DNA of 49,605 nt from Gammaproteobacteria bacterium. Its GTDB lineage: Bacteria; Pseudomonadota; Gammaproteobacteria; Pseudomonadales; Azotimanducaceae. The stretch spans positions 1 to 49,605 of the forward strand of contig JAPOYV010000034.1 in assembly GCA_026706385.1 (NCBI GenBank), in the 5' to 3' direction. Below the pieces are notes generated by a model, which had not been told where the DNA came from, searched no databases, and saw only the letters and a program-made list of their open reading frames with translations. The first letter of the stretch is position 1. The number at the start of each line of letters is the position of its first letter. Of the stretch, positions 1 through 49,605 are shown piece by piece. Position numbers and translations under genes: made by a program.

Positions 1-31
1 CGATCATCACCGAATGGTGCGCCGGACATCC

Positions 32-90
32 GCTTCACCCTCACTTCGCGTTGGAATCGGCTCTGTGCTTCACCCTCACCTCGCGTTGGA
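32..90. repeat. Two direct repeats of 24 bp upstream of the first gene
   Basis: Positions 32-55 and 67-90 carry the same 24-bp word, beginning GCTTCACCCTCAC and ending CGCGTTGGA, with a single T/C difference. The period is 35 bp. The copies lie 100-160 bp before the dioxygenase gene at 193, where a regulator site could sit, but 35 bp is not a whole number of 10.5-bp helical turns. The rest of 1-192 shows no convincing gene; several frames are open only because of the high GC content. Confidence 0.6.
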
Positions 91-192
91 CAGTACGGCC
101 CGTACCCAAGCCGTTGCCGTACGTTGTACGATCAGGGCTTCGCCCAAGGCCAGCGGACCGCGCCGCGAGCCGCTTAGATTGGCGGGCCGCCG

Positions 193-1359
193 ATGACCGA
201 TACACCCATGGACATGCCCCAGGACAAGAGCTCCTCGACATCGGGGAAGCTCCCGGTCCCGCCTGATCACGGCGAGGCACTCGCCCGACTTCGCGACGAA
301 AATGCTCGATTGCGCGCCGAGTTGGCGCAATTGCGGGCGTTCCAGGGCGCACCGTCCCGCGACAGTGGATGGGAGACGGCAATGGACCACGGCATCGGCT
401 ACGCCGACGGACACTCGCCCACCAGCGCGCTGTCCGCGGGCCGGCTGCTACGGCAACTGACCGGGTTGACGAAGGAGCGCCTGAAGGCGGGAGCGATCCG
501 CGACAGCAGCGACTTCGAGTACCTGCCGAGGCCCAGCGCTGACGAGGCGAAGCTCGAGGCCGACTTCGTGCGCTGGGGCTACTGCCTCGTCGAGGACGCC
601 ATGTCGCCGAGCCAGATCCGCGACCAGGTGGATCGGATGACCGAGCAGGCTGCCGCGGAGCGGGACCTCGGTGTGGCCATCATGACCAGCCGCAGCGACG
701 CCGCGCAGCTCGTCAACAACCTCGTCCTCAAAGGCGCCGTGTTCCGCGATGCGGTGGAGTTCAAGGCTTCGGCCGCCCAGCGGGGCCCGCTGGTGGATCG
801 CCTGCTGACCAAGATCATGGGTGAGGGTTTCGGACTCGGATGTGCACACGGGTCCATCGTGCACACAGGCGGTGGCCTGCAGGATCTGCACGTCGACCAA
901 GGCGGCATGCCGCTGCCGTATCCGCCGTTCCCTTTCGGTTCGCTCATCATCTGGTGCTATACCGAGTTCAACCTAGCCAACGGTGGCACCTACGTCGTGC
1001 CGGGCTCGCACCGCACTGCCGAAGGCCGCACGAGTTTCCACGACGGCGCCGACCTTCTCGCGTTGGTCGACGGCGAGCCGGGTTTGGTGGCCATCTGCGC
1101 ACCGCCCGGGACTTGCATCCTCACCGACACCCGAGTACTGCACGGCGGCGGCCGACGCACCGCGCCCGGCACCCGCTACGCCATGCGCTGCCACTACAAC
1201 CGTCACTACATCCGCGCCTTGCACGAGCAGTCGACCGCCAATCTGCACGTTCCCGACGACGTCTACGAACTGCTGTCCCCGCGCCTCAAGCAGATGATGG
1301 GCATTACCGTCAACAACCACGAGCCGGTTGGCGAACTTTCCCTCGCGAGCGCCCCATAG
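193..1359 (+). CDS. Phytanoyl-CoA dioxygenase (PhyH) family protein with N-terminal coiled coil
   Basis: A 388-aa protein of the PhyH Fe(II)/2-oxoglutarate oxygenase family. The iron triad is visible as H233-x-D235 (in LHVDQGG) and H317 (in LHGGGRR); the following arginines could bind 2-oxoglutarate. Residues about 27-60 form a leucine-rich heptad stretch (ARLRDENARLRAELAQL) that predicts a short coiled coil. This is not part of the usual fold and suggests oligomerisation. The substrate is unknown; family members hydroxylate acyl-CoAs or small metabolites. The flavin oxidoreductase at 1426 follows in the same direction after 66 bp, so the two may work together. The ATG at 193 has only a weak ribosome site; further in-frame ATGs lie 5 and 7 codons downstream. 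Family call is firm, function open. Confidence 0.85.
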   Translation: MTDTPMDMPQDKSSSTSGKLPVPPDHGEALARLRDENARLRAELAQLRAFQGAPSRDSGWETAMDHGIGYADGHSPTSALSAGRLLRQLTGLTKERLKAGAIRDSSDFEYLPRPSADEAKLEADFVRWGYCLVEDAMSPSQIRDQVDRMTEQAAAERDLGVAIMTSRSDAAQLVNNLVLKGAVFRDAVEFKASAAQRGPLVDRLLTKIMGEGFGLGCAHGSIVHTGGGLQDLHVDQGGMPLPYPPFPFGSLIIWCYTEFNLANGGTYVVPGSHRTAEGRTSFHDGADLLALVDGEPGLVAICAPPGTCILTDTRVLHGGGRRTAPGTRYAMRCHYNRHYIRALHEQSTANLHVPDDVYELLSPRLKQMMGITVNNHEPVGELSLASAP

Positions 1360-1425
1360 CCCCTCGCGCTCCCGGCCGGGGGCTCTCCGCCGCGCAGGGC
1401 TGATTCGAACAACCAAGGAAAACGC

Positions 1426-2334
1426 ATGACCCGGCAACTTCCCGCACTCAGCCTAGCGGCCGTCCCCGGCCGCCGCCGCGCAACGCTCGACCTCGCCCGC
1501 GAGATCGAGACGCGCGGCTTTCCGGGTATCTATTGCCCGAGCCTGGGCGACGGGCTGTCGCTCTGTGCGGCACTCGCCATGGTCACCGAACGCGTCCGCT
1601 TCGGCACCAGCATCCAACCCATCTACACGCGTCACGTGCAGGACTTCGCACAGGCGGCGAGCTTCATCCACGAGGCCTCGGACGGGCGTTTCGACTTCGG
1701 CATCGGCGTCAGTCACGGCCCGGCGATGGACCGCCTAGGGGTCGCGACCGGCAAGCCGCTTAGCGACATCCGCCGCTTCGTCGCCGATCTCCAGGCCGTG
1801 CCACGCGCCGGCGAACTGCCCCGGCTGGTGCTGGCGACCCTGCGCACGAGGATGATCCGCCTGGCGGCTGAGATCGCCGGCGGGATGGTCTTCGCCAATG
1901 GTGCGCGCTCGCACATGGGAGCCTCGCTCCGCGTCCTCGACCCGGCAAGCCTTTCGGACGACGGTTTCTTCATCGGCAACATGATCCCGACGGTCGTCTG
2001 CGATGACGTCGAAGCGGCCAAGGCGCGCAATCGGCGCACTTTGACCAGCTACGCGATGCTGCCCAACTACCGGGCGTACTGGAAGGAAGCCGGCTACGAG
2101 GAGGAGATGGCGGCCGTGGAGGCAGCGATGGATGCCAAGGCGTTCGACCGGATCCCGGCTTGCCTCTCCGACCGTTGGCTCGCCGACACGACCTTGTTCG
2201 GCCCGCCGTCCGCCGTGCGCGAAGGCATCGAGGCCTGGTACGACGCCGGCATCAAGACCCCCATCATCGTGCCGTCATCTGCCAGCGGCGGACAGTTCGA
2301 CGCCTTTGCCGAGTTCTTCGCGATCTGGGACTGA
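1426..2334 (+). CDS. LLM-class (luciferase-like) flavin-dependent oxidoreductase
   Basis: A 302-aa TIM-barrel protein of the bacterial luciferase-like (F420/FMN) family. The N-terminal half has the family pattern: an early beta strand, then GFPGIYCPSLGD, VTERVRFGTSIQPIYTRH, and the DGRFDFGIGVSHG segment. The C-terminal ITVPSS-like strand (IIVPSSASGG) closes the barrel. The start ATG has a good AAGGAAA ribosome site. Such enzymes oxidise or reduce small organic substrates with FMN or F420; which cofactor is used cannot be told here. It lies between the PhyH-type oxygenase and the phosphatase gene at 2341 (6-bp gap), so a short oxidative operon is plausible. Confidence 0.85.
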   Translation: MTRQLPALSLAAVPGRRRATLDLAREIETRGFPGIYCPSLGDGLSLCAALAMVTERVRFGTSIQPIYTRHVQDFAQAASFIHEASDGRFDFGIGVSHGPAMDRLGVATGKPLSDIRRFVADLQAVPRAGELPRLVLATLRTRMIRLAAEIAGGMVFANGARSHMGASLRVLDPASLSDDGFFIGNMIPTVVCDDVEAAKARNRRTLTSYAMLPNYRAYWKEAGYEEEMAAVEAAMDAKAFDRIPACLSDRWLADTTLFGPPSAVREGIEAWYDAGIKTPIIVPSSASGGQFDAFAEFFAIWD

Positions 2335-2340
2335 CCGGTC

Positions 2341-2790
2341 ATGGCAAAACGCATCTGGATCATCCGCCACGGCAAGTCCTCACGCCCATTCGGCGTCATC
2401 GACCACAAGCGCCCGTTGGCCAAGCGCGCTAACAGCGATGCGGTAGGGATTCGCGGGCATCTCGGCGACGAACCGGCCCTGTACGTCTCGAGCACCGCCT
2501 TGCGTGCGATGGAGACGGCCCGCATGCTGGCCGGCAAACGCGAGATCCAGCCGAGCGAGCAACTCTACGAGGCCACCACGGACGAGTTCCTGGCCGTCGT
2601 TGAAGAGTTCCTGTCCACATCGAACCACGTCGCGTTCGTCGCCCACAATCCGGCTGTCACGGCCCTGGTCAACCACCTTGCCGGACACGACCTCACGGAC
2701 AACGTTCCGACCCTGGGAGTGGCCTGCTTCGAGCGCAGGAAGTCGCGCTGGCGGCTATTGAACTACGTCACGCCCAAGGAGCTTCGTTAG
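2341..2790 (+). CDS. SixA-like histidine phosphatase family protein
   Basis: A 149-aa single-domain member of the histidine phosphatase (phosphoglycerate mutase-like) superfamily. The catalytic RHG motif is at residues 9-11 (WIIRHGKSS), and the second catalytic histidine lies in VAHNPAVTALVN. Length and the RHGKS form match SixA-type phosphohistidine phosphatases, which in Escherichia coli act on phosphorylated histidine of a phosphotransfer protein. The substrate here is unknown. It follows the LLM oxidoreductase by 6 bp. Its last 36 bases overlap the 3' end of the RNA methyltransferase on the other strand, so the two transcripts converge and overlap. Confidence 0.85.
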   Translation: MAKRIWIIRHGKSSRPFGVIDHKRPLAKRANSDAVGIRGHLGDEPALYVSSTALRAMETARMLAGKREIQPSEQLYEATTDEFLAVVEEFLSTSNHVAFVAHNPAVTALVNHLAGHDLTDNVPTLGVACFERRKSRWRLLNYVTPKELR

Positions 2791-3648
2791 CCGCGCCACG
2801 TAGAAGCCGTCGAACGTCGCGTCCGGATGGATGCGCACCGTACCGTCAATGTGGCAGACGCGCGCAACGGTGAGCTCCGGCCACGCCAGCGAAACAACCT
2901 GCGCCGCCGGCTCCCGCTTGATCAGGTACTCCACGATCCCCTCGTTCTCCTTGCGTCCGAACGAGCAGGTGCAGTAGACGAGCGTGCCGCCTGGCTTCAG
3001 GCAGGCGAAGGCGGCTCGGATGAGTCCGCGCTGCTTGCGCGTCGTCTCGCGGACCTTGCGCGGCGACCAATGGGAGAACGTACCCGGTGTGTCAGCCCGG
3101 AAACGGGCTTCCGACGAACACGGCGCATCGAGCAGAACGCGATCGAACATCGCGGGCATGCGCCTTCCCAAGTTGCGCCCGTCGTCCAGCCGGCAATGGA
3201 CGTTGGTGGCGCCGCACCGCTCGAGGTTGGCGCGCATCCGGTGGTAGCGGCTCTTGATGGGGTCGACCGCGGTGATGGTGCCCGTGTTTCGCATTCTCGC
3301 CGCCGTGATCAACGTCTTGCCGCCCGGCGCAGCGGCCAGATCGAGTACGGCCTCGCCCGGCTGCGGATCGAGTGCCACCACGGCGAGCACGCTGGACGGA
3401 TTGACGACGTAGATGCGTCCCGTGGTGGCCGCGGGGTGGCGCACTACGGCCTCCCGGGCATCGGCGACCGAGTACACGTCGTCAAGACCGGGCACTTGGT
3501 CGCCGATGGCGGGAACCTCGCCTTCGCGCAGGGGATTGACCCAGAAGCTCGTCCGTTTGTCGGCTTGCATGGTGGCAAGAACTGCCCGCGCACCGTCGTC
3601 CCCGTACTCCGATGTCAAACGGGCGACGAATGCGGTTGGCAGGTCCAT
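2755..3648 (-). CDS. RsmB/NOP-family RNA cytosine-C5 methyltransferase
   Basis: A class I SAM-dependent methyltransferase of the RsmB/NOP2/Sun family that would make m5C in rRNA or tRNA. Visible motifs are LDLAAAPGGKT (SAM site), LLDAPCSSEARF (motif IV, catalytic PCS cysteine) and YCTCSFGRKENEG (motif VI, TCS cysteine). At 297 aa it is much shorter than RsmB or RsmF because it lacks the N-terminal NusB-like domain and the C-terminal PUA-type extension. The target RNA cannot be named. I chose the ATG at 3648; a GTG three codons upstream (3657) is equally possible, and neither has a clear ribosome site. The 3' end overlaps the converging phosphatase gene. Confidence 0.85.
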   Translation of the reverse strand: MDLPTAFVARLTSEYGDDGARAVLATMQADKRTSFWVNPLREGEVPAIGDQVPGLDDVYSVADAREAVVRHPAATTGRIYVVNPSSVLAVVALDPQPGEAVLDLAAAPGGKTLITAARMRNTGTITAVDPIKSRYHRMRANLERCGATNVHCRLDDGRNLGRRMPAMFDRVLLDAPCSSEARFRADTPGTFSHWSPRKVRETTRKQRGLIRAAFACLKPGGTLVYCTCSFGRKENEGIVEYLIKREPAAQVVSLAWPELTVARVCHIDGTVRIHPDATFDGFYVARLTKLLGRDVVQ

Positions 3649-3749
3649 CGGCGCCACACTACCGGAAACCCGCTCGATCAGGGCGGCGTTGTGCGGCGCT
3701 GCGAATCGCGCTTAACTTGGCAGCCAGACTCGTTGAGCCGGGAGCGGCA

Positions 3750-3947
3750 ATGACCTTCTTGATCCTCGTGGCGGTGGTTGTCATCGCCTACTTTGCATGG
3801 CGCATCGTCGATCAGCTTCCGGACGTCGTCTACCGGCTGAGCGAAATCCAACAGGACGTCGCGGAGATGCGCCGCCGGCTCGCGGACGACCGCGCGGTCG
3901 AAGACGACCAGGCCGACGACGACGGATCGAAGGACGACGATGACTAA
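3750..3947 (+). CDS. Small membrane protein with acidic tail (65 aa), unknown function
   Basis: A 65-aa protein with one N-terminal membrane segment (residues 2-17, hydrophobic and rich in V, I, A, F), a short amphipathic helix (LSEIQQDVAEMRRRLADDR) and an extremely acidic tail (EDDQADDDGSKDDDD). The ATG at 3750 has GGAG six bases upstream, which supports this start over a longer reading frame that begins at 3612 and would antisense the methyltransferase start. No family is recognised. The topology would place the acidic tail on the cytoplasmic side if the N-terminus is outside. It precedes the PNPOx-family gene by 30 bp. Confidence 0.65.
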   Translation: MTFLILVAVVVIAYFAWRIVDQLPDVVYRLSEIQQDVAEMRRRLADDRAVEDDQADDDGSKDDDD

Positions 3948-3977
3948 AGGGTTCGCCGGGCAGCGGCGCAGGCCGGA

Positions 3978-4547
3978 TTGAGCGCGGTCGACCCCGTTGC
4001 GCTCCTGAAGGCGGATCGGATCCGCGCGCGAGCCAACGAAGATCCGATGGCCAACCTGTGCGTTCTAGCGACGGTTGGCGCCGATTCACCGGAGGTACGG
4101 ACTCTCGTACTACGCGACGTCGACGACCGCCTCGGCCTGTTCTTCAACGGCCTGAGCCCCAAGGCTCGCGAGGTCAGCCAGTCCGACTTGGTGGCCGTCG
4201 TGGTGTACTTGCCGAGCCTGTCGCTGCAGTACCGGCTGCGCACGCGGCTGACAGCCATACCCGCAGACATCGTGCACGCGAACTGGCAGTACCGCCCGGA
4301 CGTGCCCAAGAAGATGGACTGGCTCTACGAACGGCACCCGCAGAGCAGCGCAATCGCCAGCAGGCAGCGGCTGATCGAGGAGCTGCCCACAGCAACACCC
4401 GACCGCGCGCCGGCGTCCGCAATCGGCTACTTCCTGGCGCCGGTGGCCGTTGAACGGCTGGACCTTGGACAGGACAACGGCGTGCACGACCGCCGACGGT
4501 ATACGCTTCGAGGCGACGGCTGGCGCGAGCAAATCCTGGTTCCGTGA
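3978..4547 (+). CDS. Pyridoxamine 5'-phosphate oxidase (PNPOx) family flavoprotein
   Basis: A 189-aa FMN split-barrel protein. The N-terminal VRTLVLRDVDD and FFNGLSPKA segments correspond to the FMN/phosphate-binding strands. The C-terminus (HDRRRYTLRGDGWREQILVP) resembles the HDRxxY...W...RLAP ending of PdxH, which contacts pyridoxal phosphate. The central RQVMV region of true PdxH is replaced by LQYRLRTRLTA, and the protein is about 30 aa shorter than E. coli PdxH. It may therefore be a PNPOx-family relative and not the vitamin B6 enzyme itself. Translation appears to begin at TTG (3978). The stop overlaps a GTG of the next frame, but the ankyrin gene more likely starts at 4580. Confidence 0.7.
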   Translation: MSAVDPVALLKADRIRARANEDPMANLCVLATVGADSPEVRTLVLRDVDDRLGLFFNGLSPKAREVSQSDLVAVVVYLPSLSLQYRLRTRLTAIPADIVHANWQYRPDVPKKMDWLYERHPQSSAIASRQRLIEELPTATPDRAPASAIGYFLAPVAVERLDLGQDNGVHDRRRYTLRGDGWREQILVP

Positions 4548-4579
4548 CCTCTAGACCTACCGCAAGCAGGAGACGCCAC

Positions 4580-5569
4580 ATGGCCGAAGACACTTTGCTG
4601 CAGGCCGCGACGGCCGCCCATGACGGCAACCTCGAACGACTGCGCGAGATCCTGGCCGCCTCACCCGCGGTGCTGACCGCCCGCGACGAAAGCGGGCGAA
4701 CCCTGCTCGACTTGGCCTGTCGCGCCGCGACCGGTGGCATCGCCATTCCGCTCGTGTCGGGGACGGCGGAGCAGCACGCCGCGGTCGACATGGTGCTGGC
4801 CGCCGGAGCCGACCCATCGGCGGCCGACGAGGATGGTTGGACGCCCCTGCACACGGCCGGCATGGCCGGTCACGTCGACCTGGCGCGGCGCCTGGTCGAC
4901 GCTGGGGGGTCGGTCCGCGCCGATGCGTACGACAAGGAAGGCGGCTCGCCGCTGTCGTACGCATTGTTCTACGCCAAGGCGTACATGGGCGAGGCGCTCG
5001 AGCCCGTCTACCCGGACAACCTCCGTGCCGCTGCGGCACTCGGCCGCGACCTCGGGCGCTTCGTCGTCGGCGATGACCTGACCGACGCCGCGTACACCGG
5101 TCTCGGTTTCTATGCACCGGTGTTCTTCCCCGACTGGCAACGCACCCGCAGTCGGCAGGAAGTCCTCGACGAGGCGCTCAGTTGGGCGTCGCGCAACGAC
5201 CAATGCAGCACCATGGCCAGCCTCGTAGACCTCGGCGCAGACGTGAACGCGAACGCGTTTCGCGGCACGGCCCTGCTTTGGGCCTGCTACGCCGACAAGG
5301 TGGACGCTGCCCGGTGGCTGCTCGACCACGGCGCGGACCCCGACCTGCGCCACGACTGGGGCGGCGAGGGCCACGGCGTCGCTGCGGTCGCCATGCACCT
5401 GGCCGCGCAGCACAACTGCGTCGGTTGCGTACGGTTGTTGCTAGACCGGGGCGCCGATCCCGACATCGTGGACGGCGCGCACGGCGGGACGCCGGCCGGA
5501 TGGGCCGAGTTCGGTGGTGCCGAAGATACGCTGAAGATCCTCCGCGAAAGCGCCGACCGCCAGCGCTAG
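4580..5569 (+). CDS. Ankyrin-repeat protein
   Basis: A 329-aa protein made of ankyrin repeats. Repeat-like units are seen near the N-terminus (ARDESGRTLLDLACRA), then DEDGWTPLHTAGMAGHVDLARRLVDAGG, NAFRGTALLWACYADKVDAARWLLDHGADPD, and NCVGCVRLLLDRGADPD near the end. The middle (about residues 120-200) is less repeat-like. No signal peptide or enzyme domain is visible, so it is probably a cytoplasmic protein-binding scaffold. The ATG at 4580 has CAGGAG seven bases upstream and is preferred to the GTG at 4544, which overlaps the previous stop. The stop codon shares the CTAG at 5566-5569 with the stop of the converging metR-like gene. Confidence 0.85.
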   Translation: MAEDTLLQAATAAHDGNLERLREILAASPAVLTARDESGRTLLDLACRAATGGIAIPLVSGTAEQHAAVDMVLAAGADPSAADEDGWTPLHTAGMAGHVDLARRLVDAGGSVRADAYDKEGGSPLSYALFYAKAYMGEALEPVYPDNLRAAAALGRDLGRFVVGDDLTDAAYTGLGFYAPVFFPDWQRTRSRQEVLDEALSWASRNDQCSTMASLVDLGADVNANAFRGTALLWACYADKVDAARWLLDHGADPDLRHDWGGEGHGVAAVAMHLAAQHNCVGCVRLLLDRGADPDIVDGAHGGTPAGWAEFGGAEDTLKILRESADRQR

Positions 5570-6510
5570 GTCGCCGCGGCGACATCCTCGTCGGCCGGTA
5601 CGATGCCGACGAGGGTTTTGAAGCACATCTGCTTGGCAAGCGTGACGAAGGCGGCAATGTACGGCGTGTCCCGCTGCTCGGTGCGCACCGCAGCGTAGAG
5701 GTTCGGCCAAATGCCTTCCTCGCCGAGCGAGCACGAGGCCACCGCGCCCCGAGTCGTGTACTCGTAGAGCGCCCAGTTCGGTAGGCAGCAGACGCCACGG
5801 CCGCTGGCCACGAGTTGCACCATTACGGGTGTCAGTTCCGCGGTACGGGTGCGTTCCGGCTCGATCCCGTGGGGATCAAGGAAGCGCGTGAACACGTCGA
5901 GGCGGGACCGGGAGACCGGATAGGTGATGAGCGTCTCCGATTCGAGGTCCGCCGGCGCGATCCAGTCGCGGGAGGCGAGCGGGTGCGTTTTCGCAAGCGC
6001 GAGCCGGGCCTCGTAGCTGAACAGGGGCAGGTACGCCAACTCCGTTCCCGCCATCGGATCTGCCGTGACGACGAGGTCAAGGTCGCCGCGAATCAGCGCT
6101 GGCAAGGCCTCGAAGCTGAATCCGCTCGCGATGTCGAGCTCGACGTCCGGCCAGTCCTCCCGATACGCATCGATCGCGGGCAGCAGCCACTCGAAGCAAC
6201 TGTGGCACTCGATGGCCATGGACAGTCGTCCCCGGTCGCCTCCAGCCAACCGCACCAGCGCCGCCGACGCCGCGCGCAGCCGGGGCAGAACTTCGTCCGC
6301 CAGTTCGACGAGCAGTCGACCGGCCGAGGTGAACCGCACGGGTTTCGTCTTGCGGATGAAGAGCGGGCAACCGACCCGGTCCTCCAGATCCTTCATCTGG
6401 TGCGACAGCGCGGACTGCGTCAACGCCACACGCTCCGCCGCTTCCACCAAGCTGCCCGTATCGCGCAACGCCGCCAACGTGCGCAAGTGCCGCAATTCCA
6501 CGCCATGCAT
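5566..6510 (-). CDS. metR: LysR-family regulator of the MetR type
   Basis: A 314-aa LysR-type transcription factor. The N-terminal winged helix-turn-helix (residues 5-64, with LTQSALSHQMKDLE as recognition region) is followed by the effector domain. Several stretches are typical of MetR: IECHSCFEWLLPAID, SGFSFEALPAL, ETLITYPVSRSRLDVFTRFL, and LYAAVRTEQR. MetR uses homocysteine as coactivator to control methionine synthesis genes such as metE and metH. Neither target gene is in this window, so its regulon is elsewhere. It converges with and just overlaps the ankyrin gene. Upstream, 69 bp separate it from the HNH nuclease gene, and its own promoter probably lies there. Confidence 0.85.
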   Translation of the reverse strand: MHGVELRHLRTLAALRDTGSLVEAAERVALTQSALSHQMKDLEDRVGCPLFIRKTKPVRFTSAGRLLVELADEVLPRLRAASAALVRLAGGDRGRLSMAIECHSCFEWLLPAIDAYREDWPDVELDIASGFSFEALPALIRGDLDLVVTADPMAGTELAYLPLFSYEARLALAKTHPLASRDWIAPADLESETLITYPVSRSRLDVFTRFLDPHGIEPERTRTAELTPVMVQLVASGRGVCCLPNWALYEYTTRGAVASCSLGEEGIWPNLYAAVRTEQRDTPYIAAFVTLAKQMCFKTLVGIVPADEDVAAAT

Positions 6511-6579
6511 GAGCCACTCTCAAGCGATTCGGAGGAACTTGATTGTAGCTAATATTGGGGCGGTCAAGACACCGCCTAC

Positions 6580-7164
6580 TTACTCGGAAGCCTTCGCGTC
6601 GTCTCGGTCGGCGAGCTGCAACCGCCACCCACGGAAGAACCGACTCGTGCCTACGGCGAGCCTGCAGTCGGGCGCCATCAACTCGGCGGACTGGCAGGTC
6701 GCCAGCAGTGGCTCCAACGCGTCGACCTCGCGCTCGTCGATTGTCAGGCCGTACTTTCGGCGGACGTCGACGATCCGGTTGGCGAACCAGCAACGGTTTC
6801 GGGCGGGCAACCAGGCGGACGCATCCTTGGCGCCCTTCTGGTGCCGATTCACCTCGGGGCTGGCCAAGGTCAGGTTGGCCAGGTCCGCCGCGAACCGCCG
6901 ACGCGTCGGGACATCGGCGGCGCACAGGCCGCTGTCGTGCGCCTCCGACCGCGCGACGATGTGTTCGATGTCGGTTTCCCGGGGATCGTCGAAACAGCGC
7001 CCCGTATACGGGGAGAAGATGTCGCCCAAGCGCGAAACGATCCGCGCTTCGAGTGATTGCGCGTAGCGGTAGTCGTTGCTGTCGTACACGCTACACCGGT
7101 TCTCCGGAGCGACCACGAGACCGCGCCAAGTGTCCTCTGCCACGCTGGCCACGGTGCCACCCAC
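6580..7164 (-). CDS. HNH endonuclease family protein (DUF1524/GmrSD C-terminal-like)
   Basis: A 194-aa nuclease-like protein with the HNH/beta-beta-alpha-metal core TDIEHIVARSEAHDSGLC, followed by ADLANLTLASPEVNRHQKGAKDASAW. These are the His and Asn/His positions expected for the DUF1524 group. Paired cysteines (NRCSVYDS, TGRCFDD, NRCWF) may form disulfides or bind metal. The only usable start is GTG at 7164. The same frame continues upstream for 12 sense codons encoding a hydrophobic, signal-like segment (LGIRWAVVCAA) but meets a stop at 7198-7200 without an ATG, GTG or TTG. The export signal may therefore have been lost or start at an unusual codon. Its target is unknown. Confidence 0.75.
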   Translation of the reverse strand: MGGTVASVAEDTWRGLVVAPENRCSVYDSNDYRYAQSLEARIVSRLGDIFSPYTGRCFDDPRETDIEHIVARSEAHDSGLCAADVPTRRRFAADLANLTLASPEVNRHQKGAKDASAWLPARNRCWFANRIVDVRRKYGLTIDEREVDALEPLLATCQSAELMAPDCRLAVGTSRFFRGWRLQLADRDDAKASE

Positions 7165-7300
7165 GGCAGCGCAGACGACCGCCCAACGGATCCCTAGCTA
7201 GCCGACGGTGTCGGACACGTCGTGCCTCCACCCCGTAAGTTCGTACAGCCATGGTAATCACAATCGGCTGTCTGTGTACGAGCTTGCTATGCTGGCGCCG

Positions 7301-7717
7301 ATGGACACGCTCACGTCGGCCGAGCGCAGTGCCTTGATGTCGCGCATCCGCGGGAAGGACACGAAGCCTGAGCTGGCCGTACGCCGCGCCTTGCACGCGA
7401 TGGGCTATCGCTACCGCACCCATGGCAGTCGCCTGCCGGGGCGGCCTGACCTGGTGTTCTCGAAGCGGCGCACGGCCGTTTTCGTCCACGGCTGTTTCTG
7501 GCACCGGCACGGTTGCGCCAAGACGTCGATGCCGAAGACGCGAACCGACTATTGGGCTGCCAAGTTCGCCGCAAACGTCGAGCGCGATCAGCGCAACGCC
7601 GAGCGCCTGGCCGAGGCTGGCTGGCGGGTGTTCGTGGCTTGGGAATGCGAGATCGGTCAGGGCGACCTGATGCACCGCCTCGTCGACTTCCTCGGTCCCC
7701 CGAGGTTGGACCGCTGA
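7301..7717 (+). CDS. vsr: Very short patch repair (Vsr) endonuclease
   Basis: A 138-aa Vsr endonuclease that nicks DNA 5' of T:G mismatches formed by deamination of 5-methylcytosine. Clear family marks are MSRIRGKDTKPELAVRRALH, YRYRTHGSRLPGRPDLVF (metal-binding aspartate) and VFVHGCFWHRHGC (catalytic histidine region, zinc cysteine). VAWECEI near the C-terminus completes the fold. The ATG at 7301 gives the usual family length; the reading frame is open further upstream to 7208 but without family sequence. No cytosine methyltransferase (Dcm-like) gene is adjacent, although Vsr genes usually lie beside one. It is divergent from the HNH nuclease gene, with 136 bp between the starts. Confidence 0.92.
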   Translation: MDTLTSAERSALMSRIRGKDTKPELAVRRALHAMGYRYRTHGSRLPGRPDLVFSKRRTAVFVHGCFWHRHGCAKTSMPKTRTDYWAAKFAANVERDQRNAERLAEAGWRVFVAWECEIGQGDLMHRLVDFLGPPRLDR

Positions 7718-7751
7718 CCGGTTCTCCGTAGGGCGCCGTCGCGCGGCGGGA

Positions 7752-9308
7752 TCACGGCCGCATCGGAAAGGAGGTGGGGCCGGTCAGGTCATCGAGCTGC
7801 GGCTGGATCCAGTCGACCCAACGGCACAGCATCGGTCGCGTCTCGCGCGGGTCGATCAGTTCATGGACCGCGAAGGACTCAGCGCGCGGATACGGCGAAC
7901 GCGCGCTGCGCAGACGCTCTTCGAGCTCTGCGCGCTTCGCGTCCGGATCGTCGGCCGCCGCAATCTCGCGGTGGAAGGCGACGGCGACGCCGCCTTCCAA
8001 GGGCAGCGCGCCGCTTTCGACCGACGGCCACGCCAGCACGTAGTTGTTCGGCGCATAGTGCGCGGCCGTCGCCACGCCGAAGCCCTTGTGCACCTGGATC
8101 GCCGCCCACGGCACGCTGGCTTGGGCGGCCGCGCAGACGGCCGCCATGCCGTAGCGAATCGTCGCGCTGCGCTCCGCTTCCGGCCCGATCATGAACCCCG
8201 GTTGATCGATGAAATTGACGACGGGCAAGTGGAACGTGTCGCACATCTCCACGAAGCGGCGGTACTTCTGCCCGGCCTCGGCGGTCATCGCGCCGGCGTA
8301 GACGCGATTGTCGTTGGCCAGCACCCCGACTGGCTGTCCGTCCAGACGCGCGAGTCCCGCGATCTGGCTGGGCCCGTAGTCGCGGCCGATCTCGAAGAAC
8401 GACCCCTGGTCCATGACCATGGTCAGGATCTCTCGCATGTCGAAGGGTGCATTCGAGTCCCGCGGCACGGCGTTGAGCAGTTCCTCCTCCATGCGCTCCG
8501 GGTCGTCTTCAGAACGGATCCGGGGCGTGCGCTGATGCACGCTGCTCGGCAGGTAGCTCAGGAACCGGCGGACCTGGTCGAACATGTCGTATTCGTCCTC
8601 GGCGATGTTGTCCACGATGCCGGTCTTGGCGTGGATGGCCGAGCCGCCCAGTTCGTCCTTGGTCAGCCGGACGCCGAGAGCCCGTTCCACCAGGGCAGGG
8701 CCACCGATCATGATCTGGGCCGTGTGCCGGGTCATCACCGAGAAGTGGGCGGCCACCAAGCGCCCGGCGGGAAAGCCCGCGACCGCGCCCGCGGCCATCG
8801 AGACCACGGGTACCGCGCCCATCGCGTCTGCAATGATCCGGAACCGCGGGGTCGCGAAGACGGGCTCGCCGACGGTGCCGCCCCGGCGACCGCCGCCGCC
8901 CTTGACGCTGCCGCCGCCGCCTTCCAGCGACCGCACGAGCGGCACCTTGTACTGCACGGCCAGATGCTCGGCGTAGACGCTCTTGCGCAGCCCTGCCGCG
9001 TTCGGCGAGCCGCCCTTCAGGGTGAAGTCCTCGCCGCCGACTACGACCCTGCGACCGTCGATCCGGCCGAAACCGACCACGTAGTTGGCGGGCACGTAGC
9101 CAAGCAGGTGGTCGTCGTCATCGTAGTCCGGGATCGCCGTGGCGAGCCCCTGTTCCTGGAACGAGCCGTCGTCGAGCAGGACGTCGATTCGTTCGCGGAT
9201 CGTCAGCCGCCCGCGCGCATGCTGCTTGGCGATGCCTTCCTTGCCGCCTTGCTGCTTCGCGAGGTGGCGGCGGCGGTGGATTTCGCGGACTTCCTCTTCC
9301 CAACTCAT
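7752..9308 (-). CDS. Acyl-CoA carboxylase carboxyltransferase (beta) subunit
   Basis: A 518-aa crotonase-fold carboxyltransferase of the propionyl-/methylcrotonyl-/acetyl-CoA carboxylase type. It moves CO2 from carboxybiotin to an acyl-CoA. It has the paired N- and C-terminal carboxyltransferase halves: N-terminal HARGRLTIRERIDVLLDDGSF and VGGEDFTLKGGSPNA, then a glycine-rich SLEGGGGSVKGGGG oxyanion segment. The C-terminal half shows DQGSFFEIGRDYG, NFIDQPGFMIG and VHKGFGVATAAHYAPN. The substrate cannot be fixed by eye. A biotin carrier gene lies upstream on the same strand, but no biotin carboxylase is nearby. Propionyl-CoA would be of interest because the prp genes in this window handle the same compound. 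Confidence 0.88.
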   Translation of the reverse strand: MSWEEEVREIHRRRHLAKQQGGKEGIAKQHARGRLTIRERIDVLLDDGSFQEQGLATAIPDYDDDDHLLGYVPANYVVGFGRIDGRRVVVGGEDFTLKGGSPNAAGLRKSVYAEHLAVQYKVPLVRSLEGGGGSVKGGGGRRGGTVGEPVFATPRFRIIADAMGAVPVVSMAAGAVAGFPAGRLVAAHFSVMTRHTAQIMIGGPALVERALGVRLTKDELGGSAIHAKTGIVDNIAEDEYDMFDQVRRFLSYLPSSVHQRTPRIRSEDDPERMEEELLNAVPRDSNAPFDMREILTMVMDQGSFFEIGRDYGPSQIAGLARLDGQPVGVLANDNRVYAGAMTAEAGQKYRRFVEMCDTFHLPVVNFIDQPGFMIGPEAERSATIRYGMAAVCAAAQASVPWAAIQVHKGFGVATAAHYAPNNYVLAWPSVESGALPLEGGVAVAFHREIAAADDPDAKRAELEERLRSARSPYPRAESFAVHELIDPRETRPMLCRWVDWIQPQLDDLTGPTSFPMRP

Positions 9309-9406
9309 GGCCGAAGCGCCTCAATCTCCCGACGGCGCCGAATGCTCACACTTGGGTGACGCTTTGTCACGCGATGGGAGTGACTCGCCGTGGCCCTCGG
9401 CGACCG

Positions 9407-9628
9407 CTACGTGTCCAGTACCGCGACGACCTGGTCTTCCTGGACGGCGTCTTCCACGGCAACCAGCACTTCCGCGACCGTACCGGCCGTCGGCGCCTCG
9501 AGCGGAATCTCCATCTTCATGGATTCGAGGATCAGCAGGACGTCGCCTTCCTCGACGCGCGCGCCGGCCTCGACTTCGACTTTCCAGACGTTGCCGGTGA
9601 CTTCGCTCTCGACTTCCAGTCGGGCCAT
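9407..9628 (-). CDS. Free-standing biotin/lipoyl carrier protein
   Basis: A complete 73-aa biotinyl domain with nothing else attached. The biotinylation motif ESMKMEIPLEAP is at about residues 35-46, with the modified lysine between the two methionines. The flanking VEAGARVEEGDVLLIL and GTVAEVLVAVEDAVQEDQVVAVL strands form the usual barrel with a conserved glycine turn. In most acyl-CoA carboxylases this domain is the C-terminus of the biotin carboxylase subunit. Here it is a separate small protein, as in methylmalonyl-CoA decarboxylase gamma or some archaeal and actinobacterial carboxylases. It lies 98 bp upstream of the carboxyltransferase gene on the same strand, so they probably share a transcript and function. 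Confidence 0.85.
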   Translation of the reverse strand: MARLEVESEVTGNVWKVEVEAGARVEEGDVLLILESMKMEIPLEAPTAGTVAEVLVAVEDAVQEDQVVAVLDT

Positions 9629-9765
9629 GGATTCTCCGCGCGGTATGTGGCAAGCGGCGCTTTATAGGCGTTTTGCTGGTGCTTTACAACTCGCGGGCGC
9701 TGTCTTTGCACCGCCGATTGGCCGACAATCGACGCCACCCTTACCGAGCGGTCTCAAGCGACTCC

Positions 9766-11022
9766 ATGACACGCAACGCCTTCTACGCGCAGTCCGGCGG
9801 CGTCACCGCGGTGATCAACGCCACAGCCTGCGGCGTCATCGAGACCGCCCGCCGCAACCGCGATCGAATCGGCACCGTGTTCGCCGGTCGAAACGGCATC
9901 CTCGGCGCCCTGAACGAGGACCTGATCGATACGGGCCAGGAGACCGCGGAGGCGATCGCGGGGTTACGTTCGACCCCCGGCGGCGCCTTCGGCTCTTGCC
10001 GCTACAAGCTGAAATCGCTTGAGGACAGCGCCAAGGAATACCAGCGCCTGATCGACGTCTTCGAGGCCCACGACATCGGCTACTTCTTCTACAACGGCGG
10101 CGGCGACTCCCAGGACACGGCACACAAGGTCTCCGAGCTCGGCGAACGGCTCGGCTATCCCATCACCTGCATCGGCATCCCAAAGACCGTCGACAACGAT
10201 CTCCCGCTCACCGACACCTGCCCGGGTTTCGGTTCCGTCGCGAAGTACGTCGCGACGTCCGTGCGCGAGGCCGCGCTGGACGTGGCGTCGATGTGCGAGA
10301 CCTCGACCAAGGTGTTCATCCTTGAGGTCATGGGCCGGCATGCCGGTTGGATCGCCGCCGCTGCGGGGCTCGCGAAACGCCACGGCGACGACGCGCCGCA
10401 CATCATCCTGTTTCCCGAGGTGCCGTTTGACGACGATGGCGTGCTTGACCGAACGCGCGACGTCGTCGAGCGGGCGGGCTTTTGCGTTATCGTGGTTTCG
10501 GAGGGCGCGCGCTACGCCGACGGCCGGTTTCTCGCCGACGCGGGGACCACCGATGCGTTCGGCCACGCGCAACTCGGCGGCGTCGCGCCCGTGCTCGCCC
10601 AGATGGTGCGCGACCGACTCGGCTACAAGTTCCACTGGGCCGTTGCCGACTATCTCCAGCGCGCCGCCCGGCACATCGCTTCGGCGACCGACGTGGAGCA
10701 GGCGTACGCCGTCGGCCGGCATGCCGTCGAACTTGCGCTCAGCGGCAGGAATGCGGTGATGGCGACCATCGTGCGGACTGCGGACCAACCCTATCGCTGG
10801 CAACTCGGCGAAGCGCCGCTCGAGCAGGTCGCCAACGTCGAACGCACGATGCCGGCAAGCTACATCGGTGCGGACGGTTTCAGCATCACAGACGCTGCCC
10901 GGCGCTACCTGGAGCCGCTGATCGCCGGCGAAGACCCGCCGGCCTACTCCGGCGGACTGCCCGACTACACGGTGCTGCGCAACGCCGCGGCGGACAAGAA
11001 ACTGGCCCCGTTCGAGGCCTGA
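9766..11022 (+). CDS. pfp: Pyrophosphate-dependent 6-phosphofructokinase
   Basis: A 418-aa phosphofructokinase family protein. It interconverts fructose 6-phosphate and fructose 1,6-bisphosphate. The phosphoryl donor loop reads GGGDS (residues 111-115) where ATP enzymes have GGDGS, so an aspartate replaces the glycine that admits ATP. The catalytic loop reads PKTVDND (139-145), with lysine where ATP enzymes have glycine. Both are the recognised marks of PPi-dependent enzymes. MGRHAGWIAAAAGLA is the conserved sugar-phosphate helix. The ATG at 9766 fits the family start QSGGVTAVIN. It converges on a transcript encoding an H+-pumping pyrophosphatase only 600 bp away, which fits a PPi-based energy economy. 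The reaction would be reversible and serve glycolysis and gluconeogenesis. Confidence 0.9.
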   Translation: MTRNAFYAQSGGVTAVINATACGVIETARRNRDRIGTVFAGRNGILGALNEDLIDTGQETAEAIAGLRSTPGGAFGSCRYKLKSLEDSAKEYQRLIDVFEAHDIGYFFYNGGGDSQDTAHKVSELGERLGYPITCIGIPKTVDNDLPLTDTCPGFGSVAKYVATSVREAALDVASMCETSTKVFILEVMGRHAGWIAAAAGLAKRHGDDAPHIILFPEVPFDDDGVLDRTRDVVERAGFCVIVVSEGARYADGRFLADAGTTDAFGHAQLGGVAPVLAQMVRDRLGYKFHWAVADYLQRAARHIASATDVEQAYAVGRHAVELALSGRNAVMATIVRTADQPYRWQLGEAPLEQVANVERTMPASYIGADGFSITDAARRYLEPLIAGEDPPAYSGGLPDYTVLRNAAADKKLAPFEA

Positions 11023-11025
11023 CGC

Positions 11026-11619
11026 TCACCCGAGCAGATTCTGACCGCCGTCGTCGAGCTTTTCGGGTCGCTGCCAATACGCGTACTGCGGCGTGAACTC
11101 GTCGATCCCCGCCAGCCCCAGCAGCCCCCACAGGGCGCAGTAGATGTCGCCGGGTCCGAACGAGCAGGCGTTCAGCCGGTGGATTGCATCGCCCTGCAAC
11201 TCATAGACCACCGCCCCGGGGTAGTTCTCCGCCGCGCCGTACACCCCCTGTTCGCGGATGTACTCGCCGCCGCCATGGGAGGCGAGTCGGAACCGCCAAC
11301 CGCGGGAATTGGCGAACGTGCGTTGCACATCCGGCGCGTCCTTGGACACCAGCACGACGGAGAGCGCGGCTTCCAAGTGCGGCAGCAGACCGTTGAATCC
11401 GTCCGCCCAGAGCGTGCAGTAGCGGCAACCCTGCCCCATGTTGTGGATGACGAGCAGCTTGTCCCGATCGGCGAACAGGTCGCGCAACGTCGTTTCGCCG
11501 GCCTCGGTGCGCAACGCGTAGTTCGGTACGGCGCTCGACACGCTCCCTTTGCGCAATTCGTTGAGCTCGGCAGATGCCTCCGCGATGCGCCGCTCCAGTT
11601 CCTCGATACGACTTGGCAC
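11026..11619 (-). CDS. DUF899-type thioredoxin-fold protein
   Basis: A 197-aa protein of the DUF899/peroxiredoxin-like group. After an N-terminal helix (residues 1-23) comes a thioredoxin fold with MGQGCRYCTLWADG, which carries a CxxC pair at the place of the redox-active cysteines. ENYPGAVVYEL and a C-terminal FGPGDIYCALWGLLGL follow. Its biochemical role is unknown in the family at large. The stop lies three bases from the stop of the converging pfp gene. The gene follows hppA by 11 bp on the same strand, so it is co-transcribed with the pyrophosphatase. Confidence 0.8.
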   Translation of the reverse strand: MPSRIEELERRIAEASAELNELRKGSVSSAVPNYALRTEAGETTLRDLFADRDKLLVIHNMGQGCRYCTLWADGFNGLLPHLEAALSVVLVSKDAPDVQRTFANSRGWRFRLASHGGGEYIREQGVYGAAENYPGAVVYELQGDAIHRLNACSFGPGDIYCALWGLLGLAGIDEFTPQYAYWQRPEKLDDGGQNLLG

Positions 11620-11630
11620 GGTCTGCGTTC

Positions 11631-13679
<2,049 letters not shown>

Positions 13680-13860
13680 GGAAGCTTGATGACCCGTGTT
13701 GGTTTTGGAGTGTTGCGGCTCGTCCGCCACGCTGCCGCAACCTTCGCCACGACAGGTTCATAAAGCCGCGGGACTCTACATGAGACGGTCACGAGCGACA
13801 AGCTCAAGGGCCGCGCGCGAACCCTCCCGCAGCGTGGCGGCCAAAGGCCCGACGGCACCC

Positions 13861-15150
13861 CTAATCGGCCCTCAGGATCGTCCAGATCTCCTTGGGCGCC
13901 AGCTTCTTGCCGTAGATCAGCAAGGATCCGCGGAAGACGCGCCCGGCAAGCCAGACGATCGCCAAGGCGGACGATGCGCACAGCACGATGCTCACGAGCA
14001 CCTGCCAGGCCGCCATGTCGGCGACCAGCATCCGCGTCGGCAGCATGATCGGCGCCGTGAACGGGAAGTAGGAACCGAACGCGACCAGCGCGCTGTTGGG
14101 GGCGAGACCCACCGTCTGCACCATCAGGATCGCGGCGATCATCGGCGTCATGGCGATGGTGACCGCGACCTGCGCCTCCTGCGGTGACTCGTACATCGCA
14201 CCCAAGGCACCGAAGAGGCTCGCGTTGATGAGATAGCCGAGAGGCAACATCACGAGCACGACGACCACGACATCGAAACGGATCGCCGGCAAGGCGACCG
14301 GTCCGCCGGCTTGCTCGGCCGGGGCCGCAAGTCCGATTTCCACCAAGTCCTCGGCGGGGAGAACGCCGGCGACCAGGACGCCGAAGGCCATGAGCATGGC
14401 AAGCCAGACCGCGAGCTGGGTGGCCGCCATCCCGCCAACGGCCACGATCTTGCCGAGCAGCAGTTCGAACGGGCGCACCGAGGAGACGAGGATCTCCGCC
14501 ATGCGGCTGGTCTTCTCTTCCATGGTCGTCTGCATCACGAGCGCCCCGTAGATCCACATCACCATGAGCATGACGACGCCGACGCCGAGACCCACCGCCA
14601 CGGACCCGGCCGCCGAGCCCTCCTCTTCGGCTCCGGATTCCGTGACGGCGACGGTGGTCAACTTCAACCGCGCGTTGACGGTTTCCATGACCTCGGCCGG
14701 CAACTCGTACTCGGCAAGGCGCACGTCGCGCACCACGTCGAGCAGGAACGCGCGCAACGCCTGTTCCGCCGTGATCGACTGCTTGTCCTTGACGTAGACC
14801 GAGACATCGGGGGGGCCGCCGGGCTCGGCGAGTTCGCGCGGAAGAACCAGCAGCACGTCCACGTCGCCGTCGACGACCGCCTGCTTCGCAGCGTCGATCG
14901 AATTGGGCGCCGATCGTAGACGGTAGGTCTCGTTCTCGCGGGCCTCGAGCACAGGCAGGATCTCGCCGCTCTCGTCCAGAACGGCAACGCGACGCTCCCG
15001 CGCCGACTCCGATTCGACCGAGAAGTAGATGGCCGCGATCGCCGCACCCATGACCCCGGCGAGCGCGATCGGTGCCAGCAGCGTGGTCAGGACGAACGCC
15101 TTCGTCCGCACCCGGCGCAGGTACTCGCTCGTGAAGACGGTCAGCAACAC
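13861..15150 (-). CDS. ABC-2 type transporter permease (NatB-like)
   Basis: A 429-aa permease. It has one N-terminal membrane helix (about residues 16-40), a large extracytoplasmic domain (about 40-210, ending in a variable EEEGSAAGS stretch), and a C-terminal block of five or six membrane helices. MEEKTSRMAEILVSSVRPFELLLGKI is the cytoplasmic coupling region typical of the NatB/YhaP group, which exports Na+, drugs or cell-envelope molecules. The start is GTG at 15150, one base after the stop of the ATPase gene (TGAGGTG), which indicates translational coupling. A TTG is the next codon. The cargo is unknown. Confidence 0.85.
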   Translation of the reverse strand: MLLTVFTSEYLRRVRTKAFVLTTLLAPIALAGVMGAAIAAIYFSVESESARERRVAVLDESGEILPVLEARENETYRLRSAPNSIDAAKQAVVDGDVDVLLVLPRELAEPGGPPDVSVYVKDKQSITAEQALRAFLLDVVRDVRLAEYELPAEVMETVNARLKLTTVAVTESGAEEEGSAAGSVAVGLGVGVVMLMVMWIYGALVMQTTMEEKTSRMAEILVSSVRPFELLLGKIVAVGGMAATQLAVWLAMLMAFGVLVAGVLPAEDLVEIGLAAPAEQAGGPVALPAIRFDVVVVVLVMLPLGYLINASLFGALGAMYESPQEAQVAVTIAMTPMIAAILMVQTVGLAPNSALVAFGSYFPFTAPIMLPTRMLVADMAAWQVLVSIVLCASSALAIVWLAGRVFRGSLLIYGKKLAPKEIWTILRAD

Positions 15151-15151
15151 C

Positions 15152-16069
15152 TCAGCGCCCCTCGTCGGTGGCGTCGCCGACCACGCGGATGAAGATCTCC
15201 CGCAGCGTCGGATAGGTCGCCGAGTACTGATGCAGGGTATCGCTCTCGGCACGCGCCGCATCCAGCAACCGGCTGGCCGAGTAGCCGTCCTGGATCCGCA
15301 ACTCCGCACGCCCGTCCGCGTTGCGCAGGACGTCCACGTGGCCCGCATCGGCCAGCCGGTCCAGGAAGCCGCCGTCGCCTTCGAACTCGAGGGACACGGT
15401 GTCGCGGCCGAAGCGGCGCTTGACACTATCGAGTTCGCCGTCGAGGACGATGCGGCCATTGGCGATCAGGCAGATCTCGTCGCACAGGCCTTCGACCTGC
15501 TCCATGCGGTGCGAGGCGAAAATGACGATCGCACCGTCCGCCTTGCGTTGCCGGATCACCTGTTCCATGAGCGCCGAGTTGATCGGGTCCAGTCCACTGA
15601 ACGGTTCGTCGAGAATCAGCAGCCGCGGCGAATGCACCAGCGCCAGGGCGAACTGCACCTTCTGCTGCATCCCGCGCGACAGTTCGCGAGGACGCCGGTC
15701 GTGCCAATCGCCGGCATCCAGGGCGTCGAGCCACTGCTTGGCACTGCGCCGCGCGGCGTCGCGACCCAAGCCTTTCAGCCGGCCGAGGTAGACCAACTGG
15801 TCGATGACCTTGACGTTCTTGTAGAGGCCGCGTTCCTCCGGCATGTAGCCGATGGCCGCCTGGGTCGCGCGCCCCACGGTCCGGCCATCCAGACGCACCG
15901 CGCCCGAGTCGGGCTTGGTAATGTCGTTCACCATGCGCAGGATCGAGGTCTTGCCCGCGCCGTTCGGCCCCAGCAAGCCCATGATCCGGCCGGGCCGCGC
16001 GTTGAACGACGCACGGTCCACAGCCAGCTTTCCGTCGTAGCGCTTGGTGACCTGTTCGACTTCCAACAT
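15152..16069 (-). CDS. ABC transporter ATP-binding protein (NatA-like)
   Basis: A 305-aa ABC ATPase. Walker A is GPNGAGKTSILRM, the signature is RELSRGMQQKVQFALAL, Walker B is RLLILDEPFSGLDPINS, and the H-loop is IFASHRMEQVEGLCD. A C-terminal extension of about 85 aa (after residue 220) is common in the DUF4162-containing NatA/YhaQ group. It energises the permease encoded one base downstream. The pair forms an exporter-type ABC transporter; the cargo is unknown. The gene is divergent from the PA4642-like gene at 16217, with 147 bp between the starts available for both promoters. Confidence 0.9.
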   Translation of the reverse strand: MLEVEQVTKRYDGKLAVDRASFNARPGRIMGLLGPNGAGKTSILRMVNDITKPDSGAVRLDGRTVGRATQAAIGYMPEERGLYKNVKVIDQLVYLGRLKGLGRDAARRSAKQWLDALDAGDWHDRRPRELSRGMQQKVQFALALVHSPRLLILDEPFSGLDPINSALMEQVIRQRKADGAIVIFASHRMEQVEGLCDEICLIANGRIVLDGELDSVKRRFGRDTVSLEFEGDGGFLDRLADAGHVDVLRNADGRAELRIQDGYSASRLLDAARAESDTLHQYSATYPTLREIFIRVVGDATDEGR

Positions 16070-16216
16070 CGGCGGGGCAATCTAGCGGCTCGGCGAACGG
16101 TGTCAACCGCCCCGTTCGCGGGGCGGCCCGCGGCGCAAGCGAGGCGACTTCACCTGCATGCGCTTGGCGTATGATTGCCGATCGTCTGGACGGGTTCTTG
16201 AGGCGAGCGGCTCACG

Positions 16217-17462
<1,246 letters not shown>

Positions 17463-17478
17463 CTGGGCCGCAAACGGA

Positions 17479-18186
17479 ATGCCGTTTCCGGATCCGAACG
17501 GCGCGCCCGCCGACGGCCTGGTCGCCGTAGGCGGGGACCTCGGGCCCGAGCGCTTGATGGAAGCCTACGCGCACGGCATTTTTCCCTGGTTCAACGATGA
17601 TCGCCAGCCCGTGCTCTGGTGGTCGCCCGACCCGCGGGCGGTGGTCGAGCCCAAAGCGCTGCACGTGTCGCGCCGGCTTGCCCGACGACTGCGTCGGCGG
17701 GAGTTCGACGTTACCCTCGACGCGGCTTTCGAAGACGTGGTCGCGGGCTGCGCCGCCCCGCGTCGGCAGCAGGCAGAGACCTGGATCACCCCGCGAATGC
17801 GCTCCGCCTACGGTCGATTGCACGAGGCCGGCTTCGCGCACTCCGTGGACGTCTGGCGCGACGATGAACTGGTCGGCGGCCTCTACGGCATCTCCATCGG
17901 CCGCATGTTCTTCGGCGAGTCCATGTTCAGCGCCGCCACCGACGCATCCAAGGTGGCCCTGGCAACGCTGGCGCAAGTGCTCCACCGGTGGCGCTTCACG
18001 CTCATCGACTGCCAGATCATGAACGACCACCTGTGCTCGCTCGGGGTGACCGCGATGCCGCGGCGCCGGTTCCTGCACTTGGTTGCGGCCAACAACGCGC
18101 ACCCGACGCGACGCGGGCCTTGGACGCTCGATGACACGGCTGCGACGCCGCCGGACGCATGGGCGAAGACAACCGGCATCGGGTAG
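17479..18186 (+). CDS. aat: Leucyl/phenylalanyl-tRNA--protein transferase
   Basis: A 235-aa transferase that attaches Leu or Phe to N-terminal Arg/Lys of proteins, marking them for degradation by ClpS-ClpAP. Family marks are FPDPNGAPADGLVAVGGDLGPERLMEAYAHGIFPWF near the N-terminus, WWSPDPRAV, GGLYGISIGRMFFGESMFS, and DCQIMNDHLCSLG. The N-terminus is short: the protein begins directly at MPFPDP. The clpA and clpS genes, whose products use these N-degrons, lie 0.4 and 2.7 kb downstream on the opposite strand. Confidence 0.95.
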   Translation: MPFPDPNGAPADGLVAVGGDLGPERLMEAYAHGIFPWFNDDRQPVLWWSPDPRAVVEPKALHVSRRLARRLRRREFDVTLDAAFEDVVAGCAAPRRQQAETWITPRMRSAYGRLHEAGFAHSVDVWRDDELVGGLYGISIGRMFFGESMFSAATDASKVALATLAQVLHRWRFTLIDCQIMNDHLCSLGVTAMPRRRFLHLVAANNAHPTRRGPWTLDDTAATPPDAWAKTTGIG

Positions 18187-18237
18187 CGACCAGCGCCCTT
18201 GAAGTGGTTAAATTGCACGCCCGCAAAGGCTGGCTAG

Positions 18238-18249
18238 GCGCTTAAGCGC
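18238..18249. promoter_or_regulatory. Perfect 12-bp palindrome upstream of infA
   Basis: GCGCTTAAGCGC is a perfect 12-bp palindrome 26 bp before the infA start. It could be an operator half-site pair or a short hairpin in the infA leader. Only the symmetry is seen; no regulator is implied. Confidence 0.3.
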
Positions 18250-18275
18250 GGCCGCCGCACGGTTTTTGGGACCGA

Positions 18276-18494
18276 ATGGCAAAGGAAGAACAAATCGAGA
18301 TGGAGGGGGTCGTGGTGGACACGCTCCCCAACACCATGTTTCGCGTAGAACTCGACAATGGACATAAAGTCACGGCCCACATCTCCGGGAAGATGCGCAA
18401 GAACTACATCCGCATCCTCACCGGCGATCGCGTCAAAGTCGAACTGACGCCGTACGACCTAACCAAGGGTCGGATCACCTTCCGCGAACGCTAA
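18276..18494 (+). CDS. infA: Translation initiation factor IF-1
   Basis: A 72-aa OB-fold protein, the standard length of bacterial IF-1, which binds the A site of the 30S subunit during initiation. It begins [22 protein letters not shown] and has [22 protein letters not shown] and the C-terminal [11 protein letters not shown]. It is transcribed toward clpA, whose stop lies 104 bp away; a candidate hairpin lies between them. Confidence 0.97.
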
Positions 18495-18559
18495 CGGGCT
18501 GCGCCCTAAGCAAGACGCAAAGAGCGCAAGAGACCAGCCTGCCTGCGAGAGTCAACTGC

Positions 18560-18591
18560 GGTCACGCAAGCCAGCGGCGCTCCGCGTGACC
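18560..18591. terminator. Candidate bidirectional terminator between infA and clpA
   Basis: GGTCACGC at 18560-18567 pairs perfectly with GCGTGACC at 18584-18591, and an AGC/GCT pair can form inside the loop. It sits between two converging genes. There is no run of T on either side, so it may act as a transcript end with Rho or only as a stabilising hairpin. Confidence 0.4.
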
Positions 18592-18598
18592 TCGGTCG

Positions 18599-20857
18599 TC
18601 AGGCCTTGGCGTGGCGGGGCTCGATCTCCAACTCGAGGTCGCCGTCCTCTTCGGTGACGTGCACCACACCGCCGTCGGCGAGGTCCCCGAACAGGATGTC
18701 CTCCGCTAGCTGGCGTTTGATCCGTTCCTGGATCAGACGCTGCATCGGCCGTGCCCCCATCTTCTCGTCGTAACCTTCCCGCGCGAGCCACTCGCGAGCG
18801 GCCTCGTCCACGTCGAGTTCGACCTTCTTGGCATCCAACTGCGCCTGCAACTCGGTCAGGAACTTGTCGACTACGGTCTTGATCACGGCCAGCGGCAAGG
18901 ACTTGAACTGTACGATCGCGTCCAGGCGGTTGCGGAACTCGGGCGTGAACATCCGCTTCAGCACTTCCACGGCGTCCGAGGAATGGTCCTGCTCGGTGAA
19001 GCCGATGGATGCGCGCGCGGCTTCCTGGGCCCCAGCGTTCGTGGTCATGATCAGCACCACGTTGCGGAAATCCGCCTTGCGCCCGTTGTTGTCGGTCAAG
19101 GTGCCGTGGTCCATAACCTGCAGCAACAGGTTGAACACCTCCGGGTGCGCCTTCTCCACCTCGTCGAGCAAGACCACGCTGTGCGGATGCTTGACCACGG
19201 CTTCGGTGAGGAGGCCACCCTGGTCGAAGCCGACATAGCCAGGCGGTGCGCCGATCAGCCGCGAAACCGTATGCCGTTCCATGTACTCCGACATGTCGAA
19301 GCGCAGCAGTTCGACCCCCATGATGTTCGCCAATTGGCGACACACCTCGGTCTTGCCGACGCCGGTCGGACCGGCGAACAGGAAAGAGCCGATGGGCTTG
19401 CCCTCGACCTTGAGGCCCGCCCGGGACAGCTTGATCGCCGATGCGAGCGTATCGATCGCATCGTCCTGACCGAACACGGTCATCTTGAGCTTGACGTCGA
19501 GGTCGCGCAGGGCTTCCTTGTCCGACGTCGTCACCTGGTTCGACGGCACGCGCGCGATCTTCGCCACGACCTGTTCCACGTCGACCGCGCCGATCGACTT
19601 CTTGCGACGGCTCGGCGACACCAGCAGTTGTGCGGCACCCGCTTCGTCGATCACGTCGATCGCCTTGTCCGGCATGAAGCGGTCGGTGATGTAGCGGTCC
19701 GACAACTCGGCGGCGGCGCGCAGCGCGCGATCCGTGTAGCGCAGCCGGTAGTGGCTCTCGTAGCGCGATTTCAGGCCCTTGAGGATCAGGTAGGTGTCAT
19801 GGACGTCCGGCTCGACGATGTCGATCTTCTGGAACCGCCGCGACAGCGCGCGGTCCTTGTCGAAGATGCCGCGGTACTCGTGATAGGTCGTCGAGCCCAT
19901 GCAGCGGATATCGCCCGAAGCCAACAATGGCTTCAGAAGGTTGGAGGCGTCCATGACGCCGCCGGACGCCGCACCGGCACCGATGATGGTGTGAATCTCG
20001 TCGATGAAGAGGATCGACCCCTCTTCCTTCTGCAGTTCCTTGAGGAGCAGCTTGAAGCGCTTCTCGAAATCCCCGCGGTACTTCGTTCCCGCGAGCAGCG
20101 CGCCAAGGTCGAGGGCCAGGACGCGGCTCTCGCCGACGACTTCGGGCACCTCGCCGTCAACGATGCGCTTGGCGAGGCCCTCCGCGATGGCGGTCTTGCC
20201 GACACCGGACTCGCCAACCAGCAGCGGGTTGTTCTTGCGCCGCCGGCAAAGCACCTGGATCACGCGTTCCACCTCGTGGTCGCGACCGACGAGCGGATCG
20301 ATCTTGCCCGACTTGGCAAGCGCGTTGAGATCGCTAGCAAACGACTCCAGCGCGGACTGCTCGGCACCCTCGCCTTCCTGGCGTTCGGCTTCGTCCGGCG
20401 CGCCGCCCGCGCCCTCGGGCGCGGTCTTCGAGATCCCGTGGGAGACGTAGTTGATCACGTCCAGGCGGGCGATCGACTGTTCCTTGAGGCAGGCCACCGC
20501 ATGGCTTTCCTGCTCGCCGAACAAGGCCACCAGCACGTCGGCGCCTGTCACCGCCTTCTTGCCCTTGGACTGGACGTGGAAGACGGCGCGATGGACGACC
20601 CGCGTGAAGCCGAGTGTCGGCTCCGTCTCCCGCCGCTGGTCGCCGGCCGGAATCAGCGGCGTATGTGAATCGATGAACTCCTTGAGCTTGTCGCGCAGCC
20701 CGTCCATGTCGGCGCCGACGTTCTTGAGCACATCCTGCGCTTCGGCGTCGTCCAGCAACGCCAGCAACAGATGTTCGGGGGTGACGAACTCGTGGCGCTT
20801 CTTGTTGGCCTGTTTGAAGGCCTCGTTCATGGCGGATTTCAGTTGGTCACTAAACAC
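18599..20857 (-). CDS. clpA: ATP-dependent Clp protease ATP-binding subunit ClpA
   Basis: A 752-aa Hsp100 unfoldase that feeds proteins to ClpP. The N-domain (residues 1-140) contains the double Clp repeat ([26 protein letters not shown]). AAA-1 has [15 protein letters not shown] and AAA-2 has [15 protein letters not shown]. The ClpP-docking IGF tripeptide is in [13 protein letters not shown] of the second module. A short charged linker rich in E, G and A (about 145-170) joins the N-domain to AAA-1. It lacks the long middle coiled coil of ClpB. It lies 41 bp downstream of clpS on the same strand, so adaptor and unfoldase share an operon. Confidence 0.97.
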
Positions 20858-20898
20858 GTCTGCTCCTGATCAAGGGGCTTACCGGGGCTTATGCCTCG

Positions 20899-21309
20899 TC
20901 AATCGGTCATCTCGACCGTGGACCGAAGGGGAAACTGGTTCTCCTGCGCGTAGGCGTTGACCTGCTCCGACTTGGTCTCGGCGATGTCGCGTGGGAAGAT
21001 GCCGACGACCGCGCTTCCGGTCGTATGGACAGCGTACATCACCTGCCAAGCCTTCTCCTGGTCCATGTGGAAGAACATCATCAACACGTCGACGACGAAT
21101 TCCATGGGCGTGTAGTCATCGTTGAGCATGATGACCTTGTACATGGGGGGCCGTTTGAGCTTGGGCTCGGCCGGGCGTTCCTTGACAGCCGTTCCCGTGT
21201 CCCAGACTTCGACATCGTCGCCCCCGTCGTCGCCAGCCGCCGTCGCTAGCCATGCCGCGAAAGAGCGTGGACGGGGCGTCCGTGCGACGTCGAAACCGTG
21301 ATGTTCCAT
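20899..21309 (-). CDS. clpS: ClpS adaptor with long N-terminal extension
   Basis: The ATP-dependent Clp protease adaptor that delivers N-degron substrates to ClpA. The core is clear: YKVIMLNDDYTPMEFVVDVL, then AVHTTGSAVVGIFPRDIAETK. The NDDYTPMEF and histidine (AVH) positions form the N-degron pocket. From the ATG at 21309 the protein has 136 aa, about 30 more than E. coli ClpS. The extra N-terminus is alanine- and aspartate-rich. An alternative upstream GTG at 21360 is less likely. The gene is divergent from cspD. Confidence 0.93.
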   Translation of the reverse strand: MEHHGFDVARTPRPRSFAAWLATAAGDDGGDDVEVWDTGTAVKERPAEPKLKRPPMYKVIMLNDDYTPMEFVVDVLMMFFHMDQEKAWQVMYAVHTTGSAVVGIFPRDIAETKSEQVNAYAQENQFPLRSTVEMTD

Positions 21310-21561
21310 GGTTGTGCTCGAACGCGAAAGTACGGATTGATCAACTGTCGGTGTGACCAATCATAGCCAGTTCCAAAACGCGTTGTCACGCGCGGCGGAG
21401 CCACGAAGGCGAAGCACCGGCGAGCTTCAGGCGCTTGACAGAAGCGGGTCCGAAGGTGGACATTCCGCCGCTCAAATTAATCAACACTGTGCGAAGGTGT
21501 CCGTGCCTAAGGAGCGCGGTGATAGCTTAGTGAAGCGCAGTGGCACGCTGAGGGGGACAGC

Positions 21562-21792
21562 ATGGCCACGGGCACCGTGAAGTGGTTCAATAACGCCAAG
21601 GGATACGGTTTCGTCGTTCCGGAAACCGGCGGCGACGACATCTTCGTGCACTATTCGTCCATCCAGATGGACGGCTATCGGACGTTGCGCGCCGGGCAGC
21701 CGATCACCTTCGATGTCAAGGAAGGACCCAAGGGGCTGCACGCCGTGAACATCCGTCTGCAGGGGTCCCCGCCAGACGGTGCCCCCGACTGA
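21562..21792 (+). CDS. cspD: Cold-shock domain protein, CspD-like
   Basis: A 76-aa single cold-shock domain that binds single-stranded DNA or RNA. RNP1 is KGYGFVV and RNP2 is DIFVHYSSI. GQPITFDVKEGPKGLHAVNI follows, and a short proline-rich tail ends the protein. The neighbourhood (between clpS and icd) is the CspD location in Pseudomonas. CspD inhibits DNA replication in stationary phase in E. coli; the role here is inferred from position and similarity. A GAGGGGGA ribosome site precedes the ATG. The 250-bp region divergent from clpS holds the promoters; I see no strong consensus in it. Confidence 0.92.
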   Translation: MATGTVKWFNNAKGYGFVVPETGGDDIFVHYSSIQMDGYRTLRAGQPITFDVKEGPKGLHAVNIRLQGSPPDGAPD

Positions 21793-21793
21793 C

Positions 21794-21817
21794 CTTGCCG
21801 GGCGGCGCCGCGGTAAG
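21794..21817. terminator. Candidate terminator hairpin between cspD and icd
   Basis: CTTGCCG at 21794-21800 can pair with CGGTAAG at 21811-21817 (one G-U pair), with a GC-rich 10-base loop that itself contains GGCGCC. It occupies the 28 bp between two converging genes. No T-run follows. Confidence 0.4.
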
Positions 21818-21820
21818 CGG

Positions 21821-23077
21821 CTACATCTTGGCGATCATCGCGTCGCCGAACTCCGAGCACTTGAGCAAGGTGGCGCCCGTCATCAGACGTTCGAAGTCGT
21901 AGGTCACGGTCTTCTCGGAGATGGCGCCCTCCATGCCTTGCACGATGAGGTCGGCAGCCTCTCGCCAGCCCATGTGGCGCAGCATCATCTCTGCCGACAG
22001 GATCAGCGAACCCGGGTTCACCTTGTCCTGGCCGGCATATTTCGGCGCCGTCCCGTGGGTGGCCTCGAACAGCGCCACGGTGTCGCCTATGTTCGCTCCG
22101 GGCGCGATGCCGATGCCGCCGACCTGCGCCGCCAGCGCGTCCGAGAGGTAGTCGCCGTTCAAGTTCATGGTCGCGATGACGTCGTACTCGTCCGGCCGCG
22201 TCAGGATCTGCTGCAGCATCGCGTCGGCGATCATGTCCTTGATGACGATTTGCTTGCCGGTTCGGGGGTTCTCGAGTTCATGCCACGGGCCACCGTCTAA
22301 GGGGGTGGCGCCGAACTCGTCGGCGGCGAGTTCGTAGCCCCAATCCTTGAATGCGCCTTCGGTGAACTTCATGATGTTGCCCTTGTGCACGAAGGTGACC
22401 GAGTCGCGATCCTCGGCGATCGCATACTGCAGCGCCTTGCGCACGAGGCGCTGGGTGCCCTGCACCGAGACAGGCTTCACGCCAATGCCGCAGTTCGTGG
22501 GGAAGCGAATCTTCGCGACCCCCATGTCGTCGCGCAGGAAGGCGATGACCTTGTCCGCATCCGCGGAACCCGCCTCCCATTCGACGCCGGCGTAGATGTC
22601 CTCGGTGTTCTCCCGGAAGATCACCATGTCGGTCTTTTCCGGCGCCTTCACCGGACTCGGGACGCCATTCAGCCAGCGCACCGGGCGCTGGCAGACGTAG
22701 AGGTCGAGGTGCTGGCGTAGGGCGACGTTCAGTGACCGGATCCCGCCGCCGACCGGCGTCGTCATCGGTCCCTTGATGCCGACCACGAACTCGCGCATGG
22801 CCGTGAGCGTCTCTTCGGGCAGCCACTCGTCCGCGCCGTAGACCGCCAGCGACTTCTCGCCCGAGTAGACCTCCATCCACACGATCTGGCGGACCTCGCC
22901 GTAGGCCTTGGCGATCGCCGCGTCAACGACCTTGCGCATCACCGGCGTGATGTCGACGCCGATGCCGTCCCCTTCGATGAAGGGGATGATCGGCTGATCG
23001 GGCACATTCAGCGTGCCGTTTTCGGCGACCGTGATCTTCTCGCCGGTAGACGGCACGTCAATGTGTTCGTAGCCCAT
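21821..23077 (-). CDS. icd: NADP+-dependent isocitrate dehydrogenase
   Basis: A 418-aa TCA-cycle enzyme of the E. coli Icd type. It oxidises isocitrate to 2-oxoglutarate. The phosphorylatable serine lies in [15 protein letters not shown], the loop that AceK phosphorylates in enteric bacteria to send carbon to the glyoxylate shunt. NADP+ choice is shown by [17 protein letters not shown] (the K-Y pair). [17 protein letters not shown] is the isocitrate region. Isocitrate lyase, its competitor for the substrate, is encoded 4.4 kb away. No aceK gene is in the window. It converges with cspD. Confidence 0.96.
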
Positions 23078-23167
23078 GCGCTTACGCCCTCGACCTCGCT
23101 GGTGAAAAGCGCGGCATTGTACAACACGCGATCCGACCGCCCATGCGCAGGCCCCGCGGGCAACGGG

Positions 23168-23635
23168 TCACCACCCGCTCCGGCGCTCCCGGTCGTTGTC
23201 CGTCGCGGTGATCCAGGCGTCGCCGCCGTCGCGGCGCTCCTTCTTCCAAATGACAGCGTCGGTCTTCAGATAGTCCATGAGGAATTCGCAGGCCGCGAAC
23301 GCGTCCGGGCGGTGGCTCGACGCCACCATGACGAGCACGATCTGGTCGCCGGGCGCGAGATCGCCCACCCGATGAATCACCGTCACGTCCAGCAGGCGCC
23401 ATCGGCTTGCCGCCTCGGCGCAAATCCCCTCGATGCTGCGCTCCGTCATCCCCGGGTAGTGCTCGAGGTACAGGCCCCGCACGGCGTCGTGGTCCGCCCG
23501 GTCCCGCACCAATCCTCCGAAGGCCACCACCGCGCCCGCGCGCTCGCCGCAACGCGCCCGGCAGACCGCCCACTCCGCAGCGAGGTCGAAGTCCTCGCGC
23601 TGGATGCGCACGGTGGTTTGCATTTCAGCCATCAA
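23168..23635 (-). CDS. moaE: Molybdopterin synthase catalytic subunit MoaE
   Basis: A 155-aa MoaE. It takes sulfur from MoaD thiocarboxylate and builds the dithiolene of molybdopterin. Typical segments are GAVVAFGGLVRDRAD, LEHYPGMTERSIEGI, VIHRVGDLAPGDQIVLV, and CEFLMDYLKTDAVIWKKE, which carries the active-site lysines. The start ATG overlaps the moaD stop by three bases (ATGA), so the pair is translationally coupled. Order on this strand is moaC-moaD-moaE. Confidence 0.95.
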   Translation of the reverse strand: MMAEMQTTVRIQREDFDLAAEWAVCRARCGERAGAVVAFGGLVRDRADHDAVRGLYLEHYPGMTERSIEGICAEAASRWRLLDVTVIHRVGDLAPGDQIVLVMVASSHRPDAFAACEFLMDYLKTDAVIWKKERRDGGDAWITATDNDRERRSGW

Positions 23636-23883
23636 CCACCGGTCACCGGCGGCAGGAAGGCGACTTCGTCGCCACTAGAGAGTGCGGCGTCTCCGCGGAC
23701 GATGCGCTGATTGACCGCCACCTGGACGCCAGCAGCGCAGATCGCCTCCCACTGCGTCGGATTGAGGCGGCAGCGCAACTGGTCGCGAACACAGGCCAAG
23801 GTCGAGCCCGGCAACTGCAGGTCGATCGTCTCGTGGTCGACCACCTCCCGCAGCGACGCGAAGAAGCGCACGGTGACATTCAC
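23632..23883 (-). CDS. moaD: Molybdopterin synthase sulfur carrier MoaD
   Basis: An 83-aa ubiquitin-like sulfur carrier ending in the required Gly-Gly (LPPVTGG). The GTG at 23883 overlaps the moaC stop (GTGA) and gives the expected [14 protein letters not shown] start. The C-terminal glycine is adenylated (by MoeB, not in the window) and converted to thiocarboxylate for MoaE. Confidence 0.93.
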
Positions 23884-24380
23884 GGCCCGCCTCCGGGCTG
23901 ACTCGCCGGGCCTCTCGTCCAAGTCCCGGACTTGCCCCCGGACTTGGCGACGAGGCCCACGTTCTCAACGACCATGCCTCGGTCCAACGCCTTGCACATG
24001 TCGTAGACGGTCAGCGCGGCGACGGCCGCCGCGGTCAACGCCTCCATCTCGACGCCCGTGGGTCCGGCCACCTTGCAAACCGCCTCGATGGCCAATCCGT
24101 CGTCGCCGTCAGCCCGGAACTCGACGCCGACCTTGGTCAATGCGAGGGGATGACACAGCGGGATCAGCTCGCTGGTTCGCTTGGCGGCTTGGATGCCGGC
24201 CACGCGAGCGACGGCTAGCACGTCGCCCTTGGCGACGCCGTCGGAGAAAATGGCCGCGAGCGTGCCCTTCGCCATGCGCACGACAGCCCGGGCGCGCGCT
24301 TCTCGCGCCGTTGCTGCCTTGCCGGAGACGTCGACCATCGACGCCTCGCCGCGGGCGTTGAGATGGGTCAGCCGCGTCAT
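23880..24380 (-). CDS. moaC: Cyclic pyranopterin monophosphate synthase MoaC
   Basis: A 166-aa MoaC, which with MoaA converts GTP to cyclic pyranopterin monophosphate. The conserved [14 protein letters not shown] and [23 protein letters not shown] are present, with the catalytic lysine in VAKSGGKSG near the C-terminus. The ATG at 24380 gives [19 protein letters not shown], the standard beginning. The same frame remains open far upstream across mnmA, but that is antisense and not coding. It is divergent from mnmA (27 bp between starts). Confidence 0.95.
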
Positions 24381-24407
24381 ACGCCGAGCATAGCACGCTA
24401 TAATTCG

Positions 24408-25499
24408 ATGTCGGTTCTCCAAGCGACTGATCCGGTGGCAGATTCCGTGATGGTGGGCATGTCCGGCGGCGTCGATTCCGCGGTGAGCGCGCTCATCCTC
24501 TTGGAGCGCGGCTACGACGTCGCCGGGTTGTTCATGAAGAACTGGGACGAGGACGACGGGACCGAGTACTGCACCGCCGAGGCCGATCATGCGGACGCCG
24601 CCGACGTCTGCGAACGCCTCGGGATCCCGTTGCATGCCGCCAACTTCTCCGCCGAGTACTGGGACAATGTCTTCGAGGCATTCCTGGCCGACTACCGGGC
24701 CGCCAGGACGCCGAATCCGGACGTCCTGTGCAACCGGGAGATCAAGTTCAAGCAGTTCGCCGACTACGCGGCCCTGCTCGGCTACGAACGCATTGCCACC
24801 GGCCACTACGCCCGGCGGACACCGCCGGGCGAACCCTTCCGACTCTACAAGGGGAGCGACCCGGGCAAGGACCAAACCTACTTCCTGCAGGCGGTTCCGA
24901 GAACCGACCTCGAGGGTTGCCTGTTCCCGATCGGCGAGATGACCAAATCCGCAGTCCGCGCCCGGGCGCTGCATGCCGGTCTTCGCGTCCACGACAAGAA
25001 GGACAGCACCGGCATCTGCTTCATCGGCGAACGCCGTTTCGAGGACTTCCTGTCCCGCTACGTTGCCGACCAACCGGGCGCGATCGTCGATCCGGCCGGT
25101 ACGGTGCTGGGCGAACACCGCGGCCTCGCCTTCTATACGCTCGGCCAGCGTCAGGGTTTGCGCGTGGGCGGACTCAAGGGCCGGCCGGAGAAGCCGTGGT
25201 ACGTGGTCGGCAAGGACCCAGCCGCCAATCGCCTCGTCGTCTCGCAGTGTGCGAGCGACCTTGAGACCCTCAACCTCCGCGCATCGCAGTTGAACTGGAT
25301 CGGAGCGCCACGCGAAGGGCGCTTCATGGCCAAGACGCGCTATCGGCAACCGGACCAGGCCTGCGTGATGATGCTCGACGGCGATTGCGCCGAGGTCGTC
25401 TTCGATTGCCCACAGCGCGCAGTGACACCCGGCCAGCACGTGGCCTTCTACGACGGCGACGAGTGCCTTGGCGGCGGACGCATCGAGGCGGCTTGGTAG
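24408..25499 (+). CDS. mnmA: tRNA-specific 2-thiouridylase MnmA
   Basis: A 363-aa enzyme that makes 2-thiouridine at U34 of Lys, Glu and Gln tRNAs. The PP-loop is [19 protein letters not shown] near residue 18. The catalytic cysteines are in [13 protein letters not shown] and [18 protein letters not shown]. The ATG at 24408 directly precedes the family sequence; upstream sequence in this frame overlaps moaC and lacks family similarity. It is followed by purB after 5 bp. In Pseudomonas mnmA also lies between icd and purB, so the position is conserved. Confidence 0.96.
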
Positions 25500-25504
25500 A
25501 TTCC

Positions 25505-27325
25505 ATGGCAACGGTGCAAGACGACCTGTCCCCGCTGACCGCGATCTCGCCGATCGACGGACGGTATCGATCGCGCGCATCGGCGTTGGCGCCGATCGTC
25601 TCCGAGTACGGGCTGATGCGCTATCGCGTACGCGTCGAGGTGGCTTGGTTCATCCACCTGGCCGCGTGCCCGGGGGTCGCCGGGCTACCGACTCTGAATC
25701 CCCGTCAGCGCTTGGCGGTCGACGCCATCGCCGCCGAGTTCGACGTCGCCGATGCCGCGGCCATCCGCGACCTGGAGGCGGAGACCAATCACGACGTGAA
25801 AGCGGTCGAGTACTTCGTCAAGGGTCGGTTGGCACGCATCGACGGCCTGCAACGCCATCTCGAGTACGTGCACTTCGGATGCACCTCCGAGGACATCAAC
25901 AACCTCGCCTACGCCCTGATGCTGCGCGACGCCCGCGACACGGTGCTCGTGCCGGCCATGGCCGGTCTGGGCGACACGCTGCGCCGACTCGCCAGGACGT
26001 TGGCCGAGGTGCCCATGTTGTCGCGAACCCACGGCCAGCCGGCCTCCCCCACCACCGTCGGCAAGGAGCTGGCCAACTTCGTCGCGCGCTTCGACCGCCA
26101 ACTCGCGCAGGTTCGCAACACCGCCATTCTCGGCAAGATGAACGGCGCGGTCGGCAACTACAACGCCCACGCTGTCGCGTATCCGGATGTGGACTGGCCT
26201 GCCGAGAGCCGCAAGTTCCTAGAGGACTTGGGGCTCGCGATGAACCCGTACACAACCCAGATCGAGCCGCACGACTACGTGGCCGAGCTGTTCCACGCCG
26301 TGTCGCGTTTCAACCAGGTGCTGCTCGATTTCGACCGCGACATCTGGGGCTACGTCGCGCTCGGCTACTTCCGGCAGCGCAAGGTCGAGGGCGAAACCGG
26401 TAGTTCGACCATGCCGCACAAGGTCAACCCTATCGATTTCGAGAACTCGGAAGGCAACGTTGGGCTCGCCAACGCGCTCCTGGGCCACCTTGCCGACAAG
26501 CTACCGGTGTCGCGTTGGCAGCGCGACCTGTCCGACTCGACGGCGCTGCGCAACGTCGGCACGGCCCTGGGCCACTGCCTGGTCGCCTATTCCAGCGCAT
26601 CGCGGGGCTTGGGCAAGTTGGCCGTCGATCACGACAAACTGGACAGTGACCTCGACGACGCCTGGGAGGTCTTGGCCGAGGCGGTGCAGACCCTGATGCG
26701 CGCCAACGGGAGCCCCGAACCCTACGAACAGTTGAAGCGGCTCACGCGGGGGGAGCGGCTTGACGAAGCGGTCTACCGTAGCCTGCTCGACCAACTCGAC
26801 CTCGACGACGCGTCCCGCGAACGCTTGGCGCGCCTGCGGCCCCGAGACTACCTCGGCCATGCCGCCGCATTGGCCAGGGAGGTGGCTTCGGTCCCGGCAG
26901 GTCCGCGGGTCTACGAGGTCGCCTGGCAGACCCACGGCGCCGCGCTCAAGGCCTTGCGCCGCACGGTGTTCGTCGAGGAACAGGGCGTCCCGGAAGCCGA
27001 GGAGTGGGACGGCCAGGACGACGCAAGCCGGCATTTCATCGCCGAGGACGGCACCGGCGCGGCCGTTGGCACGGCCCGCCTGATGCCGTCCGGGCAGATC
27101 GGGCGAATGGCCGTATTGAAGCCGCTGCGCGGCATGGGCATCGGAGCCCGGCTGCTGGCCGCTGCCGTCGATGCCGCCCGCCAAGACGGGTACGAGCGCA
27201 TCTTCCTCCACGCGCAAACCCAAGCCGCAGGCTTCTACGAACGCGCGGGTTTCCGGCCCGCCGGTGAGACGTTCATGGAAGCCGGAATCGAGCATCGCCC
27301 CATGGAGCTCGGCCCGGACAGCTAG
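25505..27325 (+). CDS. purB: Adenylosuccinate lyase fused to a GNAT acetyltransferase
   Basis: A 606-aa two-domain protein with no stop codon between the parts. Residues 1 to about 458 are a complete Pur[11 protein letters not shown] at the start, the catalytic-His region [16 protein letters not shown], and the signature [20 protein letters not shown] with the catalytic serine loop. PurB acts twice in purine synthesis (SAICAR to AICAR; adenylosuccinate to AMP). Residues about 468-600 are a GNAT fold: [20 protein letters not shown], the acetyl-CoA loop [19 protein letters not shown], then [17 protein letters not shown]. coli PurB ends at 456 aa, so the GNAT is an added domain. An in-frame GTG at 26882 follows AGGGA with almost no spacing; separate translation of the GNAT cannot be ruled out. 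The acceptor substrate is unknown. Confidence 0.93.
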
Positions 27326-27386
27326 GCGTTTTCGCAAGCGGTTGGAACGCCGTTTTCGACGCCTTCGCCAGCAGGCAAAAAACGCA

Positions 27387-27415
27387 TTGCGCCCCCTCCC
27401 GACTATCTATATGGT
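27387..27415 (+). promoter_or_regulatory. Possible sigma-70-like promoter of aceA
   Basis: TTGCGC (27387-27392) and TATGGT (27410-27415) are separated by 17 bp, about 30 bp before the aceA start. Matches to consensus are 3/6 and 4/6, so this is a suggestion only. It is the only AT-rich stretch in the 122-bp gap. Confidence 0.3.
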
Positions 27416-27447
27416 TGCGCACTTTTTTTGCCACGGAGAACCGAAAG

Positions 27448-28755
27448 ATGGCCTTGCACTACGTGCCAAGAAAGCCACGCGCGGAACAGATCAGGGAACT
27501 CGAAGAGGAATGGGAATCCAACCCGCGCTGGTCGAGCGTCAAACGCGGCTACACGGCCGCGGATGTCGTCAACCTCCGCGGCACGATTCCGCACCGCAGC
27601 ATGCTCGCCGCCCACGGCGCCGACAAGCTCTGGGACCTACTGCAGGGTGACGACTTCGTGAACTGCCTGGGCGCCGTCACCGGTGGACAGGCCGTGCAGC
27701 AGGTCAAGGCAGGCATCAAGGCCATCTACCTCTCCGGCTGGCAGGTCGCCGCGGACAACAACACCTCCGAGACCATGTATCCGGACCAGTCGCTCTACGC
27801 GGTCAACTCCGTTCCGAGCGTCGTCAACCGGATCAACAACGCGTTCCGGCGTGCCGACGAGATCCAGTGGGCCACCGGCGTCGACGACGGCATCGATTTC
27901 TACGCGCCGATCGTCGCGGATGCCGAAGCCGGCTTTGGCGGACTGCTCAACGCCTTCGAACTGATGAAGGCGATGATCGGCGCGGGCGCCGCCGGTGTGC
28001 ACTTCGAAGACCAATTGGCATCAGTGAAGAAGTGCGGCCACATGGGCGGGAAGGTCCTCGTGCCGACGGTCGAAGCCGTGCAGAAGCTCATCGCCGCACG
28101 GTTGGCCGCGGACGTCTGCGACGTGCCGACCGTGCTGATGGCGCGCACCGACGCCAACGCCGCCGATATGGTCACCAGCGACATCGACGAATGGGACAAG
28201 CCGTTCCTCACCGGCGAGCGCACGCCCGAAGGCTTCTACCGGACGCGCAACGGTCTGCCGCAGGCAATTTCCCGCGGCCTCGCCTACGCGCCCTACGCGG
28301 ACCTCATCTGGTGCGAGACGGCCGTGCCCGACCTCGACGAGGCGCAAGCGTTCGCCGATGCGATCCATGCGCACTACCCCGACCAGATGCTGGCCTACAA
28401 CTGCTCGCCTTCGTTCAACTGGAAGGCGAACCTGGACGACGCGACGATCGCCAAGTTCCAGCGTGAGCTGGCGGCCATGGGCTACAAGTTCCAGTTCATC
28501 ACCTTGGCCGGCATCCACAGCATGTGGTTCAACATGTACGACTTGAGCCGCGACTACGTGAATCGGCAGATGTCGGCCTACGTGGATCTCCAGGAGAAGG
28601 AGTTCGCCGCAACCAACGCGGGCTACTCGTTCGTCAGCCACCAGCAGGAGGTCGGTACCGGCTACTTCGACCGGGTGGCGGAAGTGATCCAGGGCGGCCA
28701 GTCGTCGGTCACGGCGCTGACCGGCTCCACCGAGGAAGCGCAGTTCGCAAGCTAG
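27448..28755 (+). CDS. aceA: Isocitrate lyase
   Basis: A 435-aa glyoxylate-shunt enzyme that splits isocitrate to glyoxylate and succinate. The catalytic [14 protein letters not shown], with the active-site cysteine, is near residue 195. [16 protein letters not shown], the [16 protein letters not shown] loop and [14 protein letters not shown] complete the family pattern. Length matches the E. coli-type (about 434 aa) and is clearly different from the 300-aa PrpB in the same window. The ATG at 27448 has CGGAGA ten bases upstream. A malate synthase gene is not present here. A 26-bp sequence at its 3' end is repeated downstream. Confidence 0.96.
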
Positions 28756-28805
28756 AACCGCGTCCGCAGTTCGCAAGCTAGACCGCGTCGGCAGTTCGCG
28801 AATCG
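28740..28805 (+). repeat. Short tandem repeat duplicating the end of aceA
   Basis: GCAGTTCGCAAGCTAGA begins at 28740 and again at 28766; the units are 26 and 25 bp. A third, partial copy (GCAGTTCGC) begins at 28791. The first copy contains the last codons and stop of aceA; the second would encode the same ending. This looks like a slipped duplication of the gene's end and not a control element. Confidence 0.8.
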
Positions 28806-28812
28806 ATGTGTT

Positions 28813-28836
28813 GGGCGGCGGCTTCCGGCGCCGCCC
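28813..28836. terminator. GC-rich terminator hairpin between aceA and the DUF4199 gene
   Basis: GGGCGGCG (28813-28820) and CGCCGCCC (28829-28836) form a perfect 8-bp GC stem with an 8-base loop. It lies between converging genes, directly beside the stop of the membrane protein gene. There is no T-run, but stem strength and position suit a shared transcript end. Confidence 0.5.
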
Positions 28837-28837
28837 T

Positions 28838-29317
28838 TCACCGGCCTTGGCGTTTGAAGATGCCGACCACCGCGCCGGCGACCGCGCTGGTGATGATCGC
28901 GCCCATGGCACCAGAGAACGCGGAACCGGCCGGCGTCGTGTTCTCGACGGCCGCCATCTGGGCGGCCACCTGGTCATCAGGCAGGCCTGCGACCGTCAGC
29001 GTTTCCCGCATGGCCGCTGCGTATTCGGCGTAGTACTCGGGGAACACCCAGGTGGTCATCGTCCACGAACCCGCGAAGATCAGGACCGCCCCGATCGCGC
29101 CGACGATGAGCGCGTTGACGACTTGCCCCATCCAGGTCGCATCCGCAGCCGTTTGCCTGAGCGCCAGAAAGACGCAGACGACATTGACGACCACGGCCGC
29201 CGCAACGAATACGGTGGGCATGATCGGATTGGTGTGCAGACCGGCGATCGGCACGACGTAGCCCAATGCGGCGACCACGATGCCGAGGATCAGTCCAAAC
29301 CTGACGGGTGGATTCAT
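28838..29317 (-). CDS. DUF4199-like inner-membrane protein
   Basis: A 159-aa protein with four hydrophobic segments (about residues 7-25, 33-53, 66-90, and 133-152) and an amphipathic region between the third and fourth (EYYAEYAAAMRETLTVAGLPDDQVAAQMAAVE). The layout fits the DUF4199 group: two helices, one helix with an aromatic loop, and a last helix ending in a basic cytoplasmic tail (GIFKRQGR). No function is known. It stands alone between aceA and prpD. Confidence 0.65.
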   Translation of the reverse strand: MNPPVRFGLILGIVVAALGYVVPIAGLHTNPIMPTVFVAAAVVVNVVCVFLALRQTAADATWMGQVVNALIVGAIGAVLIFAGSWTMTTWVFPEYYAEYAAAMRETLTVAGLPDDQVAAQMAAVENTTPAGSAFSGAMGAIITSAVAGAVVGIFKRQGR

Positions 29318-29387
29318 CTTTCAACCTGCGGATGTACTACTGCGTAGAAGACTATGGCGGTGCGAAGGAGCCGCTGCAAGCCATCCG

Positions 29388-30833
29388 TCAGATCGCGAGC
29401 AGAGCCATGAAATCGTCCACGGGCGTACCCTCGAAGCGCTCCCTGTCCAAGCACAGGTCGCAAATGGCGCGCGCCCGCGCGGCCGGAAATCGCGTCGCGA
29501 GGTTGCGCTCGAACTTCTCGATCAGCCGCGGGATGCCCTCGCCGCGGCGGCGGCGGTGGCCGATCGGATATTCCACGGCGACTTTGTCGGTGCTCGTGCC
29601 GTCGGTGAAGAACACCTGCACGGCGTTGGCGATGCTGCGCTTTTCGGGTTCGTGGTATTCGCGGCTGTAGCGCTCATCCTCCTCGACCTGCATGCGCTCG
29701 CGAAGCTGATCGATGCGCGGATTCCGCGCCGCCGCGTCCTCGTAGTCGTCCGCCGTCAGGTCGCCGTTCAAGAGGCCGACGGCGACCATGTACTGCAGGC
29801 AGTGGTCGCGGTCGGCCGGGTTGTTGAGATCCCCGGTCTTGCTGATGATGCGGATGGCGGACTCGTGAGTCGTCAGCACGATCCGCTCGATGTCGTCGAG
29901 CCGCCCGGATACGGCCGGGTGCAGTTCCACCGCCGCCTCGACCGCCGTCTGCGCGTGGAACTCGGCCGGGAACGAGATCTTGAACAGTACGTTCTCCATG
30001 ACGTACGACCCGTAGGGACGCTGGAACGCGAAGCGATTGCCCTTGAAGGCAACGTCGTAGAACCCCCAGGTCGGCGCGGATAGCGCGCTCGGATAGCCGA
30101 TCTCGCCCTTGAGGACCAACAGCGCCAGGCGCACGGCGCGGCTCGTGGCATCGCCAGCGGCCCACGATTTGCGCGGACCCGCATTGGGGGCATGGCGGTA
30201 CGTGCGCAACGCCGAACCGTCGATGAACGCGTGCGAAAGCGCATCGACGACCTGGTCGCGGCTGCCGCCGAGGAGCCTGGTCACGACGGCCGTTGACGCC
30301 ACGCGCACCAGCAGGACATGGTCGAGGCCCACGCGGTTGAAGCTGTTCTCGAGGGCGAGGCCGCCCTGGATCTCATGCGCCTGGATCATGCCCTTGAGTA
30401 CGTCTCGCATGACATAGGGCTCGCGGTTCGACCCCACGGCCCGGCGGCTCACGTAGTCGGAGACAGCCAGGATGCCACCAAGGTTGTCCGAAGGATGACC
30501 CCATTCCGCCGCCAGCCACGTGTCGTTGAAGTCCAGCCAGCGGATGATGCAGCCGATGTCCCAGGCCGCCTTCACGGGATCGAGTTCTAGCTGCGTTCCC
30601 GGGACGCGTGCCCCGCCCGGCAAGACAGCACCCGGTACGATCGGCCCCAGGTGTTTTGCGCATTCGGGGAAGCGCAGCGCCAGGAAGCCGCAGCCGAGCG
30701 TGTCCATCAGGCAGTAGCGGGCCGTATCGTAGGCTTCCTCGCTGTCGATCGCGCCGTTCGCGACGTAGTCCGCGATGGCCACGAGTTCGTCGTCCGGCGG
30801 CGGCCGGACATTGACGTCTACATTTGCGCTCAC
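29388..30833 (-). CDS. prpD: 2-Methylcitrate dehydratase PrpD
   Basis: A 481-aa MmgE/PrpD family protein that dehydrates 2-methylcitrate to 2-methylaconitate in the methylcitrate cycle. Family marks are [21 protein letters not shown] near the N-terminus, [60 protein letters not shown] and the [17 protein letters not shown] segment. Length equals that of E. coli PrpD (483 aa). The GTG at 30833 follows the prpC stop by four bases. The frame continues upstream through prpC but that part is not coding. The organism thus uses PrpD and not the AcnD/PrpF pair seen in some relatives. Confidence 0.93.
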
Positions 30834-30837
30834 CGCC

Positions 30838-31962
30838 TTAACGGTCCGCCAGCGCGACGAACGGCCGCGGCTCCTCGCCAACGTAGTCCGCACTCGGGCG
30901 AATGATGCGGTTGTTGACGCGCTGCTCCATGACGTGCGCGGTCCAGCCGGACACCCGGGAGCAGACGAAAATCGGCGTGAAGAGCTTCGTCGGGATGCCC
31001 ATGAAGTGGTAGGCGGACGCATGGAAGAAGTCGGCGTTGGCGAACAGCTCCTTCTCGTCCCACATGACCGCCTCGACGGCACAGGAAACGGGGTAGAGGA
31101 GCTCGTCGCCGACCTCGCCCGCCAGTCGTTCGGCCCAGCCCTTGATGATCGTGTTGCGCGGGTCGGAGGTCCTGTAGATGGCATGCCCGAAGCCCATGAT
31201 GACTTCCTTGCGCTCAAGCATCCCGCGAACGGCCTCGGCGGCCGCCTCGGTGGAATCGAACTGCTCGATGAGGGCCATCGCCGCTTCATTGGCGCCGCCG
31301 TGCAACGGGCCACGCAGCGAGCCGATCGCGCCCGTCACGCAGGAGTGCATATCCGACAAGGTGGACGCACAGACGCGGGCCGTGAACGTGGACGCGTTGA
31401 ACTCGTGCTCCGCGTAGAGGATCAGCGAGGTGTCCATGACCCGCCGGAAGAGATCGCTTGGCGACTGACCCTTGAGCGTCGCCAGGAAGTGTCCGGCGAT
31501 CGAGTCTTCGCCCGTGTCCGTATCGACACGCACGCCGTCGTGGCTGAAGCGGTACCAGTAGTTGATGATCGACGGCAGCGCACCCAGCAGCCGATCAGCC
31601 ACCGCCTGCTGATTGTCGAAATCGCCCTCCGGTTCCAGGTTGCCGAGCATGGAGCAGCCGGTGCGCATGACATCCATGGGATGGGCGCTCGCCGGGATGC
31701 GTTCCAGCACCTCGCGCAACGGCGCGGGCAAGGCGCGCAGTCCCTTGAGCCTGGACGTGTAGGCGGCCAGCTCGTCAGCGTTCGGCAGCTCGCCATGGAA
31801 AATCAGGTAGGCCACCTCCTCGAACGAAGCGCCGGCGGCAAGGTCCGAGATGTCGTAGCCTCGGTAGGTCAGCCCGGTGCCGGTCTTGCCGACGGTGCAC
31901 AGCGCTGTTTGGCCGGCACTTTGGCCGCGCAGTCCCGCGCCTCCCAGTTTCTTGTCAACCAC
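30838..31962 (-). CDS. prpC: 2-Methylcitrate synthase PrpC
   Basis: A 374-aa citrate synthase family enzyme that condenses propionyl-CoA with oxaloacetate. The family sequence [31 protein letters not shown], the catalytic histidine regions [15 protein letters not shown] and [13 protein letters not shown], and the aspartate region [15 protein letters not shown] are present. The short length and RG(Y/F)DI start distinguish it from hexameric TCA citrate synthases of about 430 aa. It begins with GTG after a GGAGGAG ribosome site. It sits between prpB and prpD in an operon. Confidence 0.93.
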
Positions 31963-31992
31963 AGTCTCCTCCTCACTTCCCCATCGATTCGC

Positions 31993-32889
31993 TTAAGCGT
32001 CGCGCGCGCCAGCGTCCTCTGCGTTGGCCGCGAACAGGCGGTCAAGCTTCTCCTCGTAGTCGCGATAGCGCAGAAAGTCGTAGAGTTCGTCGCGCGTCTG
32101 CATCGTGTCGACCACCCGGGCTTGCGTTCCATCGCCACGGATCGCGCGATAGACGTTCAGGGCCGCCAAGCTCATGGCCCGGAAGGCCGACAACGGATAA
32201 AGAGCCATCCTAACACCCACGCTCCTGAGCTCGTCGACGGTGTAAAGCGGCGTCCGCCCGAACTCCGTCAAGTTGGCGAGCACCGGGACATCGACCGCTG
32301 CCGTGACCCGGGCGTACATGGCGAGTTCGGTCATGGCTTCCGCGAAGATCGCATCGGCGCCCGCTTCCTCGAAGCGCGCGGCACGTTCGATCACCGCATC
32401 GAGTCCTTCGACGGCCAATGCGTCCGTGCGTGCCATGACCACGAATGCGCCATCGGTCTTGGCATCGGTCGCCGCCTTGATGCGGTCGCACATCTCTTCG
32501 GTCGGGACGATCGCCTTGTTGGGCCGGTGGCCGCAGCGTTTCGCGGCCACCTGGTCCTCTATGTGCACGGCGGCCGCACCGGCGCGGGTCATCTCCCGGA
32601 CGGTGCGGGCGATGTTGAGCGCGCCTCCCCAACCGGTATCTATGTCCACAAGGAGAGGCAAGTCCGTCGTCGCCGTGATGCGCCGAACGTCCTCGAGGAC
32701 TTCGTTCAGCGAGGTCATGCCGAGGTCCGGGAGCCCGTAGGAGCCGTAGGCCACGCCGCCACCGCTCAGGTACAGGGCACGGTAGCCGACGCTAGCGGCC
32801 ATCAAGGCCGCGTAGGCGTTGATGGCGCCGACGATCTGCAACGGGTCTTCTTCGGTCCAAGCTTCTCGAAATCGTCCGCCCGGTGTCAT
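31993..32889 (-). CDS. prpB: 2-Methylisocitrate lyase PrpB
   Basis: A 298-aa isocitrate lyase superfamily enzyme that splits 2-methylisocitrate to pyruvate and succinate. The active-site loop is [13 protein letters not shown], the PrpB form of the motif (isocitrate lyase has KKCGHMGGK). [33 protein letters not shown] and [18 protein letters not shown] complete the match. The ATG at 32889 is preferred to the one at 32895 because GGAG then lies six bases upstream. It is the first gene of prpB-prpC-prpD; no prpR or prpE is adjacent. Confidence 0.94.
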
Positions 32890-32924
32890 GCGCATCTCCT
32901 ATCAGCCATCGACCACGCCGCCTC

Positions 32925-33512
32925 CTAGGACAACGCCGTCTGCAACTCGGCGTAGCCGGTCACCGACGTGATCTCCGGGTGCGCGGCCAGCACCCCGGCC
33001 GGTGCATTGAAGAATACGCCGAGGTCGGCTTCCTCGAGCATGCCGAGGTCGTTGAACGAGTCGCCCGCAGCCAGCACGCGATAGTTCATGCCGTGGAAGG
33101 CGCGGACCGCCTGGCGCTTGGGATCGGCCTGCCGCAGCCGGTAGTCCACGATGCGCTGGTCCTCCACGACCAAGCGATGGCACAGCAGCACCGGGTACCC
33201 CAGTTTCGCCATCAGCGGCATCGCGAAGTCGTAGAAGGTGTCCGACAGAACCACGACCTGGAAGCGCTCCCGTGCCCACGCCATGAAGTCCACGGCCCCC
33301 GGCAACGGCTCGAGATCCGCGATCACCCCCTGGATGGTTGGCAGACGGAGGTCGTGGCGCGCCAGCACCGTCAAGCGCATGCGCATCAACTCGTCGTAGA
33401 CCGGGATGTCGCGGGTAGTCTTGTTCAGCGCGTCGATGCCGGTGTCTCGTGCCACCGCCCGCCAGATCTCCGGGACCAGGACGCCTTCCAGATCGAGACA
33501 CAGGATGTCCAA
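32925..33512 (-). CDS. thrH: Phosphoserine phosphatase/homoserine phosphotransferase ThrH
   Basis: A 195-aa haloacid dehalogenase family enzyme like Pseudomonas ThrH, which can dephosphorylate phosphoserine and transfer phosphate to homoserine. The nucleophile motif is DLEGVLVPEIW, which has the unusual E instead of D in the second acid position, as in ThrH. Motif II is VVLSDTFYDFAMPL, and motif IV is VLAAGDSFNDLGML. TTRDIPVYDELM is also typical. The TTG at 33512 has GGAG eight bases upstream and starts at the family's first residue. It lies 35 bp before prpB on the same strand. Confidence 0.92.
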   Translation of the reverse strand: MDILCLDLEGVLVPEIWRAVARDTGIDALNKTTRDIPVYDELMRMRLTVLARHDLRLPTIQGVIADLEPLPGAVDFMAWARERFQVVVLSDTFYDFAMPLMAKLGYPVLLCHRLVVEDQRIVDYRLRQADPKRQAVRAFHGMNYRVLAAGDSFNDLGMLEEADLGVFFNAPAGVLAAHPEITSVTGYAELQTALS

Positions 33513-33635
33513 ATACCGCGCTCCGGGCGACAAAAAGTCGGCTAGTGTACTTCGCATGGTGAGCGCCGTCACAGCGAGCCCCACGTGGGCGAGCACGCTC
33601 CGCTTAGGACGCCGCCGGATGGCCAACATTACGTT

Positions 33636-33665
33636 ATGACCACACGGTATTTATTGGCTGGTCAT
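33636..33665. promoter_or_regulatory. Inverted repeat upstream of the APS/PAPS reductase gene
   Basis: ATGACCA (33636-33642) and TGGTCAT (33659-33665) form perfect 7-bp inverted arms separated by 16 bp, 54 bp before the reductase start. The region is the most AT-rich stretch in the intergenic gap and is where a promoter should lie. A LysR-type regulator such as CysB, encoded in this window, could bind here, but that is inference. Confidence 0.35.
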
Positions 33666-33718
33666 GCGCATTGGTATGGTTCGCGCCCGGAAGGCCTGAA
33701 ACGGGCACATCGAGCCCC

Positions 33719-34462
33719 ATGGCGGAGATTCTTTCCCAAGGCATAGCCGACGCGTCGACACCGGGCGAGGAGCACGCTCTCGCCGTGCTCGAGGACGCCT
33801 TCGCGCGCTTCGACCGGATCGCCATCTCGTTCAGCGGTGCCGAGGACGTTGTCCTGATCGACTTGGCAGCGCGCCTCGTCAAGCGCGTTCCGGTCTTCTG
33901 CCTGGACACTGGCCGTCTACACGCCGAGACCTATCGGTTCCTGGAGACGGTGCGCGAGCACTACCCCGTGACGCTGGAAGTCCTCTCGCCGGATGCCGAC
34001 GACTTGTCGCGCCTTGTACGCGAGAAGGGCCTGTTCAGCTTCCTTCGCGATGGCCACGGCGAATGCTGCGCGATCCGCAAGATCGAACCGTTGCGGCGCC
34101 GACTCGCCGGGCTCGACGCCTGGATCACCGGCCAGCGCGCCGACCAAAACGTGACGCGCGCCGATCTGCCCGTGGAACAGGACGACCTCGCATTCTCCAC
34201 GGCGGACCACGCCATCGTGAAGTTCAACCCGTTGAGCACGTGGACCGGTACCGATGTCTGGGACTACATCCGGCGGCGCGATGTCCCCTACAACCCGCTC
34301 CACGACCAAGGCTTCCGCTCGATCGGCTGCGAGCCCTGCACACGCCCGGTCGGTCCGCACCAGCACGAGCGCGAAGGGCGCTGGTGGTGGGAGAACCCCG
34401 CCGACAAGGAATGCGGCCTGCACGCGCAGAACGTCGCCCCGATCCGAATCGTCAACGGCTAG
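33719..34462 (+). CDS. cysH: Assimilatory adenylyl-sulfate reductase (Fe-S type, CysH)
   Basis: A 247-aa sulfonucleotide reductase that forms sulfite from APS or PAPS. The PP-loop like [15 protein letters not shown] is near residue 40. The catalytic cysteine is in KECGLHAQN near the C-terminus. Two extra cysteine pairs, [11 protein letters not shown] and GCEPCTRPV, would ligate a [4Fe-4S] cluster; this arrangement marks the APS-using type, while classic PAPS reductases lack it. Thioredoxin or glutaredoxin would supply electrons. The next gene, 18 bp downstream, encodes a small CxxC protein that could be a partner. CysB is encoded 2 kb away. Confidence 0.93.
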
Positions 34463-34480
34463 CGAAAACGCCGTCTGCCC

Positions 34481-34813
34481 GTGCGCATCACCTTCGTGAA
34501 GAAGATCCTCGCCAATGGCGAGCCCTGCGCCAAATGCGCCGACGTTCAGGAGCGCCTTGAGTCAAGCGGCGAGATCGACTCCATCCACCGCGTTGTGATC
34601 GCCGACGAACGCGACCCGCAATCCGAGGGCATGCGACTCGCCGAACGCCACGGCGTCCAAGTCGCACCATTCTTCATCGTCGAGCACGGTGGCCGCACGA
34701 CGGTCCACACCGTCTACCTGCGTTTCTCTCGGGAGGTATTGGGCGGCAGACCGAAGCGCGTCGAGGAAGCCCAAGAGGTGCTGCGCGCCAATCCGGACCT
34801 GGACTTCCTGTAG
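34481..34813 (+). CDS. Small thioredoxin-fold CxxC protein, partner candidate of CysH
   Basis: A 110-aa protein beginning with GTG. It has an N-terminal strand (MRITFVKKIL), a CAKC motif at residues 16-19 (NGEPCAKCADVQERLE), then RVVIADERDPQSEGMRLAERHGVQVAPFFIVEH. The cis-proline (VAPFF) and the CxxC give the pattern of a thioredoxin or glutaredoxin fold. I know no named function. It follows cysH by 18 bp on the same strand, so it is probably co-transcribed. It may reduce CysH or handle a thiol intermediate of sulfur assimilation. Confidence 0.8.
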   Translation: MRITFVKKILANGEPCAKCADVQERLESSGEIDSIHRVVIADERDPQSEGMRLAERHGVQVAPFFIVEHGGRTTVHTVYLRFSREVLGGRPKRVEEAQEVLRANPDLDFL

Positions 34814-34853
34814 CCGGATTCTGCTGCGCGTATCCGCGGGGGCTAGGCGCGGC

Positions 34854-35645
34854 TCATCCTCTCGCCGATAGCCCGCCGTCAACCGGCAGGCAGACGCCCG
34901 TGATGTAGCGCGCGTCGTCGGATGCGAGGAACAACGCCGCGTTGGCGACATCCCAGCCCGTGCCCTGCTCGCCCAAGAGCGGCACTTGGCGCGCCCGTCC
35001 GGCGCGGATCTCCTCACGCGACCGGTTCTGCTCGCGGGCACGCCGCTCAATGGCCATGGGCGTGTCCATCAAGCCCGGCATGATGGCGTTGACGCGGATG
35101 CCGTACGGTGCATTGTGGATTGCCAGGGACTTGGTCAGCGAGTTCATGCCGGCCTTCGAGACCCCGTAGGTCATGTTCATGTGGGCACCGTGTGCCGCCA
35201 TGGATGAGATGCCGATGATCACGCCCGACCGCTGCGCCCGCATGGTCGGCAGCACGTGCTTGCACGTCAGGTAGTAGCCGGTGAGGTTGAGCGTCATGAT
35301 CCCGGCCCAGTTCTCAAGCGCCAGTTCCGCCGCCTCGCCGTCGCCCTCGCTCTTGCCGACGTTGTAGTGCAGCACGTCGATGCGCCCGAAGCGCTCGACC
35401 GCCTGGTCGCTGATCGACCCGCAGCCGGACTCCACCGTCACGTCCGCCACCAGCGTCTCCGCCGCGAAGCCCTCGTCGGCAACCATCCGCTGCGTCTCCT
35501 CGACGCGCTCGGCCATGCGGTCCACCAACAGCAACCGCGCGCCCGCGCGAGCGTAGGTGATCGCGGCCGCGCGGCCGTTGCCGATGGTCTCTCCCGGCGT
35601 CTGCCCGGCGCCGACCACGACACATACGCGTTTCTCAAGCTTCAT
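34854..35645 (-). CDS. SDR-family NAD(P)-dependent oxidoreductase
   Basis: A 263-aa classical short-chain dehydrogenase. The cofactor loop is VVVGAGQTPGETIGNGRAAAI, a variant of TGxxxGIG with an insertion. The N-x-G-type NVGKSEG segment replaces the usual NNAG. The catalytic serine, tyrosine and lysine are in IGISSMAAHGAHMNMTYGVSKAGM (S, then YxxxK). The C-terminus has YITGVCLPVDGGLSARG. The odd nucleotide loop may mean altered cofactor preference. The ATG at 35645 starts the family sequence MKLEKRVCVVVG. It is 41 bp downstream of cysB on the same strand; the substrate is unknown. Confidence 0.88.
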   Translation of the reverse strand: MKLEKRVCVVVGAGQTPGETIGNGRAAAITYARAGARLLLVDRMAERVEETQRMVADEGFAAETLVADVTVESGCGSISDQAVERFGRIDVLHYNVGKSEGDGEAAELALENWAGIMTLNLTGYYLTCKHVLPTMRAQRSGVIIGISSMAAHGAHMNMTYGVSKAGMNSLTKSLAIHNAPYGIRVNAIMPGLMDTPMAIERRAREQNRSREEIRAGRARQVPLLGEQGTGWDVANAALFLASDDARYITGVCLPVDGGLSARG

Positions 35646-35686
35646 CGTCGTCTCCGCGACGGAACGGATGGGCCGTACGCAAGAAG

Positions 35687-36664
35687 CTACCGTTCCGGCA
35701 ATTCCATGCCCTCGAAAAGCGCCGCCCGCTGAACGACATTCGGTTCCGCCAGGGCCTGACGAATGACCTCGGGGGTCAGGTGCGGTGCGAACAGGCCCAC
35801 GAAATCGAGCATGAACTGGCGCATGAACGTGCCCTTGCGGCAACCGATGTACGTCGTGCTGGGTCGGAACAGGTTGCTCGCGTCGATGGCCACCAAGTCG
35901 CCGTCCATTTCCTGGTCGTAGGCCATCCGGGCGATCACGCCGATGCCGAAGCCCAGCCGGACGTACGTCTTGATGACGTCGGTGTCGACCGCTGAGAGCG
36001 CGATGTTGAACGTGCTCTCGTCCTCGTCGATGTCATCGCGCGCGAGCGGAAGCCGCTCGCGGAAACCCGCATCGTAGGTCACGATGGGATGTGCCTCGAG
36101 ATCCTCGAAACGCAGCGTGTCACGATCCGCCAAGGCGTGGTCGCGGGGAACGACGACGCAGCGGTTCCACTGGTAGCACGGCATCATCACCAGGTCCCCG
36201 TAGCGGTCCATCACCTCGGGCGCGATGGCGAAATCCACGACGCCGGAGGACGCCAACTCGCCGATCTGCTCGGTGTTGCCTTGGCGCATGTTCAAGCTGA
36301 CTTCCGGGTAGCGCTCGCGCAGCGCCGGCAGGATGTCCGGGAGCGCGTAGCGCGCCTGCGTATGCGTCGTCGCGATGGACAGCGTACCGCGGGTCTCGTT
36401 GCGATATTCCTCGGCAACGACTTTGATACTGTCCACCTCGCGCAGGATGTGCCCGACCTTGTCGAGGATGATCCTCCCTGCGGCGGTCACGCGCGTCAGA
36501 TGCTTGCCGCTTCGCGCGAAGATCTCGACGCCTAGCTCGTCCTCGAGAAGACGAATCTGCCGACTGATGCCGGGCTGCGACGTGTACAGGTCGGTTGCCG
36601 CCGCGGTCACGTTGAGGTCGTGGTGCGCGACCTCCCAGATGTAGCGAAGCTGATGCAGTTTCAT
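35687..36664 (-). CDS. cysB: Sulfur-assimilation regulator CysB
   Basis: A 325-aa LysR-type regulator with the CysB hallmarks: MKLHQLRYIWEVAHHDLNVTAAA at the start, LYTSQPGISRQIRLLEDELG as DNA-reading helix, ATTHTQARYALPDIL, and RQGNTEQIGELASSG in the effector pocket (T and Q contacts for sulfate or N-acetylserine). Length matches E. coli CysB (324 aa). It controls cysteine biosynthesis genes, so the nearby cysH is a likely target. It is 69 bp from the upstream 5'-nucleotidase gene on the same strand. Confidence 0.93.
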   Translation of the reverse strand: MKLHQLRYIWEVAHHDLNVTAAATDLYTSQPGISRQIRLLEDELGVEIFARSGKHLTRVTAAGRIILDKVGHILREVDSIKVVAEEYRNETRGTLSIATTHTQARYALPDILPALRERYPEVSLNMRQGNTEQIGELASSGVVDFAIAPEVMDRYGDLVMMPCYQWNRCVVVPRDHALADRDTLRFEDLEAHPIVTYDAGFRERLPLARDDIDEDESTFNIALSAVDTDVIKTYVRLGFGIGVIARMAYDQEMDGDLVAIDASNLFRPSTTYIGCRKGTFMRQFMLDFVGLFAPHLTPEVIRQALAEPNVVQRAALFEGMELPER

Positions 36665-36733
36665 GGCTAGCGTTCTTGAGCAGTGCCCATCCTGACAGTT
36701 GAACAGAGTTTCACAAACCGCTTGGCCGACACC

Positions 36734-37648
36734 CTAGTCGGCCTCGTTGCGCACGCCGTGCGGTACGTGGCCGGTGGCCACGTGTGCGCCGGCCGCGCGA
36801 CAGTTCCCCGCCTGGTCGTCGAAGAACACGTCCGCCTCGTAGGCACGCAGGAACTCCCCCTTGTCCAGGCCTCCGAGGAACAGGCTCTCGTCAAGGCGAA
36901 TGTCCCAAGCACGCAACGTCTTGATGACGCGTTTGTGGGCCGGTGCGCCACGCGCCGTGACCAGCGCAGTGCGGATCGGGCAGTCACGGCCGTCGAACTC
37001 CTGCTGCAGTCGGTGCAGCCCTTCAAGGAAGGGCTTGAAGGGCCCGCCGCCGAGGGGCTCATCGGCCGCCGCGGCTTCCGCGGATGCGAAGGCCTCAAGC
37101 CCTTCGTCGCGGAAGATGCGATCCGCCGAGTCCGAGAACAGCACGGCGTCGCCATCGAAGGCAATTTTCAGCGTGCTGCGGCGGGCGTCCGGGCGCGTCT
37201 CGTTGGCTCGTCCACGCGCGAGCAACGTTGCCGCGGCCATCCCGCTGTCCAAGGCGTGCTGCACGTCGCCCGCTTCCGTGGACAGGAACAGGTCGCAACC
37301 GAATGCCCGGGCGTAGCGGTATGGGCTTGCCCCGGAAGAAAAAGCCGCGCGCACGATGTCGAGTTCATGGGCATGGATGGAGTTGAACACGCGCAGGCCG
37401 GTATCCGCGGAGTTGCGCGACAACAGGATCACGTCGACACGCCGCCGCCCCAGCTCTTCGTTGAGGCCTAAGAGTTTGGTCACGAAAGTGAATCCCTCCC
37501 CCGGGGCCAAGGTCTCGTCCTCGTGCACGATCTGATAGCGCCGGTACGCTTCCAGCCCGCGGTCCCGATAGACGGCGTCGGACTCGTCGAGGTCGAACAA
37601 GGCCCGCGACGATACGGCAACCGTCAGGTAGGTCTCTGCGTCAGGCAT
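36734..37648 (-). CDS. 5'-nucleotidase, cytosolic type (PF06189-like)
   Basis: A 304-aa protein similar to the bacterial/cytosolic-I 5'-nucleotidase group, which releases nucleosides from nucleoside monophosphates. HAD-like features include TVAVSSRALFDLDESDAVYRDRG near the N-terminus, VDVILLSRNSADTGLRVFNSIH (motif II), KIAFDGDAVLFSDSADRIF (nucleophile DGD), RTALVTARGAPAHKRVIKTL, and VFFDDQAGNC (motif IV). The start ATG lies within the final eight bases of the DUF465 gene. It is oriented toward cysB, 69 bp away. Confidence 0.85.
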   Translation of the reverse strand: MPDAETYLTVAVSSRALFDLDESDAVYRDRGLEAYRRYQIVHEDETLAPGEGFTFVTKLLGLNEELGRRRVDVILLSRNSADTGLRVFNSIHAHELDIVRAAFSSGASPYRYARAFGCDLFLSTEAGDVQHALDSGMAAATLLARGRANETRPDARRSTLKIAFDGDAVLFSDSADRIFRDEGLEAFASAEAAAADEPLGGGPFKPFLEGLHRLQQEFDGRDCPIRTALVTARGAPAHKRVIKTLRAWDIRLDESLFLGGLDKGEFLRAYEADVFFDDQAGNCRAAGAHVATGHVPHGVRNEAD

Positions 37649-37856
37649 CGAGATCCGGAATGAGTTGGCTCTCGAGGCGTGAGATCGTGTCCTTGAGCTT
37701 CAGCTTGCGCTTTTTCATGCGGCGAACCTTCATTCGGTCCGGATGGCCGGTCTGTTCGAGGTACTCGATGACCTCGTCGAGGTCGCGATGCTCGATGCGC
37801 AATTCCGCGAGCCACCGAGTGATGTCCTCGCTTCCCTTGTCGTCGTCTGTCGCCAA
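37641..37856 (-). CDS. DUF465 (YdcH-like) protein
   Basis: A 71-aa, highly charged helical protein with HRDLDEVIEYLEQTG and the typical basic MKVRRMKKRKLKLKDTISRLESQL segment. The DUF465 family has such a motif (KKxxLxLKDEIxRLE) and no settled function. The best start is the TTG at 37856 with GGAG eight bases upstream (bases 37865-37868). These ribosome-site bases are also the first bases of a 74-bp repeated element. Its last codons overlap the nucleotidase start. Confidence 0.75.
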   Translation of the reverse strand: MATDDDKGSEDITRWLAELRIEHRDLDEVIEYLEQTGHPDRMKVRRMKKRKLKLKDTISRLESQLIPDLDA

Positions 37857-37864
37857 GCGGCGTT

Positions 37865-38095
37865 CTCCAGTCGGCCCAAAGAATCGCCTCACGTTGCCAT
37901 GGGCCCTTCCATGGAGAATTCGCGTCAGCGAATTCTCGGGGCGACCGCGAAGCGGTCGCGCTGTTGCCGGCTCCGGTCGGCCCAAAGAATCGCCTCACGT
38001 TGCCATGGGCCCTTCCATGGAGAATTCGCGTCAGCGGATTCTCGACCGACCGCTTGCGGTCGGCGGCGACCGCGTAGCGGTCGCGTTGTTGCCGG
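37865..38095. repeat. Composite palindromic repeat (REP/BIME-like), two copies
   Basis: Block A (74 bp) occurs at 37865-37938 and 37971-38044 with two mismatches; period is 106 bp. Block B (31 bp) occurs at 37940-37970 and 38065-38095 with two mismatches. A 20-bp insertion separates A and B in the second copy. Block A holds CCATGG/CCATGG (37897-37902, 37909-37914) and a perfect 10-bp stem GAGAATTCGC/GCGAATTCTC (37914-37937) with loop GTCA. In the second copy this stem has one mismatch, G opposite T. Block B holds GCGACCGC/GCGGTCGC. The insertion holds CCGACCGC/GCGGTCGG. The array fills most of the DUF465-VWA gap. Confidence 0.85.
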
Positions 38096-38100
38096 TGGCG

Positions 38101-38835
38101 ATGGCCATGACGCATCATAGGCGGGTAGCCGTCATAAGCAACCTTGTGGCCGATCCCCCCGCATTGCGCTCGGATGTGAAGAGCTTCCTCGCCGAGGCCC
38201 GCCGCTCCACGCCGCCAACCGTCGGTCTCCGCAAGAACCAGCGCATCCTGTTCGCCCTCGACGCTACCGCAAGCCGGGAGCCCACGTGGGATCTGGCGAC
38301 ACATCTGCACGCCGAGTTGTTTCAGGCTGCCGCCGAGACCATGCCGGCAGCCACGGTGCAATTGGCCTACTACCGCGGATTCCAGGAATTCCATGTCTCA
38401 CCTTGGTTCGCCGCGGCCCCGCAACTGCTGCGCGAGATGACCGGCGTCCGCTGTCACGGGGGTTTGACCCAGATCGCGCGCGTCTTGCGCCACGCCCTCA
38501 ACGAGGCTAGGACCGAGCCCATCAAGGCGGCGGTGTTCATCGGCGACGCGTGCGAGGAACCACATGCGGCATTGGTTGCCGAAGCTGGCAAGCTGGCGCT
38601 GTTCAATCTACCGTTCTTCATCTTCCACGAGGGATACGACCGCCAGGCCGGCGAGACCTTCCGGGCCATCGCGCGGATCACGGGTGGTGCCTATGCACCG
38701 TTCGCCCCCGGCAGCGCCAGCGAGTTGCGCGACTTGTTCGGTGCGGTCGCGCGATATGCCACCGAGGGTCGCCGTGGTCTGGCCGAACTCGGCAACGCGG
38801 CCGCGCGCGGACTGTTGGCGCAATTGCCGCCGTGA
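38101..38835 (+). CDS. Von Willebrand factor A-like protein
   Basis: A 244-aa protein with a VWA fold. The metal-binding MIDAS motif is ILFALDATASREPTWDLA (D-x-T-x-S), with GGLTQIARVL as the threonine loop and VFIGDACEE as the second acid loop. No membrane segment or signal peptide is visible. The 5' end is uncertain: ATG at 38101 or 38107, or GTG at 38146. The first two lie directly behind the palindromic repeat. The stop overlaps the start of the J-domain gene (TGATG). VWA domains usually arrange protein complexes, so it may work with the J-domain protein. Confidence 0.78.
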   Translation: MAMTHHRRVAVISNLVADPPALRSDVKSFLAEARRSTPPTVGLRKNQRILFALDATASREPTWDLATHLHAELFQAAAETMPAATVQLAYYRGFQEFHVSPWFAAAPQLLREMTGVRCHGGLTQIARVLRHALNEARTEPIKAAVFIGDACEEPHAALVAEAGKLALFNLPFFIFHEGYDRQAGETFRAIARITGGAYAPFAPGSASELRDLFGAVARYATEGRRGLAELGNAAARGLLAQLPP

Positions 38836-39581
38836 TGCTCCTGCTCGCCGCCATCGTCGGCGTGGCGGCTTTCGTTTTCCTTTGGCGCGCGTTCGGCGCC
38901 GCGAAGCGCTCGCAGCGGCTCAAGCAACTCGCCGCCGGCGCGGCGGTCGTGCTGGTCACCGTGCTCCTGCTACTCACGGCCACCGGTCGGCTGCATTGGC
39001 TGGCAGCCTTGGCGGCCGGAGCATTGCCGTTTCTTCGCGGACTGGCCGGCCTGATCGCCGGGCCGCTGATCAGCAACTTCCTGCGCAACAAGCTGTTCGC
39101 CCGCGGCAACGCGCCGCCCGGGGCGGATCCCGGCCCGGCGCCCAAGGACTCCACCGTCGCAACCGATGAACTGCGCATGACGCTCGATCACGAAACCGGC
39201 GCCATGGACGGCGAACTCCTGGCTGGCGGAGCCTCCGGTCGACGGCTTTCGGAACTTGACCTGCCGGCCTTGCAGACGGTCTTCGGCGAACTCTCGGGCG
39301 AAGACTCGCGCCAACTGCTCGGTGCGTACCTCGACCGGCGGTTTCCGGGATGGTCCGACGACGTGTCTGACCACCGCGGCCCCACGTCCGCCGACACCTC
39401 CGGCGAGATGGACGCCAACCAGGCGCTAGCGGTCCTTGGCCTCGACGCGGGAGCGTCCAAGAGCGACATCATCGAGGCGCATCGGCGGCTGATGCAGAAG
39501 CTGCATCCGGATCGCGGCGGCACGGACTACCTGGCCGCGACGCTCAATCGCGCGAAGAAGGTGCTGATCAACGGGGAATGA
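38835..39581 (+). CDS. Membrane-anchored J-domain protein
   Basis: A 248-aa protein. Two hydrophobic segments (about residues 3-16 and 33-53) and a GALPFLRGLAGLIAGPLIS segment anchor the N-terminus. A polar, acidic linker follows. The C-terminal J domain (about 190-248) has the HPD motif in HRRLMQKLHPDRGGTDYLAATLN and begins NQALAVLGLDAGASKSDII. J domains activate the ATPase of Hsp70. Placing J at the C-terminus behind membrane helices resembles the Tim14/DjlA organisation. Its ATG overlaps the stop of the VWA gene. Confidence 0.88.
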   Translation: MLLLAAIVGVAAFVFLWRAFGAAKRSQRLKQLAAGAAVVLVTVLLLLTATGRLHWLAALAAGALPFLRGLAGLIAGPLISNFLRNKLFARGNAPPGADPGPAPKDSTVATDELRMTLDHETGAMDGELLAGGASGRRLSELDLPALQTVFGELSGEDSRQLLGAYLDRRFPGWSDDVSDHRGPTSADTSGEMDANQALAVLGLDAGASKSDIIEAHRRLMQKLHPDRGGTDYLAATLNRAKKVLINGE

Positions 39582-39664
39582 GCGCCCCAGGGCCTGACCC
39601 GCGCTTCGCTGCGCTGTGCGCTTACTCCGTCTCCGGCCCAAGACCACGCAGCCCCGCTTGCGGG

Positions 39665-40078
39665 TCAAGCTGCCTTGCCGGGCGACGCCTCCATCAGTCG
39701 CCGCGCTTCCCGCTCCAACGCGACGAGCTGCCTGACCCAGTCGTCCATGCGCATGAACTCGTCGTCATCGATGCCGAAAACGCGGGCCACTTCCTTCAGC
39801 AAGCACTCTTCCTCGATTTCGAAAGCACCGTCCACGTACGACAGGCGCAGCAGGTTCAGAATGGCGATCGTCTGAGCCCGCCGGGTGTCGAAGATCGCGC
39901 CGATGCCATCCAGTTCCAGGTAGTCGGAGTCGACGTCGGGCTTGAGGGCCATTTCGCGCTTGAAATCCACCAGCATGTCCTCCTCGTTGGGGTCGAGCAG
40001 ACCATCGGAGACGACGACGTTGTGCGCGAGGCCCAGTAGCGCGTCGCGTTGAGTCTCCGTTAGCGACTTAAGCCACAC
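39665..40078 (-). CDS. TerB-like domain protein
   Basis: A 137-aa all-helical protein of the TerB/tellurite-resistance-like group. It starts MWLKSLTETQRDALLGLAHNVVVSDGLLDPNEEDML and has RLSYVDGAFEIEEECLLKEVARVFG. Both D-G-x-x-x-x-E-E units (SDGLLDPNEE and VDGAFEIEE) look like the paired acidic metal-binding helices of TerB domains. It converges on the J-domain gene. DjlA proteins carry TerB and J domains in one chain. A 39-aa membrane protein gene lies 15 bp upstream and is probably co-transcribed. Confidence 0.78.
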   Translation of the reverse strand: MWLKSLTETQRDALLGLAHNVVVSDGLLDPNEEDMLVDFKREMALKPDVDSDYLELDGIGAIFDTRRAQTIAILNLLRLSYVDGAFEIEEECLLKEVARVFGIDDDEFMRMDDWVRQLVALEREARRLMEASPGKAA

Positions 40079-40093
40079 GGCAGGCGCATCCGA

Positions 40094-40213
40094 CTACGGG
40101 AGCAGGGAATCCACGAGACTCGCGACCATGATCAAGACCGCTAGCCAACCGACGCCGATGAACAGCTTGGCGATCAAGCCCTGTTCGAAAAAGTCCTCGA
40201 TGAGGTACCACAT
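40094..40213 (-). CDS. 39-aa single-pass membrane miniprotein
   Basis: A 39-aa reading frame, ATG at 40213 to TAG at 40094. The N-terminus is amphipathic and acidic (MWYLIEDFFEQG), and a membrane segment follows (IAKLFIGVGWLAVLIMVASLV) with a short DSLLP tail. It lies 15 bp upstream of the TerB-like gene on the same strand, with no other gene in this stretch. The ribosome site is weak. Composition (W, F, I, V in one block) and operon position argue for a real product; conservation would settle it. Confidence 0.55.
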   Translation of the reverse strand: MWYLIEDFFEQGLIAKLFIGVGWLAVLIMVASLVDSLLP

Positions 40214-40449
40214 ATTGCCTGTCTACCCGGCACAAATTGACGTGGGCGGCGAGCGTAACACACCCGCCCGTCGAGGAAGCGCCGGCAGAGCTGGCCGGGC
40301 CTGAAACCATGGCCGTGTCGGCCAACCGTGCAAGGCCGTGTGATATGCTCCCGGCCATGCAGTAGACGTACTTGGGTAACAATATCCTGACCGCGGGAGC
40401 AAGGTGATACCCGTAGTGCGGTGAATGACCGACAACACGGAGGAATCCT

Positions 40450-43026
40450 ATGCGTCATAGACTCACATTGAGCGCACTGGCCGCCACGCTGGCTGTGTTC
40501 GCGACCGCTACCGCCGGTGCCCAGGAGGACGATGCTCCCCAGGTTGCCCAGGCCACCGGCGAAGTCGAGGAAGTGATCGTCGTCGGCTCCCGGCGCCGCG
40601 ACAGGTCCGCAGCCGACTCGCCCGTGCCGGTGGACGTCGTCCAGGGGGACGACTTCCTTGCGCACGGCAATTCGAACCTGGACGACTTGATCGCGAGCCT
40701 GGTGCCGTCCTACAACGTCAGCCAGGAGCCGATCAGCGACGCTGCCACCTTTATACGCCCGGCCACGTTGCGCGGCATGGCACCGGACGCGACACTGGTG
40801 CTCGTCAACGGCAAGCGGCGCCATCGCGCGGCCGTCATCGCCTTGTTGGGTTCGGGAATTTCCGGTGGTTCGCAAGGCCCGGACGTGTCGGCCATTCCCG
40901 CGATCGCCCTCGACCGCCTCGAGGTATTGCGCGACGGGGCATCGGCGCAGTACGGATCCGACGCCATCGCCGGAATCATGAATTTCGTGCTCAAGGAAGA
41001 TCGCGACGGCGCATCGATCGACGCCAAGTGGGGTACCCACTACGAGGGCGACGGCGACGCCGTGACGGTCTCGGGGAATGTGGGCCTGCCGGTTTCGGAC
41101 TACGGTTTCGCCAACTTGAGCTTCGAATGGAAGGAGTCCGACCCCACGAGTCGCAGCCGGCAGCGTGCCGACGCCCAAGGACTGATCAACGCCGGAAATA
41201 CCTACGTTCGTGAGCCCGCCGCGCAGATCTGGGGCGCACCGGAGTACTCCGACGACTTCAAACTGTTCGGCAACTTCGGCGTCGACCTCGGCGGCGGTGC
41301 GGAGGCCTACGCATTCGGCAACTGGGCCGAGCGGCAAGTCGAGGGCGGCTTCTACTTTCGGAACCCGCACACCCGGGGCGGCGTCTTTCGCGGCCCGGTC
41401 GTCGACGGTGTCTCCACCGTGAAGGTCGCCGACCTCGATCCGTCGGACAACATGCCCGGCGAGGTCAACAGTTGCCCGGTGATCCGGATCGAAGGCAACA
41501 GCCCGAACTCTTCCGACCTCAACGCCGTGGCCAGGGATCCGGGCTGCTATTCGCTGATCGAGAGGTTCCCCGGCGGCTTCACGCCCCAGTTCGGCGCCTT
41601 CATCCACGACTTGAGCATCGCTGGCGGCGTGCGCGGCGAGCACGACTCCGGGTGGTACTACGACATGAGCGTGACCACCGGGCGCAGCAATGCCCAGTTC
41701 TACATCTACAACACCATCAATCCGCAGCTCCTGGGGACGCGCAACGACATCGACGTGTACTACAACGCCGGGGCGTACACCGAAACCGATCGCGTCGTGA
41801 ACTTCGACCTTTCGAAGCCGGTCGACATGGGCCTCTACGGCCCCGTGAACGTGGCGCTCGGGCTGGAGTACAGGGACGAGACGTTCAAGATCGAGAACGG
41901 CGAGCCGAACTCGTTCTACATCGACACGGAATACAACCTCGCCGCCCAGGGTTTCGGGATCGGCTCCAACGGATTCCCCGGCTTCCAGCCGGGCGACGCG
42001 GGCGAGAACAGCGTGCGCGCCATGGCCGGCTACATCGACCTCGAGTCCAACGTCAGCGATCGCCTCCTGATCGGCGCCGCGCTGCGTTTCGAGCGCTACG
42101 ACGAATTCGGCAACACCCTGGACGGCAAGTTCGCGGCTCGCGTGCAGGTCACGGACGATTTCGCATTGCGCGGGGCCGTCAGCACGGGTTTCCGGGTGCC
42201 GACCGCGGGACAGGCCAACCTGCGCAACGTCACGACGGAGTTCAATATGGGCTTCCTGGCGGACATCGCGACCTTGCCCCCGACGAACCCCGTCGCCGTG
42301 CAGAAGGGCGCGCTGCCGCTCACCCCGGAGGAATCCGTAAACGTCACCTTGGGCGCGGTGTTCACGGTGGGTGCCCTCGACGTCACGATCGACTACTACA
42401 ACATCGAGATCGAAGACCGAATCGCGTTCACCAGCCGGTTCAACCTCACCGAGAGCGACATCGCAAGCCTGCTCGCCGCAGGTGTGACCGACGCCACCAG
42501 CTTCACCTCGGTGCGCTACTTGTCGAACCAGCAGACCGTCCAGACCTCGGGGATCGACGTCGTCGCCACCTGGCCATTCGACCTGGCAGGCGGTGCGTCG
42601 AGCATCACGTTCGTCGGCAACTGGTCCGATGTCGAACTCACCAAGTACAGCTCCCAGTACACCAGTGAGAACCGACGCCTGCAGATTGAACAGGGCCGTC
42701 CGGACTCGCGCTACATCATCACGTGGACGCACCTCGCCGGCGACTGGCGCCTGATGGCCCGGACACGCTACTACGGCGAGTACTACGACGCCCCGACCAA
42801 CGACGGCAGCGTCTCGTTCTACCCCGAACGGGACTGGGTATTCGACGCCGAAGTGTCCGTGCAGGCCACGCCATCGCTGATGCTGCTCTACGGTGTCCAG
42901 AACGCCACCAACAACTACCCGTCGGAAAACCCGCACGGTGAAGTCGCAGGCCTCATCTACCCCGAGACCTCGCCGTTCGGCTTCAACGGCGGATTCCACT
43001 ACCTGCGGGCCCGTTGGGACATGTAG
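40450..43026 (+). CDS. TonB-dependent outer-membrane receptor
   Basis: An 858-aa TonB-dependent transporter. A signal peptide (residues 1-24, MRHRLTLSALAATLAVFATA, cut near AGA/QED) is followed by a TonB-box-like EEVIVVGSRR. The plug domain (about 50-170) contains SDAATFIRPATLRGMAPDATLVLVNGKRRHR and RLEVLRDGASAQYGSDAIAGIMNFVLKED. The remainder is a 22-strand barrel ending in the aromatic YLRARWDM. A GGAGG ribosome site lies eight bases before the ATG. The ligand is unknown. A YejABE-like peptide uptake system follows in the same direction, so a peptide, or siderophore of peptide type, is plausible. Confidence 0.93.
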   Translation: MRHRLTLSALAATLAVFATATAGAQEDDAPQVAQATGEVEEVIVVGSRRRDRSAADSPVPVDVVQGDDFLAHGNSNLDDLIASLVPSYNVSQEPISDAATFIRPATLRGMAPDATLVLVNGKRRHRAAVIALLGSGISGGSQGPDVSAIPAIALDRLEVLRDGASAQYGSDAIAGIMNFVLKEDRDGASIDAKWGTHYEGDGDAVTVSGNVGLPVSDYGFANLSFEWKESDPTSRSRQRADAQGLINAGNTYVREPAAQIWGAPEYSDDFKLFGNFGVDLGGGAEAYAFGNWAERQVEGGFYFRNPHTRGGVFRGPVVDGVSTVKVADLDPSDNMPGEVNSCPVIRIEGNSPNSSDLNAVARDPGCYSLIERFPGGFTPQFGAFIHDLSIAGGVRGEHDSGWYYDMSVTTGRSNAQFYIYNTINPQLLGTRNDIDVYYNAGAYTETDRVVNFDLSKPVDMGLYGPVNVALGLEYRDETFKIENGEPNSFYIDTEYNLAAQGFGIGSNGFPGFQPGDAGENSVRAMAGYIDLESNVSDRLLIGAALRFERYDEFGNTLDGKFAARVQVTDDFALRGAVSTGFRVPTAGQANLRNVTTEFNMGFLADIATLPPTNPVAVQKGALPLTPEESVNVTLGAVFTVGALDVTIDYYNIEIEDRIAFTSRFNLTESDIASLLAAGVTDATSFTSVRYLSNQQTVQTSGIDVVATWPFDLAGGASSITFVGNWSDVELTKYSSQYTSENRRLQIEQGRPDSRYIITWTHLAGDWRLMARTRYYGEYYDAPTNDGSVSFYPERDWVFDAEVSVQATPSLMLLYGVQNATNNYPSENPHGEVAGLIYPETSPFGFNGGFHYLRARWDM

Positions 43027-43094
43027 ACGGCCATCCACGGGGCAGGCACTTAAGGGAGCGCAGCGACCGGCAGTGTCTGTCCCATGGTCGGTGC

Positions 43095-45017
43095 GTGTCG
43101 ACCAGCCGGGCTCCCGGGCGGCATCACGATCCCAAGCTGCGCTCCAGGGTCGCACTCGTTGCGGCATTGCTGTTCGGCCCCGCGGACAGCTTTGCCAACG
43201 CGCCCTTGGATGGCAGCACCGAGATCGACTATCGGCACGCCTACGCCTTCCTGGCCGAGCCTAAGTACCCGCCGGACTTCGAGCATTTCGACTACGTCAA
43301 TCCCGACGCCCCCAAGGGCGGCACGCTGCGCCGCCATGGGACCGGAAGCTGGGACTCGTTCAACCCGGCCGCCCTGCGTGCAGCCCAGGTCGTCGCCGGC
43401 TTAAGCACCTCCGCGCCGCACGCGAACTTCCTCTACGACGCGTTGCTGGCCGAAGCCGCCGACGAGCCATCCGCCTGGTACGGCCGTCTTGCCGAAGGGA
43501 TCGCCGTGGCTCCGGACGGCGCCTGGATCGCGTTCAAGCTCCGCGCCGGGGCACGCTGGCATGACGGCATGCCGGTCACCATCGAGGACGTCGCCTACAC
43601 GTACCAGACCTACCGGGACGATGCGACATCGACCATCAGCGCGCCGCTCAAGCCCATCACCGATATCGAGGTCTTGAGCCCCCGGGAGATTCTCTTCCGC
43701 ATCGCGCCCGAGGCCCACGATGACGCGCTACTGCCGATCCGCGTCGGCCAAGTCCCGATCCTGCCTGCGCATTACTGGGAGACCCGCGACATCACCAAGA
43801 CGACCGTCGAGCCGCCGCTCGGTTCCGGCCCTTACCGAATCGAGGATTTCCGCGTTGGCCGCTGGATCCGCTGGGAGCGCGTGCCCGACTACTGGGGCCA
43901 GGACCTGCCCGTCATGCGTGGCCGGTTCAACTTCGACGTCATGAAGTTCGACTACTTCAGCGACGATCGCGTCAAGACGGAGGCCGTGAAGGGCGACGTG
44001 ATCGACTTCCACGTCGAAAACGTGCCGTCGTACTGGGAGAACGACTACGACTTCCCGCCGTTTCGCGCCGGCGTTTTCAAGCGGGAGTGGCTGCCGGTGA
44101 AGCAGCCCTGGGGTCTTTGGTGGCCAGTCTTCTGGAACCTGGACCAGCCACGCTTTCAGGACATTCGCGTGCGCGAGGCGCTCTGGCTGCTCTACGACTT
44201 CGAGTGGCTGAACCGCAGGAACTACAACTTCTTCGGCCTCGCCACGAGCTTTTTCCACGGCTCCGAACTGGCCGCCAGCGGATTGCCGGGGATTCGTGAG
44301 CTCGAGTACCTCGAACCGGTGCGCGATCTGGTGCCACCGCGCGTCTTCACCGAGCCCTACCGGCCACCGCCCAACGGCGGCAACGGTTGGCATCGCGAGA
44401 ACCTGGTTCGCGCTGCCGCCTTGTTGAAGGAGGCGGGATGGGTTGTCCGCGACGACCGGCTCGTCCATGTTGAGACGGGCGAGCCGTTCCACGTGCGGTT
44501 CATCGCCGTGTCGCCCGCTTTGGGCAATTCGTTCATTCCGTTCACGCGGAACCTCGAAAGGCTTGGCATCACGTCGTCGATCAAGGCGCCCGAGATCTCG
44601 AACTGGCTCTACCGGTCGCGCTCCGGCGACTACGACGCCGGCGCGCTTTGGTTCCGCCCGAGCTATACGCCGACTCTCTTGATCTTCCAGAGCTTCGCCA
44701 GCGTCATGGCCGATCAGGACTACAGCTCCAACTGGCCGAATATGCGCGACCCCGCGGTCGACCACCTGATCCAAGCCATGGCGGCGGCCACGACCTACGA
44801 CGACTACGTCGCCGCAATCCGTGCCCTCGACCGGGTTCTGTTGTGGAACTTCTACTACATCCCCGGCATGACCAAGACGCAGATCGGTGCCGTGTTCTGG
44901 GACCGCTTCGGCCGGCCCGAGGTCGATCCGTTGAAGCGCGAGGTGTTCTGGGATACCTGGTGGTACGACGAGCAACGGGCTAGCGCAGTCGCACGCTTCC
45001 GAGGTCAGGCGGACTGA
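43095..45017 (+). CDS. Extracellular solute-binding protein, family 5 (YejA-like)
   Basis: A 640-aa periplasmic binding protein of the oligopeptide (SBP family 5) type, closest in layout to Yej[33 protein letters not shown] begins the mature region. [12 protein letters not shown] is typical of YejA. A signal sequence ([21 protein letters not shown]) precedes it. GTG at 43095 is the best start because it adds a basic n-region; the exact start is uncertain. WLAAEGH-like pairs are replaced here by [18 protein letters not shown], the family mark. The stop overlaps the permease start (TGATG). Confidence 0.88.
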
Positions 45018-46087
45018 TGGCGCGATACCTGCTGCGCCGGGTGCTGCTCATCGTTCCGACCCTGTTCGGGATCATGGTGATCAACTTCGTCATCGTGCAG
45101 TTCGCGCCGGGTGGTCCGGTCGAGCAGGCGATCGTTGCGGCTTCCGGGCTCGGTGGCATGTCGACCACGGCATCGGTGTCCTCGGCCAGCATGGGACCGG
45201 CGGTGCAAACCGGCTACACGGGCAACGAGGGCCTCGACCCGGAGTTCGTGGCGCGGCTCGAGAAGGAGTTCGGCTTCGACAAGCCGGCACCCGAGCGGTT
45301 CGCAAGGATGATCTGGAACTACGTTCGGCTCGACTTCGGTCACAGCTACTTCCAGGACCGACCGGTGATGGCGCTGGTGGTCGAAGCGTTGCCGGTATCG
45401 GTTTCCCTTGGACTGTGGACGCTGCTCATGATCTACAGCATCTCCATCCCGCTCGGCGTCGCCAAGGCCGTGCGAGATGGCGAGCGATTCGACGTCTGGA
45501 CCAGCGCCGTCGTGTTCACGGCCTACGCGATCCCGGGGTTCCTGTTTGCCGTGCTGTTGATCGTGTTCTTCGCCGGGGGCTCGTACGTCGACTGGTTCCC
45601 GATGCGGGGCCTCGTGTCCGAGAACTTCGCGGACCTGTCCTTCTTCGGCAAGATCAAGGACTACTTCTGGCACCTGGCACTGCCACTGACGGCGATGACG
45701 ATCGGCGGCTTCGCCACGCTCACCATGCTGACCAAGAACAGCTTCCTCGAGGAGATCAACAAGCAGTTCGTGCTCACGGCCCGGGCCAAGGGCCTGACCG
45801 AGCCTCGGGTGCTCTTCGGCCACGTATTCCGCAACGCCATGCTGATCGTGATCGCCGGATTCCCCGCAGCGTTCGTGAGCCTGCTGTTCACCGCTGCGTT
45901 GCTGATCGAGGTGATCTTCTCACTGGACGGCATCGGCCGGCTTGGCTACGAAGCCGTCGTCAAGCGCGATTATCCGATCTTCTTCGGCACTCTGTTCTGC
46001 TTCACCCTCATTGGGCTTTCCATGCAACTGGTGGGCGACATCGTCTATACATTCGTCGATCCGCGGATCGACTTCGAGGCCCGGTAG
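45017..46087 (+). CDS. Peptide ABC transporter permease, YejB-like
   Basis: A 356-aa inner-membrane permease of the DppB/OppB/YejB family with six hydrophobic segments. It begins [34 protein letters not shown], the universal DppB-type start. The cytoplasmic EAA loop reads [24 protein letters not shown], which contacts the ATPase. Its insertion between the first two helices ([18 protein letters not shown]) is like that of YejB. The gene overlaps the binding protein by one base and is followed by the second permease after five bases. Confidence 0.92.
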
Positions 46088-46092
46088 TTGAC

Positions 46093-47169
46093 GTGCGTCT
46101 GAGCCCCGTCAACCGGCGCCGGATCGAGCTCTTTCGAGCGAACCGCCGCGGCTACTACTCGTTCTGGGTTTTCAGCGCCCTGTTCGTCTTGTCGCTGGGC
46201 GCCGAATTCATCGCCAACGACAAGCCGATCATGTTCTCGTATGCGGGCGAACTCCATTTCCCGGTGATGTTCTCCTACCCGGAAACGGAACTCGGCGGCG
46301 TGCTGGAGACGGAAGCGGAGTATCGCGACCCGTACGTGCTGGCACTCATCGAGGCCGACGGCTGGGCGCTCTGGCCACCCTTGCGCTTCGCCCACGACAC
46401 CATCGACTACACCTACACGGTCACGCCTTCACCCCCGGACGCCAAGCACATCCTCGGCACGGACGGACTGGGTACGGACGTCTTCGCGAAGCTCCTCTAC
46501 GCCTTCCGGCTGTCCGTGCTGTTCGGCATCGGCATGACCGTCATCACCGCCGCGATCGGCGTCAGTGTGGGAGCCGTGCAGGGCTACTTCGGCGGGCTCA
46601 TCGACCTCATCGGTCAGCGCCTCGTGGAGATCCAGACCGGCCTGCCGATCCTGTTCGTGCTCATCATCCTGGCGAGTATCGTCGAGCCGAACGTCTACTG
46701 GCTGCTGATCATCCTCGCCCTGTTCAGTTGGATGGCCCTAGTGGGCGTCGTTCGCGCCGAGTTCCTGCGCGCCCGCAACTTCGAGTTCGTGCGCGCAGCG
46801 CAAGGGCTCGGGGTCTCCGATCTCAAGATCCTGCGCAGGCACGTGCTGCCTAACGCCATGGTCGCCACGCTCACGTACCTGCCGTTCATCCTGAACGGGT
46901 CCATCACGTCACTGACGGCGCTCGACTTCCTCGGCTTCGGGTTGCCGCTCGACGCGCCGTCGTTCGGCCGCCTGCTGTCGTCGGCGAAAGCCAATCTGCA
47001 TGCGCCGTGGCTCGGCATCTCGGTGTTCGTGACGCTCGCCTTGCTGCTGACGCTGCTGATCTTCGTCGGCGAGGCCGTGCGCGACGCCCTCGACCCGCGG
47101 CGTGCACTGGCCAAGGCAGACGGCGAAGACGGCGCGGGCAGCGACCTGGTCAACCTGCAAACCGCGTGA
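46093..47169 (+). CDS. Peptide ABC transporter permease, YejE-like
   Basis: A 358-aa permease of the DppC/YejE family, beginning at GTG 46093. SPVNRRRIELFRANRRGYYSFW is the YejE-type cytoplasmic start. DAKHILGTDGLGTDVFAKLLYAFRLSVLFG is the family core. The EAA loop is AAQGLGVSDLKILRRHVLPNAM. An extracytoplasmic region follows the first helix (ELHFPVMFSYPETELGG), as in YejE. The stop overlaps the start of the repair nuclease (GTGA). No YejF-type ATPase gene follows, so the ATPase must be encoded elsewhere. Confidence 0.92.
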   Translation: MRLSPVNRRRIELFRANRRGYYSFWVFSALFVLSLGAEFIANDKPIMFSYAGELHFPVMFSYPETELGGVLETEAEYRDPYVLALIEADGWALWPPLRFAHDTIDYTYTVTPSPPDAKHILGTDGLGTDVFAKLLYAFRLSVLFGIGMTVITAAIGVSVGAVQGYFGGLIDLIGQRLVEIQTGLPILFVLIILASIVEPNVYWLLIILALFSWMALVGVVRAEFLRARNFEFVRAAQGLGVSDLKILRRHVLPNAMVATLTYLPFILNGSITSLTALDFLGFGLPLDAPSFGRLLSSAKANLHAPWLGISVFVTLALLLTLLIFVGEAVRDALDPRRALAKADGEDGAGSDLVNLQTA

Positions 47170-49605
47170 CAGGCGCGGGCTTGCCGGGGGCAACTAACGG
47201 GCGCGCCCCGCTGGTTCACCTCGACGACAGCGTCGACGACGCCGTCCGGCGTGGCACGGTCATCACGCCTACGCGGCGCCTGGGGCGGGAACTGATCTAC
47301 GCCGTCCACTGCGACCGGGGTCGAGAGAGTGGCGCATGGCCGACGCCGGACGTCCTCGCGATCGATGCGTTTCTCGAGCGCTGCTACCGGGAATGCCAGG
47401 ACAATGCGGTACCGGGGACGGACGCATTGCTGCTGCCGGAGCGAATCCTGCCCTTCGCCCTCGCGCGCGCCGTGCCCGATCCCGCATGGCTACGCCACAT
47501 CGATACGTTCGCCGACGCTTGGCGGATCGCCAATCTGTATGGTGTTAGGAGCGCGGATCCCCGCCTCGGCGACACCGAGAACGGGCGCGCCTATGGGCGC
47601 TGGGCGGGAGCCTTCGAAAACCTGCTCACCGCCGAAGGGTGGATCACCAACGCCCAGCTTCCCGATCGCCTGATACGCCTCATCGACGGGCCGTCGGGTT
47701 GGCGACCAGCCATCGCGGCTGCGCTCGGCTTCGACGAGGCGGCCACCGCCGTCCGGCGCTTTCTTGCCGCGTCGAAAACACCAAGCCTCGCCCTGAACCC
47801 CGGAGCCCCGGCACGTTCGCTGAAGCTAGTCGCCACGACAAGCCACAGCCCAGACGATCGTCGGACCGGCGAGGCCGACGGGGAGGAACTCGCACTCGCC
47901 GCACAATGGGCGCGCGAACGACTCGCCGAAGACCCCGGTGCCCGGATTGGCGTCGTGGTCGCCGGCCTAGGGCCCGCATTCACCGCCATCCAGCGACGCT
48001 TCCATGCCGCGTGGCCCGATATCGGGAGCCCCGAGGCCTACGTCAACGTGAGCGGCGGCCTTGCGCTCGGTCAGGAGCCGGTCTGCCGCGATGCCCTGGA
48101 CGTCCTGGCGTTCACCGCCGACGGCCTCGACCACATAGGCCTGAAAGCGCTCGCGGCGTCGCCCTATCTCCACCTGCCGCTGCCCAGTCGTTTGCCGCGC
48201 CGGGCACGCCTCGAAGACCTCGAGTACTTCCCGGCCCTGCGCCGGGTGCACACGACGGTCGAGACCGCGAAGAAAACCCTGGGCTGGGGCGTGGGCGTGC
48301 GCCGAGTCCTCGAAGCCCTCGGGTGGCCGGCAGCGGAGCTCGCACGTCGCGAGACCCTGGCGTGCCGAGAGTTCGAAGACTGCCTTCGCGATTTCGACCT
48401 CGGCGTCGAAGTCGGGGCGGTCTCGAACTGGGCGACAGCCGTGGCTGCGCTGCGACGCCTCGCCAACACCAAGTTATTTGCACCGCAAGCGACCGGTCAT
48501 GCGCCGATCCAGGTGCTGGGCCGCACCGAGTCCATCGGCCTCACCTTCGACCACCTCTGGCTTGCCGGTATGCATCAAGACGGCTGGCCGTCCGTGCCGG
48601 AGCCCAATCCCTGGCTGCCGCTCGGCGTGCAACGCGCAGCGGGCGTCCCGGGCCTTTCGTTGGACCACGAAGGCGTGCGAGCCGATCGCATGACCACGCA
48701 TTGGCGTCGCGCCGCGCGCCATGTGGTCGCGAGCCTCACAGCAGGGTCGGACAAGAGGGGTGAACAACTCCCGTCCAGACTGGTTCGGGATTTCGAGCCC
48801 GTGGCGGTCGCCGACATCGTGCGCCAACCCGGCCTTGCCGCCCACGGCCATCCCTGGGCAAAGGCACGCGGAGTCGAGCTGGTCGACTACCTCGACGCCG
48901 CCGCGCCGCGTCTGCGCCACGTCGGCGAGACGCAACCCGGCGGTGCCGCCGTGCTCCAGGACCAGTCCCTGTGCCCGTTTCGAGCATGGGCGCGCCACCG
49001 CGTTGGCTTGCGCGAAGGCACTGTGCGCGATCGCTTCCCAACGGAGGGCGAACGAGGCGCGCTGGTGCACCGCGTGCTTGCCGAACTGTGCCGTCGCCAT
49101 CCCGCACGCGAGGATCTCACCGCAGTCGGTGAAGGCGAGATCGCTGCCGTGGTCGAAATGACGCTGCCCAGCGGTCACTGGCCCGCCACCTACCGCCAGC
49201 GGGAGTGCGCAAGACTGACCGTCCTCGCCCTCGAATGGCTCGCCGCGGAAACCCGGCGTGCGCAGTTCGTCGTGACGTCCGTGGAAGAGGCCGCAGAGGT
49301 CGACATCGGCGGCTTAAAGCTCAACCTGCGCATCGATCGCCTGGACCAGGTGCTCGCCGACCCGCAGGACGGTGGGCAAACCACGGGGGGCAACCTGTTG
49401 ATCGACTTCAAGACAGGGCCCGTGAGCATCAACCACTGGCGAGGGCCGCGACCCGAAGATCCGCAGCTCCCCTTGTACGCGGTGGCCACCAAGATCCCCG
49501 TCCATGGCGTGGCATTCGCACGCGTGCGGCCGCAGGAGTGCCGGTTGAGCGGCGTCGCGGACCGTACAGCCGTGCCCGGGCGGTTCGTCTCGGTCGAAGA
49601 CTTCG
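47166..49605 (+). CDS. RecB-like PD-(D/E)XK nuclease, probable DNA repair protein (partial)
   Basis: A reading frame open from GTG 47166 to the window end (813 codons), so the C-terminus is missing. It resembles the gammaproteobacterial 'probable DNA repair protein' family with an AddB/RecB-type layout. The N-terminus has VITPTRRLGRELIY, a degenerate helicase-like region follows, and RESIGLTFDHLWLAGMHQDGWP is a typical middle segment (LGRTESIGLTFDHLW). The nuclease core is LNLRIDRLDQ and LLIDFKTG near residue 720-750 (D-x-K). DQSLCPFRAWARHRVGL carries a cysteine that could bind an Fe-S cluster. GTG overlaps the permease stop, so translation is coupled. Confidence 0.85.
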   Translation, partial: MTGAGLPGATNGRAPLVHLDDSVDDAVRRGTVITPTRRLGRELIYAVHCDRGRESGAWPTPDVLAIDAFLERCYRECQDNAVPGTDALLLPERILPFALARAVPDPAWLRHIDTFADAWRIANLYGVRSADPRLGDTENGRAYGRWAGAFENLLTAEGWITNAQLPDRLIRLIDGPSGWRPAIAAALGFDEAATAVRRFLAASKTPSLALNPGAPARSLKLVATTSHSPDDRRTGEADGEELALAAQWARERLAEDPGARIGVVVAGLGPAFTAIQRRFHAAWPDIGSPEAYVNVSGGLALGQEPVCRDALDVLAFTADGLDHIGLKALAASPYLHLPLPSRLPRRARLEDLEYFPALRRVHTTVETAKKTLGWGVGVRRVLEALGWPAAELARRETLACREFEDCLRDFDLGVEVGAVSNWATAVAALRRLANTKLFAPQATGHAPIQVLGRTESIGLTFDHLWLAGMHQDGWPSVPEPNPWLPLGVQRAAGVPGLSLDHEGVRADRMTTHWRRAARHVVASLTAGSDKRGEQLPSRLVRDFEPVAVADIVRQPGLAAHGHPWAKARGVELVDYLDAAAPRLRHVGETQPGGAAVLQDQSLCPFRAWARHRVGLREGTVRDRFPTEGERGALVHRVLAELCRRHPAREDLTAVGEGEIAAVVEMTLPSGHWPATYRQRECARLTVLALEWLAAETRRAQFVVTSVEEAAEVDIGGLKLNLRIDRLDQVLADPQDGGQTTGGNLLIDFKTGPVSINHWRGPRPEDPQLPLYAVATKIPVHGVAFARVRPQECRLSGVADRTAVPGRFVSVEDF

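Follow-up and report, generated by a model that had tools for sequence, protein, structure and literature searches.

A purB gene joined in frame to a GNAT acetyltransferase domain in a few uncultured Pseudomonadales

The adenylosuccinate lyases of the PurB family are homotetramers. Among the acetyltransferases of the GNAT type, SACOL1063, reportedly the subject of a 2017 paper by Majorek, and YjcF of B. subtilis are the nearest counterparts of the domain described here, and we know of no curated model for the group of proteins like these two. Moreover, PA2631 is a putative orthologue of this GNAT. In the accessible part of a computational study of hypothetical proteins (PMC10119676) PA2631 is named, and N-acetylation of free amino acids is reported, in the available portion of PMC10267138, for the SACOL1063-like enzyme Hpa2Ab of A. 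baumannii and for a homologue. The joining of a GNAT with a metabolic enzyme has a described precedent in MadA (YiiD), in which a GNAT is combined with a malonyl-ACP decarboxylase of the hot dog type; this protein is found nearly always in gammaproteobacteria, and its GNAT likewise has 5JQ4 as its closest solved structure (the available text of PMC8666670).

In this work we consider a window, that is the whole analysed stretch of 49,605 nucleotides of contig JAPOYV010000034.1 (assembly GCA_026706385.1, family Azotimanducaceae), in which a PurB and a GNAT share one reading frame. The E. coli/Pseudomonas-type PurB (PRK09285; PDB 2ptr, 3gzh, 7t29) is covered by a family model of 456 positions, whereas the chain encoded here has the same full-length fold and continues into a GNAT domain; the solved chains of SACOL1063 and YjcF (PDB 5jph, 1q2y) comprise 140-146 residues and no PurB, whereas here the GNAT is C-terminal to PurB. 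Compared with MadA, both the partner enzyme and the domain order are different, and the YiiD_C hot dog domain (PF09500) is absent from the window's genome. In agreement with the original prediction, which did not recognize the fusion as a described enzyme, no description of a PurB-GNAT fusion was found among the papers listed when the open-licence literature was searched for such a fusion and for acetylation of PurB, and the main text, as available, of a survey of metabolic gene fusions (PMC4921024) has none of the terms adenylosuccinate, purB, acetyltransferase or purine.

The fused gene and its two halves

The gene translates into 606 residues with a single terminal stop (Table 1), so that the original prediction of one uninterrupted chain in which PurB and GNAT are both complete is confirmed by translation, Pfam and NCBIfam. 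In the first half, Pfam places Lyase_1 at residues 19-317 and ASL_C at 336-450, both above their gathering cut-offs, and the cut-offs of both PurB equivalogs of NCBIfam are passed, that of PRK09285 purB with 689.6 bits against 446 and that of TIGR00928 with 366.9 against 326.2; the match of PRK09285 covers residues 7-460, so the PurB extent expected earlier, to about residue 458, was right. In the second half, four GNAT models lie above their gathering cut-offs within residues 492-602, with PF13673 at 67.6 bits (cut-off 23.6) and PF00583 at 60.9 bits (cut-off 20.7), and a fifth, PF13444 (484-533), is just under its own cut-off.

Table 1. Position of the fused gene, its parts and its neighbours in the window
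Feature	Position	Strand	Description
fused purB-GNAT gene	25505..27325	+	606 aa plus stop; Pfam, NCBIfam, recurrence in relatives
PurB part, residues 1-462	25505..26890	+	complete adenylosuccinate lyase
junction, residues 463-467	26891..26905	+	about 5 residues, from the end of the last PurB helix (453-462) to the start of the first GNAT strand (468-472) in the model
GNAT domain, residues 468-606	26906..27322	+	predicted SACOL1063/YjcF-like acetyltransferase fold
in-frame GTG, residue 460	26882..26884	+	proposed internal start; not supported
mnmA-type frame (tRNA_Me_trans domains)	24363..25499	+	ends 5 bp upstream of the purB start
aceA-type frame (isocitrate lyase family)	27415..28755	+	from TTG 89 bp after the fusion stop

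Compared with E. coli PurB, the catalytic histidine H176 (E. coli H171 by a constant alignment offset and the titles of PDB entries) and the ten-residue signature loop at 300-309 are conserved, and H176, S300, S301, H305, K306 and N308 are identical in all 14 fused proteins that we describe below. The AlphaFold2 model of the whole chain, computed from a 56-row alignment of the window and related loci, reaches a mean pLDDT of 90.6 and a pTM of 0.82. With this model Foldseek returns the PurB of E. coli, Salmonella and P. aeruginosa as the first matches, the PurB half having 54-55% identity to E. coli PurB and a TM of 0.91-0.93 by target.

As for the GNAT, SACOL1063 and YjcF are the best matches by sequence as well as by structure. 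In a profile search they come first with 116 and 113 bits, and the domain modelled alone (pLDDT 94.5) matches the CoA-bound 5jph, the Foldseek matches being SACOL1063 with CoA, YjcF, a Lactobacillus protein, a P. aeruginosa acyltransferase (1xeb) and ElaA; the TM of SACOL1063/YjcF to the model is 0.84-0.88, with 37-38% identity to SACOL1063. Judged by these closest solved relatives, the domain is closest to the SACOL1063/YjcF type, and the R-G-M-G-I-G loop that had been noticed is present at residues 542-547, giving a predicted GNAT fold together with a putative acetyl-CoA loop. Two other GNAT groups were tried as well, namely ElaA (PRK10314), where the 42 bits fall below the equivalog cut-off of 171, and MSMEG_0567/Sll0786 GNAT (TIGR04045), with 42 bits against 68.45. 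Alignment A2 has ten invariant GNAT positions, of which V488 and P496 are variable among the fused proteins and the other eight are the same in 14/14; the acetyl-CoA loop also varies, with RRRDVG for RGMGIG in one protein (G013), and therefore GNAT activity may not be kept everywhere. The linker residues show no conservation.

Regarding the surroundings, the upstream frame, which we take to be mnmA, probably lies on the same transcript as the fused gene, and no RoxA-like gene is present between the fusion stop and the downstream aceA-type frame. In the stretch 27415-33629 of the window, genes of the glyoxylate and methylcitrate pathways seem to be clustered, for 3' of aceA the opposite strand holds frames that, from their translations, are presumably PrpD-, PrpC- and PrpB-like, together with a ThrH-like phosphatase.

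Distribution of joined and separate forms

The fusion is carried by a limited set of uncultured members of the Pseudomonadales. The architecture was sought in related genomes as the original prediction had proposed, and among the matches listed the whole chain runs without a stop in at least 14 of the 206 genomes of the window's family: in eight of the 16 genomes of the window's genus (G000, which is the window's own, G007, G013, G009, G014, G012, G005 and G015) and in six of the nine of a second genus (G053, G241, G237, G236, G235 and G239). Four of these assemblies (G012, G013, G053, G241) consist of a single contig, and locus L031, which is fused, lies on the same contig as G015 and was counted once. 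In the remaining half of the window's genus, purB and the GNAT are separate neighbours in seven genomes and one genome (G001) is too fragmented for a call; in the second genus three are split (G021, G238, G240). The join is thus not required, because these seven and three members do without it. Beyond the family the sampling was broader and thinner: in an order sample of 391 genomes, 20 of them from the window's family, the uninterrupted full-length matches among those listed are G000, G012 and G053 only, and in a class sample of 329 genomes, where G000 alone represented the family, query residues 266-606 gave only G000 among the matches listed. Four loci (L032, L036, L066, L105) looked like fusions at first and proved on inspection not to be fusions.

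The other 13 fused chains have 61-91% identity to that of the window, the upper end being the sister species G007, 91% identical over the chain. A stop or frameshift at the junction in close relatives had been named earlier as speaking against a fusion; none occurs in G007, but split genes do occur in other members of the genus. Since the junction is open in 14 genomes including G007, chance or a sequencing slip is excluded for it, and from these sequences the join is real and old and no sequencing error, which supports the prediction of a true PurB-GNAT fusion.

It had also been suggested that an in-frame GTG at 26882 could still make free GNAT. The codon exists, but its use as a start is not supported: the sole Shine-Dalgarno-like match there is a GGAG with spacing 0 to the start codon, G007 has no start codon at the matching place, and an internal GTG start for free GNAT is rejected since no internal start with a Shine-Dalgarno-like match at the junction is conserved across the 14 fused genes. 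In single genomes (G012, G015, G053, G235, G236) start codons with such matches do lie near the junction, and a cleaved product may come from the fused gene. In all six fused genes of the second genus (L010, L126, L128, L129, L130, L131) there is an in-frame ATG eight residues past the first conserved GNAT Trp, which has no Shine-Dalgarno-like match and is probably too late for a whole GNAT domain.

Origin of the join

Outside the fused group, the GNAT has a gene of its own downstream of purB, and a RoxA-like gene often stands between the two. Among 80 purB loci from sequenced contigs, which are the best-scoring 80 of at least 594 ranked by likeness to the fused query, 40 have the GNAT downstream of purB on the same strand: 26 at a distance of 1.0-1.4 kb, 4 within 60 bp or joined (the joined one being L031), and 10 elsewhere; five of the GNAT-less loci hold less than 2.9 kb behind purB. 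The gap was opened in five loci (L037, L043, L062, L064, L101), and each has one long frame with a like beginning. In the one that was scanned with Pfam, L062, the frame carries JmjC_2 and ROXA-like_wH, and we take a frame of this composition to be RoxA/YcfD-like in function. In addition, the GNATs of L043, L064 and L101, from a Marinobacter, a Bermanella and a Halieaceae record, carry a C-terminal DUF7931 (Pfam PF25559), a second fusion of the same GNAT (L043:5536-6504, L064:5600-6517, L101:5464-6354); the locus corresponds, behind purB and the RoxA-like gene, and the GNAT is homologous, but here DUF7931 follows the GNAT and PurB is not joined. No paper on DUF7931 was found in the open-licence literature.

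The simplest history would start with loss of the RoxA-like gene that stood between purB and the GNAT, after which the two would have been adjacent and then joined in one frame. JmjC_2 was not found in any of the eight fused genomes of the window's genus, and in six of its seven split genomes it lies on another contig than purB. In the second genus it occurs in fused G236 and weakly in fused G237, so that the RoxA-like gene may still be present in those two genomes, and it was not found in the four other fused or the three split ones.

The separate forms themselves differ by genus. In each of the seven split genomes of the window's genus, purB ends in a TGA that has a 4-nt overlap with an out-of-frame ATG or GTG, which would be the start of the GNAT gene, while in the second genus an ATG follows 17 nt past the stop in two of the three split genomes and G240 has a fitting ATG just before the stop. 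The separate GNAT of G006 (L017, about 1086-1486, minus strand) is matched as two segments that do not share a frame, which looks like a frameshift or an assembly fault.

To trace the order of these states, trees with 49 rows were built for PurB, for the GNAT and for both joined. In the joined tree the two genera and a long-branched split genome (G108) form one clade (100/98), and the seven split rows of the window's genus group together inside the fused ones on starred branches (98/91, 96/83). The PurB tree shows the same nesting less firmly (93/91, 92/82). In the second genus, too, the three split rows fall among fused rows, at 95/93 in the PurB tree and less firmly in the joined tree (91/76). 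When two-state models are fitted on the joined tree with the root set to split, the log-likelihood is -12.9 if change may go either way and -20.1 if only fusion may occur, the former model having one parameter more, and the same picture is obtained from the PurB tree alone and from the set without G108. Under the models that permit re-splitting, the ancestor shared by both genera was fused with a probability of 0.87-0.99. The recent loss of a stop codon considered in the original prediction does not hold up, as the architecture is common to at least 14 genomes in two genera and the models with re-splitting put the fused state at the base of both.

We therefore hold it probable that there was one old fusion, later re-split in some descendants. 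It is possible, though the less likely course of events, that adjacent genes were instead fused independently several times. For this speaks the GNAT-only tree, where the six fused rows of the second genus stand together (91/39) and apart from their three split relatives, so that no re-split is needed in that genus, and where one split row (G008) is mixed with two fused rows; moreover, linker lengths differ among the fused proteins, and a single clade of the eight fused window-genus rows is not rejected by the AU test (p 0.2). The rejection of all fused rows as one clade (p 2e-5) is predicted by both histories. Repeated fusion is opposed by the nesting of the split window-genus rows inside the fused ones in the joined tree and, less firmly, in the PurB tree, and by the fusion-only model being about 7 log-likelihood units worse.

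Proposed function of the coupled pair

The PurB half seems to be the only one of its kind in the cell. In 24 of the 25 genomes of the two genera, G001 being left out, ASL_C was found once per genome, the 14 fused genomes included; the idea that another PurB could stand in for the fused protein is rejected, for no second ASL_C match is seen in the 24 genomes. Fused G015 and G012 have additional, distant lyase-like matches at 29-30% identity, that in G015 being L120 (G015:C2:670952-672115), with 29% identity to residues 72-461. As for selection, dN/dS (NG86) in the fused state is 0.09-0.30 for PurB and 0.08-0.25 for the GNAT (nine pairs that draw on 11 of the 14 fused genomes, with genomes shared between pairs), and in the split state 0.08-0.18 and 0.08-0.20 (nine pairs from 7 of the 10 split genomes, again sharing genomes). 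Both halves thus look to be under purifying selection.

Our preferred reading, to which we give a probability of about 0.68, is that the gene makes one 606-residue covalently coupled pair, namely a working, essential PurB, a linker of about five residues, and a GNAT with its ancestral activity. The open frame would tether the acetyltransferase to PurB, as had been predicted, and a single chain would be made in which PurB bears at its C-terminus an acetyl-CoA-dependent GNAT of the SACOL1063/YjcF type. As PurB is expected to be a homotetramer, it would display four GNAT domains, 1:1 with PurB. The GNAT would keep its ancestral activity, the N-acetylation of a small amine or amino acid, a substrate class suggested by relatives as distant as SACOL1063. 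The fusion would then fix dosage and location, with no new chemistry.

It is unlikely, in our estimate, that two adjacent, coupled genes lost the stop between them by a near-neutral accident that brought no gain and left both enzymes to act as they did. Adjacent purB and GNAT pairs one stop apart are common in the window's family, split and fused states coexist in two genera, dN/dS is alike in the two states, and the linker residues are not conserved, all of which would be expected of such an accident; however, 14 fused genomes over long tree branches make neutrality less likely.

Rather improbable is a direct action in cis, in which the GNAT acetylates either PurB, perhaps close to its mobile catalytic loop, or a purine intermediate, so that purine flux senses acetyl-CoA. 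It would fit the short linker that holds both enzymes together in the model, the wide neighbourhood association of the GNAT with purB, and the fused PurB being the only ASL_C-type one. However, the GNAT does not appear dedicated to PurB, because in relatives it often lies 1.0-1.4 kb away, with a RoxA-like frame in the five gaps opened, and because it is elsewhere fused to DUF7931; furthermore, the SACOL1063-like enzyme of A. baumannii is reported to acetylate free amino acids (PMC10267138, the part available). A little less credible again is the fuller version of this idea, a bifunctional purine enzyme in which acetylation of PurB or of a purine-pathway amine lets synthesis answer acetyl-CoA. 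In this version a purB-roxA-GNAT locus would have given rise to the fusion a single time, and some descendants would later have returned to two overlapping genes with coupled translation. The link between purine flux and acetyl-CoA that was raised at the outset may exist. Finally, that an assembly or sequencing error removed a stop, as the 134 contigs of the window's assembly might suggest, can be practically dismissed, for 13 other genomes, with chains at 61-91% identity and four single-contig assemblies among them, have the same open junction, and the relatives reject it together with the recent stop loss.

To sum up, the proposed covalently coupled pair consists of two known families in an architecture for which the papers listed from the open-licence literature gave no description. 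It provides a starting point for work on an uncharacterised GNAT found close to purB in 40 of 80 loci (the best 80 of at least 594), and natural split and fused versions are available for comparison within one genus. Moreover, if the split forms descend from fused ones, these bacteria would provide a traceable case of a fused gene that was re-split into a pair overlapping by 4 nt.
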